Assembly (NCBI RefSeq): GCF_004349085.1
Contig: NZ_SMFM01000007.1
Coordinates: forward strand, 124,001-188,000
Source: Flavobacterium caseinilyticum
GTDB taxonomy: Bacteria > Bacteroidota > Bacteroidia > Flavobacteriales > Flavobacteriaceae
Direction: 5' to 3'
Length of the DNA stretch: 64,000 nt
This document shows positions 1-64,000 of the stretch, piece by piece. Positions within the stretch are counted from its first letter, which is position 1, and every line of letters begins with the position of its first letter. The position numbers and the translations under genes were made by a program. The notes beneath the pieces were generated by a model, which had not been told where the DNA came from, did not search any database, and worked only from the letters and a program-made list of their open reading frames with translations.

Positions 1-232
1 ATATATACATATTATTTGAAACTTCACCTGATTCTTTATTTTTCGCACTTCCTGCTAGGTTCTTAATAATAACTATTTTGACGATATTATCAGTTAACGT
101 GTATGTTTTGAAAGCGGTTATATTTCCAATTAAATTATTTATTTCAAAATTGTTTACTCTTTTTGCTTCAAATTTTTGAGATGTACAACTTAAAGTTGCC
201 ATAATAAATAATACTAAAATTAGTTTTTTCAT
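1..232 (-). CDS. Putative lipoprotein, N-terminal part (gene runs off the left edge)
   Basis: The reading frame starts with ATG at 232 and stays open to the window edge, giving 77 residues. It begins MKKLILVLFIMATLSC, a short basic and hydrophobic leader ending in a lipobox-like LSC. The product is therefore probably exported and lipid-anchored at Cys16. The visible mature part is polar (TSQKFEAKR and onward) and matches no family I recognise. The C-terminus is missing, so function cannot be assigned. It is divergent from porX, with about 390 bases between them. Confidence 0.6.
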   Translation of the reverse strand, partial: MKKLILVLFIMATLSCTSQKFEAKRVNNFEINNLIGNITAFKTYTLTDNIVKIVIIKNLAGSAKNKESGEVSNNMYI

Positions 233-625
233 GACTATTTTTTTGTGACTAATAAATTTGGAAAAATAAAAGAATACCAAATATATAATAAATTCATTAC
301 AAATAGTAGAATCCGATTAAGTTATCAGACAACTTTTCATCTCAAACTAAGTTATAAACCCTAATTATTCTCGTAACTGCGTGAGGGATAGAAGCGGCAT
401 CCCGCGCTTTTTAGCGTGGATACAGCGTAAAGCCCGACCCGGACGGAGTTTACGGAGGATGGGTCACACCCAAAAACAAAACTAAACCAAAACTAAGACG
501 GATTTCAGTTTTATAAAATGTAGCGCAAATGTGTAAAAATTATCATAATATTAGCAGCTAACCGTTATAAAAAGGAGTAAATTGGCAGTTGATTTAGTAC
601 TTTTGAATACTAGTTTATACAACCT
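233..625. other. Intergenic region between the lipoprotein gene and porX
   Basis: This 393-base divergent spacer has no convincing gene. It holds one structured repeat element (379-471, listed separately). Just before porX there is a TAnnTTTG-type -7 box, TACTTTTG at 598-605, which suggests a very short porX leader. No TTG-type -33 box lies at the normal spacing (the nearest TTG, 582-584, is only 13 bases away), so the promoter is only half supported. Confidence 0.5.
379..471 (+). ncRNA. Dispersed structured element, copy 1 (Flavo-1-like)
   Basis: The element reads GCGTGAGGGATAGAAGCGG, CATCC, a short hairpin with GCGC and GCGT arms, then GGATACAGCG, TAAAGCCCGACCC, and a distal GGGTCACACCC that can pair with CGACCC-side bases. 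The same skeleton recurs at 4896-5002, 41678-41779 and 43876-43964. From memory it resembles the Flavo-1 RNA motif of Bacteroidetes, but I could not run a covariance search. This copy is upstream of porX on the same strand, but the other copies are not consistently upstream of genes. A standalone RNA or mobile repeat fits better than a leader. Confidence 0.5.
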
Positions 626-2179
626 ATGGATAAAATAAAAATACTTTGGGTGGATGATGAAATCGACCTTCTGAAACCACATATATTATTTCTGGAAAAG
701 AAAAATTACGAGGTGACAACCTGCAATAACGGACGTGATGCAATTGATATTTTTGACGAAAATAATTTTGATATTGTTTTTTTGGATGAAAATATGCCCG
801 GAATGAGCGGCTTGGAAACGCTGTCCGAAATGAAGGAGAAAAAATCCTCAGTTCCGATGATTATGATTACCAAAAGCGAGGAAGAATATATCATGGAGGA
901 AGCTATCGGTTCAAAAATTGCCGATTATTTGATCAAACCAGTAAATCCGCATCAAATTTTGTTAAGCCTGAAGAAAAATCTGGATCATTCCCGATTGATT
1001 TCGCAAAAAACAACTTTGGATTATCAGAAGGAATTTCGAAAAATCACCCAGGAAATGGCGATGGTAAATTCTTATGAAGACTGGATTGAATTGTACAAAA
1101 AATTGATTTTTTGGGAACTTGAATTGGAAAATATCAACGATCAAAGTATGGTCGAAATTCTGGAATCCCAAAAAACAGAAGCCAATTCGCAGTTTGGAAA
1201 ATTTATAGAACGCAATTATGAAGATTGGTTTAAGCCAAAAGCGGATAAGCCTATTCAATCACATACTTTGTTTCGGGAATTAGTGGTTCCCGAAATTGTA
1301 AAAAAAGACAAGCCAATTTTATTTGTAGTGATCGATAATTTGCGTTACGATCAATGGAAAACCTTTGAAAGTGTTGTAGTAAATTATTACAAATTGGAAA
1401 AGGAAGTGCCCTATTACGCCATTTTACCAACCGCAACTCAGTATGCCCGAAATGCTATTTTTTCCGGTTTGACGCCGCTTGAAATGGAAAAGCAGTTTCC
1501 GCAGTATTGGAAAAACGATCCCGAGGAAGGAGGGAAAAACTTGTACGAAGCGGAGTTTTTATCGGCACAATTAAAGCGATTAGGATTAAATATCAAAGAA
1601 GATTATTTTAAGATAACCAATTTAGCAGGAGGAAAAAAGTTAGTAGATAATTTTAAGACTTTGAAAAATAATGATTTAGTGACCGTTGTTTACAATTTTG
1701 TAGACATGCTTTCGCATGCAAAAACGGAGATGGATGTTGTGAAAGAGCTTGCCTCTGATGATAAAGCGTATCGCTCGCTTACATTGAGTTGGTTTAAAAA
1801 CTCTCCTCTTTTGGAGATTATTCAACAGGCACAAAAATTAGGTTTCAAATTAATTTTGACGACGGATCACGGAACCATAAACGTAAAAAATCCTTCGAAA
1901 GTTGTTGGTGATAAAAACACTAGCTTGAATTTACGTTACAAAACCGGACGCAGTTTGACCTACGAACAAAAAGATGTTTATGCTGTGAAAGAACCAAAAA
2001 ATATAGGTTTACCAACAATAAATATGAGCAGTTCTTATATTTTTGCAAAAAATGATTTGTTTTTGGCTTATGTAAACAATTTCAATCATTATGTGAGTTA
2101 TTATAAAAACACGTATCAGCACGGAGGAATTTCGTTGGAAGAAATGATTATTCCGTTTTTAATTTTTAACCCCAAATAG
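626..2179 (+). CDS. porX: Response regulator PorX with PglZ-type effector domain
   Basis: This is the regulator of type IX secretion and gliding genes. The 517-residue protein has an N-terminal CheY-like receiver (about 4-120) with the acidic pair D10/D11, phospho-acceptor D54 in FLDENMPG, and the conserved Lys in DYLIKP. A helical linker follows. The C-terminal alkaline-phosphatase-fold PglZ domain starts near VVIDNLRYDQW (about 232) and includes TTDHGT near 415 and HGGISLEEM near the end. In characterised relatives, the sensor PorY phosphorylates PorX, which acts with the sigma factor SigP; the PglZ domain has nucleotide phosphodiesterase activity. tsaE follows after 66 bases. A second T9SS gene, porQ, lies at 46-47 kb. 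Length and domain order are normal for the family. Confidence 0.95.
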   Translation: MDKIKILWVDDEIDLLKPHILFLEKKNYEVTTCNNGRDAIDIFDENNFDIVFLDENMPGMSGLETLSEMKEKKSSVPMIMITKSEEEYIMEEAIGSKIADYLIKPVNPHQILLSLKKNLDHSRLISQKTTLDYQKEFRKITQEMAMVNSYEDWIELYKKLIFWELELENINDQSMVEILESQKTEANSQFGKFIERNYEDWFKPKADKPIQSHTLFRELVVPEIVKKDKPILFVVIDNLRYDQWKTFESVVVNYYKLEKEVPYYAILPTATQYARNAIFSGLTPLEMEKQFPQYWKNDPEEGGKNLYEAEFLSAQLKRLGLNIKEDYFKITNLAGGKKLVDNFKTLKNNDLVTVVYNFVDMLSHAKTEMDVVKELASDDKAYRSLTLSWFKNSPLLEIIQQAQKLGFKLILTTDHGTINVKNPSKVVGDKNTSLNLRYKTGRSLTYEQKDVYAVKEPKNIGLPTINMSSSYIFAKNDLFLAYVNNFNHYVSYYKNTYQHGGISLEEMIIPFLIFNPK

Positions 2180-2245
2180 GAAATTTTCAGTCTCAGTTTT
2201 CGGTTTTCGGACGAGAACTTTTAAATTTAAAACAAATAAAAAAGA

Positions 2246-2653
2246 ATGAATAGCATTTTTTCTATCGACCAGCTCGAAGAAGTAGCCAAACAAATTCTAG
2301 CCCAAAATCCCAAAAAAGTGATTCTTTTTCACGGAGAAATGGGCGTTGGTAAAACAACTTTAATAAAGCAATTGTGCAAATCGCTTGGCGTAACCGGTGC
2401 AACAAGCAGTCCAACCTTTTCTTTAGTTAATGAATACGAAGCCGATGACAATCAATTAGTTTATCACTTTGATTTTTACAGATTAAATGATGAAGTGGAA
2501 GCCCTGGACATGGGTATTGATGATTATTTGTATTCCGGCAATTGGTGTTTTATTGAATGGGCGGAGAAGATTCCAAATTTGATTCCACAAACCCATTCTG
2601 TTATCACTATTACGCTGCTTGATGATGGAAAACGTTCTTTACAATTAAGTTAA
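2246..2653 (+). CDS. tsaE: tRNA threonylcarbamoyladenosine biosynthesis ATPase TsaE
   Basis: TsaE is the P-loop ATPase that cycles the TsaB/TsaD complex in making t6A at position 37 of ANN-decoding tRNAs. It acts in the cytoplasm. The 135-residue protein shows Walker A GEMGVGKTT (30-38), the switch-like TSSPTFSLVNEY (53-64), HFDFYRL (74-80) and the terminal CFIEWAEKI (101-109). All of these are diagnostic, and the length is normal. It lies between porX and a GNAT gene, with only 7 bases before the latter, so it is probably co-transcribed. A YciO/Sua5-type protein of the same pathway family is encoded at 14.4-15.0 kb. Confidence 0.95.
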   Translation: MNSIFSIDQLEEVAKQILAQNPKKVILFHGEMGVGKTTLIKQLCKSLGVTGATSSPTFSLVNEYEADDNQLVYHFDFYRLNDEVEALDMGIDDYLYSGNWCFIEWAEKIPNLIPQTHSVITITLLDDGKRSLQLS

Positions 2654-2660
2654 ACGAATC

Positions 2661-3164
2661 ATGAATTTAGAAAAGATTGTAGAAATTGTCCCATTTTCGG
2701 CTGATTTATCAGCCCCGATAAAAACCTTGAATCTGGAATGGCTTAAACAATATTTCAGAGTAGAGCCTAAAGACGAAATTGTTTTATCAAATCCAAAAGA
2801 GGAAATTATTGACAAAGGCGGAATGATTTTTTATGCAAAATATGACAGTAAGATTGTTGGCACCGTTTCGTTAATAAAAATAGACAGTACAACATTTGAA
2901 TTGAGTAAGATGGCCGTAACTGATGGTGTGCAAGGAATGGGAATTGGCCAAAAACTGTTGCTTCACTGCTTTGCAGTTGCCGAGGCAAAAGGAATTGAAA
3001 AACTTATTTTATATTCGAATACAAGGCTGCTTTCTGCCATTCATTTATATAAAAAGTTTGGTTTTTTAGAAATACCTTTGGAGGATGGTGTTTATGAAAG
3101 AGCCGATATAAAAATGGAAAAAGTCATCAGCGCTTCTCAAATAAGATCTTCGATTGTGCATTAG
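2661..3164 (+). CDS. GNAT family N-acetyltransferase
   Basis: This 167-residue protein is predicted to transfer an acetyl group from acetyl-CoA to an unknown amine. The acetyl-CoA binding motif A is visible as VQGMGIGQKLL (90-100), followed by the typical AIHLYKKFGF (126-135). The start lies 7 bases after the tsaE stop, so the two are probably co-translated. From memory, ald often follows porX-tsaE in flavobacteria. If so, this gene could be an insertion in that block. The substrate cannot be inferred. Confidence 0.88.
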   Translation: MNLEKIVEIVPFSADLSAPIKTLNLEWLKQYFRVEPKDEIVLSNPKEEIIDKGGMIFYAKYDSKIVGTVSLIKIDSTTFELSKMAVTDGVQGMGIGQKLLLHCFAVAEAKGIEKLILYSNTRLLSAIHLYKKFGFLEIPLEDGVYERADIKMEKVISASQIRSSIVH

Positions 3165-3228
3165 GCTTTTAAACACGCTTTTTTTAAAACTTTTTACGTA
3201 AATTGTCCGCTTAAACTTTACAGCACTA

Positions 3229-4428
3229 ATGTCAATAACAATAACCCCATTTACTAAACAGCAGTTGTTACCTCAAGAAGAAAAGCTTGAAATAACAAGA
3301 CAAAAAAGTGAACTTTTTATTGGTATCCCAAAAGAAACCAGTTTTCAAGAACGTCGAATTTGTCTGACTCCTGATGCCGTAAATTCATTAACCTTTCATG
3401 GTCATCGTGTAATGATTGAATCAGGAGCGGGTTTGAGTTCCAGTTATACTGATAAAGAATATTCTGATGCCGGTGCCGAAGTTACCAAGGACACCAAAAA
3501 GGTATTAAGTTGTCCAATGATCCTGAAGGTTGAGCCAGCAACATTAGCAGAAATTGCAATGATGAATCCGCAAACGATTTTGCTGTCCGCAATTCAGTTG
3601 AAAACCAGAAAAAAAGCATATTTCGAGGCTTTGACCAAAAAGAAGATTATCGCACTGGCTTTTGAATACATTAAGGATGAAGATGGTACATACCCTGCTG
3701 TTAAATCCTTGAGCGAAATTGCCGGAACCGCATCGATTTTGATTGCTGCTGAATTAATGATTACCAATGAATCTGGAAAAGGATTACTGTTTGGGAATAT
3801 TACAGGCGTTCCGCCAACCGATGTAGTCATTTTGGGCGCAGGAACCGTCGGCGAATTTGCTGCTAAAACTGCTATAGGTTTAGGTGCCAGTGTCAAAGTT
3901 TTCGATAACTCCATTACCAAACTCCGCCGTTTACAGAATAATTTGAACCAACGAATTTTCACTTCCACAATACAGCCAAAATCTTTGCTAAAAGCCCTAA
4001 GGCGATGTGATGTGGCCATTGGGGCAATGCGAGGAAAAGATCGTTGTCCTGTAATTGTTACCGAGACAATGGTGGAACACATGAAGCACGGAGCCGTAAT
4101 CGTTGATGTCAGTATTGATACCGGTGGTTGTTTTGAAACTTCTGAAGTAACTTCACATGAAAAACCTACCTTCGTCAAAAACAATGTGGTGCATTATTGT
4201 GTACCCAACATTCCTTCCAGATATTCTAAAACGGCTTCGCTTTCCATAAGTAACATTATATCGCCTTACCTGATGAAAATTGCCGAAGATGGCGGTATCG
4301 AAAGCGCTATCCGTTGTGATAAAGGACTGAAAAATGGCGTTTACATGTACCACGGAATCCTTACAAATAGTTCTATCGGCGAATGGTTTGATCTACCTTA
4401 TAACGACATCAATTTAATTGTTTTTTAA
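3229..4428 (+). CDS. ald: Alanine dehydrogenase (AlaDH/PNT family)
   Basis: Predicted NAD-dependent oxidative deamination of L-alanine to pyruvate and ammonium, or the reverse. The 399-residue protein carries the AlaDH/PNT N-terminal domain (GIPKETSFQERRICLTP near 31-47). The Rossmann domain has the dinucleotide signature VVILGAGTVGEFAAK near 198-212. GAVIVDVSIDTGGCFET (about 287-303) and the terminal GIL..SIGEWF also fit the family. The N-terminus is about 30 residues longer than in classical Ald, a form I associate with Bacteroidetes. The TTG of the next gene's promoter lies inside the 3' end of this gene. Confidence 0.88.
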   Translation: MSITITPFTKQQLLPQEEKLEITRQKSELFIGIPKETSFQERRICLTPDAVNSLTFHGHRVMIESGAGLSSSYTDKEYSDAGAEVTKDTKKVLSCPMILKVEPATLAEIAMMNPQTILLSAIQLKTRKKAYFEALTKKKIIALAFEYIKDEDGTYPAVKSLSEIAGTASILIAAELMITNESGKGLLFGNITGVPPTDVVILGAGTVGEFAAKTAIGLGASVKVFDNSITKLRRLQNNLNQRIFTSTIQPKSLLKALRRCDVAIGAMRGKDRCPVIVTETMVEHMKHGAVIVDVSIDTGGCFETSEVTSHEKPTFVKNNVVHYCVPNIPSRYSKTASLSISNIISPYLMKIAEDGGIESAIRCDKGLKNGVYMYHGILTNSSIGEWFDLPYNDINLIVF

Positions 4429-4449
4429 GAAAACTTTCTTCTACCTTTG
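4418..4449 (+). promoter_or_regulatory. Bacteroidetes-type promoter for the DUF4258 gene
   Basis: A TTG at 4418-4420, inside the last codons of ald, is followed after 21 bases by TACCTTTG at 4442-4449. This is a full match to the TAnnTTTG -7 box. Transcription would begin about 10 bases before the ATG at 4465. Confidence 0.6.
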
Positions 4450-4464
4450 CAAAAAATTTAATTC

Positions 4465-4839
4465 ATGAAGTTTATACATCGTTTTGCCTATTATTTGGTA
4501 GGTTTAGTAATAGGACTGTTTTTTGTAGCGTTAGTTTTTAGTGGTAAAGACACCCGCTGTAACTATTTTCCAAATGCAAGAGTTTTAAATGATTTAAGAA
4601 ACAAACCATTTTATTATTCCGATAAAGCTTCTGTGATTTTAGCTGAAAAATGGATTGACACCGCCGATATTAAAAATACATTACAATATGGTGATGTAGA
4701 TTTTGACCAAAGTAATATCGAACTAAAAAAAGGAAAACTGTACATCATTGAAGGTAAAACGATCAAAAACCAAGAGGTTACTCTAAAAGTAATTAATTAT
4801 TCGGACAAAGCTGTCCTTGAAGATATTATAAAAAGGTAA
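4465..4839 (+). CDS. DUF4258 domain-containing membrane-anchored protein
   Basis: The 124-residue protein has one N-terminal transmembrane segment (about 8-28, YYLVGLVIGLFFVALVFSG) and a soluble remainder predicted outside the membrane. The soluble part contains ASVILAEKWIDTADIKNTLQYGDVDF and an IEGKTIKNQEVTL beta stretch. This matches the pattern of DUF4258, a small barrel-like domain of unknown function common in flavobacteria. It has its own promoter rather than relying on ald. No enzyme motif is visible. Confidence 0.75.
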   Translation: MKFIHRFAYYLVGLVIGLFFVALVFSGKDTRCNYFPNARVLNDLRNKPFYYSDKASVILAEKWIDTADIKNTLQYGDVDFDQSNIELKKGKLYIIEGKTIKNQEVTLKVINYSDKAVLEDIIKR

Positions 4840-4895
4840 TATTTTTTAATAGTGCTATTTCTTTTCGAATAGTTATAAAATCAGTATTTTTATTT

Positions 4896-5002
4896 GGGCG
4901 TGACCCTTCGTAAAAACTTCGGGTCGTGCTGTACGTTCCCTCTTTTTTTTTAAAAGGCTGAAACGCCTCTCAAAAAAAGAGCTCCACTGCCATCACTCAC
5001 GC
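4896..5002 (-). ncRNA. Dispersed structured element, copy 2 (Flavo-1-like)
   Basis: Read on the minus strand: GCGTGAGTGATGGCAGTGG, AGCTC, an A/T-rich variable hairpin containing GAGAGGCGTTTCAGCC, GAGGGAACG, TACAGCACGACCC, and a closing GGGTCACGCCC. The two ends (CGACCC and GGGTCACG) can pair. It shares skeleton and end sequences with copy 1. It sits between the convergent 3' ends of the DUF4258 gene and ung, so it is not a leader of either gene. Confidence 0.5.
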
Positions 5003-5045
5003 AGAAAATCTGCAAATAAAGTATTTACATTTTTATACAAAATAT

Positions 5046-5726
5046 TTAATCTTTTGAAATCCAATTGATTAATTGTAATCCATTTTGTTTTAAATACGCA
5101 TTCGTTTTGCTGAAATGTTTATTGCCAAACCATTTTCCTTGATTGGCACTCATAGGCGAAGGATGCCCGGATTCTAAAACCAGATGTTTTGTTCGATCTA
5201 TTTTGAGTCCTTTTTTATGGGCGAAATTCCCCCAAAGCAAGAAAACAACATGCTCTTTTTCTTCGGAAATTTTTTGGATTACAGTATCAGTGAGAATACT
5301 CCATTTCAAGTGTTTATGACTATTTGGACTGTCTTCTCTTACGGTCAACGAGGCATTCAACAATAAAACACCTTGCTTTGCCCAAGCTTCTAAATTCCCG
5401 GAAGGAGGCATAAAAATAGTCCCTAAATCATCACCCATTTCACGAAAAATATTGCGTAACGATGGCGGAATTCGCACTCCATCATTCACTGAGAAACACA
5501 AACCATTGGCTTCGCCTTTCCCATGATACGGATCCTGACCAATAACAACCACTTTTACGTCTTTGAAATTGCAATAATTAAATGCAGCAAAAACCAATTC
5601 TTTCGGAGGATAACAACTGTGATTTTTATACTCCTCATCAACAGTTTCCATTAAATCTGGAAAATAAGGTTTCTTGATTTCGTCTGATATAATGGACTGC
5701 CAAGAGGGATTGAGATTCATTTGCAT
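5046..5726 (-). CDS. ung: Uracil-DNA glycosylase (family 1)
   Basis: Removes uracil from DNA as the first step of base-excision repair. The 226-residue protein contains the water-activating loop GQDPYHG (63-69, catalytic Asp65), the uracil-recognising region, LLNASLTVRE (121-130), LLWGNFAHKKG (162-172) and the minor-groove loop GHPSP (186-190). It is complete and of normal length. Met1 or Met3 could be the start. A promoter at 5744-5778 places transcription start about 11 bases before Met1. Confidence 0.97.
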   Translation of the reverse strand: MQMNLNPSWQSIISDEIKKPYFPDLMETVDEEYKNHSCYPPKELVFAAFNYCNFKDVKVVVIGQDPYHGKGEANGLCFSVNDGVRIPPSLRNIFREMGDDLGTIFMPPSGNLEAWAKQGVLLLNASLTVREDSPNSHKHLKWSILTDTVIQKISEEKEHVVFLLWGNFAHKKGLKIDRTKHLVLESGHPSPMSANQGKWFGNKHFSKTNAYLKQNGLQLINWISKD

Positions 5727-5743
5727 ACTTAAATATTAGAAAG

Positions 5744-5778
5744 CAAAGATACAAAGAGATTCTTTTTTAGAATTCAAA
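5744..5778 (-). promoter_or_regulatory. Bacteroidetes-type promoter for ung
   Basis: On the minus strand TTTG (5778-5775) is followed after 23 bases by TATCTTTG (5751-5744), a match to TAnnTTTG. The distance to the ung ATG is about 18 bases. Confidence 0.55.
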
Positions 5779-5871
5779 AAAGGATAATAAACATTCATTA
5801 AATCTTTGTGAAAATCAGTTAAATACTCTTAATTATTAGCTATTTTTGTCTTGAAATCCATTATACTATAA

Positions 5872-8037
5872 ATGATATCCATCACCGAAAAAACATTACA
5901 AGATTTACAATTTCCAACTGTTCTAGAAACCATTTCGACCATCTGCAATACTGATATTGGAAAACAAAAAGCCTTTGAAATAACCCCATTTAAAGATAAG
6001 GAAACACTGATGCAAGCATTAATGCAAACATCTGAATATGTTTCGTCTTTCCAAAATAACAATGCTATTCCCAATCATGGTTTTGATGCCATTACTCATG
6101 AGATAAAATTCCTGGCTATTGAGGACAGTTTCCTGGAAGTAGGTAGTTTTCGGAAGATTGCCACTATTTCTTCAACAGTAAATTTCCTTTTGACTTTTTT
6201 AAGAAAATTTGAGGATTATTATCCAAATTTAAATGCAAGGGCCAATCAAGTTGAATTGACCAAAGAAATCATTGCGATGGTCGATGAAGTAGTCGATAAA
6301 TATGGCGAAATTAAAGACAATGCATCACCAGATTTATTGAATATACGACGTAGCATGAATGCTGTTCGCGGAAAAGTTAATCAAAGTTTTGGAACCGCAT
6401 TGACGCAATACAATTCGCTGGGATATTTAGACGATATCAAAGAAAGTTTTGTTCAAAACAGACGCGTTTTAGCAGTTTTAGCGATGTACCGTCGCAAAGT
6501 AAAAGGATCTATTTTAGGCAGTTCCAAAACAGGAAGCATTGCCTACATTGAACCCGAAGCTACCTTACAATATTCGCGGGAATTAAGCAATTTAGAATAC
6601 GAAGAAAAAGAAGAAATCACCCGTATATTAAAACAATTATCCAATTATATTCGTCCTTTTTTACCGCTTTTAATCAAATACCAAGATTTTCTAAGTGATA
6701 TTGATGTCATTGCCGCAAAGGCAAAGTATGCCAATAAAATCAATGGAATTTTACCAACCATTACTGAAAACCGCCGACTTTATTTCAGAGATGCGTATCA
6801 TCCTATTTTGTTTTTAAACAACAAACTAAAAAACGAAATTACACATCCGCAAACTATTGAATTAAGTCAGGAAAGTAGAATCATTGTGATTTCAGGTCCT
6901 AACGCGGGAGGGAAAACCATTTCGTTAAAAACCGTTGGATTACTCCAATTAATGCTGCAATCCGGGATGCTGATTCCAGTACACGAACGCAGTGAAACCT
7001 TTCTTTTTGATAGGATTTTAACGGATATTGGGGACAATCAATCTATTGAAAATCATCTAAGTACATACAGTTACCGATTAAAGAACATGAACTACTTTTT
7101 AAAGAAGTGCAATAAAAAAACCATGTTCTTAATTGATGAATTTGGTACCGGTTCTGATCCAGAATTAGGAGGCGCCTTGGCTGAAATTTTCTTAGAAGAA
7201 TTCTACCACCGGGAAGCTTTCGGGATTATTACAACGCATTATTCAAACCTAAAAATTCTGGCTAACGAATTGCCATTTGCCACTAATGCCAATATGCTTT
7301 TTGATGAAAAAACATTAGAGCCTTTGTATAAATTAGTTTTAGGACAAGCGGGAAGCTCATTTACGTTTGAAGTCGCATTGAAAAACGGAATTCCTTTTAG
7401 CTTAATTAATCGGGCGAAAAAGAAAATTGAAGTTGGAAAAGTACGTTTCGATAAAACGATTGCTACTCTCCAAAAAGAGCGTTCTAAAATGGAAAAAACT
7501 TCACAAACACTAAAGGAAGAGGAAACCAAAGCACGCGAGGAAGGAAAGAAAATGGAAACCATTAATGTAAAAATCAAACAAAAACTGGAAAGCTATCAGG
7601 AATTATATGACAGTAACCAGAAAACGATTTACATTGGACAAAAAATTGAAGACATCTCAGAGAAATATTTCAACAATAAGAACAAGAAGGAACTGCTTGG
7701 AGAATTTTTGAAAATCATTGAAATCGAAAATTCAAAACGCAAAAAAGCGACAACCAAAGAGTCGAAAGCACTGATAGAAAAGAAAAAAGAAGTTATTCAG
7801 GAAGTGACTGTTCAGGTGGAGGAAATCAGAAAAGAAAAGAAAGAGAAGAAATTGAAAGTCGTGGTTGAAAAACCAAAACCAGTTCTAAAATTAGGAGATC
7901 GCGTGCGAATGTTTGATGGAAAAGCTGTGGGAACGATTGATTCTATTGAAAAAAATAAAGCTACGGTAAACTACGGAGTATTCACTTCGAAAGTAAGTTT
8001 GGAAGCGCTGGAGTTTGTGGAAGCGGGGAAGAAGTAA
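5872..8037 (+). CDS. mutS2: MutS2 family DNA-binding ATPase, without Smr domain
   Basis: A MutS-fold ATPase of 721 residues. MutS2 proteins act on recombination intermediates or on collided ribosomes rather than in mismatch repair. Visible parts: the core/clamp region (about 10-300), Walker A GPNAGGKT (about 342-349), Walker B with FLIDEFGTGSDPELGG (about 420-435), GIITTHY, a charged coiled coil (about 520-660, very rich in E and K), and a C-terminal KOW-like segment LGDRVRMFDGKAVGTI. The protein ends there. The roughly 80-residue C-terminal Smr nuclease domain of classical MutS2 is absent. A -7-like TATTTTTG occurs at 5841-5848. The next gene begins 70 bases downstream. Confidence 0.92.
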   Translation: MISITEKTLQDLQFPTVLETISTICNTDIGKQKAFEITPFKDKETLMQALMQTSEYVSSFQNNNAIPNHGFDAITHEIKFLAIEDSFLEVGSFRKIATISSTVNFLLTFLRKFEDYYPNLNARANQVELTKEIIAMVDEVVDKYGEIKDNASPDLLNIRRSMNAVRGKVNQSFGTALTQYNSLGYLDDIKESFVQNRRVLAVLAMYRRKVKGSILGSSKTGSIAYIEPEATLQYSRELSNLEYEEKEEITRILKQLSNYIRPFLPLLIKYQDFLSDIDVIAAKAKYANKINGILPTITENRRLYFRDAYHPILFLNNKLKNEITHPQTIELSQESRIIVISGPNAGGKTISLKTVGLLQLMLQSGMLIPVHERSETFLFDRILTDIGDNQSIENHLSTYSYRLKNMNYFLKKCNKKTMFLIDEFGTGSDPELGGALAEIFLEEFYHREAFGIITTHYSNLKILANELPFATNANMLFDEKTLEPLYKLVLGQAGSSFTFEVALKNGIPFSLINRAKKKIEVGKVRFDKTIATLQKERSKMEKTSQTLKEEETKAREEGKKMETINVKIKQKLESYQELYDSNQKTIYIGQKIEDISEKYFNNKNKKELLGEFLKIIEIENSKRKKATTKESKALIEKKKEVIQEVTVQVEEIRKEKKEKKLKVVVEKPKPVLKLGDRVRMFDGKAVGTIDSIEKNKATVNYGVFTSKVSLEALEFVEAGKK

Positions 8038-8107
8038 GGAGTGTTCAGACGAAAATAAATTTCAACTCCGTTAATAATTTTAAATGTTGAATTTTAAATT
8101 TTAAATT

Positions 8108-8524
8108 ATGCTCAATATTCCTAAAGATAAAAAAATAATCCTCTTTGATGGCGTTTGTAATCTGTGTGATTCAGCAATACAAATGATTATTAAACATGAC
8201 GCAAAAGATATTTTCCGATTCGTTGCTTTGCAATCTGATTTAGGTCAAAAAATTATCCAACACTTGGGAATTGATACACAAAAAACAGATAGTATTATTT
8301 TGTATCAGCCCGGTTTTGCTTATTATTACAAATCAGAAGCTGCTTTAGAAATTGCTAAAAATTTAGGAGGAATATTTCATTTTGCCTCAATATTTTCAAT
8401 ATTACCCACTTCTTTTAATAACCATATTTACGATTATATCGCTAAGAACCGCTACAAATGGTATGGAAAAAAAGAAGCTTGTCTGATTCCTACTAAAGAA
8501 ATTCAAGCTAAGTTTTTAGAATAA
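8108..8524 (+). CDS. DCC-family thiol-disulfide oxidoreductase (DUF393)
   Basis: The 138-residue protein begins with ILFDGVCNLCD (11-21), the D-x-x-C-x-x-C signature of the DUF393 family, with redox Cys17 and Cys20. RFVALQSDLGQ and the later YKSEAALEIAKNLGG are also family-typical. There is no signal peptide or obvious membrane span. The natural substrate of this family is generally not known. It lies between mutS2 and a 42-residue membrane protein gene. Confidence 0.88.
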   Translation: MLNIPKDKKIILFDGVCNLCDSAIQMIIKHDAKDIFRFVALQSDLGQKIIQHLGIDTQKTDSIILYQPGFAYYYKSEAALEIAKNLGGIFHFASIFSILPTSFNNHIYDYIAKNRYKWYGKKEACLIPTKEIQAKFLE

Positions 8525-8602
8525 AATAATAATCATGATAATTATCATACCTTTTATTTTGCAAGAAGTATAAATTTGGACAATCTTAAAACTTAATTAA
8601 TT

Positions 8603-8731
8603 ATGAAAGACACTACACTTTTTTCTTGGGATAACGGAACTTTTATAATGGTTGTTGTATTCGGGTTAGTAATCATAGGACTGGTTGCCGCAGTTTTTAT
8701 TATGATGAATTCTGATAAAAAAATCAAATAA
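8603..8731 (+). CDS. Small single-span membrane protein (42 residues)
   Basis: A short open frame, ATG 8603 to TAA 8731. It encodes a polar start (MKDTTLFSWDNG), one strong hydrophobic segment (about 14-35, rich in V, I, L, G and A) and a basic tail NSDKKIK. This is a clean single-pass topology with the C-terminus probably inside. It is followed at once by a terminator hairpin. No family is recognised with certainty. Composition and position make it a plausible real small gene. Confidence 0.6.
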   Translation: MKDTTLFSWDNGTFIMVVVFGLVIIGLVAAVFIMMNSDKKIK

Positions 8732-8742
8732 CAGCACAAAAA

Positions 8743-8770
8743 AAGAGGATATCCAAATGGACATCCTCTT
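8743..8770 (-). terminator. Intrinsic terminator downstream of ettA
   Basis: Arms AAGAGGATATCC (8743-8754) and GGACATCCTCTT (8759-8770) pair over 12 bases with one mismatch and an AAAT loop. On the minus strand the hairpin is followed by a run of U (bases 8742-8738). It therefore mainly stops leftward transcription from ettA, and may also end the small rightward gene. Confidence 0.8.
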
Positions 8771-8796
8771 GCTGATTTTAGTTTTAGTCAGAAAGA

Positions 8797-10491
8797 TTAA
8801 CTTCTAATCAACTTTCTGTATTTCAAACGTTTTGGAGTTAAATCACCACCCAGACGTTTTTTCTTGTTCTCTTCATAATCAGAAAAACCGCCTTCAAAAT
8901 AATATACTTCAGAGTTTCCTTCGAAAGCTAAAATGTGTGTACAAATTCTGTCCAGGAACCATCTATCGTGAGAAATAACTACCGCACAACCCGCAAAACT
9001 TTCCAATCCTTCTTCTAAAGCACGAAGTGTATTAATATCTAAATCATTCGTAGGCTCATCCAGCAAAAGTACGTTTCCTTCTTCTTTTAAAGTCATCGCA
9101 AGGTGCAAACGGTTACGTTCTCCTCCGGAAAGCATAGAAACTTTCTTGTTTTGTTCTCCTCCACCAAAATTAAATCGGGATAAATAAGCTCTTGAATTTA
9201 CTTGCTTTCCGCCCATCATGATCAATTCCTGACCGTCAGCGAAGTTTTCCCAAATTGATTTGTCCGGATTTATGTTGGAGTGTGCTTGATCTACATAAGC
9301 GATTTTTACAGTGTCTCCAATTAAGAACTCACCTGAATCTGGCTTTTCTTCGCCCATTATCATTTTGAAAATTGTTGATTTACCAGCACCGTTTGGTCCA
9401 ATAATCCCAACAATTCCTGCTTGCGGTAACGTGAAATTTAAATTATCATACAACAATTTATCCCCAAAAGCTTTAGCAACATTTTTGGCTTCAATTACAT
9501 TTGTTCCTAAACGCGGACCATTTGGAATATAAATTTCCAGATTTTCATCCAATTGTTTTTGGTCTTCATTAAGTAATTTATCGTAGTTCTGCAAACGCGC
9601 TTTTTGTTTCGTTTGACGACCTTTGGCACCTTGACGAACCCAGTCCAACTCACGTTCTAAATTCTTTCTTCGCTTAGAAGCTGTTTTCTCTTCTAATGCC
9701 ATACGGCTTGATTTTTGATCCAACCAAGAAGAATAATTCCCTTTCCAAGGAATACCTTCTCCTCTATCCAATTCTAAAATCCAACCGGCAACATTATCCA
9801 AGAAATATCTATCGTGCGTTACTGCAATTACAGTTCCGGCGTATTGCGCTAAATGTTGTTCTAACCAAAGAACACTTTCAGCATCCAAGTGATTCGTAGG
9901 CTCATCCAAAAGCAATACGTCAGGTTGTTGCAACAACAAACGACATAAAGCTACACGACGACGCTCACCACCAGATAAATTCTTAATTGGTGTATCGCCT
10001 TCCGGAGTACGCAGAGCATCCATGGCAATTTCCAGTTTGGTATCAATTTCCCAAGCGCCCAACGCATCAATTTTATCTTGTAAAAGCGCTTGACGATCCA
10101 TCAATTGCTCCATTTTATCAGCATTTTCATAGACTTCCGGCAAACCAAAACTGTCGTTGATTTTATTGAATTCATCCAGAACTGCCATTGTTTCAGCAAC
10201 TCCCTCTCTTACAATTTCGATAACTGTTTTGCTATCATCTAAAATAGGTTCTTGTTCTAAATACCCTACTGTATAACCCGGCGCAAACACTACATCTCCT
10301 TGGTAGTTTTTGTCAACACCGGCAATAATTTTCAATAAGGAGGATTTTCCAGAACCATTTAAACCCAAAATACCAATTTTAGCTCCATAAAAGAAACTTA
10401 AATAGATGTTTTTAAGTACTGGTTTATCTGCTCCTTGATACGTTTTACTCAATTTTGACATTGAGAATATTACTTTTTTATCGTCTGCCAT
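8797..10491 (-). CDS. ettA: Energy-dependent translational throttle protein EttA (ABC-F)
   Basis: A cytoplasmic ABC-F ATPase that binds the ribosomal E site and gates early elongation according to ATP/ADP level. The 564-residue protein has two ABC domains: Walker A GLNGSGKSS (about 42-50) with signature LSGGERRRVALCRLL and DEPTNHLD, then GPNGAGKST (about 366-374) with LSGGERNRLHLAM and DEPTNDLD. The linker between them is the charged PtIM region containing RRKNLERELDWVRQGAKGRQTKQKAR. The tail is short and basic, ending LTPKRLKYRKLIRS. Length and order match EttA rather than Uup or YheS. Its terminator lies directly downstream. Confidence 0.95.
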   Translation of the reverse strand: MADDKKVIFSMSKLSKTYQGADKPVLKNIYLSFFYGAKIGILGLNGSGKSSLLKIIAGVDKNYQGDVVFAPGYTVGYLEQEPILDDSKTVIEIVREGVAETMAVLDEFNKINDSFGLPEVYENADKMEQLMDRQALLQDKIDALGAWEIDTKLEIAMDALRTPEGDTPIKNLSGGERRRVALCRLLLQQPDVLLLDEPTNHLDAESVLWLEQHLAQYAGTVIAVTHDRYFLDNVAGWILELDRGEGIPWKGNYSSWLDQKSSRMALEEKTASKRRKNLERELDWVRQGAKGRQTKQKARLQNYDKLLNEDQKQLDENLEIYIPNGPRLGTNVIEAKNVAKAFGDKLLYDNLNFTLPQAGIVGIIGPNGAGKSTIFKMIMGEEKPDSGEFLIGDTVKIAYVDQAHSNINPDKSIWENFADGQELIMMGGKQVNSRAYLSRFNFGGGEQNKKVSMLSGGERNRLHLAMTLKEEGNVLLLDEPTNDLDINTLRALEEGLESFAGCAVVISHDRWFLDRICTHILAFEGNSEVYYFEGGFSDYEENKKKRLGGDLTPKRLKYRKLIRS

Positions 10492-10556
10492 TTTATATAG
10501 ATTTTCAGATTATTATACTTTTAGATAATTAGTTATTATCTATTTTTTTTAATTTA

Positions 10557-10739
10557 TTACAGTCTTCCTTTAAGTGAACTAAATACCCAAGCATTCGCTA
10601 AGAATCCAACACCGACGGCGGCAAAACCCCATCCTGAAACATCACTATACCGGAAAGCGCCTAATCCTATTAAGAGTAGTCCCATCAGAATCATTATTAA
10701 AGTTGCCCATCCTAAAATAGTGTTTTTATTCATTGCCAT
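10557..10739 (-). CDS. Small two-span membrane protein (CAL67264-like family)
   Basis: The 60-residue protein has two hydrophobic stretches (about 9-27 and 35-54) separated by FRYSDVSGWG. From memory this matches a short membrane-protein family of flavobacteria annotated as CAL67264 family, of unknown function. The start may be Met1 or Met3. It lies 65 bases upstream of ettA on the same strand and downstream of holA, so it may be co-transcribed. Confidence 0.7.
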   Translation of the reverse strand: MAMNKNTILGWATLIMILMGLLLIGLGAFRYSDVSGWGFAAVGVGFLANAWVFSSLKGRL

Positions 10740-10817
10740 AATTGTGGTGATTTGTTTTTTTAATAACCCGATTACAAACCCTCGGAACGGGATTGCAAAT
10801 ATCGGAATTTTTGTCCT

Positions 10818-11822
10818 TTAATTAAATATTTTATAAAGCATTTCTCGTAACAAATCAGATTGAGATAAGGCATTGGCTCCCACACCTTTGCTTTTTACGT
10901 CAATATCTCGTAAAGCTCCCACAATTTGACTTACTTTTTTCATTGGATAATTCTTCAGTGCCACATCGTATTCTTTCATGAAAAAAGGATTTACACCTAA
11001 AACCGCTGCCACATTTTTGGGGTTTTTATCTTTCAAACCATGGTATTTTAATAATTGAATAAAGAAACCAAAAACCAAACTTGTAGTCACGACCATTGGA
11101 TTATCTTTTGGATTTTGCGCGAAATTATCGGCAATGGTATAGGCTTTTAATTGATTTCGTTCTCCAAGTGCTTTCCGCAATTCAAAGACATTAAAATCTT
11201 TACTAAAACCTATGTTTTCTTCAATATGTTTTGGAGTAATGGTACTGTTTGGCGGTAATATAATTTGTAGCTTTTCGAGTTCATTGTTAATTTTACTCAA
11301 ATCAGTTCCCAGGAATTCCACCAGCATTGCCGTTGCTTTAGGCTCAATTGCATATTTTTTGCCTGCCAAAACACGTTTAATCCACTCTCCTACTTGGTTT
11401 TCATACAGTTTTTTACTTTCGTAAACAACACCGTTTTTGGCCAATAACTTCGTTACTTTTTTACGTTTATCCAACGTTTTGTATTTATAGCAAAAAACTA
11501 AAACGGTTGTAGGCATTGGATTATCGGCATAACTTTCGATTTTATCTATTGTTCTGATTAAATCTTGGGCTTCTTTTACAATGACCACTTGACGCTCTGC
11601 CATCATCGGATACCGTTTGGCGGTCGAAATAATATCTTCTACAGTCACATCTCTTCCGTACAAAACCGTCTGATTAAAACCTTTTTCCTCTTCAGACAAG
11701 ACTTTTTCCTCAATATAATCCGATAATTTATCAATATAATACGGTTCTTCACCCATCAAAAAATAAATGGGTTTTATGTTGCCACTTTTTATATCATTTA
11801 CAATTTTTATAACCTCGTCCAT
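10818..11822 (-). CDS. holA: DNA polymerase III subunit delta
   Basis: The clamp-loader delta subunit, which opens the sliding clamp during replication. The 334-residue protein shows the degenerate AAA+ N-terminus IYFLMGEEPYYIDKLSDYI, then YGRDVTVEDIISTAKRYPMMAERQVVIVKEAQ, FLGTDLSKINNELEKL (helical lid) and the C-terminal collar with LREMLYKIF. All fit the HolA pattern in Bacteroidetes. It is divergent from the HsdR_N gene, separated by a palindromic repeat. Confidence 0.92.
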   Translation of the reverse strand: MDEVIKIVNDIKSGNIKPIYFLMGEEPYYIDKLSDYIEEKVLSEEEKGFNQTVLYGRDVTVEDIISTAKRYPMMAERQVVIVKEAQDLIRTIDKIESYADNPMPTTVLVFCYKYKTLDKRKKVTKLLAKNGVVYESKKLYENQVGEWIKRVLAGKKYAIEPKATAMLVEFLGTDLSKINNELEKLQIILPPNSTITPKHIEENIGFSKDFNVFELRKALGERNQLKAYTIADNFAQNPKDNPMVVTTSLVFGFFIQLLKYHGLKDKNPKNVAAVLGVNPFFMKEYDVALKNYPMKKVSQIVGALRDIDVKSKGVGANALSQSDLLREMLYKIFN

Positions 11823-11844
11823 TCCTTTTAGTTTAAAGTTTGAC

Positions 11845-11879
11845 GTTTAAAGTTTGTTGCTTCAAATGAAACTTTAAAC
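11845..11879. repeat. Intergenic palindrome of the GTTTAAAGTTT type, copy 1
   Basis: GTTTAAAGTTT (11845-11855) and its exact complement AAACTTTAAAC (11869-11879) flank a 13-base loop. A further direct copy of GTTTAAAGTTT lies at 11831-11841. It sits in the divergent spacer between holA and the next gene. A longer relative is at 15028-15083. Confidence 0.65.
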
Positions 11880-11913
11880 TTTAAATTTTAAACTTATTTA
11901 ATACTTTTGCTTT

Positions 11914-12369
11914 ATGCAAAAACTCAATTTTCAACTTTATAACTTTCGGTTCAAAAATAGCGAAAATAAAGTCTCCATTTTTGATGCAATCAGGAAAAAA
12001 TTTATCATTCTTACTCCTGAAGAATGGGTTAGACAGCATGTTGTCCAATTTTTATTGGAAGAAAAAAAATATCCACACTCCTTAATTAATGTCGAAAAAG
12101 TACTAAAAGTCAACGGCTTGCGCAAAAGATACGATGTCGTGGTTTTCAATCCGGATGGTTCTATTTTCATTTTGGTAGAATGCAAAGCACCCGAAATAAA
12201 AATTGCACAAGCAACCTTTGACCAAATTGCCCGTTATAACATGACTATGAAAGCTAATTTCTTGATGGTAACTAATGGTTTGAATCATTACTTTTGCCAA
12301 ATGGATTTTGAAAATGAAAAATATCAATTTCTGAAAGAATTACCGGATTACAAACTAAATCGTCTATAA
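11914..12369 (+). CDS. Small HsdR N-terminal domain-like protein (PD-(D/E)XK nuclease fold)
   Basis: The 151-residue protein consists of one domain similar to the N-terminus of type I restriction enzyme HsdR. It has TPEEWVRQHVVQFLL (about 34-48), RYDVVVFNPDGSIFILVECKAP (about 72-93) with the D...E-x-K nuclease triad, and QIARYNMTMKANFLMVTNG. There is no helicase part and no hsdM or hsdS nearby, so it is not a restriction system. From memory such stand-alone copies occur next to holA in many flavobacteria, which suggests a housekeeping DNA role. TACTTTTG at 11902-11909 is a -7 box, giving a nearly leaderless message. Confidence 0.8.
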   Translation: MQKLNFQLYNFRFKNSENKVSIFDAIRKKFIILTPEEWVRQHVVQFLLEEKKYPHSLINVEKVLKVNGLRKRYDVVVFNPDGSIFILVECKAPEIKIAQATFDQIARYNMTMKANFLMVTNGLNHYFCQMDFENEKYQFLKELPDYKLNRL

Positions 12370-12383
12370 AACAAAGCTTCATA

Positions 12384-13400
12384 ATGAGAATAGCAGTTGT
12401 CATACTTAATTGGAATGGAATATTATTACTGGAAAAATTTTTGCCGTCGGTTGTACAATTTTCTCCAGAAGCTACAATTTATGTTGCTGACAATGCTTCG
12501 ACTGATGATTCTATTTCCTATATCAAAGCTTTTTTTCCATCGGTTACAATTATTAAAAATAACAGTAATCTTGGTTTTGCAAGTGGTTACAATGAAGCAT
12601 TAAAACAAGTTAATGCTGATATTTATGCTTTAGTGAATTCTGATATAGAAGTAACAGAGCATTGGTTGAAACCCATTCTTGAAACTTTCGAAAATGAACC
12701 AAAAACGGCGATTATCCAACCTAAGATATTAGATTATAAACGAAAAGAATTCTTTGAATATGCTGGTGCCGCCGGGGGATTTATTGATGAATATGGTTAT
12801 CCTTTTTGTCGGGGTCGTATTTTCGATACTTTAGAAAAAGATAATGGACAATACAATGACTCACGAGAGATTTTCTGGGCATCAGGAGCTTGCTTTTTTA
12901 TCCGAAGTTCAGTTTACAATGAATTAAATGGTTTTGACGATGATTTTTTTGCTCATCAGGAAGAAATTGATTTATGCTGGCGTGCCTATAATAAAGGCTA
13001 TAAAATAAAATACAATTCTGAATCGGTAGTTTATCATGTAGGCGGAGCCACTTTAGAACAAGGCCATCCGATGAAAACGTATTTAAATTTCAGAAATTCC
13101 TTGTTGATGCTGACTAAAAACCTTCCGAAAGAAAAATTATATTCGATACTTTTCGGCAGAATGATATTGGACGGAATTGCGGCAATACAATTTTTAACAC
13201 AAGGAAAGTTCAGTCATTTTTGGGCAATATTGAAAGCTCATGGTGCTTTTTACAGACTTTTTATCACTAATTACAAGAAAAGAGGGCAATTTCAAAATAA
13301 AAAGTACTATGAAATTAGAAGCATCGTTTTTTTATATTTCATTAAAAAAATCAGATTATTTAACGCTATTTTTGACTCTAAACTAAATATTAAAAACTAA
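12384..13400 (+). CDS. Family 2 glycosyltransferase
   Basis: An inverting GT-A glycosyltransferase of 338 residues, related to rhamnosyl- and other surface-polysaccharide transferases. Visible features: VILNWNG near the start, ADNASTDDS (about 35-43), NLGFASGYNEAL, the metal-binding region ALVNSDIEV, and FFAHQEEIDLCWRAYNKGYKIKY (about 191-213), which carries the conserved ED-like acceptor site. A C-terminal hydrophobic stretch may touch the membrane. The start is 14 bases after the HsdR_N-like gene. Donor and acceptor cannot be told from sequence. Confidence 0.88.
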   Translation: MRIAVVILNWNGILLLEKFLPSVVQFSPEATIYVADNASTDDSISYIKAFFPSVTIIKNNSNLGFASGYNEALKQVNADIYALVNSDIEVTEHWLKPILETFENEPKTAIIQPKILDYKRKEFFEYAGAAGGFIDEYGYPFCRGRIFDTLEKDNGQYNDSREIFWASGACFFIRSSVYNELNGFDDDFFAHQEEIDLCWRAYNKGYKIKYNSESVVYHVGGATLEQGHPMKTYLNFRNSLLMLTKNLPKEKLYSILFGRMILDGIAAIQFLTQGKFSHFWAILKAHGAFYRLFITNYKKRGQFQNKKYYEIRSIVFLYFIKKIRLFNAIFDSKLNIKN

Positions 13401-13405
13401 ATTTG
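13371..13405 (+). promoter_or_regulatory. Bacteroidetes-type promoter for the OmpA-family gene
   Basis: TTTG (13371-13374) is followed after 23 bases by TAAATTTG (13398-13405), a full match to TAnnTTTG. The -7 box overlaps the stop codon of the glycosyltransferase gene. The ATG is 30 bases further on. Confidence 0.6.
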
Positions 13406-13435
13406 TAATTCACGTTTAATTAAAGTAAAAAATTT

Positions 13436-14269
13436 ATGAGAAAAATCGTAATTGCCTTATCAGTAATGGCACTTTTAACTTCATGTGTTTCTAAAAAGAA
13501 ATACACTCAATTAGAAGCTAGAAACAAAGAAACCCAAGATTTACTAAACACAGCAACTGTAAAATTAAATTCTTGTTTAGAAGAAAAAGCGGGACTTTCT
13601 GCTACTGTAGCTGGTTTGAAAGAGCAAAATCAAGGTTTAATCAGTACCTCTAAGGACATGACAATCTTGTCTACTAAAGGAGCTCAAAATATCGAAAAAG
13701 CTTTAGAATCCATTAAAGAGAAAGATTTAAAAATAAGCAGAATGCAAGATGCTTTAACTAAAAAAGACAGTGTAACACTGGCATTAGTGACAAGCTTGAA
13801 AAGTTCTGTAGGAATATCTGATCCGGATATCGAAATAAATGTTGAAAAAGGAGTAGTTTTCATTTCTATTGCTGATAAGTTATTATTCAAAAGCGGAAGC
13901 TACGATGTGACGGACAGAGCTAAAATGGTTTTGGCAAAAGTCGCTAAAGTAGTGAACGACAAACCGGATTTTGAATGTATGGTCGAAGGTCATACTGATA
14001 ACGTTCCTTACAATGGTTCTGGTGTTTTATTAGACAACTGGGATTTAAGTGTGAAACGTTCCACTTCTATCATCCGCGTATTAACGAATCAATTGGGTGT
14101 TAAACCAGAGCAGTTAATCGCAGCGGGAAGAAGTTCTTATATTCCTTTAGTTGCAAATGATTCTGCTGAAAACAGATCTCGTAACAGAAGAACTCGTATT
14201 GTAGTTTTACCTAAAATTGATCAGTTCTATGAAATGATTGAAAAAGAAATGAAAAAACAAAGACCATAA
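13436..14269 (+). CDS. OmpA-family lipoprotein with coiled coil
   Basis: This 277-residue protein is probably anchored in the outer membrane and binds peptidoglycan. A lipoprotein signal is visible, MRKIVIALSVMALLTSC, with Cys17. A helical coiled-coil segment (about 20-120) follows, then an OmpA C-terminal domain (about 140-265) with EGHTDNVPY and NWDLSVKRSTSIIRVL, including the family Asp and Arg contacts, and ENRSRNRRTRIVV. It has its own promoter and a strong terminator, so it is probably monocistronic. Confidence 0.92.
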   Translation: MRKIVIALSVMALLTSCVSKKKYTQLEARNKETQDLLNTATVKLNSCLEEKAGLSATVAGLKEQNQGLISTSKDMTILSTKGAQNIEKALESIKEKDLKISRMQDALTKKDSVTLALVTSLKSSVGISDPDIEINVEKGVVFISIADKLLFKSGSYDVTDRAKMVLAKVAKVVNDKPDFECMVEGHTDNVPYNGSGVLLDNWDLSVKRSTSIIRVLTNQLGVKPEQLIAAGRSSYIPLVANDSAENRSRNRRTRIVVLPKIDQFYEMIEKEMKKQRP

Positions 14270-14300
14270 AAAGTGATTGTTTTTTAGATTGCATAAACAA

Positions 14301-14329
14301 AAACGTCCCGATATTCGGGACGTTTTTTT
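14301..14329 (+). terminator. Strong intrinsic terminator after the OmpA-family gene
   Basis: Arms AAACGTCCCGA (14301-14311) and TCGGGACGTTT (14315-14325) pair perfectly over 11 bases with a TAT loop, followed by a T run. An A run precedes it, so it can also act leftward on the convergent YciO-like gene. Confidence 0.9.
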
Positions 14330-14384
14330 ATGTTTATTATTGAACACTAATTCCAGCTCATCGGGAATTGACGCTGCACACTTC

Positions 14385-15005
14385 CTATAGAATATCTATA
14401 CTCCCTTTTCCTTCTCTAACTACAATTGGCTCATCACCTGATAAATCAATTATTGTAGATCCTATATTATCACCGTAACCTCCATCAATAACCAAATCAA
14501 CCAAATTTTGCCATTTCTCAAAAATAAGTTCCGGATCAGTGGTGTATTCTATCACATCATCTTCATCATGAATTGACGTAGAAACAATAGGATTCCCAAG
14601 TAACTTAACAATTTCTAAAGCGATCGTGTTATCAGGAACCCTGATTCCAACAGTCGTTTTCTTTTTGAATTCCTTTGGTAAGTTATTATTTCCCGGTAAA
14701 ATAAAAGTATACGGTCCCGGCAAAGCTCTTTTTAAGATTTTAAAAGTTGATGTGTCTATTTGCCTAACATAATCAGAGATATTACTCAAATCATGGCAAA
14801 CAAAAGAAAAATTAGCTTTATCAAGCTTCACTCCTTTGATCTTTGCAATGCGTTCCAACGCTTTGGTATTGGTAATATCACAACCCAAACCGTATACTGT
14901 ATCCGTTGGATAAATCACTAAACCACCTTCTTTTAAAACCTTAACCACTTTAGCGATTGCAGCTTCATTAGGTTTGTCTTCGTATATTTTTATAAATTGA
15001 GCCAT
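14385..15005 (-). CDS. L-threonylcarbamoyladenylate synthase family protein (YrdC/Sua5; YciO type)
   Basis: Members of this family make threonylcarbamoyl-AMP for t6A, or are paralogues of that enzyme. The 206-residue protein has the YrdC-fold signature LVIYPTDTVYGLGCD (29-43), RIAKIKG, PGPYTFIL (about 97-104), KTTVGIRVPDN (about 115-125), STSIHDEDD and STIIDLSGDEPIVVREGKG. Length and spacing resemble E. coli YciO (206 residues) more than TsaC (190) or long Sua5. If no other YrdC protein exists in the genome, this would be the t6A enzyme partnering TsaE. Otherwise its role is uncertain. Confidence 0.85.
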   Translation of the reverse strand: MAQFIKIYEDKPNEAAIAKVVKVLKEGGLVIYPTDTVYGLGCDITNTKALERIAKIKGVKLDKANFSFVCHDLSNISDYVRQIDTSTFKILKRALPGPYTFILPGNNNLPKEFKKKTTVGIRVPDNTIALEIVKLLGNPIVSTSIHDEDDVIEYTTDPELIFEKWQNLVDLVIDGGYGDNIGSTIIDLSGDEPIVVREGKGSIDIL

Positions 15006-15027
15006 TTTTTTTTGTTTAAAGTTTTAG

Positions 15028-15083
15028 GTTTAAAGTTTCAGGTTCTGCAATCTTGCGACAACGTTGAACCTGAAACTTTAAAC
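15028..15083. repeat. Intergenic palindrome of the GTTTAAAGTTT type, copy 2
   Basis: GTTTAAAGTTTCAGGTTC (15028-15045) and its exact complement (15066-15083) form an 18-bp perfect inverted repeat around a 20-base loop. A partial extra copy, GTTTAAAGTTTTAGG, lies at 15014-15028. It occupies the whole gap between the UvrD gene stop and the YciO-like start, so it may act as an RNA hairpin between them. Confidence 0.75.
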
Positions 15084-15088
15084 TTTTT

Positions 15089-17425
15089 TTATCCAATAAT
15101 ATCCAATTTCGCAAAACGCAAAAGCAATTTTTTTATTCCGCCAACTTCAAATTTGATTTCGGCTTTTTTGTCTGCTCCCACTCCTTCAAGGTTTAAAACT
15201 TCACCTTTTCCAAAACGTTCGTGCATCACTATATTACCGGCAACCAGTTTGTTATCAAATAAGTTAGCACTTCCTGTAGCGACATTATTGCTAACAGGCT
15301 TCAATTTACGAATATTTATCTCTGCTTTTGGTTCATTATCTGAACTATATTTTGTCGGAGGAGTTCCATTAGCTGGTTTTGCAAGACGCAATTTGGATTT
15401 ATCCACATCTCCAAAAATATCACTATCAATCATTGGCTTGTATCTGTAATTATTTTCAGGAGGTGTCATATATTCCAAATACTGACTGTCGATTTCCTCA
15501 ATAAAACGGGATGGTTCGCTATCGGTCAATTTTCCCCAACGGTAGCGTGATTGTGCATACGTCAAATAGGCTTGGTGCTCAGCACGGGTTAAAGCCACAT
15601 AAAACAAGCGGCGTTCTTCTTCGAGTTCACTTCTGGTGCTCATACTCATGGCGCTTGGAAACAAATCTTCTTCCATTCCTACCACAAAAACATGTGGAAA
15701 CTCCAATCCTTTTGCCAAGTGAATGGTCATCAATGCCACACGATCTTCATCACTGGTATCTTTGTCTAAATCGGTTGCCAGAGCCACATCCTCCATAAAT
15801 TCAGATAAGGCGCCACGGGCTCCATCTACTTCTTTTTGGCCGTCCGTGAAATCCTTAATACCGTTTAATAACTCCTCAATATTCTGAATTTTAGCCATTC
15901 CTTCCGGAGTAGCATCTTTCTTTAATTCCTGAATTAATCCTGTTTTTTTGGCAACATGATCAGCAAGATAAAACGCATCCTGATTTTCATTTATAGCCTG
16001 AAAACTCTGAATCATCGTAACAAAATCGAGTAGTTTTTGCTTAGTTCCCGAATTCAGTTTTAAATCAATTCGTTCTATGTTTTGCATTACTTCAAAAATC
16101 GAACGCTTGTAGTGATTGGCGGCAATAGTCAGTTTTTCGATCGTTGTATTCCCGATTCCACGTGCCGGATAATTAATCACCCGTACCAACGCTTCTTCAT
16201 CTTTTGGATTAATAACCAATCGCAAATAACACAAAACATCTTTCACTTCTTTTCTTTGGTAAAAAGACAGTCCACCATAAATTCGGTACGGAATATCTCT
16301 TTTTCTCAGCGCATCTTCCATCGCACGGGATTGCGCATTGGTACGATACAAAATAGCAAAAGCACCATTAGGCAACTGATTCTGCATTTTTTGTTCCCAA
16401 ATGGTACTTGCCACAAATCGGCCTTCTTCATTATCTGTTAAACTGCGGTGGACTTTTATCTTTGGACCAAAATCATTCGCAGTCCAAACTATTTTGTCCA
16501 GTTTTACTTTATTTTTATCAATAATCGTGTTTGCCGCTTCAACAATATTCTTTGTAGAACGATAATTTTGTTCCAGTCTAAAGGTTTTCACTCCTTCATA
16601 ATCTTTCTGGAAATTTAGGATATTATTGATATTAGCACCACGAAAGGCATAGATACTTTGCGCATCATCACCAACCACACAAATATTCTGAAATTTATCA
16701 GATAAAGCCCGCACGATTAAATACTGAGAGTGATTAGTATCTTGGTACTCATCTACCAATATATAGCGAAAACGGTTTTGATATTTGGCCAGAACTTCCG
16801 GAAAACGTGTCAATAATTCATTGGTTTTTAATAATAAATCATCAAAATCCATTGCCCCTGATTTGAAACAGCGGTCGACATAATTTTGATAAATTTCACC
16901 CATTCGAGGCTTTTTAGACATCGCGTCCGCTTCTTGTATCTCCGGATTATTGAAATAGGCTTTTACGGTAATTAAACTGTTTTTGAAATTTGAAATACGG
17001 CTTAAAACCTGTTTTGGTTTGTACACATCGCGGTCCAACTGCATTTCTTTGATAATTCCGGAAATGGCTCGCAACGAATCCTGAGAATCATATATAGTAA
17101 AGTTGGAAGGATACCCAAGATGTTCGGCTTCCGAGCGTAAAATTCGGGCAAAAACCGAGTGAAATGTTCCCATCCAAAGATTTTTTGCCTCACCGGCACC
17201 TACGATATCCGAGATTCGTTTTTTCATTTCTCGGGCAGCCTTGTTGGTAAATGTAAGAGATAAGATACTGAACGCATCGATACCCTGACTCATCAAATAA
17301 GCAATTCTAATGGTCAACACCCTCGTTTTACCGGAACCAGCACCCGCAATAATTATCATGGGTCCGTCTTTTTGGAGAACGGGTTCGCGTTGGGCTTCAT
17401 TAAGTTGATCGATATATTTGTGCAT
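15089..17425 (-). CDS. uvrD: UvrD/PcrA-type ATP-dependent DNA helicase
   Basis: A superfamily 1A 3'-5' helicase for excision repair and removal of stalled forks. Visible motifs are the Q-motif LNEAQREPV, Walker A AGAGSGKTRVLT, motif II LVDEYQDTNHSQY, motif III GDDAQSIYAFRGA, motif IV FRLEQNYRS, motif V TIHLAKGLEFPHVF and motif VI VALTRAEHQAYL. A C-terminal Tudor-like tail, HERFGKGEVLNLEG, resembles the RNA-polymerase-binding tail of PcrA. I chose the Met at 17425 (778 residues) because TATTTTTG at 17456-17449 is a -7 box that would leave the upstream Met at 17461 outside the message. Confidence 0.95.
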   Translation of the reverse strand: MHKYIDQLNEAQREPVLQKDGPMIIIAGAGSGKTRVLTIRIAYLMSQGIDAFSILSLTFTNKAAREMKKRISDIVGAGEAKNLWMGTFHSVFARILRSEAEHLGYPSNFTIYDSQDSLRAISGIIKEMQLDRDVYKPKQVLSRISNFKNSLITVKAYFNNPEIQEADAMSKKPRMGEIYQNYVDRCFKSGAMDFDDLLLKTNELLTRFPEVLAKYQNRFRYILVDEYQDTNHSQYLIVRALSDKFQNICVVGDDAQSIYAFRGANINNILNFQKDYEGVKTFRLEQNYRSTKNIVEAANTIIDKNKVKLDKIVWTANDFGPKIKVHRSLTDNEEGRFVASTIWEQKMQNQLPNGAFAILYRTNAQSRAMEDALRKRDIPYRIYGGLSFYQRKEVKDVLCYLRLVINPKDEEALVRVINYPARGIGNTTIEKLTIAANHYKRSIFEVMQNIERIDLKLNSGTKQKLLDFVTMIQSFQAINENQDAFYLADHVAKKTGLIQELKKDATPEGMAKIQNIEELLNGIKDFTDGQKEVDGARGALSEFMEDVALATDLDKDTSDEDRVALMTIHLAKGLEFPHVFVVGMEEDLFPSAMSMSTRSELEEERRLFYVALTRAEHQAYLTYAQSRYRWGKLTDSEPSRFIEEIDSQYLEYMTPPENNYRYKPMIDSDIFGDVDKSKLRLAKPANGTPPTKYSSDNEPKAEINIRKLKPVSNNVATGSANLFDNKLVAGNIVMHERFGKGEVLNLEGVGADKKAEIKFEVGGIKKLLLRFAKLDIIG

Positions 17426-17448
17426 GGAAATTTTTGAATTATTGTATG

Positions 17449-17456
17449 CAAAAATA
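17449..17456 (-). promoter_or_regulatory. -7 box for the UvrD helicase gene
   Basis: TATTTTTG read on the minus strand matches TAnnTTTG, 24 bases upstream of the chosen ATG. No TTG -33 box was found at normal spacing. It supports the shorter start. Confidence 0.4.
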
Positions 17457-17461
17457 AGCAT

Positions 17462-17765
17462 TAAAGATGTAAAATTATACTTTTATATGAAGCTAAAAAA
17501 CCATTCTTTATTTGTTGAACCAAATGAGAAATATCAGTTCGTTTATGCACTTTTTTTAGCACTATATTCTATTATAAACAGTCCTTAATTTTAAACCTAT
17601 AAGTCATTTAAATTAAAGAAACTGATTTTTCAAAAAATTGATATTAGTGCGAATATATGTTAAATCGCTCTTTGTAAAGTTGTGTTTTGTCAAAATGAAG
17701 TATTGGTTTTTCTTGTCTTAATTCAAATTAAAAACTGATATGACTTATATGTTTAACACCTGTAT
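17462..17765. other. Intergenic region between the helicase and TauE genes
   Basis: This stretch of 304 bases is very AT-rich. No coding frame of credible composition, RNA gene or strong hairpin was seen. It contains the 5' upstream side of the helicase gene and the tail of the leftward TauE gene. Confidence 0.5.
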
Positions 17766-18533
17766 TCATTTAAAAAACACATCGTACGCAAAACGGATTA
17801 AAGTCCCTACAACCACAACCAAAAAGAAAATCCGAATAAAACTATTTCCTTTATTAATGGCCAGTTTTGCACCAATCCAACCGCCCAAAGCATTGCTGGC
17901 AGCCATTGGCAAGGCAATTGCCCAAATGATTTTTCCTTTTAAAATAAACAAACAAATAGAACCGAAATTTGTCGCCAGATTCACCATTTTAGCATTTGCG
18001 GAAGCGTGCAAAAAATCGAAACCCATAATGGCAATAAATGCCACGACCAAAAAACTTCCTGTTCCCGGTCCGATAAATCCATCGTATAAACCAACTACAA
18101 AACTGATTCCAATCGCATTCCATATTTGGGTTCTCGGAGAATGATTTTTTTCAATGTGTTGTCCAAAATTTTTCTTAGCATAGGTATAAATCACTAAAAA
18201 CGAAAGAACGACCAACAATAACGGTTTCATGAAATCATTGCTCACATAAGTCAATAAAGTGGAACCCAAAAATGCCGAAGGAAATGCCAAAAGCATCATA
18301 ATCGACAATAGTTTCCAATTCATATCCACTTTTTTCAGATACTGGTATGCTGCAAAGGAAGTGCCGCTAAAAGCAGGAACTTTCAAGGTTCCAATTACGG
18401 TTGCAACTGGTAAAGTAGGTAATAAAATCAGTCCCATAGGTGTTTGTATTAATCCGCCACCGCCCACAATTGCATCAATAAATCCTGCAGCAAAGGCCGC
18501 TAAACAAAGTAAAACTAAAACGTACGTTTCCAT
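17766..18533 (-). CDS. TauE/SafE family membrane permease (sulfite exporter family)
   Basis: A polytopic inner-membrane protein of 255 residues with about eight hydrophobic segments. Family signs are the opening AAFAAGFIDAIVGGGGLIQTP, the internal repeat GLYDGFIGPGTGSFLVVAFI (about 140-159) and ANAKMVNLATNFGS. Members move sulfur-containing or organic anions. The substrate here is unknown. A -7 box TATTTTTG lies at 18573-18566 on the minus strand. Confidence 0.92.
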   Translation of the reverse strand: METYVLVLLCLAAFAAGFIDAIVGGGGLIQTPMGLILLPTLPVATVIGTLKVPAFSGTSFAAYQYLKKVDMNWKLLSIMMLLAFPSAFLGSTLLTYVSNDFMKPLLLVVLSFLVIYTYAKKNFGQHIEKNHSPRTQIWNAIGISFVVGLYDGFIGPGTGSFLVVAFIAIMGFDFLHASANAKMVNLATNFGSICLFILKGKIIWAIALPMAASNALGGWIGAKLAINKGNSFIRIFFLVVVVGTLIRFAYDVFFK

Positions 18534-18629
18534 TATATTAATTTAAATATTCCTGTTACGGTAGACAAAAATACTATTCGGATCGGTTTATTGCTATTAA
18601 ATAGATATAGATTTGTACTCGAAAAAGTA

Positions 18630-18637
18630 TATTTTTG
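18630..18637 (+). promoter_or_regulatory. -7 box for the DUF7935-like gene
   Basis: TATTTTTG matches TAnnTTTG and lies 21 bases before the chosen ATG. A TTTG at 18612-18615 is only 14 bases away, shorter than usual, so the -33 part is uncertain. Confidence 0.4.
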
Positions 18638-18658
18638 CTTTTAAAATTTTACATCAAA

Positions 18659-19180
18659 ATGGAATCAATAAAAATCATAGAAATTCTGGCGTACACGATA
18701 CCTTCATTAATCACCGGTGGAGTTGCCTATTACTTATTTAACGCTTATTTCAATGACCAACAAAATACAAGACGCTGGTTGTTACAAAAAGACGCCCAAA
18801 AAGACGCTTTACCTATACGCTTGCAAGCTTATGAGCGCATGGCATTGTATCTGGAACGAATTAATCCCACCAAATTATTAATTCGTATTGCACCAATTTC
18901 TAATGATAAAAACGATTATGAAAATCTTATTATTTCACAAATCGAGCAGGAATTTGAACACAATTTAGCCCAACAAATATACATGTCAGACGAATGTTGG
19001 ACGATTATTGTCACGGCAAAAAACAGTACCATTCAAATGATTCGTAAAGCAAATATTAGCGATCGTGTAAACAGTGCTGATAAACTACGGGAAGTAATTT
19101 TGAATGATTTAATGGAAAAACAATCTCCAAGTAATGCTGCTTTGGCTTACATCAAAAACGAAGTGAGTCAAATGTGGTAA
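18659..19180 (+). CDS. Conserved flavobacterial membrane-anchored protein (DUF7935-like)
   Basis: The 173-residue product has one N-terminal transmembrane segment (ILAYTIPSLITGGVAYYLF, about 8-26) and a helical cytoplasmic remainder with LPIRLQAYERMALYLERINP and QIEQEFEHNLAQQIYMS. From memory it resembles a family annotated DUF7935 in flavobacteria, with no known function. I chose the ATG at 18659 because the -7 box TATTTTTG at 18630-18637 overlaps an upstream in-frame ATG at 18635, which would not be transcribed. It stands alone between divergent and convergent neighbours. Confidence 0.75.
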   Translation: MESIKIIEILAYTIPSLITGGVAYYLFNAYFNDQQNTRRWLLQKDAQKDALPIRLQAYERMALYLERINPTKLLIRIAPISNDKNDYENLIISQIEQEFEHNLAQQIYMSDECWTIIVTAKNSTIQMIRKANISDRVNSADKLREVILNDLMEKQSPSNAALAYIKNEVSQMW

Positions 19181-19205
19181 ACTTATGACGTTAAAAAAAA
19201 ACTAA

Positions 19206-19257
19206 AATTCACTAATTTCATCAGGGATAATCTTTTAAAATTAGTGAATTAGCGGTT
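19206..19257. repeat. AATTAGCGGT palindromic repeat, copy 1
   Basis: AATTCACTAATTT on the left pairs with AAATTAGTGAATT on the right, around a centre containing GGGATAATCTTTT. An unpaired AGCGGTT follows. The second copy at 23213-23274 has the same right arm and a complete left arm, so this copy has lost the outer ACCGCT. It lies between convergent genes and may act as a bidirectional terminator. Confidence 0.6.
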
Positions 19258-19282
19258 ATTAAATCCTCGCTAAAATCAATTC

Positions 19283-21346
19283 TTACTCTTTCAATAGTCG
19301 ATTCAATTGAAATTGCTCGGCTTCATTTAATTCCAAAACTATTCTTTCCAAAGAAACTCTCATTTCTGGATTTTTTAATAATTTTCGAATATTATCTCTC
19401 CCAAATTTCGAGAATTGCCACATATGATGTGTAGTTGCATTAACCAAATTTCCCAAAACAACATCATTTATTATTTTGAAAGCAAGCAATTTCTCCAAAG
19501 CATTTTGACGTGTATTCGCTTCGTAATCGATTGATGAATACTGTATTAATTCGGTTTCCAAAGCTCGTTTATCGATAGCATAAGCTGGCGTTGACAAGGC
19601 CAATGTGAGCCACAATGTTCGTAAATTATAATCATTAAAACCCATCCAGGTTTTTGATTTATCCAAATATTGAATGCGTTGTTCCGGAAAATTACTCCAT
19701 AAATTATACAGCGCAATTTCTTGTGTTTGATACGATTTATCCCCTAATAAAGTTTCATATTGCGTTCTGAAACTCTCTGGAATTTCATTCAATGATGCAG
19801 CAACCGTTTGGCGCAATTGCACATTTTTAGTTTCTAAAGCTAAAATAAAAAGACTCTTTTTATCCTCCCATTTTTCATTTTTCACTTGATTCAGAATCGT
19901 TTCTTTTACCGAAAAATAAACATCAGATTGCATTGTTTTTTCCAAAAAATCTCTTTTCTCTAACAACGGTTTGTTTTTTAATTTATCAACTTCAAATAGG
20001 ATCTGAATCGATTTATTATTAAGTAATAAACTATTGGCTTGTTGCGTATTGAAAACGGTAGTCTCAAGCCATACTTTACTAAAATTAGCCAAATCATATC
20101 TTGATATTTTCCTGATTTCAGCAAAGAAATCCTCAGTATTCACATTCTGAAATGCATGTTTTTTCAAATACTTTTTCACCGCTTTTTTAAATGCCTTATC
20201 TCCTATTTCTTCATGTAAAACAAAAAGTGCCCAAGCTCCTTTTTGGTAAAAAGTCAACGAACTGGCTTTAGCATTCAAAACAGGAATGGTATCCGTTCGG
20301 GAAGCAAATTTTAATTGTGATGCCGACTCATTTAATTTGGAATAAAAATAATCTTCTCCATAGATTTCCTTTTCGGCCAGCAACGCATAATAGGTAGCAA
20401 AACCTTCCTGCAACCAATGGTGTTTTCCGCTTTCGGCAGTGACTAAATTTCCAAACCACTGATGCGCTAATTCATGTGCATTTACATTTGTGTAACTTCT
20501 GTCCTCAAAACCTGTGGAATCGACCACATAACGCGTGTTGAAAAGCGTTGCTGATGTATTTTCCATTCCGGCGTACAAGAAATCCCGAACGGGCACTTGT
20601 TTATAAATACCCCAAGGATACTTTACTCCTATTTCTTTTTCTAAAAAATCAAACATCGTTTTAGAACCGCGATACGTTGGGTCAAATTTGGTAACGTCTT
20701 TTGGTTCCAAATACATTTCTAATGGAATTCCCGACTTTGATTTATGGATGTTTTTTTCAAATTTTCCGATGGCAAGCATCAATAAATAGGAACTCATTGG
20801 TTTTTGCATTTGATATTGCCAAAGCGAAAGTCCATCAAGTCCTGATTTAAATTTCAAAATTCCATTTGAAATTACCTGATACTCGTTATTGCATACAATA
20901 TTCAAATTAAAAACCACTTTTTCATTCACATCATCAAAGCTCGGAAACCAATGGCTGGTGTATTTTCCTTGTCCTTGTGTCCAAATTTGTACATTATCAT
21001 TTGCTTCTGAACCAACGAAATAAATAGTTTGTTTTGGCTTTGCCAAATACTGAAAAGTCAGATTATTTTTTCCTTTTTTAAACGGAAAAATAATTTGCAA
21101 TTGTTTTTGTGTATTGTTATAATTAACCGATTTTCCGTTCAATTTCAAATTAGAAAATTCCATATTTTGAGCATCAATTTTAATGGTATCAATGGATTTC
21201 AAAACGTCAAAATCATAATCAACATCTCCAGAAACTGATTTTTCAATTGGATTTACGGTAATTTTTCCGAGAACCGATTTAAAATTAACAAATTGGGTTT
21301 GTTGGGCAAACGTGAACGTGGAAATAAAAAAGAATAGATATTTCAT
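19283..21346 (-). CDS. Secreted M1-family metallopeptidase (aminopeptidase N-like)
   Basis: A zinc aminopeptidase of 687 residues. An export signal MKYLFFFISTFTFAQQ starts at the chosen ATG. The N-terminal beta domain is followed by the exopeptidase signature region YAGMENTSATLF (the GAMEN-like loop) and the zinc site HELAHQW with the third ligand Glu in WLQEGFATYYA (about residues 288-312). The HEAT-like C-terminal region is short. No T9SS sorting domain is evident. The start at 21346 overlaps the stop of the upstream RAYT gene as ATGA, which argues against the longer frame beginning 33 bases upstream. Confidence 0.9.
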   Translation of the reverse strand: MKYLFFFISTFTFAQQTQFVNFKSVLGKITVNPIEKSVSGDVDYDFDVLKSIDTIKIDAQNMEFSNLKLNGKSVNYNNTQKQLQIIFPFKKGKNNLTFQYLAKPKQTIYFVGSEANDNVQIWTQGQGKYTSHWFPSFDDVNEKVVFNLNIVCNNEYQVISNGILKFKSGLDGLSLWQYQMQKPMSSYLLMLAIGKFEKNIHKSKSGIPLEMYLEPKDVTKFDPTYRGSKTMFDFLEKEIGVKYPWGIYKQVPVRDFLYAGMENTSATLFNTRYVVDSTGFEDRSYTNVNAHELAHQWFGNLVTAESGKHHWLQEGFATYYALLAEKEIYGEDYFYSKLNESASQLKFASRTDTIPVLNAKASSLTFYQKGAWALFVLHEEIGDKAFKKAVKKYLKKHAFQNVNTEDFFAEIRKISRYDLANFSKVWLETTVFNTQQANSLLLNNKSIQILFEVDKLKNKPLLEKRDFLEKTMQSDVYFSVKETILNQVKNEKWEDKKSLFILALETKNVQLRQTVAASLNEIPESFRTQYETLLGDKSYQTQEIALYNLWSNFPEQRIQYLDKSKTWMGFNDYNLRTLWLTLALSTPAYAIDKRALETELIQYSSIDYEANTRQNALEKLLAFKIINDVVLGNLVNATTHHMWQFSKFGRDNIRKLLKNPEMRVSLERIVLELNEAEQFQLNRLLKE

Positions 21347-22044
21347 TCTGAACTTGAATTTATGGAATCTGTATTCCAATTTTTTGGATTATTTTTTATG
21401 TAGTGATATATGGTATCGAATGAATTATAATTTCGGACGATATGATCGTGATAATTTGATTGCCAAATGGTATTTATCATTGGTTGTTCCGTTTCTTTGG
21501 TAGAGACGCACTGCAGTGCGTCTCTACGTCGTGCGTCTTTACGTCGTGCGTCATTACTATTAATTAATGTATTAATTTGTTTGGTGGTAACCGATTTAAA
21601 AATTGCAACAAACGATGATATGGAATTCGGTTTCCGGGAGAATTTTTGTGGTTTTGATTCCGAATGGGAATCAGATTCCAATTGTAGAGACGCACTGGGT
21701 AAAGACGCACTGGGTAGAGACGCACTGGGTAGAGACGCACTGCAGTGCGTCTCTACAGACGGGATAGAATTATCATTTTTTATTTCAACCAACAAATGAA
21801 TATGATTGGGCATAACAACCCAATTATGGAAAAACCAACGTTCCCTAATTACAATTGATTTCAATAATTCCGTTTCAATGATTTTCCCATTATCGTTTAG
21901 TGTCATTTTATCATCAGCAATAGTTCCAAAAATACACTCTCTATTTTGAGCCACTAACGTAATGAAATAGATAGCTTCACTGGAATAATCCCAATTTTTT
22001 AATCTATTCGATTCGGTTTGATATCTATTTTTAAATAAGGGCAT
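21343..22044 (-). CDS. REP-associated tyrosine transposase (RAYT, IS200/Y1-like) with internal repeats
   Basis: A 233-residue Y1 HUH-type protein. RAYTs process palindromic REP elements but are themselves not mobile. The core is present: FKNRYQTESNRLKNWDYSS at the start, FITLVAQNR, the HUH motif VVMPNHIHLL (His-x-His), FVAIFKSVTTKQINTLI, NYHDHIVRN, and a C-terminal helix TIYHYIKNNPKNW with the expected catalytic Tyr. Two low-complexity insertions interrupt it: SASLP repeated four times (after VETHC) and DARRK/DARRR/DALQC. Both are encoded by 15-base repeats ending in a 28-base palindrome. These replace normally variable loops, so the enzyme may still work. The gene is start-coupled to the M1 peptidase gene. 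Confidence 0.88.
   Translation of the reverse strand: MPLFKNRYQTESNRLKNWDYSSEAIYFITLVAQNRECIFGTIADDKMTLNDNGKIIETELLKSIVIRERWFFHNWVVMPNHIHLLVEIKNDNSIPSVETHCSASLPSASLPSASLPSASLQLESDSHSESKPQKFSRKPNSISSFVAIFKSVTTKQINTLINSNDARRKDARRRDALQCVSTKETEQPMINTIWQSNYHDHIVRNYNSFDTIYHYIKNNPKNWNTDSINSSSE
21500..21557. repeat. REP-like palindrome plus 15-bp tandem units inside the RAYT gene, cluster A
   Basis: A perfect 28-bp palindrome (21500-21527) has half-site GTAGAGACGCACTG. It runs directly into degenerate 15-base units GTGCGTCTCTACGTC, GTGCGTCTTTACGTC and GTGCGTCATTAC (21516-21557). The 15-base period keeps the RAYT frame and encodes D-A-R-R-K type pentapeptides. Confidence 0.92.
21684..21756. repeat. 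REP-like palindrome plus 15-bp tandem units inside the RAYT gene, cluster B
   Basis: Three 15-base units GTAGAGACGCACTGG, GTAAAGACGCACTGG and GTAGAGACGCACTGG (21684-21728) lead into the same perfect 28-bp palindrome (21729-21756). The arrangement is the mirror image of cluster A. On the coding strand it specifies S-A-S-L-P repeats. Confidence 0.92.
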
Positions 22045-22100
22045 TTAAAATGATTATGCATGATTTTCAAAGTTACAAAGGTTTCCCAAACTAATCCATC

Positions 22101-22108
22101 TAATTTTG
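22101..22108 (+). promoter_or_regulatory. -7 box for the Dph6-like gene
   Basis: TAATTTTG matches TAnnTTTG. It lies inside the upstream extension of the open frame (from 22060), so the true start must be downstream. No clear TTG -33 box was seen. Confidence 0.4.
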
Positions 22109-22143
22109 TAAGTTTACCTCCAATAATTCAGAAGATAATTACT

Positions 22144-22881
22144 TTGAAAAAGAAAGCCTTATTTAACTGGAGCAGCGGCAAAGATTCTGCGCTAGCCTTA
22201 TATAAAACCCTCCAAAATCCTGAAATTGAAATTGCCTGCTTGTTAACCAGCGTAAACAAGCAATATCAGCGTGTTTCTATGCATGGTGTTAGAGTGGAAT
22301 TATTGCAGCAGCAAGCAGAATGCATCAGATTACCACTTGAAATCATGCAAATTCCCGAAATGCCAACCATGGAAGTATATGAAAACGTTGTGCGTGAAAC
22401 ATTGGCCAAACTAAAAAGCCAAGGCATAACACATTCTATTTTTGGCGATATTTTTCTCGAAGATTTACGTAAATACCGTGAAGATAAATTGACCGAAATA
22501 GGTTTCGAAGGCGTTTTCCCGCTCTGGAAAATTCCAACTCACGAACTTATTCAGGAATTTATCAGTTTAGGTTTTAAAACGATTGTGGTTTGCGTCAATG
22601 AGCGTTTCTTGGATAAAAGCTTTGTGGGTCGTTTGATTGACCAGGATTTCATCAATGACTTACCTGAAAATGTTGATGTTTGCGGCGAAAATGGTGAATT
22701 TCATACCTTCACTTTTGATGGACCCATTTTTTCAAAACCAATTGATTTTCAAATTGGTGAAATTGTGTACCGAAAATATGAAAAACCAGAAAAACGAGGC
22801 TTCTCCGATACCGCTTGCGATACAAGTGTTTCTGATGCTTTTGATTTTGGGTTTTGGTATTGTGATTTGGTTGAAAAATAA
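22144..22881 (+). CDS. PP-loop ATPase of the diphthine--ammonia ligase (Dph6) superfamily
   Basis: An ATP-pyrophosphatase of the adenine-nucleotide alpha hydrolase fold. The PP-loop FNWSSGKDSALALYK stands near the N-terminus. It is followed by LLTSVNKQYQRVSMHGVR, GDIFLEDLRKYRE, the Dph6-like IGFEGVFPLWKIPTHEL, and PENVDVCGENGEFHTFTFDGPIF with the family ENGEFHT motif. Bacteria have no diphthamide, so the real substrate is unknown. The open frame extends upstream to an ATG at 22060, but that leader is not family-like and contains the -7 box. A TTG at 22144, giving about 245 residues starting just before KKKALFNW, is the more likely start. Confidence 0.82.
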   Translation: MKKKALFNWSSGKDSALALYKTLQNPEIEIACLLTSVNKQYQRVSMHGVRVELLQQQAECIRLPLEIMQIPEMPTMEVYENVVRETLAKLKSQGITHSIFGDIFLEDLRKYREDKLTEIGFEGVFPLWKIPTHELIQEFISLGFKTIVVCVNERFLDKSFVGRLIDQDFINDLPENVDVCGENGEFHTFTFDGPIFSKPIDFQIGEIVYRKYEKPEKRGFSDTACDTSVSDAFDFGFWYCDLVEK

Positions 22882-23291
22882 TGGATTTAAAGGTTAGAAA
22901 ATACGCCGTTTTAAGATCGAGTTAATTAATATGTTTAAAATAGAAAAAGAGCATCAAAAGTTTTTTCAACTTATGAGTACTCCTTATCAAAAGTGCTTTA
23001 TAACCCTAAAATTAACCAAAACTAAACCTTATTAAAATGTTTTTATAAGTACTTATAATTAACTTTTTAACTAAAATCGTAAAATAGTATGTTCCCTTAT
23101 TTACACAAAGATATTTTAGATTATTCTTCTTGCAAAAGGTTGCGTCAAGTCATAAATGTTTTTTTCTATGTGAAAATAGATTCTGAAACATCCTTATTTC
23201 GACTCTAAAAAAATACCGCTAATTCGCAAATTTCAAATGGATGATAACATTTAAAAATTAGCGAATTAGCGGTTGAACTAGACTTAAAGTC
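22882..23291. other. Intergenic region between the Dph6-like and DUF1697 genes
   Basis: About 410 bases, very AT-rich. It contains the second AATTAGCGGT palindrome at its right end. Two tiny open frames (34 and 39 codons, near 22931 and 23089) lack convincing composition or signals and were not called. Otherwise nothing recognisable. Confidence 0.5.
23213..23274. repeat. AATTAGCGGT palindromic repeat, copy 2
   Basis: ACCGCTAATTCGCAAATTT on the left and AAATTAGCGAATTAGCGGT on the right are near-perfect complements, flanking a centre containing GGATGATAACATTT. The right arm matches copy 1 at 19206-19257. It lies just downstream of the leftward DUF1697 gene. Confidence 0.65.
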
Positions 23292-23840
23292 TTATTCTCT
23301 TTCCTCGTACATTTTTAGCAATTGCGTCACTGTATTCCAATTTCGGATTGTTGCGATAACATTCAGTTTCTTCTCAATATATTTTTGGTCGAATCTGGTC
23401 TTTCCGGCGCCAACAGCATATTTTATAAAAATTCTGTTGCCATCAATACTGGCTTCATCCGGTTTGAATTGGCTAATTTTCAAATCGTTCATACTGGTAC
23501 TTTGCAACGTGGTCGAAATAAAAGCCACATATAGCTTCTTAGTATCAATATCTTTTTCCTTCAAGAAAGGATTGTTCTTGAAACACGCTTCTAAATCAGC
23601 GGAACCAATCACCACAACAGGCACTTCATGACCAAAAGCCTTGAAAATTTCCTGCTTTATTTTGAAACCAACAGCCGCAGGATTTTCCTCCTCAGTATCC
23701 ACAAAAACATTCCCTGATTGAATATACGTTTGCACATTTTGAAAACCAATGGCTTCCAAAGTCGTTTTTAGCGCCTCCATTTTTATCATACTGTGACCGG
23801 AAACATTGATACCGCGGAGTAATGCTAGATGAGTTGTCAT
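23292..23840 (-). CDS. DUF1697 family protein
   Basis: The 182-residue protein begins with HLALLRGINVSGHSMIKM (4-21), the hallmark of DUF1697. Next come LEAIGFQNVQTYIQSGNVF (about 29-47) and the C-terminal KIARTR-like region AVGAGKTRFDQKYIEKKLN followed by ATIRNWNTVTQLLKM. The family is a soluble alpha/beta domain of unknown function, often single-copy in soil bacteria. There is no signal peptide and no operon partner. Confidence 0.92.
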   Translation of the reverse strand: MTTHLALLRGINVSGHSMIKMEALKTTLEAIGFQNVQTYIQSGNVFVDTEEENPAAVGFKIKQEIFKAFGHEVPVVVIGSADLEACFKNNPFLKEKDIDTKKLYVAFISTTLQSTSMNDLKISQFKPDEASIDGNRIFIKYAVGAGKTRFDQKYIEKKLNVIATIRNWNTVTQLLKMYEERE

Positions 23841-23965
23841 TTTTTAAGCTTTTTATTTTTGCGAAGATATTGTGTTTTGTTCTAATTTAGGAAGTTTATT
23901 GAAATGCAATTTTATATCTGAGTAATAATTTTGAAATTATACTATTTACAGTTTATTATTTTTTA

Positions 23966-25879
23966 CTAATCTATAGAATAATAATAGTTTTTTTCTCTTT
24001 GATCGATATTTAGTAATCCTTTTTTAAATAACACTTTAGAACTCCACAGTGAAACTTTTTGTATTGTACAACCCACAGCATCAGCAATTTCTCTTGCATT
24101 CATTGCTTCATCAATAGATAATGAAGATATTTGACCCAGTATTTTAATTTCAACTTCTGCATAATTTCCTTCTGTTTTTGGAATTTCAAGATGAATTATT
24201 TCAATCAATAATTCATCATCATCAAAACATCTTTTTACTTTAAATTTAACAACTTCATTTTCATCATAAATTTTATTGCATTTTGGACATCTATAACTTT
24301 TTGATTTTTCTTTAGTAAAATATGGATCAAAGGCATTTAATACATTGTCATAGATAAATCTAATTGCTGTATATTCATCTTTTTCTTCTGCATACTTTAT
24401 ATTGTATTCATTACAAATATCATAATCAATGCTATATAAATTATAACTTCCTCCATATTTTGACGCTATGTTTTCTGCTAAAAAATGAAGATGGAAATTT
24501 TCACATAAGATATTTAAATAATCTTTCCTTAAAGGGTCAATTAATAAATGACTAGATGGTCTATCAGGATGTTTATTTTTCTCGCTGACTGCTTTTGCAA
24601 TAATTGCATTCCACATATCCATATAAAATCCTGATAATAATTTTCGTTTTATACTCCCTTGAAATTGACGTTGGTAAGTTTTTCTAGCTGAAGAAATACC
24701 ATAATTTAATTCAGATAATCCAATTCTATTATCATTTGTTTGAGCTTGAATAAAAGAATGCTGAAGAATCATACCAATAGTGCGAGGTACTCCAATTGCT
24801 TCTTTTGTAATTCTTGAAAATGCTTGATCTTTATTACCTTTAAAAAGTTCTGTAATTGATATTTCTGGACAAAAAATACTAATTCTTTTAGCAATTAATA
24901 ATTCTACGAATTCTTGCATTTTCTTAACTGCCGCCATAGCACCACCGTATCTTTCAACATATTCATTAAAATCTAACGGTATTGGAAAAATATCTCTGCC
25001 AACAATTATTTTATCTCCAAAATCGTATCTATCAGTAATAACACCTACTTTAAAAAACATCCCCATTCTGGAACCCAATAATGTCTTTAATAAACCGGAA
25101 AATTTTTGTTGAGAAATTTCGGATAAGTCAGAATACTCATCAATAAAAATATAGATATTATCAATTTTAGCCTTTTTCTTAATGTCATTTATTTTATTTA
25201 AAAAATCTAGAACATTAATTCCTCTTAATTGTGAATAAGATTTTCCCTCTTCTATATCTAAACTAGAGGATAATTTGCCATTAACTTCTATATCAGTTAA
25301 CGATAATTTAGAAGATACTCCAGATTGTTCAGAAGTTTTACTTGAACTTGATATTGAAGTTTTTGATTCATTTCTTAAAGCAATTCCTTCTACAAGAACT
25401 TTTTCGATATAATCTAGATCATCTAATGCTGGATTTTCTTTTTTGAAAATTAATAGATAATTATCGTCGAACATAAGTTCTAATTGTTTTTTTAAAGATT
25501 CTATTATTTGTCTAACAAAATGAACTTCTATTAAATGTAGATTATCAGCGGAATCAAATAGTTCATTACAAGTACTTAAATCAATATATATTGGTAAGAT
25601 TTTTTCATCATTAAAAATACTTTTTTTATTTTTTAATTTTGGTGATATTGTCTTTAAGCATTCATAATATCCACGTAATAAATTTGTCGTTTTTCCTGTT
25701 CCTCTTCGTCCAGAAATAAAATTATCTTGTTTTTGAAGTATACTTTGTAAGATACCAAAGTAATCAACAAAATATCCTTCTAGATTTTCTAATTCGTTAA
25801 TTTTATCAAGTGTTATATAGTCGGCTCTTAAAATTGAGTTGAATGCATTTCCAAGATTTTGTATTTGTTTTGTCGTCAT
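23966..25879 (-). CDS. Orphan P-loop ATPase, ORC/CDC6-like AAA, with C-terminal winged helix
   Basis: A 637-residue protein of unknown role. Walker A is SGRRGTGKTTN (about 56-66). Walker B is YIFIDEYSDL (about 242-251). A sensor-like stretch MGMFFKVGVITDRYDFG and a sensor-2-like GVPRTIGMIL (about 362-371) follow, an order like ORC/CDC6-type AAA ATPases. A Ser-rich low-complexity insert (about 170-215) lies between the Walker motifs. The C-terminal part has a lone CPKC pair (about 530-533) and ends in a predicted winged helix (IDEAMNAREIADAVGCTIQKVSLWSS, split across about 588-613). Codon and base use look more AT-rich than the flanking recG and DUF1697 genes, consistent with horizontal acquisition. 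It has no partner gene. Confidence 0.7.
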   Translation of the reverse strand: MTTKQIQNLGNAFNSILRADYITLDKINELENLEGYFVDYFGILQSILQKQDNFISGRRGTGKTTNLLRGYYECLKTISPKLKNKKSIFNDEKILPIYIDLSTCNELFDSADNLHLIEVHFVRQIIESLKKQLELMFDDNYLLIFKKENPALDDLDYIEKVLVEGIALRNESKTSISSSSKTSEQSGVSSKLSLTDIEVNGKLSSSLDIEEGKSYSQLRGINVLDFLNKINDIKKKAKIDNIYIFIDEYSDLSEISQQKFSGLLKTLLGSRMGMFFKVGVITDRYDFGDKIIVGRDIFPIPLDFNEYVERYGGAMAAVKKMQEFVELLIAKRISIFCPEISITELFKGNKDQAFSRITKEAIGVPRTIGMILQHSFIQAQTNDNRIGLSELNYGISSARKTYQRQFQGSIKRKLLSGFYMDMWNAIIAKAVSEKNKHPDRPSSHLLIDPLRKDYLNILCENFHLHFLAENIASKYGGSYNLYSIDYDICNEYNIKYAEEKDEYTAIRFIYDNVLNAFDPYFTKEKSKSYRCPKCNKIYDENEVVKFKVKRCFDDDELLIEIIHLEIPKTEGNYAEVEIKILGQISSLSIDEAMNAREIADAVGCTIQKVSLWSSKVLFKKGLLNIDQREKNYYYSID

Positions 25880-26033
25880 TTTCTCTTTTAATATTACCTG
25901 TTTAAAAAAAATAATTTGCTAAATAATAAATAGCATGATTAGTTCCTCAAATATACATATTTTCCTACTCCATTTCCAAACAATCGCATTTCCAGATTTC
26001 CAAACAAAAAACTATCTTCGCTCCATCAAATTA

Positions 26034-26105
26034 AAAATCCGTTTTAATCCGCGTTTTGTTATCTCGAGCGAAGTCGAGAAAAGCAAATCCGTGTTATCCG
26101 TGTCC
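26034..26105. repeat. Composite short repeat upstream of recG
   Basis: AATCCGTTTTAATCCGCG, then a hairpin CTCGA-GCGAAG-TCGAG (26063-26078), then AAATCCGTGTTATCCGTGTCC-like units in tandem. Both the CTCGAGCGAAGTCGAG and the ATCCGTGT elements are, from memory, frequent dispersed sequences in flavobacterial genomes. Only one copy is in this window. Confidence 0.45.
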
Positions 26106-26117
26106 AATAAAATCTAA

Positions 26118-28223
26118 ATGCAAAACCTCCTACTTACTCCAATTGAATACCTCAAAGGCGTTGGTCCCAATCGGGGCGAATTGCTCCGTAAGGAATTGGG
26201 GATTTATAAGTATGTGGATTTGGTTAATTTTTTTCCAAACAGATACATTGACAGGACAAGGTATTACAAGATTAACGAACTGCAAAACAACATTGCCGAG
26301 GTTCAGATTATCGGTAAAATAATTAACATCAAAACCGTTGAGTTTGGCAGAAACCAAAAACGTTTGGTGGCGACTTTTGTCGATGATACAGGCCAAATGG
26401 AACTCGTTTGGTTTCAGGGTCACAAATGGATTCGGGAGAGTTTAAAACTCAATGAAATCTGTGTGATTTTTGGCAAATGCACCTCTTTTGGAAGTACTTT
26501 TAACATGGCGCATCCTGAAATTGAGTTGTTGAGCGAGCATGAAAAAAGCTTGCGCTCAGCCATGCAACCCGTATATCCTTCGACAGAAACCTTGACCAAT
26601 CGAGGAATTTCAAACCGGGTGATTAATAAACTGATGCAACAATTGTTTCTGGAAACACAAGCGTTGTTTACAGAAACTCTGCCAGATTATTTAATCAACG
26701 AATTGAAACTGATTCCTAAAAAAGCGGCTTTATTCAACATTCATTTTCCAAAAAGCACCGAAGTTTTGGCAAAAGCCAAATTCCGATTAATATTCGAAGA
26801 ATTGTTCTTTATTCAATTGCAATTAATCACGAAGAATCTCATTCGGAAACATAAAATAAAAGGACATCCGTTTGCAACCGTAGGCGAAAATTTCAATGAT
26901 TTTTACCAACATCATTTGCCTTTTCAACTGACCAATGCACAAAAAAGAGTTATTAAAGAAATCCGAACCGATATGGGAAGCAACGCCCAAATGAACCGTT
27001 TGCTGCAAGGTGATGTAGGTTCCGGAAAAACAATTGTGGCCTTTATGAGCATGCTTTTGGCGCTTGATAATGGGTTCCAAGCCTGCTTGATGGCTCCCAC
27101 GGAAATCTTGGCAAACCAGCATTTTATCGGTTTATCCGAATTGGCAGAAACTTTAAATATAAATATCAGAATCCTAACGGGTTCGACTAAAATAGCGCAG
27201 CGTAGAATTATCCATGAGGAACTGGAAAACGGAACGTTACATATTCTTATCGGAACGCATGCTTTATTGGAAGACAAAGTAAAATTCAAGAATTTAGGAC
27301 TGGCTGTAATTGATGAGCAACATCGTTTTGGCGTAGAACAACGCTCTAAATTGTGGAAGAAAAATGTGATTCCGCCACACGTTTTAGTGATGACCGCTAC
27401 GCCTATTCCACGAACTTTGGCGATGAGTTTATATGGCGATTTAGACATTTCAGTGATTGACGAATTGCCTCCGGGACGAAAACCAATTCAGACCGTACAC
27501 CGATTTGACAGCAACCGTTTGAAGGTTTGGAAATTCCTTCGGGACGAAATCGCTTTGGGTCGCCAAATCTATATTGTGTACCCGTTAATTCAGGAATCCG
27601 AAAAAATGGATTTCAAGGATTTAATGGACGGGTATGAAAGTGTTTCCAGAGATTTTCCGTTGCCTCAATATTATATTTCCATACTTCATGGAAAGATGAA
27701 ACCCGCCGAAAAAGATGCCGAAATGAAACGTTTTTCGGAAGGAAAAACCAATATTATGGTCGCCACAACCGTAATTGAGGTCGGCGTGAATGTCCCAAAC
27801 GCCAGTGTAATGATTATCGAAAGTGCGGAACGATTTGGATTATCGCAGCTGCATCAGCTTCGCGGTCGCGTGGGCCGTGGCGCCGAACAAAGTTATTGTA
27901 TCCTGATGACGAGCCATAAATTGAGTTCCGACAGCAAGACCCGAATGGAAACTATGGTACAAACAAACGATGGTTTCGAAATTGCCGAAGTCGATCTGAA
28001 GCTACGTGGTCCCGGTGATTTAATGGGAACCCAACAAAGCGGTGTTTTAAATCTTCAAATTGCCGACTTGGTTCGAGACCGAGATACTTTGGCTTTAGCC
28101 AGAAATTATGCATTAAAACTTCTGAAAGATGATTCGGGCATGCAAAAACCGGAACATGCCGCTTTGAGAGCTGTTTTTATCGAAATGACCAAAAAGAAAA
28201 ATATTTGGAATTATATTAGTTAG
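26118..28223 (+). CDS. recG: ATP-dependent DNA helicase RecG
   Basis: Branch-migration helicase for stalled forks and Holliday junctions. The 701-residue protein has the N-terminal wedge/OB domain (about 1-230), Walker A GDVGSGKTIVA (about 301-311), motif Ia MAPTEILANQH, motif II DEQHRFG (about 401-407), motif III TATPIPRTLAMS, and the C-terminal lobe with ATTVIEVGVNVPNA, QLRGRVGRG and the TRG-like tail DLKLRGPGDLMGTQQSG. Complete and of normal length. Immediately upstream is a composite repeat, so the promoter position is unclear. Confidence 0.97.
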   Translation: MQNLLLTPIEYLKGVGPNRGELLRKELGIYKYVDLVNFFPNRYIDRTRYYKINELQNNIAEVQIIGKIINIKTVEFGRNQKRLVATFVDDTGQMELVWFQGHKWIRESLKLNEICVIFGKCTSFGSTFNMAHPEIELLSEHEKSLRSAMQPVYPSTETLTNRGISNRVINKLMQQLFLETQALFTETLPDYLINELKLIPKKAALFNIHFPKSTEVLAKAKFRLIFEELFFIQLQLITKNLIRKHKIKGHPFATVGENFNDFYQHHLPFQLTNAQKRVIKEIRTDMGSNAQMNRLLQGDVGSGKTIVAFMSMLLALDNGFQACLMAPTEILANQHFIGLSELAETLNINIRILTGSTKIAQRRIIHEELENGTLHILIGTHALLEDKVKFKNLGLAVIDEQHRFGVEQRSKLWKKNVIPPHVLVMTATPIPRTLAMSLYGDLDISVIDELPPGRKPIQTVHRFDSNRLKVWKFLRDEIALGRQIYIVYPLIQESEKMDFKDLMDGYESVSRDFPLPQYYISILHGKMKPAEKDAEMKRFSEGKTNIMVATTVIEVGVNVPNASVMIIESAERFGLSQLHQLRGRVGRGAEQSYCILMTSHKLSSDSKTRMETMVQTNDGFEIAEVDLKLRGPGDLMGTQQSGVLNLQIADLVRDRDTLALARNYALKLLKDDSGMQKPEHAALRAVFIEMTKKKNIWNYIS

Positions 28224-28660
28224 ATTAATGTGTGGCACAAAAAAAAATTACCTTGTCGGACATGTAAGTTCATCCAAGATACTGGTGATTGTAACTTCTA
28301 TTGTTAATTTAAAATACTATAAATCAGTTATTTATTTGTTTTAAAAATTTTTAATTCAATAATAATTAAATTTATAAAAACTTATCTGTCTTATATGTTT
28401 CAACATGATGCTGTTTATTTTATTGCCTTAAAACCTCATTTTTTCAATTCTTGATTAAACCATTTGCGTTTTAAGAAGTCCTAATCTTTAGATTTATATC
28501 GGGCTGTATGAATTTTTAAAAAGCTTCTTTGATCAATTGTTAATATTTGTATGTACAAACGTTAAATTAAAATTAACAAATTCATAATTCCCGTTTCTAA
28601 AACCTAAATTTGTCATTTAACGAAAAATACTGAAACCTAATCCTACTTTAAACCATAAAA
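28224..28660. other. Upstream region of the RND efflux operon
   Basis: About 440 AT-rich bases without a gene. It holds an inverted repeat TTTGTA-TG-TACAAA at 28546-28559 and a -7 box TAAATTTG at 28605-28612, 49 bases before the ATG of the efflux adaptor. The palindrome is centred about 56 bases upstream of the -7 box, a position from which a dimeric regulator could act. Confidence 0.5.
28546..28559. promoter_or_regulatory. Candidate operator palindrome upstream of the RND efflux operon
   Basis: A perfect 6-bp inverted repeat TTTGTA/TACAAA with a 2-base spacer, in a non-coding stretch upstream of a drug-efflux-type operon. Such sites are typical targets of TetR-like dimers. No TetR gene lies nearby, so the assignment is inference. 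Confidence 0.35.
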
Positions 28661-29719
28661 ATGAAAATTAAATACCTAGTTTATGCCCTATTGACCATTG
28701 GAATCATAGGATTTATTGGATACCGAATCACAGAAAATAAAAGCAAAAGCGGAGATTCAAAAGATCCAAAAGGAAAAAGTAAATCGATGAATGTAAACGG
28801 AATTGTTGCAACACCACAAACTTTTGATAACAACTTATCCCTTTCCGGCTCTATTGAAGCTAATGAACAAGTCGAAATTCGAAGTGAAGTTTCAGGAATT
28901 GTAGAAGGTATTTATTTTCAAGAAGGCAGCAACGTAAGTAAAGGTCAAGTACTTTTTAAAGTAAATGATTTAGAATTAAGAGCTCAATTGAGACAAACGT
29001 CCACCAGAGAAGGATTGGCTTCAGAAAACGAAAGACGAGCCAAATTATTACTGCAAAAAGAGGCCATCAGCCAGGAAGAATATGATTTAGCTCGCGCTGA
29101 TTTAAAATCGGCACAAGCCCAAAGTCAATTGATAAAAGCGCAAATAGCCAAAACATCCGTCAGAGCGCCATTCTCAGGGAAAATTGGATTGCGTTCTATT
29201 TCGCCGGGAACTTACATTACACCAGCGATTTTGGTAGCGAAATTAGTCAATACAGGAAAATTAAAAATCACTTTCTCTATTCCTGAAAAATACGCTAATC
29301 AAGTAAAAACAAACACCTATTTAACCTTTAAGGTTGCAGGTTCTGATGATAAATTTACCGCTAAGGTATACGCCATCGAGCCAGAAGTGGCAGTAGCGAC
29401 CAGAACGTTACAAGTTCGTGCGATTGCCGAAAATAGCAGCGGAAAATTATTACCGGGAACATTTGCGGATGTCGAATTGCCTTTGGATATTATAAAAGAC
29501 GCGATTGTAGTCCCTACTGAAGCTGTCATTCCGGTTCAAAACGGTAAAAAAGTTTTCATCTCCAGTAATGGTCAGGCCAAAGAAGTGATGATAGAAACCG
29601 CTACACGAACGGATGCTTCTATCTTGGTACTTTCTGGTTTGAAAGCTGGCGATACCGTGATTACAAGTGGTGTAATGTCACTAAAGAACGAAACTCCTGT
29701 AAAAGTTCTAATAAAATAA
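28661..29719 (+). CDS. RND efflux periplasmic adaptor subunit (MFP/HlyD family)
   Basis: Links the inner-membrane RND pump to the outer-membrane channel. The 352-residue protein has an N-terminal membrane anchor or uncleaved signal (YLVYALLTIGIIGFIGY, about 5-21) and a short lysine-rich linker. A lipoyl half follows (GSIEANEQVEIRSEVSGIVEGI), then a short alpha-hairpin (about 105-165), RAPFSGKIGLRSISPGTYI, a beta-barrel, and a membrane-proximal domain ending ITSGVMSLKNETPVKV. There is no lipobox Cys. It is the first gene of the adaptor-permease-TolC operon. Confidence 0.93.
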   Translation: MKIKYLVYALLTIGIIGFIGYRITENKSKSGDSKDPKGKSKSMNVNGIVATPQTFDNNLSLSGSIEANEQVEIRSEVSGIVEGIYFQEGSNVSKGQVLFKVNDLELRAQLRQTSTREGLASENERRAKLLLQKEAISQEEYDLARADLKSAQAQSQLIKAQIAKTSVRAPFSGKIGLRSISPGTYITPAILVAKLVNTGKLKITFSIPEKYANQVKTNTYLTFKVAGSDDKFTAKVYAIEPEVAVATRTLQVRAIAENSSGKLLPGTFADVELPLDIIKDAIVVPTEAVIPVQNGKKVFISSNGQAKEVMIETATRTDASILVLSGLKAGDTVITSGVMSLKNETPVKVLIK

Positions 29720-29728
29720 TTTTAAAAG

Positions 29729-29783
29729 TTATTAATTATGAATTATGAGTTTCATTGTCTAACTCATACTTCATAACTAATAA
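29729..29783. repeat. Inverted repeat between the RND adaptor and permease genes
   Basis: Two 23-base arms (29729-29751 and 29761-29783), related to TTATTAATTATGAA and TATGAGTT, pair with two mismatches around a 9-base loop. It fills most of the 81-base gap between the two operon genes and could form a strong hairpin in the mRNA. Confidence 0.65.
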
Positions 29784-29800
29784 CTCATAATTCTAAAAAA

Positions 29801-32800
29801 ATGAGTTTATCCACAACAAGTATTAGAAGACCTGTATTCACCATAGTAATTAATTTAGCGATTGTATTATTTGGAATAATTGGTTACACGTTCCTAGGGG
29901 TCCGCGAATTTCCTTCTATTGATCCGGCACAAGTTTCTATCCGAACGAATTATGCCGGTGCAAATGCTGACATCATTGAATCTCAGATTACAGAACCACT
30001 TGAAAAAGCAATTAATTCCATTGACGGAATTAGAAATGTAACATCTTCCAGTGCGCAAGGAAGCAGCAATATCACCATCGAGTTTAATTTGGATAAAAAC
30101 TTAGAAGATGCCGCTAATGATGTTCGTGATAAAGTATCACAAGCCGTTAGAAATCTTCCTCAAGACATTGACTCTCCTCCGGTAGTTTCGAAAGCCGACG
30201 CAAATGGTGATGCCATCATTTCGATGACCGTGCAAAGTGATACCCGTAATGCGTTAGAACTTAGTGATTATGCTGAAAATGTAATTTCACAACGTCTGGA
30301 GACTATTCCCGGCGTAAGTGGAGTTCAAATTTGGGGACAAAAAAGATATGCGATGCGTTTGTGGATTGATCCTATTAAACTGGCTTCTTACGGCTGTACC
30401 GTATCGGAAGTGAGAGATGCATTGAATAAACAAAACGTTGAATTGCCTTCTGGAAAACTAACGGGAGACAATACGGAATTGACGGTAAAAACAGTGGGAA
30501 ACCTTTCTACTGCTGAGGAATTCAATAATATCATTATCCGTACAGAAGGCGAAAAAGTGGTGCGTTTCAGCGATGTTGGATTAGCAAGCCTTGGACCTGA
30601 AAATGTAGAAACCAAAATGACACAATCCGGAACACCATTAGTTGGTGTTGCAATTGTGCCACTTCCGGGAGCGAATTACTTAGATATCTCTACTGCTTTT
30701 TATAAGGAATTCGAAAAATTAAAAAAGGATTTACCAAAAGATATTAAATTGAATATCGCCATTGACAATACAATTTTTGTAAAAAAATCAGTTATTGAAG
30801 TAGCGGAAACATTAGGGATTTCTATTGTTTTGGTAATTTTGATTATCTATCTATTCTTCCGGGATTGGGCAATTGCTTTCAGGCCATTGATTGATATTCC
30901 TGTTTCGCTGATCGCTACGTTCTTTATCATGTGGCTTTTTGGCTTTTCTATAAATGTATTGACATTATTGGCGATCGTTCTGGCAACTGGACTTGTTGTA
31001 GATGATGGAATTGTGGTCACCGAGAATATTTTCAAAAAAGTAGAAGAAGGCATGACGCCTATCGAAGCTGCGATCAAAGGATCTAACGAAATATTCTTTG
31101 CTGTAATTTCAATTTCAGTCACCTTAGCAGCGGTATTTCTTCCGGTAATTTTCCTCGAAGGATTTGTCGGGAGACTGTTTAGGGAATTTGGCGTCGTTAT
31201 TGGCGCAGCGGTACTGATTTCGGCTTTTGTATCTTTGACATTAACTCCGATGTTAAATGCTTATTTGATGAAAGGCGGCGAGCAAAAAAAATCAAAATTC
31301 TATATCCGTACCGAACCTTATTTTCAACAATTAAACAGTGGTTACGCAAATTCATTAAGCCGTTTTATGAAGAAAAAATGGTTGAGCTTTCCTATATTGA
31401 TTGCCTGTTTTGGATTAATTTATTTGTTTTTTAACCTTTTGCAAAAAGAAACCGCACCGTATGACGATCGTAGTGGTTTTGTCATGCGAATGTCCACACC
31501 CGAAGGTTCTTCTTACGAATACATGGATCGCTTCATGCAGGAAGTATCGCAGTTGGTCGATGACTCGATTCCGGGCAAAAAAGTAGCCTTGGTTATTACA
31601 TCTCCAGGTTTTGGATCTTCATCGGTAAACAGTGGTTTTATTCGGGTATCATTGGTGCAACCAAATGAAAGAACCGATTCGCAAAAAGAAATTGCAGAGA
31701 AACTAACCAAATGGACCAAGCAATATCCTGATGCAAAAACATCCGTAATCGAGCAACCAACAATTGCCGTAAACCGACGTGGTGGATTGCCAATCCAATA
31801 CATTATTCAAGCAACAAACTTTAAAAAACTGGAAGAAAAAATTCCTGTTTTCATGGATGAAGTTGCTAAAAACCCAACTTTTGCAGTTAGTGATGTGAAT
31901 TTAAAATTCAACAAACCAGAAGTTAATGTCACCATTGACAGAGAGAAAGCGGAAAGTTTAGGAATTTCAGTGATTGATATTGCACAAACGTTACAGCTTT
32001 CCTTGAGCGGACAGCGTTTTGGTTATTTCATGAGAAATGGAAAACAATATCAGGTTATTGGACAATTTGACCAAAAAGACCGTTCGAAACCACTGGATTT
32101 AACGTCTATGTTTGTGAAAAATAACATGGGACAATTAATTCAAATGGACAATGTGGTATCTATTGAAGAAAAAAGTAATCCGCCACAATTATACCACAAC
32201 AATCGTTACATGGCAGCCACTGTTTCTGCAGGTCTTGCTCCGGGCAAAAGTATCAGCGATGGAATTGATGCGATGAATGAAATTAAAGCGAAAGTTCTTG
32301 ACGATACTTTTACAACTGATTTAGGTGGAGAATCCAGGGATTTTGTTGAAAGTAGTTCGAACACTGCTTTTGCATTTGGACTGGCTTTGCTTTTGATATT
32401 TTTAATTTTGGCGGCACAATTTGAAAGTTTTATTGATCCTTTCATTATTATTCTGACCGTGCCCATGGCCGTTGCGGGAGCTTTATTCTCCTTGTGGTTA
32501 TTTGACCAGACCTGGAATATTTTCAGCCAAATTGGAACCGTAATGCTTATTGGTTTGGTAACCAAAAACGGAATCCTGATTGTCGAGTTTGCGAACCAGC
32601 TCCGGGAACAAGGCAAACCAAAATTAGAAGCCATATTAGAAGCTTCGGAAGCGAGATTACGACCAATTTTAATGACAAGTTTGGCCATTTCATTAGGCGC
32701 ATTACCAATTGCGATGTCACTTGGAGCAGCTTCTACCAGCAGAATTGGAATGGGAGTCGTTATTGTAGGTGGAACTATTTTCTCTTTAGTGTTAACGTTA

Positions 32801-32896
32801 TTCGTTATTCCAGCGATGTATTTAATGTGGTCAAGAGCCAGAAAACACTATCCAGAATTTGATCATATTGAAGAATATGAAAAAGATTTTAACTAA
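29801..32896 (+). CDS. RND efflux permease (HAE1/AcrB-like)
   Basis: A proton-driven inner-membrane exporter of 1031 residues. It opens with STTSIRRPVFTIVINLAIVLFG (first membrane helix), then GVREFPSIDPAQVSIRTNYAGA of the porter domain. The TM4 proton-relay acids are in ATGLVVDDGIVVTEN (about 399-413). The second half-repeat carries FGLALLLIFLILAAQFESF and GLVTKNGILIVEFAN, and TM12 closes near the C-terminus. Twelve membrane spans and two large periplasmic loops are evident. Substrate range is unknown. Confidence 0.95.
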   Translation: MSLSTTSIRRPVFTIVINLAIVLFGIIGYTFLGVREFPSIDPAQVSIRTNYAGANADIIESQITEPLEKAINSIDGIRNVTSSSAQGSSNITIEFNLDKNLEDAANDVRDKVSQAVRNLPQDIDSPPVVSKADANGDAIISMTVQSDTRNALELSDYAENVISQRLETIPGVSGVQIWGQKRYAMRLWIDPIKLASYGCTVSEVRDALNKQNVELPSGKLTGDNTELTVKTVGNLSTAEEFNNIIIRTEGEKVVRFSDVGLASLGPENVETKMTQSGTPLVGVAIVPLPGANYLDISTAFYKEFEKLKKDLPKDIKLNIAIDNTIFVKKSVIEVAETLGISIVLVILIIYLFFRDWAIAFRPLIDIPVSLIATFFIMWLFGFSINVLTLLAIVLATGLVVDDGIVVTENIFKKVEEGMTPIEAAIKGSNEIFFAVISISVTLAAVFLPVIFLEGFVGRLFREFGVVIGAAVLISAFVSLTLTPMLNAYLMKGGEQKKSKFYIRTEPYFQQLNSGYANSLSRFMKKKWLSFPILIACFGLIYLFFNLLQKETAPYDDRSGFVMRMSTPEGSSYEYMDRFMQEVSQLVDDSIPGKKVALVITSPGFGSSSVNSGFIRVSLVQPNERTDSQKEIAEKLTKWTKQYPDAKTSVIEQPTIAVNRRGGLPIQYIIQATNFKKLEEKIPVFMDEVAKNPTFAVSDVNLKFNKPEVNVTIDREKAESLGISVIDIAQTLQLSLSGQRFGYFMRNGKQYQVIGQFDQKDRSKPLDLTSMFVKNNMGQLIQMDNVVSIEEKSNPPQLYHNNRYMAATVSAGLAPGKSISDGIDAMNEIKAKVLDDTFTTDLGGESRDFVESSSNTAFAFGLALLLIFLILAAQFESFIDPFIIILTVPMAVAGALFSLWLFDQTWNIFSQIGTVMLIGLVTKNGILIVEFANQLREQGKPKLEAILEASEARLRPILMTSLAISLGALPIAMSLGAASTSRIGMGVVIVGGTIFSLVLTLFVIPAMYLMWSRARKHYPEFDHIEEYEKDFN

Positions 32897-32972
32897 TTTC
32901 AATGCAACGCTGATGCCTCAGAATATAAAGATTTAAAGAAAATCTTTAATTGCGAAGCAAAAAAATATAATT

Positions 32973-34286
32973 ATGACACACCCTAAAATACTATTTCAAA
33001 GTTTAATACTACTGCTGTTTTTCGTAACAAAAATTAATGCACAGGAAGTTTTGACATTAGAAAGCGCGGTTAAAATAGCCTTGGAAAACAATTACGAAAT
33101 AAAAATTGCTACCAATAATTTGACTATTCAAAAAACAAATGTAGCCATTGGAAATGCGGGAATGTTACCTACTGTTACTGCTAATGTATTTGATAACAAT
33201 AGTATTCAGAATAGTTCTCAAACACGTCAGGACGGGACAGAAAATGAATTGGATAACGCTAAAAACAATAGTTTGACGTATGGCGTCGGATTAGATTGGA
33301 CCATTTTTGATGGTCTGCGTATGTTTGCCCGAATGGATCAGTTGAAGGAGTTGCAAAAATTGGGCGAAGCACAATTAAAATTAACCGTAATCACAAGAAT
33401 CAGTGATGTGAATGCCGCGTATTATGATTTGGTACAGCAACAACAACAATTAGCTGCCTTGGACACAACAATCGTTATTTCAAACCAGCGATTGACCTTA
33501 GCACAAAACAGATTCACTATAGGAAAAGCGTCTAAGTTAGAACTTTTGAACGCTCAAGTAGATATGAATACGGATCAGGTTGCGTTGTTACGACAAAAAG
33601 AATTGTATGCAAACAGTAAGATTTTGTTAAACCAATTGCTGGCAAGAGATGTTGCTACAGATTTTAAAGTAATTGATGTTCTAAAAGTAGATTCCTTATT
33701 ATTACTGCCCGAACTAAAAGCCTTAGCAGAAAAACAAAATCCACAATTAGAAGCACAAATCATAAATAAGAGAGTCGCTGAATTAGAATTAAAACAAATA
33801 AAAGCGGCACGTTATCCTACCGTTCGAGTGAATACTGCCTATAATTTCTCAGAAAGTCAATCCAGTCTGGGATTTGTGGCACAATCACAATCTAGAGGTT
33901 TGAACTATGGTTTCAGCGCTTCATTGAATTTATTTGATGGTTTTGCACAAAACCGAAATGAAAAAATCTCCAAAATTCAAATTGAAAATTCTAAATTAAA
34001 TATTGATCAGCAAAACTTAGCTCTAAATTCACAATTGGCTACTTCCTATCAAACGTATTTGACAAATTTAGAATTGATTGCTTTGGAAGAAAAAAATGAA
34101 TCGATTGCTAAACAAAATTTGAACATAACATTAGACAAATTCCGCATTGGAACTATCACTACTTTAGAATTCAGAACCGCACAATTGAATTATGTGAATG
34201 CCAAAGTGCGCTACAGCAACGCTCAATTTCAAGGAAAATTATCTGAAATTGCGCTTCGAGAATTGGCAGGAAATCTTATTTTTTGA
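32973..34286 (+). CDS. TolC-family outer-membrane channel protein
   Basis: The outer-membrane exit duct for the RND pump encoded just upstream. The 437-residue protein has a signal peptide ending near TKINAQ (about 18-23). Two homologous halves of long helices and strands follow, with TLESAVKIALENNYEIKIA at the start, YGVGLDWTIFDGLRMFARMD and later FSASLNLFDGFAQNRNEK, the paired beta-barrel and alpha-tunnel signatures. It is the last gene of the three-gene operon; the bestrophin gene follows after 28 bases. Confidence 0.93.
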   Translation: MTHPKILFQSLILLLFFVTKINAQEVLTLESAVKIALENNYEIKIATNNLTIQKTNVAIGNAGMLPTVTANVFDNNSIQNSSQTRQDGTENELDNAKNNSLTYGVGLDWTIFDGLRMFARMDQLKELQKLGEAQLKLTVITRISDVNAAYYDLVQQQQQLAALDTTIVISNQRLTLAQNRFTIGKASKLELLNAQVDMNTDQVALLRQKELYANSKILLNQLLARDVATDFKVIDVLKVDSLLLLPELKALAEKQNPQLEAQIINKRVAELELKQIKAARYPTVRVNTAYNFSESQSSLGFVAQSQSRGLNYGFSASLNLFDGFAQNRNEKISKIQIENSKLNIDQQNLALNSQLATSYQTYLTNLELIALEEKNESIAKQNLNITLDKFRIGTITTLEFRTAQLNYVNAKVRYSNAQFQGKLSEIALRELAGNLIF

Positions 34287-34314
34287 TTTACTTTTGTTAA
34301 AAAAAGCATCTTAA

Positions 34315-35178
34315 ATGATTTCATACAATACAAAAGACTGGATTACTTTTATTTTTAAATTGCAAAAGGCAGATACCTTTAGAACATTGCTGCCGATAAT
34401 GTTTGCCATCGGAATTTATTCTGGGATTATAGGCTATTTAGAAGTAGAATACTGGAAATTAACTGATAAAAGTTATGTAAAAAACATTACTCTTATGCAC
34501 GGGATGCTTGGTTTCGTGATCTCATTGTTGTTGGTTTTCAGAACTAATACAGCTTATGACCGTTGGTGGGAAGGACGCAAAATGTGGGGTGCTTTGGTGA
34601 ATAACAGCCGCAATTTTGCCATTAAACTTTCGGTAATTTTAACAGATGAAAAAGATTTAGCTTTCTTCAGAAAATTAATTCCCAGTTACGCTTCTATTTT
34701 AAACAAACATTTAAAAGATGAGGAAACCGGCAAACAGCTATTTGATGATGTCGATTTAGAAATTGACCACCACAAACACAAACCCAATCAAGTCGCTAAA
34801 ATGTTGTTTCAGAAGATTAATGATTTATACGATTCCAAAAAAATTACGGGCGATCAACTGATCATTTTAAACGATGAAGTAAAATCGTTTACTGATATAT
34901 GCGGCGCTTGTGAACGAATTAAAAACACGCCTATTCCCTATTCCTACAGTGCTTTTCTTAAGAAATTTATTTTCTTTTATGTACTAACTCTTCCTTTTGG
35001 ATACGCTATCAGTTTAGGTTATTACGTTATACCGGTAGTTGTCTTCATTTTTTATGTTTTGGCTAGTTTGGAGTTAATTGCGGAGGAAATTGAAGATCCT
35101 TTTGGAACCGATGAGAACGATTTACCAACTCAAAAAATTGCTGAGAATATCAAAAAACATATCGAAGAATTAATTTAA
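34315..35178 (+). CDS. Bestrophin-family ion channel protein
   Basis: A 287-residue membrane protein of the bestrophin/UPF0187 family. It has IGIYSGIIGYLEVEYW near the N-terminus and the signature FRTNTAYDRWWEGRKMWGALVNNSRN (about 76-101). C-terminal spans with PFGYAISLGYYVIPVVVFIFY precede a conserved acidic ELIAEEIEDPFGTDENDLP. Bacterial homologues form pentameric ion channels; ion selectivity varies and cannot be read here. Close spacing suggests it may be read through from the TolC gene. Confidence 0.92.
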   Translation: MISYNTKDWITFIFKLQKADTFRTLLPIMFAIGIYSGIIGYLEVEYWKLTDKSYVKNITLMHGMLGFVISLLLVFRTNTAYDRWWEGRKMWGALVNNSRNFAIKLSVILTDEKDLAFFRKLIPSYASILNKHLKDEETGKQLFDDVDLEIDHHKHKPNQVAKMLFQKINDLYDSKKITGDQLIILNDEVKSFTDICGACERIKNTPIPYSYSAFLKKFIFFYVLTLPFGYAISLGYYVIPVVVFIFYVLASLELIAEEIEDPFGTDENDLPTQKIAENIKKHIEELI

Positions 35179-35252
35179 ATTTTGTTAAACTGCACTTTGA
35201 TTAAAATTATTTTCATTAAATTTAAACTCTACCTTCCTTTAAGTTTAAAACT

Positions 35253-36176
35253 ATGAACAGTAACCGTGCTTTTATAAATCCACCTCTTTTATCTAACGAG
35301 AAATCGTTGAAAACATTAGTTGAAAACAGAACCGTTTATTCGTTGAACCATTGTGAGCTGAACCTTTTTGAGACTTATGAATCTTCAGCGTTGGTTCCTT
35401 TGAAGTTTAATGATTTTGTGGTGACCAGCATGTTACGAGGCAAAAAAGTAATGCATCTTTTTGACGATCCGGGATTTGTATATTTACCAGGCGAAACCGT
35501 TGTTATTCCGTCGAATGTAGAAATGAAAATTGATTTTCCGGAGGCTTCAAAAAATAATCCTACGCAATGCCTTGCTTTGGCGATAGAACAAACAAAAATT
35601 ACGGATACATTACAGTTTCTGAATGAGCGTTATCCAAAAGAAGGAAACGACCAATTCTGGCAATTGAACTACCAAAATTATTTTTTTTATAATAATATCG
35701 AATTAGCCACGACGATTAATAAGTTAATTAAAGAATGCATGAGCACGTCGATTACTAAAGATGCTTTAGCTGATTTAACTTTGCAGGAGTTATTAATTCG
35801 TATTATTCAGACACAAACTGCCAAAGCAATTGAGGACGGTTTGTTTACGGATCCAAAAAATCCTATTACACAAGTAGTGGAATTCATTCGGTCTAATTTA
35901 AAGGAAAATTTCAGCATGAAACATTTGAGCGAAAAAGCATGCATGAGCACTACATCGTTCTATCGTTTTTTCAAAAGAGAATTGGGAATGAGTCCTATTG
36001 AATTTGTTATTGGCGAAAAAATGAGATGTGCAAAACAATTGCTCAAAAATCCTTCCATACAAATTAATGAAGTTTGTTATTTATCCGGATTTGAAGATTG
36101 TAATTATTTTATTCGTTTGTTTAAGAAACATGAAGGAATAACACCTAAACAATATCAATTATTGTTTGTCAACTAA
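35253..36176 (+). CDS. AraC-family transcriptional regulator
   Basis: The 307-residue protein has an N-terminal ligand-sensing domain of AraC type (about 40-190) and a C-terminal double helix-turn-helix (about 208-305) with KENFSMKHLSEKACMSTTSFYRFFKRELG and INEVCYLSGFEDCNYFIRLFKKHEGITPKQY. It converges on the DUF779/aldehyde dehydrogenase pair, its 3' end 3 bases from DUF779, which suggests it controls them. The inducer could be an alcohol or aldehyde, by inference only. Confidence 0.9.
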   Translation: MNSNRAFINPPLLSNEKSLKTLVENRTVYSLNHCELNLFETYESSALVPLKFNDFVVTSMLRGKKVMHLFDDPGFVYLPGETVVIPSNVEMKIDFPEASKNNPTQCLALAIEQTKITDTLQFLNERYPKEGNDQFWQLNYQNYFFYNNIELATTINKLIKECMSTSITKDALADLTLQELLIRIIQTQTAKAIEDGLFTDPKNPITQVVEFIRSNLKENFSMKHLSEKACMSTTSFYRFFKRELGMSPIEFVIGEKMRCAKQLLKNPSIQINEVCYLSGFEDCNYFIRLFKKHEGITPKQYQLLFVN

Positions 36177-36179
36177 CTT

Positions 36180-36554
36180 TCATTCAATGTAGGTTACTGG
36201 CTCCAGCGAAAGTTCTTCTTCCGGTGTAAAAATCCGATATTCTATTCGGAAAGTTTTTTTAAGCGGAGTTTCCAAAGAAAATCCTCCAACGCCAAATGCA
36301 TCAATTACATCCAAAGTAAAATGGGCATGTTTCCAATATTCGAACAAATCCTTGTCCACCCAAAACTCTGTATTTTCTATTGTACCAATACAAACATCAC
36401 CCAATCTTTGGTAGAAACCTCCTTTTTCAAAACATTGTGGCTGCGATCCTTCGCAACATCCTCCGGCTTGGTAAAACATCAAATCTCCGTGCTTTTCCTG
36501 TAAAATTTTGATTAATTCTATTGCTTTCCCTGTGGCATCTATTCTTTTTATCAT
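36180..36554 (-). CDS. DUF779 family protein
   Basis: The 124-residue protein carries the DUF779 pattern: GDLMFYQAGGCCEGSQPQCF (about 19-38, with adjacent Cys residues), GDVCIGTIENTEFWVD and HFTLDVIDAFGVGGFSLE. The function is unknown. The family commonly sits beside acetaldehyde dehydrogenase genes, as here. The Cys cluster could bind metal, but I cannot prove it. It is downstream of the dehydrogenase after a 76-base gap that contains a hairpin. Confidence 0.9.
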   Translation of the reverse strand: MIKRIDATGKAIELIKILQEKHGDLMFYQAGGCCEGSQPQCFEKGGFYQRLGDVCIGTIENTEFWVDKDLFEYWKHAHFTLDVIDAFGVGGFSLETPLKKTFRIEYRIFTPEEELSLEPVTYIE

Positions 36555-36574
36555 TTTTTTTTTAATTTAAAATA

Positions 36575-36606
36575 AAACCTGACAAATTATAAAATCTGCC
36601 AGGTTT
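36575..36606 (-). terminator. Hairpin between aldehyde dehydrogenase and DUF779 genes
   Basis: Arms at 36575-36588 and 36593-36606 (outer stem AAACCTG/CAGGTTT) pair with two mismatches around ATAA. On the minus strand a T-rich stretch follows. It may partly terminate the dehydrogenase transcript before DUF779. Confidence 0.55.
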
Positions 36607-36630
36607 AAGATTAACCAAAATCTGTAACTA

Positions 36631-38136
36631 TTAAAAGAAACCTAACTTCTTTTTATCATAAGAAATCAGCATGTTTTTTGTCTGGCGGTAATGACCTAAC
36701 ATCATTTTATGATTTTCACGACCAATTCCGGATTGTTTGTACCCTCCAAAAGGTGCTCCTGCAGGATAAGAATGGTATTGATTAATCCACACACGTCCTG
36801 CTTGAATAGCTCTTGGTACCTGATAAATCTCGTGTGCATCGCGAGTCCAAAGCCCGGCTCCCAAACCATACATCGAATCGTTAGCGATTGCAATTGCTTC
36901 TTCTGTAGTTTTAAAGGTAGTCACTGCCAAAACAGGTCCAAAAATTTCTTCTTGAAAAATTCGCATTTTGTTATGTCCCTTGAAAAGAGTTGGTTTTATA
37001 TAATATCCTTCAGACAAATTGCCTTCTAAATTATGTTCTTCACCGCCGGTCAAAACTTCGGCGCCTTCTTCTTTTCCTAATTTAATGTAAGAAAGAATTT
37101 TTTCTTTTTGTACCAATGAAGTTTGAGCTCCCATCATCGTAGTTTTGTCCAATGGATTTCCCATTTTAATCGCTTCTGTTCTTTCAATTACACGGGCGAT
37201 AAATTTATCATAAATATCTTCATGAACTAATAATCGTGACGGACAAGTGCAAATTTCACCTTGATTTAAAGCAAACATTACCGCTCCTTCAATCGCTTTA
37301 TCGAAGAAATCATCATCAGCATCACCGACTGATTTCATAAAAATATTTGGAGATTTTCCACCCAATTCTAATGTTACAGGAATAATATTTTCAGTTGCAT
37401 ATTGCATCACTAAGCGACCTGTTGGCGTTGAACCTGTAAAAGCTGCTTTCGAAACTTTTTTGTTGGTTACCAAAGCTCTTCCAAGTTCAGCACCAAACCC
37501 ATTTACAATATTTATAACTCCGGGAGGAAGAATATCGCCTATTAATTCCATCAATATCAAAATAGAAATTGGGGTACTTTCAGCTGGTTTTAAAACTACG
37601 GTATTTCCTGCGGCTAACGCCGGAGCAAGTTTCCAAACTGCCATTAAAATGGGAAAATTCCAAGGAATAATTTGAGCAATTACTCCTAAAGGTTCGCTTA
37701 AAGCGATGGAAACAGTTTGCGAATCTAATTCGGCTATTGAACTTTCTTCTGCACGAATCACTCCTGCAAAATATCTAAAGTGATCAATTGCCAACGGCAT
37801 ATCGGCAGCTAAAGTTTCGCGAATTGCTTTTCCATTGTCAATCGTTTCAACAGTTGCAAGATATTCCAGATTATCTTCCATAACCTGCGCAATTTTATTT
37901 AACAAATTACTACGTTCAGTTACAGATGTTTTTCCCCATGTCTGAAAAGCTTCATGTGCAGTATCAACTGCTAAATCGACATCAGCTTTAGTCGAATGAG
38001 CAGCTTTTGTATACACTTTCCCATCCACTGGAGTAACTACATCAAAGTACTGACCTCCTATTGGTGCAACAAATTTGCCTCCTATATAATTATCATATTG
38101 TGCCTTAAATTCAGGTCTTTGCACTACGTTATCCAT
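36631..38136 (-). CDS. NAD-dependent aldehyde dehydrogenase (acetaldehyde/ExaC-AldB-like)
   Basis: Oxidises aldehydes to acids with NAD(P). The 501-residue protein has [29 protein letters not shown] (cofactor pocket), [12 protein letters not shown], the general-base Glu in [11 protein letters not shown] (about 257) and the nucleophile in [11 protein letters not shown] (about 293-303). The [11 protein letters not shown] form is that of the AldB/ExaC acetaldehyde group. It is accompanied by DUF779 and an AraC regulator, a frequent trio. The upstream region has an inverted repeat in the position of the missing -33 box. Confidence 0.92.
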
Positions 38137-38159
38137 ATCGTTATATTTTTATATTTTAT

Positions 38160-38211
38160 CAAATATACCTTTATACCGCTTATTAGAATAGCACTATTCT
38201 TCCAACTAATA
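38160..38211 (-). promoter_or_regulatory. Aldehyde dehydrogenase promoter with candidate activator site
   Basis: On the minus strand TATATTTG (38167-38160) is a -7 box 24 bases before the ATG. No TTG lies at the -33 spacing. Instead a perfect inverted repeat AGAATAG-CA-CTATTCT (38185-38200) is nested in TATTAG/CTAATA (38181-38186 and 38206-38211). This is where an activator such as the nearby AraC protein would bind. Confidence 0.5.
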
Positions 38212-38345
38212 GCATTAAATTTTCATTTGTGTTTTTTTAACCTAATTTTATTATTTAATTCATAATGATCTATGCTTTACATTGTTAATTTAATATTTCT
38301 CATAAGCACATAATATCCCCAATCAGTTGTAAAAAACCAAAAAAA

Positions 38346-38380
38346 TTGTTTCTTACTCCAATCTGCAATCCTTATATTTG
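38346..38380 (+). promoter_or_regulatory. Bacteroidetes-type promoter for pheT
   Basis: TTG (38346-38348) is followed after 24 bases by TATATTTG (38373-38380), a match to TAnnTTTG. The leader of about 45 bases contains a small GACC-TAA-GGTC hairpin. Confidence 0.55.
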
Positions 38381-38431
38381 CACGCGAGACCTAAGGTCGA
38401 ACTGACGAAGCAATCTCATTAAAATTTACAG

Positions 38432-40852
38432 ATGAAAATATCTTACAACTGGTTAAAACAATTCATTAAAATAGACTGGAAATCTGAGGAAACTGCAGCT
38501 TTACTAACTGACTTAGGTCTGGAAGTAGAAATTGTTGAAAAATACCAATCGGTAAAAGGCGGATTAGAAGGCATTGTTGTGGGACATGTTCTTACTTGTA
38601 TTCAACATCCGGATGCCGATAGATTAAAAATAACTACCGTTGATTTAGGGAATGGCGCTCCTGTACAAATTGTATGTGGTGCCAGTAATGTTGCCGCAGG
38701 ACAAAAAGTACCTGTAGCCACCATTGGAACAACATTATATGACAACGAAGGCATTGCTTTTTCAATAAAAAAAGGTAAAATACGCGGACAGGAAAGCCAC
38801 GGAATGATTTGTGCCGAAGATGAATTAGGTCTTGGTGAAAGCCATGACGGAATTATGATTTTAGATGATTCTTTAGTACCAGGAACTCCTGCTGCAACAG
38901 TTTTCAAAATAGAGAATGACGAAGTATTTGAAATTGGTTTGACACCAAATCGTGCTGATGCAATGAGTCATTTGGGAACAGCACGAGATTTGAGAGCGGG
39001 AATGTTACAAAGTGGTGTCAGTGTGGAACTAATTACGCCATCTGTGAGCAATTTTAGAGTAGACAAAAGAACGTTGAAAATTGATATCGATGTAAAGGAA
39101 CCTAAACTTGCTCCCCGATATTGCGGTGTTACCATTTCTGGAATTGAGGTAAAACCATCTCCGGCATGGTTACAAAACAGATTGAAAGCTATTGGATTAA
39201 ATCCAAAAAACAATATTGTCGATGTCACCAATTATGTTTTACATGAATTAGGCCAGCCGCTTCACGCTTTTGATGCGTCAAAAATTAACGGTAAAATAGT
39301 TGTGCAAACGCTTCCCGCGGGAACAAAATTTACTACACTTGATGACGTAGAAAGAACTTTACACGAAGAAGACTTAATGATTTGTGATGAAAAAGGACCA
39401 TTATGCATTGCTGGGGTTTTTGGCGGAAAAAAATCAGGTGTTTCTGAAAGCACTAATTCTATATTTATAGAAAGTGCATATTTTAATCCTGTGAGCATTC
39501 GAAAAACTGCTAAAAGACATCAATTAAATACCGATGCTTCTTTCCGTTTTGAAAGAGGGATTGACCCAACTATTACGGAATACGCCTTGAAACGCGCCGC
39601 TTTATTGATCCAGGAAGTAGCTGGCGGAGAAATAACATCTGATGTTGTAAATGTGTACCCAAAGAAAATCGAAGACTTTTCTGTATTTTTAAACTTCAGC
39701 AAAGTAGCTAAAATTATTGGTCAGGAATTGCCTAAAGACACGATTAAAAAAATATTGGTTTCATTGGACCTTAAAGTCAACAGTGTTTCAGATGCAGGAT
39801 TGGGCTTGACTATTCCTGCTTACCGCGTAGATGTTCAGAGAGAAATAGATGTAATCGAAGAAATATTAAGAGTGTATGGATACAACAACATTAATTTTTC
39901 TAAAAAATTAAATGCCACAGTTTCAAATTCACCAAGAAACGAAGATTATAAAGTACAAAATACGGTTGCTACACAATTGAATTCTCAAGGTTTTCACGAA
40001 ATGATGGCAAATTCTCTAACAACAGCTTCCTACATAGATCTTTCAGAGGAATTGAATGCAACTCACAATGTGACAATGCTTAATCCGTTGAGTGCTGATT
40101 TATCGACAATGAGACAATCTTTACTGTTTTCAGGATTGGAAGCAGTTTCGTATAATATCAATCGTAAAAATGCAGATTTGAAACTATTCGAATTTGGAAA
40201 AACATATCATAATTATCTTGCGGGTTACGAAGAGAAGAAACATTTAAGCTTGTTCCTAACTGGTAACAGAAATAATGAAAACTGGACCTCTTCTCAAAAG
40301 CCATCCGATTTCTTTTTGTTCAAAGGGTATGTTTCAGGAATTCTTTCAAGATTGGGTATTCAAAAAACACAGAATATGCCTGTTGCGTCTGATATTTTTT
40401 CTGAAGGGATTGCCATTGGATGTGGTCAAGACATTTTAGTAGAATTTGGCGTGGTTAAAAAATCAATAGGAAAACATTTTGGAATCAAACAAGAAGTATT
40501 TTTTGCTGATTTTAACTGGGCTTTGATTTTGAAATTAGTTTCAACTAAAATAAAATATACCGAAATTCATAAATATCCGGAAGTTCGTAGGGATTTAGCA
40601 CTGCTAATTGATCAAAACGTGACCTACGACAGCATTTACAATATTGCACGTCAGACCGAAAAAACACTTTTAACAGATATTAATTTATTTGATGTTTATG
40701 AAGGCCAAAATCTGCCGGAAGGTAAAAAATCGTACGCGATAAGTTTTACAATTCAAGACAATTCAAAAACGTTGACTGATACTCAAATCGATAAAATTAT
40801 GAGCAAACTGCAAAAGAATTTTGAAACGGAACTTGGAGCCAGTTTAAGATAA
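38432..40852 (+). CDS. pheT: Phenylalanine--tRNA ligase subunit beta
   Basis: The beta chain of the alpha2-beta2 PheRS, which binds tRNA-Phe and edits. The 806-residue protein has an N-terminal EMAP/OB tRNA-binding domain (about 40-155, with VGHVLTCIQHPDADRLKITTVDLG), the B3/B4 editing region (ELGQPLHAFDASKI; FIESAYFNPVSIRKTAK), B5 (about 405-480), the catalytic-like core and the C-terminal anticodon-binding FDX-ACB domain ending with TLTDTQIDKIMSKL. pheS is not adjacent; the gene has its own promoter and terminator. Confidence 0.97.
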   Translation: MKISYNWLKQFIKIDWKSEETAALLTDLGLEVEIVEKYQSVKGGLEGIVVGHVLTCIQHPDADRLKITTVDLGNGAPVQIVCGASNVAAGQKVPVATIGTTLYDNEGIAFSIKKGKIRGQESHGMICAEDELGLGESHDGIMILDDSLVPGTPAATVFKIENDEVFEIGLTPNRADAMSHLGTARDLRAGMLQSGVSVELITPSVSNFRVDKRTLKIDIDVKEPKLAPRYCGVTISGIEVKPSPAWLQNRLKAIGLNPKNNIVDVTNYVLHELGQPLHAFDASKINGKIVVQTLPAGTKFTTLDDVERTLHEEDLMICDEKGPLCIAGVFGGKKSGVSESTNSIFIESAYFNPVSIRKTAKRHQLNTDASFRFERGIDPTITEYALKRAALLIQEVAGGEITSDVVNVYPKKIEDFSVFLNFSKVAKIIGQELPKDTIKKILVSLDLKVNSVSDAGLGLTIPAYRVDVQREIDVIEEILRVYGYNNINFSKKLNATVSNSPRNEDYKVQNTVATQLNSQGFHEMMANSLTTASYIDLSEELNATHNVTMLNPLSADLSTMRQSLLFSGLEAVSYNINRKNADLKLFEFGKTYHNYLAGYEEKKHLSLFLTGNRNNENWTSSQKPSDFFLFKGYVSGILSRLGIQKTQNMPVASDIFSEGIAIGCGQDILVEFGVVKKSIGKHFGIKQEVFFADFNWALILKLVSTKIKYTEIHKYPEVRRDLALLIDQNVTYDSIYNIARQTEKTLLTDINLFDVYEGQNLPEGKKSYAISFTIQDNSKTLTDTQIDKIMSKLQKNFETELGASLR

Positions 40853-40872
40853 GTTTTTTATTTACAAAAGAT

Positions 40873-40909
40873 AAAATCCCGATTCAAAAATTTGAATCGG
40901 GATTTTTTT
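40873..40909 (+). terminator. Intrinsic terminator after pheT
   Basis: AAAATCCCGATTCAAA (40873-40888) pairs perfectly with TTTGAATCGGGATTTT (40891-40906), followed by more T. The innermost pairs probably open to give a loop. Confidence 0.9.
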
Positions 40910-40973
40910 ATACAAAAAAGCCCCGCGAATTGCAGGACTCTTCCAATCAACAAATAACAACCTCTCATCAAAA

Positions 40974-41528
40974 TTATTTTTTTGGCATTACAACAGCGTT
41001 AATAACATGAATGACACCATTGGATTGGTTTACATCAGCAATTTTTACTTTAGCTTTATTCATATTTTCATCAGAGATATATAATTTTTTTCCTTTCATC
41101 CAAGCAGTTAAAGTTCCGCCGCTAACTGTTTTTAGAGTTGCTTTTCCGTTGCCCATTTTGATAGCTTTGGCAATATCCGAAGCATTCATTTTTCCTGCCA
41201 CAACATGATAAGTAAGAATTGTTTGTAACATTTTCATATTTTCTGGCATCAATAAAGTTTCTACTGTTCCTTTTGGCAATTTATTGAAAGCTGCATTTGT
41301 TGGTGCAAAAACTGTGAATGGACCTTTACTTTGTAATGTTTCAACTAAACCGGCTGCTGTTACTGCTGCAACTAAAGTGGTATGATCTTTTGAATTTACT
41401 GCGTTCTCAACAATATTTTTAGAAGGATACATCGCAGCTCCACCAACCATTACTGTTTTTTGAGCGAAAGAAGTTGCTCCCAATACTACTGTAAATAATG
41501 CAATAGATAAAAATTTTCTAGTTTTCAT
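40974..41528 (-). CDS. Secreted fasciclin (FAS1) domain protein
   Basis: The 184-residue protein has a signal peptide (MKTRKFLSIALFTVVLGATSFAQ, cleaved near residue 22) and one FAS1 domain (about 45-183). It shows the family's GPFTVFAPTNAAFNKLP, ILTYHVVAGKMNASDIA and VNQSNGVIHVINAVVMP (the H2-like motif). FAS1 domains mediate adhesion or matrix binding. There is no lipobox and no sorting domain, so it is probably periplasmic or released. Single gene. Confidence 0.93.
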   Translation of the reverse strand: MKTRKFLSIALFTVVLGATSFAQKTVMVGGAAMYPSKNIVENAVNSKDHTTLVAAVTAAGLVETLQSKGPFTVFAPTNAAFNKLPKGTVETLLMPENMKMLQTILTYHVVAGKMNASDIAKAIKMGNGKATLKTVSGGTLTAWMKGKKLYISDENMNKAKVKIADVNQSNGVIHVINAVVMPKK

Positions 41529-41677
41529 AAAATCTGTTTTTTTTTAAGTTATATAAAGCATTTACGCACAATAAGAACTTTTGGTTTTAAAAAAAATGTA
41601 AATATTTTTTAAATTATTGAATTGCATATAGTTAAAATCGATTTTTTTTAGTGTTATGAAAATGATACGAAGTAAAT

Positions 41678-41779
41678 TAGCCCCGATGGCAGCAAGTATC
41701 CTTTTTAGGGTGTTACGCAAAAGTGGAATTTTAAAAATAGATTTTCTGCAAAATAAAAAGATACTGCGAACAGCGGGAG
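41678..41779 (+). ncRNA. Dispersed structured element, copy 3 (Flavo-1-like)
   Basis: TAGCCCCGATGGCAGC, AAGTATCC, a variable A/T-rich middle (about 55 bases), then GATACTGCGAACAGCGGGA. GTATCC pairs with GATAC, and AGCCCCG with a CGGG. It shares the boxes of copy 4 and, more distantly, of copies 1 and 2. It is on the strand opposite to both flanking genes. Confidence 0.5.
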
Positions 41780-41832
41780 GATTGTGAATAGGTAATTGAA
41801 ATGTTGTGCTTCCAAAAAATAAATAACAAAAA

Positions 41833-41856
41833 AAAGCTCCGCAAATGCGGAGCTTT
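41833..41856 (-). terminator. Intrinsic terminator after rpsA
   Basis: AAAGCTCCGC (41833-41842) and GCGGAGCTTT (41847-41856) form a perfect 10-bp stem with an AAAT loop. On the minus strand a long T run follows. Confidence 0.88.
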
Positions 41857-41880
41857 CTATATTCAAAAAATTTCAAGAAA

Positions 41881-43659
41881 TTATTTTTTCTCTGATTTTT
41901 CCATTTTAGCTTTCAATGCAGCTAACATATCATTGTTGTCCCCTAAAGTTGCAGCTGGTGCATTTGTAGATGAGTTAGATGAAGTGTTTTCAGTAGCTGT
42001 TTTCACATTTTTCTCTTCTTCTTCACGGAAGATAGCAGTGTGAGATGCAACTACTCTTTTGAATTCTTTATTGAATTCGATTACTTTGAAATCAGCAGAT
42101 TCTCCTTTTTTCAATTTCTTTCCGTCTTCTTTTTCAAGGTGACGAGTAGGAATGAAAGCAACGATATCATCTCCGAATTCTACAGTAGCTCCTTTGTCAA
42201 CGATTTCAGAAATCTCGCCGTTATGGATAGTTCCAACTGCGAAAGAATCTTCATACTGATCCCAAGGATTAGCAGTAGTTTGTTTGTGACCTAAAGATAA
42301 TTTACGTCCGTCAACATCTAATTCTAATACTACTACGTCAAGTTTTTCACCAACGTTTACAAATTCAGATGGGTGTTTGATTTTCTTAGTCCAAGATAAG
42401 TCAGAGATGTAAATTAATCCATCAATTCCTTCTTCTAATTCTACGAAAATTCCAAAGTTTGTAAAGTTTCTAACGATACCTGTATGTTTAGAACCCACTG
42501 GATATTTAGCAGTGATATCAGTCCAAGGATCTTGAGACAATTGTTTGATACCTAATGACATTTTACGGTCATCTCTGTCTAAAGTTAAAATTTGAGCTTC
42601 AACAATATCCCCTACTTTTACGAAATCTTGAGCAGAACGTAAGTGAGTAGACCAAGACATTTCAGAAACGTGGATCAAACCTTCAACACCTTCAGCAACT
42701 TCGATAAATGCACCATAATCAGCGATTACAACTACTTTACCTTTTACTTTGTCTCCAATTGCTAATTTAGCATCAAGAGCATCCCAAGGGTGAGCGTTTA
42801 ATTGTTTCAATCCTAATTGTATTCTTGTTTTTTCGTCATCGAAATCAAGGATTACAACGTTTAATTTTTGGTCTAATTCAAGAACTTCACTTGGGTGGTT
42901 AATACGACTCCAAGAAAGGTCAGTGATGTGAATTAATCCATCAACTCCACCTAAGTCAATAAAGACACCATAAGAAGTAATGTTTTTAACAACACCTTCT
43001 AATACTTGTCCTTTTTGCAATTGACCGATGATTTCTTTTTTCTGGATTTCAATATCCGCTTCAATAAGCGCTTTATGAGAAACAACAACGTTTTTGAATT
43101 CGTGGTTAATTTTCACAACTTTGAATTCCATCATTTTGTTTACATATACATCGTAATCTCTAATTGGCTTAACATCAATTTGAGATCCTGGTAAAAACGC
43201 TTCAATTCCGAAAACGTCAACGATCATACCACCTTTAGTTCTGCATTTTACAAAACCATTAACGATTTCTCCTGTTTCGTTAGCCGAAATAACTCTATCC
43301 CATGATTTGATAGTACGTGCTTTTCTGTGAGATAATACTAATTGACCAGTTTTGTCCTCACGGATGTCAATTAATACTTCAACAGTATCACCTACTTTTA
43401 ATGCTGGGTTGTAACGGAATTCGTTCAATGAAATAACACCTTCCGATTTTGCGTTGATATCAACGATAACGTCTCTATCTGTAATTCTTACAACTGTACC
43501 ATCTACCACTTCTTCTTGATCTGTAGCGATAAATGTTTTTGAAACTAGTTCTTCGAATTCTTGTAAGTTTTTTTGATCAACTGCATCAATACCTTCTTCA
43601 AAGTTGTGCCAGTTAAAATTTGCTAAAAACTCTTCTTGTGATTTTACTTGTTCAGACAT
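41881..43659 (-). CDS. rpsA: 30S ribosomal protein S1
   Basis: An RNA-binding protein of the small ribosomal subunit. The 592-residue product has a short acidic N-terminal segment and six S1 (OB-fold) repeats, seen in order: VVDGTVVRITDRDVIVDI, GEIVNGFVKCRTKGGMIVDV, VLEGVVKNITSYGVFIDLGG, VKGKVVVIADYGAFIEV, HTGIVRNFTNFGIFVEL and HNGEISEIVDKGATVEF. An Asn/Ser/Thr-rich low-complexity tail follows (about 555-580). It has a strong promoter with a leader of about 112 bases and a clean terminator. The leader could serve autoregulation, as known for S1 in E. coli. Confidence 0.97.
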   Translation of the reverse strand: MSEQVKSQEEFLANFNWHNFEEGIDAVDQKNLQEFEELVSKTFIATDQEEVVDGTVVRITDRDVIVDINAKSEGVISLNEFRYNPALKVGDTVEVLIDIREDKTGQLVLSHRKARTIKSWDRVISANETGEIVNGFVKCRTKGGMIVDVFGIEAFLPGSQIDVKPIRDYDVYVNKMMEFKVVKINHEFKNVVVSHKALIEADIEIQKKEIIGQLQKGQVLEGVVKNITSYGVFIDLGGVDGLIHITDLSWSRINHPSEVLELDQKLNVVILDFDDEKTRIQLGLKQLNAHPWDALDAKLAIGDKVKGKVVVIADYGAFIEVAEGVEGLIHVSEMSWSTHLRSAQDFVKVGDIVEAQILTLDRDDRKMSLGIKQLSQDPWTDITAKYPVGSKHTGIVRNFTNFGIFVELEEGIDGLIYISDLSWTKKIKHPSEFVNVGEKLDVVVLELDVDGRKLSLGHKQTTANPWDQYEDSFAVGTIHNGEISEIVDKGATVEFGDDIVAFIPTRHLEKEDGKKLKKGESADFKVIEFNKEFKRVVASHTAIFREEEEKNVKTATENTSSNSSTNAPAATLGDNNDMLAALKAKMEKSEKK

Positions 43660-43778
43660 GCTGATTAAAAATTTGTATTCTGTATTCTCTCGAGTTTCTT
43701 AATGTGCCAGAAAACAGCAGAAGTTGTTTGTATAATTAATTGAACCCTAAAGGAAACTCTTATTCACCAAAAGGACTG

Positions 43779-43809
43779 CAAAAGTAACACTTTTATCTTA
43801 AATAGCAAA
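43779..43809 (-). promoter_or_regulatory. Strong Bacteroidetes-type promoter for rpsA
   Basis: On the minus strand TTTG (43809-43806) is followed after 19 bases by TACTTTTG (43786-43779). Both boxes and the spacing match the Bacteroidetes consensus. It is the best-formed promoter seen in the window. Transcription would start near 43772. Confidence 0.75.
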
Positions 43810-43875
43810 ATATTTATGTTTCGATAATCGATTGAGAATCAGGAGCGAAATAATTGGCTTTTTTTGCAGGTAAAG

Positions 43876-43964
43876 TTCCCGCTTTCCGCTATATCTTTTA
43901 TATAGCTTCCAGCCTTAAAAAGGCTGGAAGCTATATAAAAGGATACCGCTTCACTCGGGGCTAA
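43876..43964 (-). ncRNA. Dispersed structured element, copy 4 (Flavo-1-like)
   Basis: Read leftward: TTAGCCCCGAGTGAAGCGG, TATCC, then a near-perfect hairpin of about 19 bp (arms around ATATAGCTTCCAGCCTT and its complement), then GATATAGCGGAAAGCGGGA. The boxes match copy 3. The central hairpin is entirely different in each copy, while the flanks are conserved. It lies upstream of the rpsA promoter. Confidence 0.55.
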
Positions 43965-43998
43965 TTGGCTTAAATTGGTGTTTTTTCAACGCAAAAAA

Positions 43999-44026
43999 AC
44001 CCGATATTTCATAAAAAATATCGGGT
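43999..44026 (-). terminator. Intrinsic terminator after the nucleoside permease gene
   Basis: ACCCGATATTT (43999-44009) pairs perfectly with AAATATCGGGT (44016-44026) around CATAAA. On the minus strand a T run follows. Confidence 0.85.
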
Positions 44027-44049
44027 AATATTTATTTTAGTTCCACTTT

Positions 44050-45426
44050 TTAATGACTTATATTTTCAACATCCAAAGGATTGTGTTTGTGTTTGAATAA
44101 AATAGCAAATGCAATTGCAATTATCAATGCGTAAATAGCAAAAGCCAGCCAAATCGTATGCCAGTCTTTCATAAAAATGACTTTACTAAACAATCCGTCA
44201 GCCGAAATTGTGTTTCCTTGACCAGAAACAAATTCTAACATTTTTGAATTCGTCGTTTCTGTTTCCAGAAAACCAGCCAAATCAGTAGTGTTATTAAATG
44301 ATTTAGTAAAGTATTTATCAATAGCCCATCCGGAAGTAAAGCTTCCTAAAACCGCACCAAAACCATTGGTCATCATCATAAACAATCCTTGCGCTGAAGA
44401 ACGATTTTTAGCATCTGTATTCGTTTCTACAAATAATGAACCTGAGATATTAAAGAAGTCAAATGCCATTCCGTAAACCACACAGGACATAATTATCATC
44501 CATAACCCATCTGTTGGATTTCCGTAAGCAAATAATCCAAAACGCAATACCCAAGCCAACATACTAATCAACATAACCTGTTTGATTCCAAAACGTCTTA
44601 GAAAAAAAGGAATCGCAAGAATAAACAAAGTCTCCGATATTTGAGAAATTGACATGATAATCGTTGAATATTCCACTACGAAAGAATCCGCATATTTTGG
44701 AAAATGTTTAAATTCATCCAGGAAAACATCTCCATACGCATTTGTCAACTGCAACGCCCCTCCCAAAAACATGGAAAAAATAAAGAAGAGAGCCATTTTA
44801 TAATCGGCAAATAATTTAAAAGATTCTAAACCTAATGTTTCCATAACAGAAGCATTCTCTTTCGACAATCGTTGCGGTTTACATTTTGGTAAAGTAAAAG
44901 AATAAATTCCCAGAACAATTGCGGCTAAACCGGCAATATAAAATTGGTATTCAGTTGCTTTATTCCCCGTCAAATTGGTAATCCACATCGCAACAATAAA
45001 TCCGATTGTTCCCCAAACCCGTATTGGCGGAAAATCTTTAATAACATCTTTATCGTTTAGTTTAAGTGCCGTGTAGGAAATAGAATTACTCAAGGCAATC
45101 GTTGGCATGTAAAAACACATTGCCAAAAGCATAATGTAAATAAAGGTTTCCGGAGTGGAAACTTGTGGAATATAGAATAGAACCGCAGCATATAAAATGT
45201 GAAGAATTCCGTATAATTTTTCAGCATTTACCCATCTGTCAGCGATAATTCCGGTCAGTGTTGGCATAAATAATGAAGCAATTCCCATTGTTCCAAAAAC
45301 CAACCCAAACTGAGTTCCTTCCCAGTTTTTTGTTCCAAACCAGTAATTTGCAATGGTAATCAACCAAGCTCCCCAAACAAAAAACTGAAGAAAGCTCATT
45401 ATTACCAATCTATTCTTAATTCCCAT
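44050..45426 (-). CDS. Nucleoside:proton symporter (NupG/XapB-like MFS permease)
   Basis: An inner-membrane permease of 458 residues with about 12 hydrophobic spans. It begins RLVIMSFLQFFVWGAWLITIANYWF, has MGIASLFMPTLTGIIADRWVNAEKL (the MFS A-like loop), CFYMPTIALSNSISY, PPIRVWGTIGFIVAMW, and ends in a short cytoplasmic tail. This pattern is that of the nucleoside:H+ symporter branch. cmk, a pyrimidine salvage kinase, is the next gene upstream, which fits nucleoside uptake. Confidence 0.88.
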   Translation of the reverse strand: MGIKNRLVIMSFLQFFVWGAWLITIANYWFGTKNWEGTQFGLVFGTMGIASLFMPTLTGIIADRWVNAEKLYGILHILYAAVLFYIPQVSTPETFIYIMLLAMCFYMPTIALSNSISYTALKLNDKDVIKDFPPIRVWGTIGFIVAMWITNLTGNKATEYQFYIAGLAAIVLGIYSFTLPKCKPQRLSKENASVMETLGLESFKLFADYKMALFFIFSMFLGGALQLTNAYGDVFLDEFKHFPKYADSFVVEYSTIIMSISQISETLFILAIPFFLRRFGIKQVMLISMLAWVLRFGLFAYGNPTDGLWMIIMSCVVYGMAFDFFNISGSLFVETNTDAKNRSSAQGLFMMMTNGFGAVLGSFTSGWAIDKYFTKSFNNTTDLAGFLETETTNSKMLEFVSGQGNTISADGLFSKVIFMKDWHTIWLAFAIYALIIAIAFAILFKHKHNPLDVENISH

Positions 45427-45499
45427 GAGATGAATTGTTTTTTATTTTAAAAAATTTACAAGGCGTAAATCTACTATTAAAAATGAAATCTGCAACTAA

Positions 45500-46195
45500 T
45501 TATATTGTTTTAGTAATTACATTTACCAATTCTAAAACAAGCTCGAATTGTTCCTCACGATTCAAATGTGAATTATCAATTTCTACCGCATCTTCAGCCA
45601 TGACTAAAGGAGAATCTTCGCGGTGCGTATCAATGTAATCGCGCTCCTCCACATTTTTGAGAACTTCTTCAAATGTGACTGTATCACCTTTTGCAACCAA
45701 TTCATCGTAACGTCTTTGCGCTCTTGTAGTTGCACTGGCGGTCATGAAGATTTTTAACTCTGCATCTGGAAAAACGACCGTGCCAATATCCCTTCCATCC
45801 ATTACAATTCCTTTGTCTGTTCCCATTTCTTTTTGCTGCTCCACTAATTTGGCACGAACCTCAGAAACTTCAGCTACTTTACTTACAAAACTGGAAACTT
45901 CAATCGTTCTGATTTCGGTTTCAACATTCACATCATTTAAATACATTTCGCCAAAACCCAAATCAGCATTAAATTTGAATTGCAATTTTATATTTGGTAA
46001 GCTATTTATCAATGTTTGTTTATCAAAAAATTCCGCATTTATGTAACCGTTTTGCATAGCAAAAAACGTCACGGCGCGATACATCGCTCCCGTATCTACA
46101 TAAACATATCCCAACTGATTGGCGAGTTGTTTTGCTAAAGTACTTTTTCCTGTAGAAGAGAAACCGTCAATGGCGATAGTAATTTTTTTATTCAA
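45500..46195 (-). CDS. cmk: (d)CMP kinase
   Basis: Phosphorylates CMP and dCMP in pyrimidine nucleotide synthesis. The 231-residue P-loop kinase shows Walker A AIDGFSSTGKSTLAKQLA (about 8-25), YVDTGAMYRAVTFFA (about 33-47), VMDGRDIGTVVFPDAELKIFMTA (about 131-153), RAQRR and RDYIDTHREDSPL (lid, about 185-197). Complete. Its promoter lies in the end of porQ. cmk next to porQ is a recurring flavobacterial arrangement as I remember it. Confidence 0.96.
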   Translation of the reverse strand: MNKKITIAIDGFSSTGKSTLAKQLANQLGYVYVDTGAMYRAVTFFAMQNGYINAEFFDKQTLINSLPNIKLQFKFNADLGFGEMYLNDVNVETEIRTIEVSSFVSKVAEVSEVRAKLVEQQKEMGTDKGIVMDGRDIGTVVFPDAELKIFMTASATTRAQRRYDELVAKGDTVTFEEVLKNVEERDYIDTHREDSPLVMAEDAVEIDNSHLNREEQFELVLELVNVITKTI

Positions 46196-46224
46196 AATGT
46201 AAAATTTAAAGTTCTTTATTATAT

Positions 46225-46259
46225 CAAAATTATTATTGGAAATTAACTGTCAGTCCAAA
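46225..46259 (-). promoter_or_regulatory. Bacteroidetes-type promoter for cmk
   Basis: On the minus strand TTTG (46259-46256), inside the 3' end of porQ, is followed after 23 bases by TAATTTTG (46232-46225), a match to TAnnTTTG, 29 bases before the cmk ATG. Confidence 0.5.
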
Positions 46260-47252
46260 TAAACTTGTATTTCCGGCTAATGTATATCTGGAATACGAAT
46301 AATTGAATTTCAATTTATTTAATTTGAGTCCAAATCCCAATGAAACTCCGGAGAAATTCCTTTGTTCCTCAAGTCGTAATTCCTCTGCTCTTCTAAAATT
46401 GTATCCCACCCGCAGATTAAATGCTTTTTTCGGAAAAAGTTCTACACCCACAATTACGTGTCGCAAAGCATTATTCACAAAGGAAACTTTTTCTTCGGTG
46501 GATTCTCCATCAAAAGAGGATTCTGCTCTGGCTGGATTCGAAAAAGCAATATTCCATTGCTGTAAATTTTCTAATGTAAGATGCCACCGAATAGGAACAT
46601 TTTCCAATTCCTGTGAAACTCCAGCGATGATTTCAAGCGGCAGTTTCTCATTCGTACCATTATAAGTTGAAAATTGCGTTCCAATGTTTCTGATCGCTAA
46701 ACCCCAATTTACGTCGTTTCTTTCATCGATAAATAAAGCGCCAATATCAAGCGCTCCGCCAAAAGAATGGTAGGTTTCCAAACTGGAAGAAATCAGTTTT
46801 GCACTGGCTCCAATGTGAATAGTGGTATACGGAATATTGTAAGCATACCCAAAAGAAAGGGCTATTTCACTTCCTGTAAACTCTGATGTAGGCTGACCGT
46901 TTTCATCAAAGCCTTCAAAATTACCATAGTTTACATAATTTACACCAGCCTGAAAAGTTTGCAAATGCCGATCATAAGTATAGGCGTAGGAAGCAGTTCC
47001 ATAAGTCACCTCCCCAAAATAACTTCCATAATTTAAAGCCAGGTGATTGTCCATTTCCGCATTTATGGTTGCCGGATTAAAATGAACCTGATTGACATCT
47101 TCATCGTAAATCGTGATTACTTTTCCGCCCAAGGCTGCCTGTCTTGGCGAAGTAACCAAATTCAAAAACTGATACGTATACTTCCCTCCTATCTGACTGT
47201 ATGAAACAGCGCAAATAATAAGGAAACAATATACTATAAGTTTTTTTAACAT
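46233..47252 (-). CDS. porQ: Type IX secretion system outer-membrane protein PorQ
   Basis: A component of the T9SS attachment complex that anchors secreted cargo at the cell surface. The 339-residue protein has a signal peptide (MLKKLIVYCFLIICAVSYSQ) and a PorV/FadL-like beta-barrel. YQFLNLVTSPRQAALGG (about 28-44), VNQVHFNPATI, LALNYGSYFGEVTYG and the terminal strands RVGYNFRRAEELRL and LGFGLKLNKLKFNYSYSRY are typical of PorQ. Together with porX at 0.6 kb it shows that the host has a T9SS. Confidence 0.93.
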   Translation of the reverse strand: MLKKLIVYCFLIICAVSYSQIGGKYTYQFLNLVTSPRQAALGGKVITIYDEDVNQVHFNPATINAEMDNHLALNYGSYFGEVTYGTASYAYTYDRHLQTFQAGVNYVNYGNFEGFDENGQPTSEFTGSEIALSFGYAYNIPYTTIHIGASAKLISSSLETYHSFGGALDIGALFIDERNDVNWGLAIRNIGTQFSTYNGTNEKLPLEIIAGVSQELENVPIRWHLTLENLQQWNIAFSNPARAESSFDGESTEEKVSFVNNALRHVIVGVELFPKKAFNLRVGYNFRRAEELRLEEQRNFSGVSLGFGLKLNKLKFNYSYSRYTLAGNTSLFGLTVNFQ

Positions 47253-47348
47253 GCTTTAAAATGCAGTTGGTGTAAAATAAAAACGCAACTGCGAAGATAA
47301 AATTATTAATAGAATAAATGGCAACTTTAAAATTCGTTATTGCAAATA

Positions 47349-47399
47349 AAAAATCCAAATTCCATCTCTTGAAAATCAAGTTTTGAAATTTGGATTTTT
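47349..47399 (-). terminator. Terminator-like hairpin between lon and porQ
   Basis: AAAAATCCAAATTCC (from 47349) pairs with GAAATTTGGATTTTT (47385-47399) with one mismatch and a loop of about 21 bases. On the minus strand T-rich sequence follows. Confidence 0.65.
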
Positions 47400-47421
47400 G
47401 GTATTTCTGAGTTGTATTTTA

Positions 47422-49872
47422 TTACAAATCCTTGGCGTTTTTGACTTTCTGATCGGTCAAAGCAAATTTTAATACTTCGCTCATTTCTTTTACATAATGA
47501 AATGTCAAACCTTCAAGGTATTCTGGTTTTATCTCATCAATATCACTTTTATTCTCCTGACACAGAATGATTTCTTTGATATTCGCTCTTTTTGCTGCCA
47601 AGATTTTTTCTTTGATTCCTCCTACTGGCAAGACTTTTCCGCGTAACGTGATTTCCCCTGTCATCGCTAAGTTTTTCTTCACACGTTTTTGTGTAAACAA
47701 TGAAACTAATGACGTCAACATCGCAATTCCGGCACTTGGTCCGTCTTTTGGCGTGGCTCCTTCCGGAACGTGCAAGTGAATATTATATTTAGAAAGTATT
47801 TCTGAATCCAATCCTAAAAGGTTTGCATTAGCTTTAATGTATTCTAAAGCAATTGTCGCAGATTCTTTCATTACCGTACCTAAGTTTCCGGTAATTGTCA
47901 TGGTTCCTTTTCCTGGAGAAAGCAACGATTCTATAAACAGAATGTCACCGCCAACAGAGGTCCAAGCCAAACCAGTTACTACACCGGCAACATCATTGTT
48001 CTCGTATTTGTCTCTTTCTAATCTGGGAACACCAAGCGTTTTTATGATATCTTCGTCCGTTACTTTTTTGTTATACTCCTCTTCCATCGCAACTGATTTG
48101 GCTGCATTACGGATTACTTGAGCAATTTTAGCTTCCAAACCACGAACTCCAGATTCACGTGTGTATCCTTCGACAATTTTCTCCAATTGTTTTTTTCCAA
48201 TGGTTAAATCTTTGGTAGTCAAACCGTGTTCTTTCAATTGTCTTGGAAATAAATGCTGACGCGCAATTTCTACCTTTTCTTCAATTGTGTAACCTGACAT
48301 TTTGATGATTTCCATTCTGTCTTTCAACGCAGGTTGAATCGCAGCCATATTATTGGAAGTCGCAATGAACATCACTTTAGACAGATCATATCCCATTTCA
48401 AGGAAATTATCGTAGAATGAATTATTCTGTTCTGGATCTAAAACTTCCAGTAATGCAGATGAGGGATCACCTTGATTACTGTTTGATAATTTATCGATTT
48501 CATCCAAAACAAAAACTGGATTTGAGGTTCCCGCTTTTTTCAAACTTTGGATAATTCTTCCTGGCATCGCACCAATATAGGTTTTTCTATGTCCGCGAAT
48601 TTCTGCTTCATCACGCAAGCCACCAAGAGAAATTCTAACGTATTTTCTACCCAAAGCTTCTGCAATAGAGCGTCCAATCGAAGTTTTTCCCACTCCCGGA
48701 GGTCCTGTCAAACATATAATCGGGGATTTCATATCATTTCGCAATTTTAAAACTGCCAAATGTTCTATCATCCTTTTCTTAACATCTTCAAGACCAAAAT
48801 GATCTCTGTCCAATATTTTTTGTGCTCTTTTTAAATCGAAATTATCTTTAGAATATTCGTTCCAAGGCAATTCCAAGAACAACTCTAAATAGTTTCTTTG
48901 AATTCCAAAATCAGGCGCTTGCGGATTCATGCGACGCATTTTTGACAATTCTTTGTCGAAATGTTTTTTGGTTTTCTCATCCCATTTTTTGGTCAAAGAT
49001 TTTTGCATCATTTCATCCATTTCCTCTTCCTGAGAAACGCCACCCAATTCTTCCTGAATGGTTTTCATTTGTTGGTGCAAGAAATATTCACGTTGTTGTT
49101 GGTCCAGATCAAAACGAACTTTAGACTGAATATCATTTTTTAATTCGAGTTTTTGCAACTCAATATTCATATAACGAAGCGTCTCTAAAGCTCTTTCTTT
49201 CAGTTCGTTAATAGCTAATAAATCCTGTTTCTCTTTAACAGAAAGATTCATATTAGAAGTAACAAAATTGACTAAAAATGATTGACTTTCAATATTCTTT
49301 ATGGCAAAAGTTGCTTCGCTGGGAATGTTTGGACTTTCTTTAATAATCTGAATCGCTAATTCTTTAATAGAATCCAGAATCGCTACAAATTCAGTATCAT
49401 TTTTCTTAGGTCTTTTCTCAGGAACTTCCTTGATTTTAGCGGTGATATATGGTGTGTCATCAATAACAGCATCAATTTCGAAACGCTTTTTTCCTTGAAG
49501 GATAACGGTTATATTCCCGTCAGGCATTTTCAGTACCCGTAAAATACGGGCTACAGTTCCTATCTTGTGAATATCATCTTTGGTTGGATCTTCATCTTCT
49601 TCATTGATTTGAGCCACAACACCAATCGTTTTTCCAGCGGCATTTGCATCATTAATCAATTTGATTGATTTATCACGTCCTGCGGTAATTGGTATTACAA
49701 CCCCAGGAAATAAAACCATATTTCTCAAAGGTAAAATAGCCAATAATTCTGGTAAAGCCTCATTATTCATTTCCTCCTCGTCCTCGGGAGTCAAAAGTGG
49801 AATTAAATCTGCTTCCGAATCAAATTCCTGAAGTGACAGATTGTCAATAGTAAGTATTTTATGATTTGACAT
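47422..49872 (-). CDS. lon: ATP-dependent endopeptidase Lon
   Basis: A cytoplasmic AAA+ protease that degrades damaged and regulatory proteins. The 816-residue protein has an N-terminal LAN domain (LPLRNMVLFPGVVIPI, about 47-62) and a long coiled linker. The ATPase shows Walker A GPPGVGKTS (about 388-396), the following GGLRDEAEIRGHRKTYIGAMPG and Walker B VFVLDEIDKL. The proteolytic domain has the catalytic Ser in PKDGPSAGIAM (about 712) and Lys in GGIKEKILAAK (about 755). A -7 box TATATTTG lies at 49925-49918 on the minus strand. Length is normal. Confidence 0.97.
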   Translation of the reverse strand: MSNHKILTIDNLSLQEFDSEADLIPLLTPEDEEEMNNEALPELLAILPLRNMVLFPGVVIPITAGRDKSIKLINDANAAGKTIGVVAQINEEDEDPTKDDIHKIGTVARILRVLKMPDGNITVILQGKKRFEIDAVIDDTPYITAKIKEVPEKRPKKNDTEFVAILDSIKELAIQIIKESPNIPSEATFAIKNIESQSFLVNFVTSNMNLSVKEKQDLLAINELKERALETLRYMNIELQKLELKNDIQSKVRFDLDQQQREYFLHQQMKTIQEELGGVSQEEEMDEMMQKSLTKKWDEKTKKHFDKELSKMRRMNPQAPDFGIQRNYLELFLELPWNEYSKDNFDLKRAQKILDRDHFGLEDVKKRMIEHLAVLKLRNDMKSPIICLTGPPGVGKTSIGRSIAEALGRKYVRISLGGLRDEAEIRGHRKTYIGAMPGRIIQSLKKAGTSNPVFVLDEIDKLSNSNQGDPSSALLEVLDPEQNNSFYDNFLEMGYDLSKVMFIATSNNMAAIQPALKDRMEIIKMSGYTIEEKVEIARQHLFPRQLKEHGLTTKDLTIGKKQLEKIVEGYTRESGVRGLEAKIAQVIRNAAKSVAMEEEYNKKVTDEDIIKTLGVPRLERDKYENNDVAGVVTGLAWTSVGGDILFIESLLSPGKGTMTITGNLGTVMKESATIALEYIKANANLLGLDSEILSKYNIHLHVPEGATPKDGPSAGIAMLTSLVSLFTQKRVKKNLAMTGEITLRGKVLPVGGIKEKILAAKRANIKEIILCQENKSDIDEIKPEYLEGLTFHYVKEMSEVLKFALTDQKVKNAKDL

Positions 49873-50110
49873 ATATTATTTAAGTCTTTTTGTCATTAAA
49901 AAATTTTATTTGCATAGCAAATATAGCGTAACATAGCTACAATTTTAAATAAAATTGATGATTGACAGGATTAAATTATTGAAAGGTAAAAGAGTCAATC
50001 ATTGTGCCAATTTAATAGGCGAATCAATGATTTTTTATCACAAAAGAATTAGAAAAACTTACAAAAAACTATTCTGATGAAAAACTAAATTTGGGTGGTT
50101 TTAATTTTTT

Positions 50111-51436
50111 CTAATTTAACGCGCTATTTTTTGGAACTCTTTTTAACAGTAAGATACCAACAACAAAAAATGCGGCAAGAAAAACAATTGCTAATCTGGG
50201 GCTTCCGGTAATTTGATCGATTATTCCGTAAACGAGCATCCCAATAACAATTCCAATTTTTTCAGCGACATCAAAAAAACTAAAAAAGGAAGCTGTATCT
50301 TTTGTTTCCGGTAATAATTTAGAATAAGTCGAGCGTGATAATGCTTGTATTCCGCCCATGACAAGACCTACAATTGTTGCCATAACATAAAAATGTATAG
50401 GTAAAGTAATAAAAAATGCAAGTCCGCAAATTACCGCCCAAATACAGTTAATCACAATTAAAGTGGGAATATTTCCAAATTTTGCTGAAGCTCTTGAGGT
50501 TAAAAAAGCGCCCAGAACAGCTACTAATTGAATGATTAAAATGCAAATAATCAAACCTGTCGTACTTTCCGCTTTAGATGACCAGGCAATTTCTTGTGCT
50601 CCAAAATAAGTGGCGACAAGCATTACGGTTTGTACGGCCATACTGTATACAAAGAAACTACCTAAATATCGTTTTAACGGAATATTTTGTTGGAGCAGAA
50701 ACCAAACTTTTTTTAATTCTCTAAATCCATTAAATACAACGTGCTGCGTCATTTTACTATCCCCATTTTTATTGCCTTTTGGCAAAAAATAATAAGTGTA
50801 CTGACTAAATAATATCCACCAGACACCCACCATAACAAATGAATATCTCATGGCTTTCATCGCTGCCTCACCTTCTGTTCCTGTAATTCCAAAAAGTTTT
50901 GGTTTCATAATCATCGCTAGATTGATAATTAATAAAATGACACTTCCAATATACCCTAACGAATACCCTTTGGCACTAACTTTATCTTGTTGCTCTACAA
51001 ATGCTATATCTGGCAGATAGGAATTATAAAAAACTAAACTTCCCCAATATCCAATTAATCCAAGAAAATAAAATGCCAGTCCGATGTATATATTTTCGAG
51101 ATTGAACCAATATAATCCCATACACGATAACGCGCCCAAGTAGCAGAAAAATTTCATAAATGATTTTTTATTTCCCACATAATCGGCAATTCCGGACAAT
51201 AAAGGCGACATACAAGCTACCAGTAAAAATGCTGCCGCAGTAACAAAGCTTATTAACGCAGAGTTTTTAAGATTTAAACCAAAAACATCAATGTAATGAT
51301 CTCGGTCAGAAAACAAAGCTTCAAAAAAAATTGGAAATACGGCAGATGCAATGGTAAGGGTATAAACTGAATTTGCCCAATCATAAAAAGCCCAAGCATT
51401 CAATAATTTTTTACTTCCTTTTGCTAAATCTGCCAT
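50111..51436 (-). CDS. MFS transporter of the UMF1 / Atg22-like family
   Basis: The 441-residue polytopic protein has about 12 spans. The opening LNAWAFYDWANSVYTLTIASAVFPIFFE is the Atg22/UMF1 signature, followed by SPLLSGIADYVGNKKSFM (A-loop), YNSYLPDIA, YSLGYIGSVILLIINLAMIM, and the late ALSRSTYSKLLPETKDTASFFSFFDV. The substrate is unknown in bacteria. It lies alone between lon and the M48 peptidase gene on the same strand. Confidence 0.9.
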   Translation of the reverse strand: MADLAKGSKKLLNAWAFYDWANSVYTLTIASAVFPIFFEALFSDRDHYIDVFGLNLKNSALISFVTAAAFLLVACMSPLLSGIADYVGNKKSFMKFFCYLGALSCMGLYWFNLENIYIGLAFYFLGLIGYWGSLVFYNSYLPDIAFVEQQDKVSAKGYSLGYIGSVILLIINLAMIMKPKLFGITGTEGEAAMKAMRYSFVMVGVWWILFSQYTYYFLPKGNKNGDSKMTQHVVFNGFRELKKVWFLLQQNIPLKRYLGSFFVYSMAVQTVMLVATYFGAQEIAWSSKAESTTGLIICILIIQLVAVLGAFLTSRASAKFGNIPTLIVINCIWAVICGLAFFITLPIHFYVMATIVGLVMGGIQALSRSTYSKLLPETKDTASFFSFFDVAEKIGIVIGMLVYGIIDQITGSPRLAIVFLAAFFVVGILLLKRVPKNSALN

Positions 51437-51552
51437 GTTAGTTTTTTTATCCTGCGAATTTATTTATTTTTTGTTTAACATCTTCTGAAAAAATATTTTT
51501 TCGACATTATATCTAGGTGGCCAATTACAGATGCCTTTTAGCTTGTAAAAAA

Positions 51553-51586
51553 AAGTAGGCTATTCTCAAAAGAGAATAGCCTACTT
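51553..51586 (-). terminator. Strong intrinsic terminator after the M48 peptidase gene
   Basis: AAGTAGGCTATTCTC (51553-51567) and GAGAATAGCCTACTT (51572-51586) form a perfect 15-bp stem with an AAAA loop. A T run follows on the minus strand. Confidence 0.92.
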
Positions 51587-51619
51587 ATATGTTCTATTTA
51601 AACGGTAAATTTGAAAGTA

Positions 51620-52435
51620 TTATCTATAAATTACCCCAACTTTAGCCGCTAATGCTTTTGCTTCTGGAATTAACATTTTTAAATTTGCAATTCTCGTAGC
51701 ATCAGACGGGTGCGTGCTTAGAAATTCTGGTGGAGCTTGACCTGAAGATTGCGCCGCCATTCTAGACCAGAAATTAATAGATTCATCAGGATTATATCCT
51801 GCGATTGCCATAAGCGTAAGTCCAATTTTATCAGCTTCAGTTTCGTGATTTCTACTAAATGGAAGCATTGCACCATATTGTGTTGTTATACCATAAGCTT
51901 GTTGCCAAATTTGTTGATTCTCAGCACTTTTTCCTCCCGTTGCAACAGCAACTCCTACAGCTCCTAATTGTTGCAATTGAGCTGCGCTCATACGTTGCGC
52001 TCCATGATTCACCAATGCATGGGCAACTTCATGTCCCATTACGGTGGCTAAACCAGAATCATTTTGCGTGATTGGCAAAATCCCTGAATAAACAACAATT
52101 TTACCACCTGGCATACACCAGGCATTCACTTCCTTATTGTCTATCAATTTATATTCCCAACGGTAATCCTTCAAATATTGTGATTGATCTAAATATATTA
52201 AATATTTTTCTGCCGCAGCTTTAATACGAAGACCAACTGTTTCTACTTTTTTAGCATCAGCAGTTCCCGATATAACCTTATTTTCCTTCAAAAAAGAGCC
52301 ATATTGTTGAAAAGAAGTTGGAAACAACTCACTGTTTGAAACAATATTAAAACTTTTCTTACCTGTTATAGGATTCGTTGCACAAGAATAAACCAATCCC
52401 ACTGCAAAAATCCCAGCTATTAAATGCTTTTTCAT
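51620..52435 (-). CDS. M48-family metallopeptidase lipoprotein (LoiP/YcaL-like)
   Basis: A zinc endopeptidase of 271 residues, probably lipid-anchored in the periplasm. It has a lipobox at VYSC (Cys18), the motif PITGKKSF common in this group, the zinc site MGHEVAHALVNH (HEVAH, 135-139) and the third ligand in HETEADKIGL (about 197-206). NSWC-type WCMPGGKIVVYSGIL and FLSTHPSDATRI are also typical. Likely role: outer-membrane protein or lipoprotein quality control, by analogy with LoiP and BepA. Confidence 0.93.
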   Translation of the reverse strand: MKKHLIAGIFAVGLVYSCATNPITGKKSFNIVSNSELFPTSFQQYGSFLKENKVISGTADAKKVETVGLRIKAAAEKYLIYLDQSQYLKDYRWEYKLIDNKEVNAWCMPGGKIVVYSGILPITQNDSGLATVMGHEVAHALVNHGAQRMSAAQLQQLGAVGVAVATGGKSAENQQIWQQAYGITTQYGAMLPFSRNHETEADKIGLTLMAIAGYNPDESINFWSRMAAQSSGQAPPEFLSTHPSDATRIANLKMLIPEAKALAAKVGVIYR

Positions 52436-52525
52436 AATTTTATGATTTTAAATATTAAACAAAAATACAACTAGGTACTAATTTTTTTCTTATATAATTA
52501 AATTCAAAAGTATCAACTTTATTGT

Positions 52526-54925
52526 TTATTCCCCAATAATGTGCAACTCTGTAAATCCTTTATCCACAAGTAAATAATTACTTTCTTGATATAATTGATA
52601 TTCAAATGGAATTTTTACATTGTCAACCTCGATCGCATTTATTTTAAAAGGTAAGCCTATTAAATTTATTTTGTATTTGGAGTATGGTGTGTCATATTTT
52701 CCTTCCTTATGCAATTGAATGATCAATTCTTTCTCTTTTCCGGTTGTTTGAAAAGATAAAAAGCTATATCTCCCTTTTTTATAATCATAGCCATCTTGAG
52801 CGTCCTCATAAACTACTGATTTTTCTTTGCCTTCTTTAAAATAAATTTCTAATATCAGCTCATCAAATTCTAATTCCCCAACGTATTGTTGCACAGGATA
52901 TTTTGGAATAACCGCACCTGCTTTTACAAAAATTGGTATTTGATCGAATTTTGTATCCACCCAAACTTCTTTTCCACCTTTAATATCATCGTTAGTCCAA
53001 TAATTATACCATTGTCCACGAGGAATATACATTCTTCTGCCTAACGAATTCGGTTCTAAAATAGGGCAAACTAAAATTTGATTACCAAAAATAAATTCGT
53101 CGTTTCTATAATGTGTATGGATATCCTCCTGATCAAAGTATACCAGCGGTTTTAGCATAGGTATCCCCTCTTCAATATATTGCCAAAACATGGTGTATAA
53201 ATAGGGCAATAATTGATATCTCAAATTGACGAATTTTCTGGTAATATCAATCACTTCTTCATCAAAAGCCCATGGCTCCTGATCTCCGTGGTCTCCTGAT
53301 GAATGCGTTCTGCAAAAAGGATGGAAAACACCCAATTGAATCCATCGTGCATATAATTCACCCGAAGGTTGCTCTGCAAATCCACCGATATCTGAGCCTG
53401 TGAAACCCATCCCGGAAATTGACATTCGCTGCACTTGAATATTGGCAATCCATAAATGTTCCCAGGTAGCCACATTATCTCCGGTCCACGAGGACGTGTA
53501 GCGTTGCGCTCCAGCATATGCTGATCTTGTAATTACAAAAGGTCTTTTTGGATAAGCAAATCTTTTCACACCATGATACGTTGCTCTGGCCATTTGCGTC
53601 CCGTAAATATTGTGTGCTTTTCTGTGACTGCAAGGATTTCCATCGTAATCGTGACGCACATCCATTGGGAATGTTTTATTTGGAACCTCCATTACTGCGG
53701 GTTCATTCATGTCATTCCACACTCCTTTTACTCCAATCTCCGAAATTAATTCTTTGAACAATCCAGCCCACCACTCTCGTACTGAAGGGTTTGTATAATC
53801 TGGAAAATTACATTCTCCCGGCCATACTTTACCTTTCATATAAGGTCCATCCGCTCTTTTGCAGAAATAATCGTTTTCTAAGGCTTCTTTATATACTGAA
53901 TATTCTTTGTCAATTTTTATTCCCGGATCGATAATTACCACTGTTTTGAAACCATCTTCGGCTAACTCAGCCACCATTCTTTTTGGGTCCTGGAAATATT
54001 CTTTGTTCCAAGTGAAACATCTAAAACCTTCCATATAATCAATATCCAGATACAACGCATCGCAAGGAATTTTTAATTCCCTGAATTTGGCGGCAACTTC
54101 TTTTAAATTACTTTCAGGGTAATAGCTCCATTTACATTGGTGGTAACCTAGTGCCCAAAGCGGCGGCAATTCCGGTTTACCTGTCAAATGAGTATAGGTG
54201 GTTACAACATCCTGCATTTCTGGTCCGTAAATGAAATAATAGTTCATTTCGCCACCTTCAGCCCAGAAGCTCGTTACATTTCTTCTTTCGTGACAAAAAT
54301 CAAAATAAGTCCTGAATGTATTATCAAAGAAAATTCCGTAAGATTTTTTGTTGTGCAGTCCTATATAAAATGGAACTACTTTGTATAACGGTTCTTGGTC
54401 TTTTTGAAAAGCATATTGATCTGTTGCAAAATTCTCCAGTCTTTTTCCTTTTAAATTCAGTTGAGTTGCTTTATCGCCAAGTCCATAAAAGCATTCCCCA
54501 TCTTTTGAAGCCTTACTCATCTTGACGATATTCCCACCGTACTCATAGCTTTCTTCCCAATGAAACCCCAATTCATCCTCTAAAATGATATTATCTTCTA
54601 AATCATAAATAGATAATCTCATATCTATCTTTTGAATTCTGCATTTTACTTTACTGGTTTTTATCTGATAATAGTCTTCTACTTCCGAAATCTCCAAAAA
54701 ATTATATCCATGTGAATGACTTTTATCTATGGCATAAGAAAAATCATTACTGAAATACCCTTTTGTGGTAAATCTAAATCGGATTAAACTGTCTCTTAAT
54801 ACCGTTACTTTTAATATGACACTATTATCAGTGTGGAAACTTATGGAATCGACTTCATGTTCAAAAGAGACTATTTTTGTAGGATATAAATCTCCTTTGT
54901 ATTCTAATTCTGTATTTGTAATCAT
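52526..54925 (-). CDS. Glycoside hydrolase family 31 alpha-glucosidase
   Basis: Hydrolyses alpha-linked glucose from oligosaccharide ends. The 799-residue protein has an N-terminal galactose-mutarotase-like domain, ALGYHQCKWSYYPE, LYLDIDYMEGFRCFTWN, the nucleophile Asp in GVWNDMNEPAV (about 400-410) and the acid/base Asp in TSSWTGDNVATW (about 480-491), and C-terminal beta-domains. No signal peptide is seen, so it is intracellular. It is the last gene of the glg operon, about 200 bases after glgB, and may trim branches or recycle glycogen in place of a debranching enzyme. Possible -7 boxes TATTTTTG and TATGTTTG (54977-54962) allow separate expression. Confidence 0.92.
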   Translation of the reverse strand: MITNTELEYKGDLYPTKIVSFEHEVDSISFHTDNSVILKVTVLRDSLIRFRFTTKGYFSNDFSYAIDKSHSHGYNFLEISEVEDYYQIKTSKVKCRIQKIDMRLSIYDLEDNIILEDELGFHWEESYEYGGNIVKMSKASKDGECFYGLGDKATQLNLKGKRLENFATDQYAFQKDQEPLYKVVPFYIGLHNKKSYGIFFDNTFRTYFDFCHERRNVTSFWAEGGEMNYYFIYGPEMQDVVTTYTHLTGKPELPPLWALGYHQCKWSYYPESNLKEVAAKFRELKIPCDALYLDIDYMEGFRCFTWNKEYFQDPKRMVAELAEDGFKTVVIIDPGIKIDKEYSVYKEALENDYFCKRADGPYMKGKVWPGECNFPDYTNPSVREWWAGLFKELISEIGVKGVWNDMNEPAVMEVPNKTFPMDVRHDYDGNPCSHRKAHNIYGTQMARATYHGVKRFAYPKRPFVITRSAYAGAQRYTSSWTGDNVATWEHLWIANIQVQRMSISGMGFTGSDIGGFAEQPSGELYARWIQLGVFHPFCRTHSSGDHGDQEPWAFDEEVIDITRKFVNLRYQLLPYLYTMFWQYIEEGIPMLKPLVYFDQEDIHTHYRNDEFIFGNQILVCPILEPNSLGRRMYIPRGQWYNYWTNDDIKGGKEVWVDTKFDQIPIFVKAGAVIPKYPVQQYVGELEFDELILEIYFKEGKEKSVVYEDAQDGYDYKKGRYSFLSFQTTGKEKELIIQLHKEGKYDTPYSKYKINLIGLPFKINAIEVDNVKIPFEYQLYQESNYLLVDKGFTELHIIGE

Positions 54926-55122
54926 GTTTTATGGTATTAATTTTAATCTTTTTCTAGAATTCAAACATACAAAAATACTTTGTAAAGAGTTATTTGTCTG
55001 AAGTTTATTCGCGAAAACGTTATAGTCATTTCAATGTATTATTAAGTATAATACACAAATGGCTTCCAATATAAATAAAAGCCTTTAGTATTACATTTTT
55101 TGTAAAAAAGGAATATTTTAAC

Positions 55123-57030
55123 TTATGAAATCTTAAATACAATCACGCTTAAAGGAGGCAAAAGCAACTCAGCAGAATAATCCCTTCCATCATAAGGCAT
55201 CGCTTCAATTGCTATTTTTTTAGCGTTAGAAACTCCGCTTCCTCCATAATTTGAAGAGTCACTATTAAAAATTTCTGTCAATTTTCCTTTTTTGGGTAAA
55301 CCAATACGATAATTAGAACGTACTATTTGTGTAAAATTGCACACGATAAATACATCATTTTTTGGATCATTTCCTTTTCGGATAAAGGACATTACCGCGT
55401 TTTGATGATCCGAATAATTAATCCATTCAAAACCTTCCGCACTGAATTGTTTTTCATGCAAGGCAGGCTGTGTTTTGTAGAGTTTATTCAAGTCCGTAAT
55501 CAATTTTTTGACTCCGGCATGAAACGGATATTGCAACAAATGCCAATCTAAACTTCCTTCAAAATTCCACTCGCTACTTTGTCCAAATTCGCAACCCATA
55601 AACAACAATTTAGTTCCGGGATGCATAAACATATAACCATACAGTAATCTTAAATTTGCAAATTTCTGCCATTCGTCTCCTGGCATTCTTCCCGCTATAG
55701 ATTTTTTTCCATAAACCACTTCATCGTGTGAAAGTGGTAACATGAAATTTTCCGAAAAAGTGTACGTCATCGAGAAAGTCAAATCATTTTGATGGTATTT
55801 TCTATATACAGTGTCTTTTTGAAAATATTCTAACGTGTCATGCATCCAACCCATCATCCATTTCATTCCAAAACCCAAACCACCAATTGATGTTGGTCTA
55901 GAAACCATCGGGAACGATGTGCTTTCTTCAGCAATGGTTTGAACGCCTTCAAAATTAGAGTAGACGGCTTCGTTGAATTCTTTCAGGAAACTAATCGTGT
56001 CCAAATTTTCTCTTCCACCGTAAATATTTGGTTCCCACTCGCCATCATTTCTGGAATAATCCAAATACAGCATTGAGGCAACGGCATCAACGCGAAGCCC
56101 ATCCGCATGATAATATTGTAACCAAAATAAAGCATTACTTATCAGAAAGGAACGAACTTCATTTCGTCCATAATTGAAAACCAAACTTTTCCAATCCGGA
56201 TGATACCCTTTTCTGCGATCGGGATGTTCAAAGAGATTTGAACCATCAAAAAAGCCTAAACCATGCGCATCATCAGGGAAATGAGAAGGAACCCAGTCCA
56301 GAATTACTCCAATTCCGGCTTCATGCAATTTATCTACTAAATGCATGAATTCCTGCGGATTCCCAAAACGGGAAGTTGGTGCAAAATAGCCCACTAGTTG
56401 GTAACCCCAAGACGGATCGTACGGATATTCCATTATAGGCATAAATTCGACGTGCGTAAAACCCGTTTCTTTTACGTAATTCACCAAATCTTCAGCAAAT
56501 TCCAGATATGTCAAAAACCTATTTTCATCGGTATGACGTTTCCACGAACCTAAATGTACTTCATAAACGGAATATGGTTTGTCTAAACCATTGTGATTTT
56601 GACGGGTTTCCATCCAGTTATCATCTTTCCATTTGTACTCTAAATCCCAAACCACTGATGCCGTATGCGGTGGTTTCTCGCAATAAAAAGCAAATGGATC
56701 GGCTTTCTCAGTTATGATTCCGCCATTATTAGATTGTATTTTATATTTATAGGTGGATCCTTTTTCAACATTTGGAATAAAACCTTCCCAAATACCGGAG
56801 GAATCCCATCGAACTTCTAAAAGGTGCTCGCCTTGTGTCCAAAAATTAAATTCCCCAACAACAGAAACGGAATGGGCGGTTGGTGCCCAAACAGCAAAAT
56901 AAACACCAGCTACTCCGTCAACCGTTATAAGATGCGCACCTAGTTTTTCATAGAGTAGGAAATGTTTTCCAGCCTTAAATAAATCAATGTCAAAATCGGT
57001 AAAAAGAGAATGCGAGATAACTTTACTCAT
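55123..57030 (-). CDS. glgB: 1,4-alpha-glucan branching enzyme
   Basis: Makes alpha-1,6 branches in glycogen. The 635-residue GH13 protein has an N-terminal CBM48 (about 25-120, with GVYFAVWAPTAHSVSVVGEFNFW), a catalytic barrel with YEVHLGSWKR and FMPIMEYPYDPSWGYQ, the nucleophile Asp in GLRVDAVASMLYLDYSR (about 312-328), the general acid in TIAEEST (about 363-369) and LSHDEVVYGK (about 435), and a C-terminal beta-domain. The length matches the short form lacking the extra N1 domain of E. coli GlgB. Confidence 0.96.
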   Translation of the reverse strand: MSKVISHSLFTDFDIDLFKAGKHFLLYEKLGAHLITVDGVAGVYFAVWAPTAHSVSVVGEFNFWTQGEHLLEVRWDSSGIWEGFIPNVEKGSTYKYKIQSNNGGIITEKADPFAFYCEKPPHTASVVWDLEYKWKDDNWMETRQNHNGLDKPYSVYEVHLGSWKRHTDENRFLTYLEFAEDLVNYVKETGFTHVEFMPIMEYPYDPSWGYQLVGYFAPTSRFGNPQEFMHLVDKLHEAGIGVILDWVPSHFPDDAHGLGFFDGSNLFEHPDRRKGYHPDWKSLVFNYGRNEVRSFLISNALFWLQYYHADGLRVDAVASMLYLDYSRNDGEWEPNIYGGRENLDTISFLKEFNEAVYSNFEGVQTIAEESTSFPMVSRPTSIGGLGFGMKWMMGWMHDTLEYFQKDTVYRKYHQNDLTFSMTYTFSENFMLPLSHDEVVYGKKSIAGRMPGDEWQKFANLRLLYGYMFMHPGTKLLFMGCEFGQSSEWNFEGSLDWHLLQYPFHAGVKKLITDLNKLYKTQPALHEKQFSAEGFEWINYSDHQNAVMSFIRKGNDPKNDVFIVCNFTQIVRSNYRIGLPKKGKLTEIFNSDSSNYGGSGVSNAKKIAIEAMPYDGRDYSAELLLPPLSVIVFKIS

Positions 57031-57102
57031 ATAGCAATTGTATACTTCTGCTTTTTATAAAAAAACAGAATATTAATGTACGAAAAAAAACAGTTTTTAA
57101 GT

Positions 57103-58383
57103 TTACTTTATAATGTAATTATCCGGTATAACTGCACCTTTTTTGATAACAACAATTCCGTCTTTTATGGCATACAACTCATTTGAGAAATCTTCTAAAT
57201 GACTGCCTCCACTGATGTAAACATCATTCCCAATTCTGCAATTTTTATCTACAAGAGCATTGCTTATAAAGCATCTCTCTCCTATTCCCACTAGTTGTCT
57301 CCCTGTTTTAAGATCCTCATTCATATCATCAATATTCTGATAGAAATCATTACCCATTACATAACAATTCTGAATGATGCTTCCATCCCCTATTCTGGAT
57401 CGAATACCAATTACTGAACGATTGATTTCTTTCGCATTCAAAATACAACCTTCTGAAATCAAAGATTTGTCGACTATTGTTTTTTGGAATTTAGACGGTG
57501 GCAACAATCTTGGTCTGGTAAATATTTTATTATCGTTATCAAATAAATTAAATTTAGGCAAGTCATCTGTCAATCCAATATTCGCCTCAAAAAAGGAATC
57601 AATATTACCAATATCTGTCCAATATCCTTCATATTGGTAACTTAAAATCTTTTTGTGACCTACTGCTTGCGGAATAATCTCTTTACCAAAATCTTTTGTT
57701 TCTTTATTGGACATGATATCTATCAATAATTTTCTATTGAAAATATAGATTCCCATCGAAGCCAAGTAATTTTTTCCTTCACTTTTCATTTGCTCACTCA
57801 CATCCGATTCCCAGTCTGGCAACAATTCCTTAGCCGGTTTCTCAATGAATGACTCGATACAACTTTCTGAGTTTGTCTTCAAAATTCCAAATTCAGGTGC
57901 ATCTTTTGCATTTACGGGTAATGTCGCAATGGTAATATCAGCTTCTCTCTTGATGTGTTCCTCTACCATATCGTTGAAATCCATTTGATACAACTGATCT
58001 CCAGAGAGAATCAACGCATAATCAAAATCGTGATTCAAGAAATGAGGCATACATTGTCTTACCGCATCAGCCGTTCCCTGAAACCAAGTTGGGTTGTCAG
58101 GAGTTTGTTCTGCAGCAAGAATATCAACAAAAGCATGGCTAAAAATACTAAAGTTATAAGTGTTTTTGATGTGAGCATTCAAGGAAGCCGAGTTAAACTG
58201 CGTCAATACAAACATTCTATAAATATCTGAATTCATGCAATTTGAAATTGGAATGTCAACCAATCTATATTTTCCCCCAATTGGAACAGCTGGTTTTGAT
58301 CTTGATTCTGTCAACGGATATAATCTGGATCCTTGTCCTCCACCTAAAATTATTGCAATTACATTTTTCTTTTTGGCTTTCAT
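57103..58383 (-). CDS. glgC: Glucose-1-phosphate adenylyltransferase
   Basis: Makes ADP-glucose, the committed step of bacterial glycogen synthesis. The 426-residue protein has IAIILGGGQGSRLYPLTESRSKPAVPIGGKYRLVD (catalytic loop and activator site), LSGDQLYQMDF (about 135-145), FIEKP and a left-handed beta-helix C-terminus with RIGDGSIIQN and CRIGNDVYIS. An upstream extension to 58440 is open but lacks similarity. The Met at 58383 is preferred because its ATG overlaps the glgA stop as ATGA and gives MKAKKKNVIAI. Confidence 0.95.
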   Translation of the reverse strand: MKAKKKNVIAIILGGGQGSRLYPLTESRSKPAVPIGGKYRLVDIPISNCMNSDIYRMFVLTQFNSASLNAHIKNTYNFSIFSHAFVDILAAEQTPDNPTWFQGTADAVRQCMPHFLNHDFDYALILSGDQLYQMDFNDMVEEHIKREADITIATLPVNAKDAPEFGILKTNSESCIESFIEKPAKELLPDWESDVSEQMKSEGKNYLASMGIYIFNRKLLIDIMSNKETKDFGKEIIPQAVGHKKILSYQYEGYWTDIGNIDSFFEANIGLTDDLPKFNLFDNDNKIFTRPRLLPPSKFQKTIVDKSLISEGCILNAKEINRSVIGIRSRIGDGSIIQNCYVMGNDFYQNIDDMNEDLKTGRQLVGIGERCFISNALVDKNCRIGNDVYISGGSHLEDFSNELYAIKDGIVVIKKGAVIPDNYIIK

Positions 58384-59801
58384 TTCTTGTTTATTATTAG
58401 ATTGTACAATTCTATATATTCCTGACAAACACGCTCCCAAGAATGGTCCGTGTTCATTCCTATTTTTCTAATTTTATTCAGATGTTTTTTATCGTCATAT
58501 AAATCGACTGCTCTTTGAATCGAATAACATATATCGCCTACTGTGGCTTGATCATGACAAATCCCGTTTCCGTCATCACCAAAATCAATTACCGTATCTC
58601 TTAATCCACCCGTGCGTCTCACAATAGGAATTGTCCCGTAACGTAGCGAATACATTTGGTTCAAACCGCAAGGTTCTACTCTGGAAGGCATTAGTAGAAA
58701 ATCAGAACCGGCGTAAATTAAGTGCGCTAGTTCTTCATTGTATCCTATAAACGTATTGTAATTTCCTTTGTAATCTTGTAACAAACTATTCAATTGGTTT
58801 TCGATAACTTTATTTCCAGAACCTAAAATTAAAATATTAATTTGTTGGTAATTTTCAGATAGTGCGAGTGCTGCGGCATGTGGCAATAAGTCGCCTCCTT
58901 TTTCTTCTAATAATCTTCCTATAAAACTAAAAAGTGGTTTGGTTGGATCCAGATTAAAGAGATTGCATAATTTTTCCTTATTTTCTTGTTTTCCTTTCTC
59001 GAAAGTTTTAACCGAATAGTTTTTTTCCAGCATCGCATCTTTTGCCGGATCCCAAACTTCAATATCTATTCCGTTTAAAATTCCTCTGGATTTATATCGC
59101 ACCAGATTAAACAAAGATTCAAGTCCATTAGCATAATAATTGATTTCATTCAGATAACTTGGCGAAACTGTAGTTACAGCCCAAGCGCATTTTACGGCTA
59201 CTGCCAATGAATTAATGCAATTATCCCATTCTAAAACTTTCACATGAGCCAAATCAAATTCTGGTAAATAATATAATTTATCAAAACCAAACTGACCTTG
59301 GTACAAACCATTATGAATGGTAATCATGGAAGGGATATTTCGCAATTTTTCGTATTTGTGGCAATACAACATCATAAATGGAATCAAACCTGTATGATGA
59401 TCGTGACAATTAATCACATCTGGAATTTCACTCCTGCCTGTAATCCAATCTAATGTTGCAATTTGGAAAGATAAAAAACGTTCGATATCGTCTTGATACC
59501 CATAAATATCTTTCCTGTCAAATAATTCCTGGATTTCAACTAAATACAATTCAAAACCTAAACTATCTGTTTTTTCTTTTAAAATATTAAAAGGAAAATT
59601 AAAATTCCCCAACTTCACATGACCCCAATGCACACATTCAAAATCATTTTCTTTTCTAAATTTTGTATCGTAGCAAGGCATTACAACTCGTACTTGATGA
59701 CCTGCATTATTTTGATATTTTGGCAAAGCGCCAACAACATCAGCTAAACCTCCTACTTTTGCAACGGGATAACATTCTGCGCTGATATGAAATATTTCCA
59801 T
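58380..59801 (-). CDS. glgA: Glycogen synthase (ADP-glucose type, GT5)
   Basis: Extends alpha-1,4-glucan chains from ADP-glucose. The 473-residue GT-B protein begins MEIFHISAECYPVAKVGGLADVVGALP with the KVGGL sugar-nucleotide motif (15-19). It has the Starch_synth catalytic domain, NCHDHHTG, WAVTTVSPSYLNEI, SFIGRLLEEKGGDLL and the C-terminal nucleotide site PSRVEPCGLNQMYSLRYGTIPIVRRTGGLRDTV. First gene of the leftward glg operon. Its stop shares bases with the glgC start. Confidence 0.96.
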   Translation of the reverse strand: MEIFHISAECYPVAKVGGLADVVGALPKYQNNAGHQVRVVMPCYDTKFRKENDFECVHWGHVKLGNFNFPFNILKEKTDSLGFELYLVEIQELFDRKDIYGYQDDIERFLSFQIATLDWITGRSEIPDVINCHDHHTGLIPFMMLYCHKYEKLRNIPSMITIHNGLYQGQFGFDKLYYLPEFDLAHVKVLEWDNCINSLAVAVKCAWAVTTVSPSYLNEINYYANGLESLFNLVRYKSRGILNGIDIEVWDPAKDAMLEKNYSVKTFEKGKQENKEKLCNLFNLDPTKPLFSFIGRLLEEKGGDLLPHAAALALSENYQQINILILGSGNKVIENQLNSLLQDYKGNYNTFIGYNEELAHLIYAGSDFLLMPSRVEPCGLNQMYSLRYGTIPIVRRTGGLRDTVIDFGDDGNGICHDQATVGDICYSIQRAVDLYDDKKHLNKIRKIGMNTDHSWERVCQEYIELYNLIINKK

Positions 59802-59968
59802 TTATGAAATTTTGATGTTTTCAGTTAATTCGACTCTTATTGAAATATTTTAAATTTCAGTCTTTTGTGTTAATACCTATGAAGACCTTATAAAAAATAC
59901 TACTTTTATGTTTTTCTAAATTTAGTAAAAAATTTATAATATAATAACCCGGTTGAAAATTTATTGAA

Positions 59969-60835
59969 ATGACAAAAAAAACTTCTAATCATACCCAATC
60001 ATTGAAAATTCCTAAGATTATTTTATTAACCAGTAAATTAATCTCTTTTATTTCTCCAAAACTAATTACATTATTTGCTGCTAAACTCTTTACAACACCT
60101 ATAAAACATAAAATTCCAAAAAGAGAATTAGAAATGGATCGCAAAAGCATTCAAAAAATAATCCAAGTGCCCACAATTGACAAAGAGGTTGTTTTGTATC
60201 AATATGGAAAAAGCGAGAAGAAAATTTTATTAGTACACGGTTGGTCGGGACGCGGAACTCAATTATTCAAAATAGCCGATGAGTTAGTAAAAGAAGGATA
60301 TTCCACAATTAGTTTTGATGCTCCAGCGCATGGAAAATCACCCGGTAAAACTACTATTATGGTCGATTTTATCGCTACCATTTTAGAAATAGAAAAACAG
60401 GCTGGACCCTTTGAAGCAGCGATTGGTCATTCATTGGGAGGAATGTCCGTTTTGAATGCGATAAAAAAAGGTTTAAAAGTTAATCATGCCGTAGTAATTG
60501 GCAGCGGCGACATTGTGGAGGATATTATAGATGATTTTATAGCAAAATTAGAATTGAAACCAAGTGTTGGCACTCTTTTGCGCCTGCATTTCGAAAAAAA
60601 ATATGGAGAAAAAATGAATAGTTATTCTGCTTTTCTGGCCGCCAAGGAAACTGCTATTCCAGTTTTAGTAATACACGATAATCACGACCCCGAAGTTCCT
60701 GTAAAAGCTGGGATTCACATACATAAGTATTTAAAAAATGGAGAATTATTATTAACAGACGGATTAGGGCATCGAAAGATTCTTGGAAACTCAAAAGTAA
60801 TTGATAAAACAGTTCAATTTATAAAGGGTAATTAA
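59969..60835 (+). CDS. Alpha/beta hydrolase
   Basis: A 288-residue serine hydrolase of unknown substrate. It has LLVHGWSGRGTQLF (oxyanion region HG-W, about 88-101), the nucleophile elbow GHSLGGMSV (about 152-160), a likely catalytic Asp in VIHDNHDPEVPV and His in GLGHRKIL near the C-terminus. A hydrophobic N-terminal segment (about 12-40) could anchor it to the membrane. It is divergent from glgA. Confidence 0.88.
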   Translation: MTKKTSNHTQSLKIPKIILLTSKLISFISPKLITLFAAKLFTTPIKHKIPKRELEMDRKSIQKIIQVPTIDKEVVLYQYGKSEKKILLVHGWSGRGTQLFKIADELVKEGYSTISFDAPAHGKSPGKTTIMVDFIATILEIEKQAGPFEAAIGHSLGGMSVLNAIKKGLKVNHAVVIGSGDIVEDIIDDFIAKLELKPSVGTLLRLHFEKKYGEKMNSYSAFLAAKETAIPVLVIHDNHDPEVPVKAGIHIHKYLKNGELLLTDGLGHRKILGNSKVIDKTVQFIKGN

Positions 60836-60924
60836 CTCTATTTAAAACACATAAATAAAAAAAATAAGTCTTATCTTAAAGAGATAAATAAAGAATAATA
60901 ATTTTTCAATAAAATTAATAAATC

Positions 60925-61314
60925 ATGAAATACCCTGTAGAAAAAACCGAACAAGAATGGAAGGAACAATTAGGCGAGGAACGCTATAGAATTCTACGTC
61001 AAAAAGGAACTGAATACCCACACACGGGAGCTTATAACTTGCATTACGAAAAAGGATCCTACTGTTGTGGTGCCTGCGGCGAACCTTTGTTTGAAAGTAA
61101 TTCTAAGTTTGATGCGCATTGCGGTTGGCCGTCATTTGATGAATCTATTCCCGGAAAAGTAGAATATATTTCAGACGTTACACACGGCATGAAACGAACC
61201 GAAATCCTTTGTGCAAATTGCGGTAGTCATTTAGGACATGTATTTGATGATGGACCTACAAAAACCGGTCAACGCTATTGTGTGAACTCTTTATCAGTGG
61301 ACTTTAAAGAATAA
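60925..61314 (+). CDS. msrB: Peptide-methionine (R)-S-oxide reductase
   Basis: Repairs the R epimer of methionine sulfoxide in proteins. The 129-residue protein has a zinc site of two CxxC pairs (CGAC 48-51 and CANC 96-99), HCGWPSFDESIPG (65-77), GSHLGHVFDDGP (100-111) and the catalytic Cys119 in GQRYCVNS. There is no signal peptide, so it is cytoplasmic. No msrA is fused or adjacent. Confidence 0.95.
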   Translation: MKYPVEKTEQEWKEQLGEERYRILRQKGTEYPHTGAYNLHYEKGSYCCGACGEPLFESNSKFDAHCGWPSFDESIPGKVEYISDVTHGMKRTEILCANCGSHLGHVFDDGPTKTGQRYCVNSLSVDFKE

Positions 61315-61454
61315 TGTTATCGATTTAAAGAAAATTCAAACTGATTGGGGTAAAATTTAGAGCCTTTTCTAACAAAAGATAAAAAAACATCCGTTGGTAT
61401 ATCATAATTTTTATTTATTAATTGTGATTGAGATACTTACAGCTTAGGATTTCG

Positions 61455-61895
61455 ATGCCAATTTTACAAAAAATTGTTAGTAACTTACCTGAAACAAAAC
61501 CAAATATGGAAAGCTAAGCTGTTTCTAATGAGGAAGCAATATTGCCATACCTCTCTAAAGTTAGAAATTTTGGTGCCAAAGCAAATTGGCTATAAGAACT
61601 AGTATAAACCATCCAGAAAGATGAAAATATTCACTTACAATGGAAGGTTTGGTTGCCTCAAAAGGTATTGGAAGAAAATTTGGTAACCTAAATCATAGCA
61701 AAGCATAAATTGTTACAGATAGTATCATCACAGATTTACATAATTGTGCAATAGATCCAAGAACTAGGATAATAACAGAAAGCACAGATGAAACGGAAGT
61801 CAAAAAATAATTGATAGTAGTGTTATCAAAGGAAAATTAGGGAGAAATCGGGATGACTATTCAATTTCGGGGAAGAGAAATTTGGCAGTCAAAAC
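61455..61895 (+). pseudogene. Decayed reading frame of unknown origin
   Basis: From an ATG at 61455 one frame reads MPILQKIVSNLPETKP..., stops, continues AVSNEEAILPYLSKVRN, stops, then QWKVWLPQKVLEENLVT, with several in-frame stops. A different frame later reads DPRTRIITESTDETEV and then GRNRDDYSISGKRNLAV. The peptide-like composition with many stops and frame changes suggests a dead gene. I do not recognise the family. It could also be chance. The whole gap 61315-62006 holds no intact gene. Confidence 0.3.
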
Positions 61896-61946
61896 CTAAA
61901 TTTCCAGAATTTCCATTTAACTCTATCTGTGAATAGTATTCAATTG

Positions 61947-61980
61947 AAAGGGTAAAAAGTGACTCACTTTTTACCCTTTT
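61947..61980. terminator. Intrinsic terminator between the decayed frame and the amidase gene
   Basis: AAAGGGTAAAAAGTGA (61947-61962) and TCACTTTTTACCCTTT (61964-61979) are perfect complements, with the inner bases forming the loop. A/T-rich sequence lies on both sides, so it may serve both strands. Confidence 0.8.
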
Positions 61981-62006
61981 AAATTTTTATAAATTGAATA
62001 ATTCTA

Positions 62007-63629
62007 TTATAAAAATGAAGGCTTGAATGCTGGTTTTAGTCGCTTTTTAGACGCTTGTTCGTATGCATACCCTAATCCTATTAATTTCCCTTCAGTATAC
62101 GGAGTTCCGAAAAAAGATAATCCAACAGGTAAATCATAAGCCATCCCATTAGGAACTGTTATATGTGGATATCCACTTGCCGCAGCAGGCGATGTCAGAG
62201 AATATCCTCCCCAGCGATCCCCGTAAATCATATCAATACTGCAAGCTGGTCCCATCGTTATTCCACAAATAGCATCCAACTTATTTTCCTCAAAAACAGC
62301 TTTCAAAACCCCTTTACTTCCTTCAAAACTTAAGGTAAGTGCTTTCAAATATTCTTTATCATCCAATCCTTTTTTTGCGTTAGAACTCTCTAATGTTTCT
62401 TGTTTAAAATAAGGCATTGCTTTATCTTCATTACTGCTATTATAATCAATTACCTCTTTTAAAGTTTTAACTTTTGCATTGGCTGTAGCCAAATAGGTAT
62501 TCAAACCGTCTTTAAATTCATATTGTAAAACTTCAAATTCGGCTTGACCAAAAGCATCAAATTTTTCTATGTAATCAATTTCGACAACAATAGCTCCTTG
62601 CTTTTTTAGAAGGTTCACTGCATCGTCTAAAAGAGCATTAATGTATTTATTGTTCCCTTGAGGTTTTTTCTCAATACCAATGCGCTTGCCTTGTAAAGCA
62701 TTTGCATCTAAAAAAGTCGTGTAATCTTTTTGAGCTTTACCTTTACTTTCTAGCGTTACAATATCGTCTTGGTCAACATCGGCCATTTCTCCTAATAAAA
62801 TAGCCGCGTCGGTTACGGTCCTCGCCATAGGACCGGCTGTGTCTTGTGTTTTTGAAATTGGAATAATACCTGAGCGACTGACTAGGCCTACTGTTGGTTT
62901 AATACCTACAATGCCGTTCACCGATGCCGGACAAACAATAGAACCATCCGTTTCGGTTCCAACAGCAACTACGCAAAGGTTGGCTGACACGGCAGTACCT
63001 GAACCCGCACTGGAACCACATGGATTGTGATCTAAAATGTAAGGATTTTTGGTCTGGCCGGCTCTGCTGCTCCATCCGGAACATGATTGCGTGGAACGAA
63101 AATTGGCCCATTCGCTCAAATTGGTTTTACCAATTATAATTGCTCCTGCCTCTCTAAGTTTTTTCACTACAAAAGCATCTTTTGAAGCAATATTCCCTGC
63201 CATTGCCAGAGATCCTGCAGTGGTTTGCATTTTGTCTGCTGTATCTATGTTATCTTTTATCAAAACAGGAATTCCATGTAAAGGTCCTCTGCTCTTACCT
63301 GCTTTCAATTCTTTATCCATTGCAACAGCAATAACAACTGCATCCGGATTGATTTCGATAACTGAATTCAATTTAGGTCCGTTTTTATCAATATCTTCAA
63401 TGCGTTTCAAATACAATTGTACTAATTGTTCCGAAGTATATTTTCCAGAAGTTAATTTCTCTCTTAAACTGCCGATGGTTTCTTCATTAAGTTCAAACGC
63501 TTCATTAGAAACTTCGACTGGTAATGAATCTTCATTCTTTTTGGTACTGGATGTGCAACCTGTAACCAAAAGTGTGGTAAGCCCTGCTGAAGCAAGAGTG
63601 GCTGTAGTTAAAAAAGATCTTCTTTTCAT
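62007..63629 (-). CDS. Amidase-signature family lipoprotein
   Basis: The 540-residue serine amidase uses a Ser-cisSer-Lys triad. The N-terminus MKRRSFLTTATLASAG is Tat-like, and a lipobox VTGC puts the lipidated Cys at 25. Catalytic Lys is in PVLIKDNIDTAD (about 121-132); the two Ser are in CGSSAGSGTAVSA (about 203-215) and GTETDGSIVCPAS (about 223-235). The substrate of such exported amidases is often unknown. It is not a GatA: there is no gatB or gatC and it is exported. Single gene with a divergent or distant upstream neighbour. Confidence 0.92.
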   Translation of the reverse strand: MKRRSFLTTATLASAGLTTLLVTGCTSSTKKNEDSLPVEVSNEAFELNEETIGSLREKLTSGKYTSEQLVQLYLKRIEDIDKNGPKLNSVIEINPDAVVIAVAMDKELKAGKSRGPLHGIPVLIKDNIDTADKMQTTAGSLAMAGNIASKDAFVVKKLREAGAIIIGKTNLSEWANFRSTQSCSGWSSRAGQTKNPYILDHNPCGSSAGSGTAVSANLCVVAVGTETDGSIVCPASVNGIVGIKPTVGLVSRSGIIPISKTQDTAGPMARTVTDAAILLGEMADVDQDDIVTLESKGKAQKDYTTFLDANALQGKRIGIEKKPQGNNKYINALLDDAVNLLKKQGAIVVEIDYIEKFDAFGQAEFEVLQYEFKDGLNTYLATANAKVKTLKEVIDYNSSNEDKAMPYFKQETLESSNAKKGLDDKEYLKALTLSFEGSKGVLKAVFEENKLDAICGITMGPACSIDMIYGDRWGGYSLTSPAAASGYPHITVPNGMAYDLPVGLSFFGTPYTEGKLIGLGYAYEQASKKRLKPAFKPSFL

Positions 63630-63813
63630 AGGTTAAGTTATTTGGTTAGCGATTTATTAAACAAAAAACTAAAGTAGTTTTTTTTCACCAAATACAGTAA
63701 ACTATTAATTGGAACAAACGTTAAAGTTTAGATTGTGCGTAGAGTGGGAATAGAATTTTTTTTCTCTTAATAAATTTATTTCATAAAATAAATTATAATA
63801 CAAAACATCCTAT

Positions 63814-64000
63814 CTAAACATAAAAAAAAGAAACTAAAGTGGCTATTAAAATTATATATGTAAACGCCTGCACTAATTTTCGCTGAGGATGTTTGTAATA
63901 AATAGCATCATTTTTTAGAAAATGAATCAAATACAACATGAATTTATTCTCAGATAATTTCGATAATTGCTTGCACAAAACATTTGTGAAATGTAAGAAT
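63814..64000 (-). CDS. C-terminal part of a membrane-associated protein (gene runs off the right edge)
   Basis: A frame open from the right edge ends at TAG (63816-63814), giving 61 residues. It contains KNDAIYYKHPQRKLVQAF, then one hydrophobic segment TYIILIATLVSFFYV at the very C-terminus. This looks like a tail anchor or last membrane helix. The family is not recognised. The frame could be accidental, but composition and the terminal membrane span favour a real gene. Confidence 0.45.
   Translation of the reverse strand, partial: FLHFTNVLCKQLSKLSENKFMLYLIHFLKNDAIYYKHPQRKLVQAFTYIILIATLVSFFYV

Follow-up and report, generated by a model that had tools for sequence, protein, structure and literature searches.

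The window, i.e. the whole 64-kb stretch of DNA analysed here, contains a gene for a REP-associated tyrosine transposase (RAYT, or TnpA-REP; locus L033) that carries two copies of a palindromic REP inside its reading frame. Sequence comparisons indicate that this embedded REP is most likely the cognate site of the encoded enzyme and that it is kept in place. The explanation that we favour as a whole, and consider likely, is that of a vertically inherited RAYT of subclass 2.4 with its own cognate double-foot REP embedded and kept in cis. It is based on the position and the frame of the REP, its cognate matching, its conservation, the distribution of its copies and the covariation of its bases with distinct regions of the protein.

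The RAYT gene and its embedded palindromes

The features considered are the following, in the 5' to 3' order of the gene, after the ORF itself:

21343..22044, minus strand: RAYT / TnpA-REP ORF of 233 aa, subclass 2.4-like, with the motifs NHIH, WQ and YIKNNP
22006..22038, minus strand: residues 3-13 (N-terminal), covarying with REP position 5
21796..21807, minus strand: HuH motif NHIH, residues 80-83 (sequence motif)
21729..21756, unstranded: loop-1 double-foot REP, a perfect 28-bp palindrome encoding VETHCSASL with GTA in frame; its place and phase are common to relatives
21684..21728, unstranded: three 15-nt half-site units adjoining the loop-1 REP (SASLP, three times)
21580..21615, minus strand: helix alphaC, residues 144-155, covarying with REP positions 10-13
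21528..21557, unstranded: two degenerate 15-nt half-site units adjoining the loop-2 REP (DARRK, DARRR)
21500..21527, unstranded: loop-2 double-foot REP, a perfect 28-bp palindrome encoding RRDALQCVST in a shifted phase
21433..21465, minus strand: W194-Q195 through residue 204, covarying with REP position 7, with weaker support
21400..21402, minus strand: presumed catalytic tyrosine Y215 (YIKNNP, residues 215-220), a nearly invariant column, with the catalytic role usual in the family

In profile searches, the window ORF matches Pfam Y1_Tnp with 24.6 bits (cut-off 23) and, in two stretches, NF047646 (NCBIfam, REP-associated tyrosine transposase) with 53.2 bits, which does not reach the curated cut-off of 80, a database rule and not a biological feature. 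Among solved sequences, the family profile matches E. coli TnpA-REP 4ER8 only (E 4.5e-9), and a PHROGs search gives only a weak match to a family of unknown function. The AlphaFold2 model (mean pLDDT 84, pTM 0.77) has a Y1/HuH fold and matches, by structure comparison, 4ER8 and IS200/IS605 transposases. This Y1 HuH fold is common to the window RAYT and to IS200/IS605 TnpA (IS608, ISDra2), but the window RAYT lacks their mobile, multi-copy character: one full-length RAYT of its kind was found in the host genome and it is syntenic in relatives, so that an IS200/IS605 insertion was rejected. A pseudogene was rejected as well, since dN/dS is 0.063-0.102 between the window RAYT and five relatives, the frame is open and the motifs are intact, and so was an assembly artefact, as this arrangement is met again at the corresponding place in relatives.

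The perfect 28-bp palindrome GTAGAGACGCACTGCAGTGCGTCTCTAC is present twice inside the ORF, at 21500-21527 and 21729-21756, as the preliminary description of this DNA had reported. At no more than 2 mismatches, its half-site GTAGAGACGCAC is found 9 times in the 64-kb window, always within 21500-21756 and never outside it, against a mean of 0.91 in shuffled windows, of which 0/100 reached 9. The clusters at 21684-21756 and 21500-21557 do mirror each other, with 58-nt arms that are 86% complementary. Each of them had been credited with three repeat units; this is correct for 21684-21756, whereas 21500-21557 has two degenerate extra units and reaches three only if the right half of the palindrome itself is counted. 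The 15-nt period keeps the reading frame and yields the pentapeptides initially described, SASLP three times on one side and DARRK/DARRR on the other, and both loops are enclosed, as stated then, by the HuH (80-83) and Tyr (215-220) motifs. The 1.5-kb flanks of the window gene contain no strict double-foot REP. RNA folding gives stable hairpins from the palindromes (z -2.7 to -4.5) but, as any such palindrome would be expected to do so, this result was not used as evidence.

In the AlphaFold2 model, residues 89-141 have no secondary structure and lie between strand 81-88 (beta3) and helix 142-176, which is alphaC. Loop 1 sits between this strand and alphaC, and loop 2 at the end of alphaC, before W194-Q195. 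The mean pLDDT is 55-66 for blocks of 91-130 and 52-58 for 171-190, most of the core being at 91-98; both loops carrying an embedded REP are predicted to be disordered and on the surface.

Subclass 2.4 corresponds to RAYT group 4 and is abundant among Cyanobacteria and Bacteroidetes; it has canonical and double-foot REPs (GT[AG]G...C[TC]AC), and a large majority of its genes have REPs in their close neighbourhood (Corneloup et al., 2018; PMC6006769). In the passages of that paper devoted to the subclass, its unique feature is that REPs are inserted within the tnpA-REP genes with the frame kept, in general in the part that separates HuH from Tyr. The embedded REP of the window RAYT is an already published class feature, and the initial statement that REPs normally lie outside the gene is not supported for a subclass of which in-frame insertion is the published hallmark. 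The window gene shows the motifs NH[IFV]H, WQ and YIxNNP of this subclass (as NHIH, W194-Q195 and YIKNNP), its variable-length beta3-alphaC insertion (residues 89-141), its in-frame REP and its genome-repeated double-foot REP, the 28-mer being found in the host genome, where a count had been proposed, at 13 places with no more than 3 mismatches, 8 of them exact and two of the exact ones in the RAYT gene. It differs from the description in these passages by having two separate insertion loops, one between beta3 and alphaC and the other between alphaC and beta4, each accompanied by a half-site array, in mirror orientation; the base-by-region covariation and the sole-copy conservation reported below are additions to that description. 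No earlier report of either in group 4 was recognised in the open-licence PMC literature, preprints excluded, nor, in the open-licence PMC literature, of palindrome identity at dS 0.94 despite a dN/dS of 0.06-0.12.

Two other systems can be compared, within what their published accounts cover. E. coli TnpA-REP (group 2 / 2.2, 4ER8) is alike in fold, helix alpha3/alphaC, WQ region and GTAG foot, but its REPs are bulged whereas the double-foot REPs of the window are perfect palindromes (PMC8266576). Intragenic GTAG REPs and the Rickettsia RPE are likewise palindromes in frame within coding regions, but their hosts are unrelated genes, whereas here the host would be the gene of the cognate nuclease (PMC3733652).

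Embedded REPs among related RAYTs

Related ORFs were collected from a contig profile scan (best 80 of 430), from 299 genomes of the genus and from 395 genomes of the phylum; a part of the genus and phylum matches was used, mostly top-scoring ones, and the sample is not random. The 304 loci gave 313 ORF matches, 294 of them full-length, and 271 distinct proteins after identical ones were merged, near-identical ones being kept separate. With a strict REP defined as a double-foot GTRG...CYAC palindrome, 110 of the 271 RAYT ORFs contain one or more, in all 116 REPs (0.683/kb), compared with 0.073/kb in the 1.5-kb flanks (57 in 777 kb); codon-shuffled CDS give 0.0015/kb. An internal REP is not required, as 161/271 related RAYTs have no strict one. 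A strict REP is present in 40 of the 77 named full-length ORFs and in 16 phyla, from 26 examined groups that include two with no phylum name.

The embedded REPs are 28 nt (94), 29 nt (21) or 32 nt long (1, probably spurious). They are in phase 0 in 91 cases and in phase 1 in 25, the phase with a TAG stop being used by 0/116, and 112/116 are located at core positions 91-110, in the loop after HuH, the others at 139 (2) and 43-45 (2). Tandem arrays are present in 93/271 CDS, and their period is divisible by 3 in 104 of 114 CDS arrays vs 102 of 210 flank arrays, flanks including coding DNA. Arrays can also be very long or placed elsewhere: in L047 (G027:C37; ORF L047:1489-2571, 363 aa from stop to stop), a 48-nt unit that includes a REP core (16-aa repeats) recurs about 11.5 times in the loop, and L052 and L062 have tandem pentapeptides at core position 42, before HuH, a third insertion site. 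Those of L062 are NPDEN-like, in about 11 copies, and a GGACAGGTCGCGACCTGTCC palindrome adjoins the array.

At the genome level, the pattern GTAGRGRCN{8,14}GYCYCTAC has 229 sites in 88 of the 299 genus genomes. Inside the 97 RAYT ORFs examined for it, a part of the genus RAYT matches, are 24 of these sites (66 kb, for a genome total assumed to be 1.15 Gb), and in G006, G013, G062, G085 and G254 the sites are solely in the RAYT. Both a RAYT and sites are found in 61 genomes, a RAYT alone in 42, sites alone in 27 and neither in 169 (Fisher p 7e-16, kinship ignored).

The strongest rival explanation is that the embedded REP is functionless and simply tolerated: REPs would land in or near the RAYT gene through the cis-acting nascent protein, insertions breaking the frame or the core would be lost, and the loops would bear the remainder. 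The disorder predicted for both loops, the non-REP tandem repeats that fill the loop too and the enrichment of REPs in the flanks as well would fit with such tolerance, but perfect stems form a spike among the RAYTs, with 13/13 pairs in 94/271 and zero in codon-shuffled loops or in a CDS control stretch. With the conservation data presented further below, we regard it as rather unlikely that the REP is merely tolerated.

Cognate matching and covariation

In the 28 RAYTs that have both internal and flanking REPs, the mean best identity between internal and flanking arms is 0.853, 17 being identical; it falls to 0.497 when flanks are shuffled among genes, and 0/2000 shuffles reach 0.853. This match, the dispersed copies in the host genome and the covariation described here make it very probable that the palindrome is the cognate REP of the gene, itself rightly identified as a RAYT from the outset.

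Covariation was analysed on 109 RAYTs with one REP each, 1 of the 110 being dropped as it had no 28- or 29-nt REP; insert columns 90-120 were excluded, the effective number is 82.6 of 109 at 70%, and the REPs of this set had been selected for palindromy. By weighted mutual information, the N-terminal columns come first for REP position 5, and high values are found at columns 146-150 for position 7 and at columns 122-130 (alphaC) for positions 10-13. A scan of 135 nine-column segments, by partial correlation vs the rest of the protein, gives its maxima at columns 2-10 for position 5 (0.65) and at columns 122-130 for positions 10-13 jointly (0.30) and for position 12 alone (0.34). Position 7 is divided between two segments, columns 2-10 and columns 142-150; positions 10 and 11, when considered alone, peak at columns 50-66 and not in alphaC, which counts against the assignment.

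Each REP base was also predicted from RAYTs less than 55% identical. The best segments, picked on the same data, predict position 5 in 93% of cases (columns 1-15), position 7 in 94% (columns 140-154) and positions 10, 11, 12 and 13 in 72, 60, 81 and 73% (columns 121-134). For positions 5, 7, 10, 11, 12 and 13, the majority guess reaches 64, 70, 59, 38, 34 and 47%, and whole-protein neighbours 84, 85, 51, 39, 57 and 49%. Single columns follow simple rules: at column 9, I, T or V goes with A5 in 67/67 and R with G5 in 28/31; R at column 147 accompanies A at position 7 in 52/52, but N at this column is seen with A in 17 and with G in 27; A at column 125 accompanies C at position 12 in 22/22. The window gene obeys these rules (T10 with A5; A147 with C10 and C12).

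Such covariation could reflect common descent only, REP and protein regions sharing one gene tree without any recognition. The embedded REPs do belong to the gene itself, neighbours chosen on the whole protein are enough to predict positions 5 and 7 in 84-85% of cases, and the best segments were picked on the data that they predict. We nevertheless find this account improbable, given that distinct REP positions choose distinct, structurally sensible regions among 135 segments of the same tree, and given two further comparisons. The first uses 51 disjoint sister pairs at matched identity (single-test p-values; limits adapted to the gaps in the N-terminal region). In pairs that differ at position 12, the identity of alphaC is below expectation (p 3e-5), as it is for position 10 (p 4e-5); for position 5, it is the N-terminus that stands out (p 1e-4). 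Helix columns 50-71 respond too (p 0.005 for positions 10-13), and the post-WQ region gives no separation for positions 10-13. For position 7, the N-terminus (p 0.001, n=4) is favoured over the post-WQ region (p 0.066, n=6); position 7 is the weak point of the code, its post-WQ assignment being weaker than the others. Tree-based independent pairs are underpowered, with 2-5 supported pairs per test, too few for significance; where the residue differed, its direction was nearly always as expected.

The second comparison concerns 12 other RAYTs with flanking REPs only, predicted from neighbours less than 70% identical with the segments chosen on the embedded-REP set. Positions 5, 7, 10, 11, 12 and 13 are right in 11, 11, 10, 6, 10 and 9 of the 12, position 11 being poorly predicted, whereas the majority guess gives 4, 5, 3, 4, 1 and 7 and whole-protein neighbours 9, 10, 4, 4, 6 and 6. 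The rules transfer to REPs that flank the RAYT gene. The regions found by covariation are in agreement with the contacts of E. coli TnpA-REP, alpha3 being taken as alphaC: in the published account of that complex, alpha3 contacts the bulge (K82) and also the stem, and GTAG is contacted by residues around beta4 (PMC8266576).

Conservation in place and copies elsewhere

In L040, L091, L097 and L222, the RAYT lies between homologues of the two genes that adjoin the window gene, and in the available stretch of L217 the aminopeptidase-like neighbour alone was found; the names of the neighbours are putative and follow their motifs. Among the window gene and its five relatives, dN/dS is 0.06-0.12 in the 13 of 15 pairs with a finite dS. 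The loop-1 REP of the window is identical at 28/28 positions to that of L217 (dS 0.94), L091 (dS 1.40) and L222 (dS 1.49), and at 27/28 to that of L040 (dS 1.26) and L097 (dS 1.71). The makeup of the arrays differs: L040 and L091 have upstream units (VETHD, VETHN) and the window gene has downstream ones (SASLP). The window, L040 and L091 have a loop-2 copy; L217, L222, L097 and L041 have none. As it is common to syntenic relatives, the loop-1 REP is probably old in the window lineage. The preliminary description had proposed that the repeats invaded or expanded within the gene while remaining translatable: they are indeed translatable, the arrays and the loop-2 copy do vary between species, and the word "invaded" calls for caution in the case of the loop-1 REP. 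It had also considered that the link could be undone by relatives without any tie between RAYT and palindrome, or by close strains in which unrelated sequence encodes the same loops. Neither was found in the survey; the relatives do show the link, and several close ones carry this REP DNA in the corresponding loop.

The persistence of near-perfect palindromes at dS 0.94-1.71, when the rest of the loop appears, by eye, to be unalignable, argues against their mere tolerance. The other side of the record is not empty: loop-2 copies are gained or lost among relatives, the internal copies of G014 have decayed, an in-frame REP joins two trp-like genes in the host genome (L013, G000), and in one group the sequence that surrounds the REP in the loop is conserved to a fair degree. 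In this group (L046/L082/L086/L087), the contrast between REP and loop is modest because the rest of the loop is kept too, e.g. 131/134, 97/134 and 104/149 aligned bases, for 26-28/28 in the REP.

In some genomes, the REP was found in the RAYT alone. In G168 (L217), the window REP is found once at no more than 3 mismatches, inside the RAYT; G006, G085, G176 and G239 each have one copy of the REP of their own RAYT at the same threshold, inside it; and G035 (L040) has two matches, the number in its RAYT. Copies of the own REP outside the RAYT were thus not found, at no more than 3 mismatches, in these six relatives, for G035 by count only, and the persistence seen in G168 and G035 also speaks against tolerance. 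Two of the observations that weigh against the favoured explanation belong here: G168, G035, G176 and G239 also contain sites of other REP cores, and G201 has 22 copies of the window REP at no more than 3 mismatches and zero in its examined RAYT interval.

These copy numbers bear on a concerted evolution of REPs, in which dispersed copies would overwrite the internal one by gene conversion or repeated insertion and keep it young and matched. In G000, G069, G134 and G135, dispersed copies exist and the internal copies equal them, so that sequence exchange could explain the identity there. In the six relatives with no outside copy found, however, the internal palindrome is fully or almost fully preserved, and between L086 and L087, 95% identical, the stem shows a paired change, from GAGAC/GTCTC in L086 to GATAC/GTATC in L087, which also speaks against overwriting. 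As a general account, overwriting is in our opinion improbable, to about the same degree as common descent is for the covariation. Hairpin-templated repair, known as quasipalindrome correction, keeps the arms of a palindrome complementary without selection, and the paired changes between close relatives (L086/L087, L088/L096) could each be one such event. This repair would preserve the pairing and not the bases, whereas L033 and L217 share 28/28 bases at dS 0.94; we consider it improbable as the cause of the conservation.

If the REP is a cognate site retained in cis, as we favour, the following course can be proposed. When the locus is single-stranded, during replication or as mRNA, the REP would fold into a hairpin in vivo, which the encoded protein would recognise. 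The pairs close to the GTAG foot would be read by the N-terminal strand and the post-WQ segment, those of the distal stem by helix alphaC. Action in cis would be the reason why the embedded copy is retained, most likely as a site of binding or nicking with feedback on the gene, and a matched enzyme-substrate pair would be kept together. The half-site arrays would expand and contract beside the REP, only frame-keeping changes persisting.

A broader claim, towards and against which we lean equally, is that subclass-2.4 RAYTs are self-labelled units: the same nucleotides would encode a loop and the conserved cis hairpin that the protein would read, and be selected even as a sole copy, and a readable stem code, the foot-proximal pair being read by the N-terminus and the distal stem by alphaC, could be worked out from individual genes, including those from metagenomes. 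In the papers considered here, RAYT biochemistry deals with groups 2 and 3, and the choice of REP by RAYTs was tested on three enzyme-REP pairs from these groups (PMC8266576). Should embedded REPs prove to be cognate, every gene of this kind would name its substrate; the present survey would then provide more than 100 paired enzyme-substrate records, and the specificity code of hairpin-reading HuH nucleases would become directly testable. The genomes with the REP of the RAYT found in the RAYT only would be a clean place to ask how the enzyme acts without other targets.

In the host genome as a whole, the 12-nt half-site has 28 exact places, and half-site arrays also lie beside some of the dispersed REP copies, with a spacing of 13 or 15 (15 in the RAYT gene). 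The dispersed REP of L003 (G000:C12:564269-564416) has nine forward half-sites at 15-nt spacing and a terminal palindrome, other dispersed arrays having a 13-nt spacing. In L013 (G000:C2), a copy of the window REP with 1 mismatch (palindrome at 32795-32822) lies between trpF-like and trpB-like sequences, names given from the sequence. It is translated in frame (RRDALQYVST) within a single 636-aa ORF (L013:278-2188, minus strand), which looks like a fusion of TrpF to TrpB by way of a REP linker. Finally, the window itself contains, at 51534-51605, an inverted repeat with 34-nt arms, 76% complementary, and a 4-nt loop.
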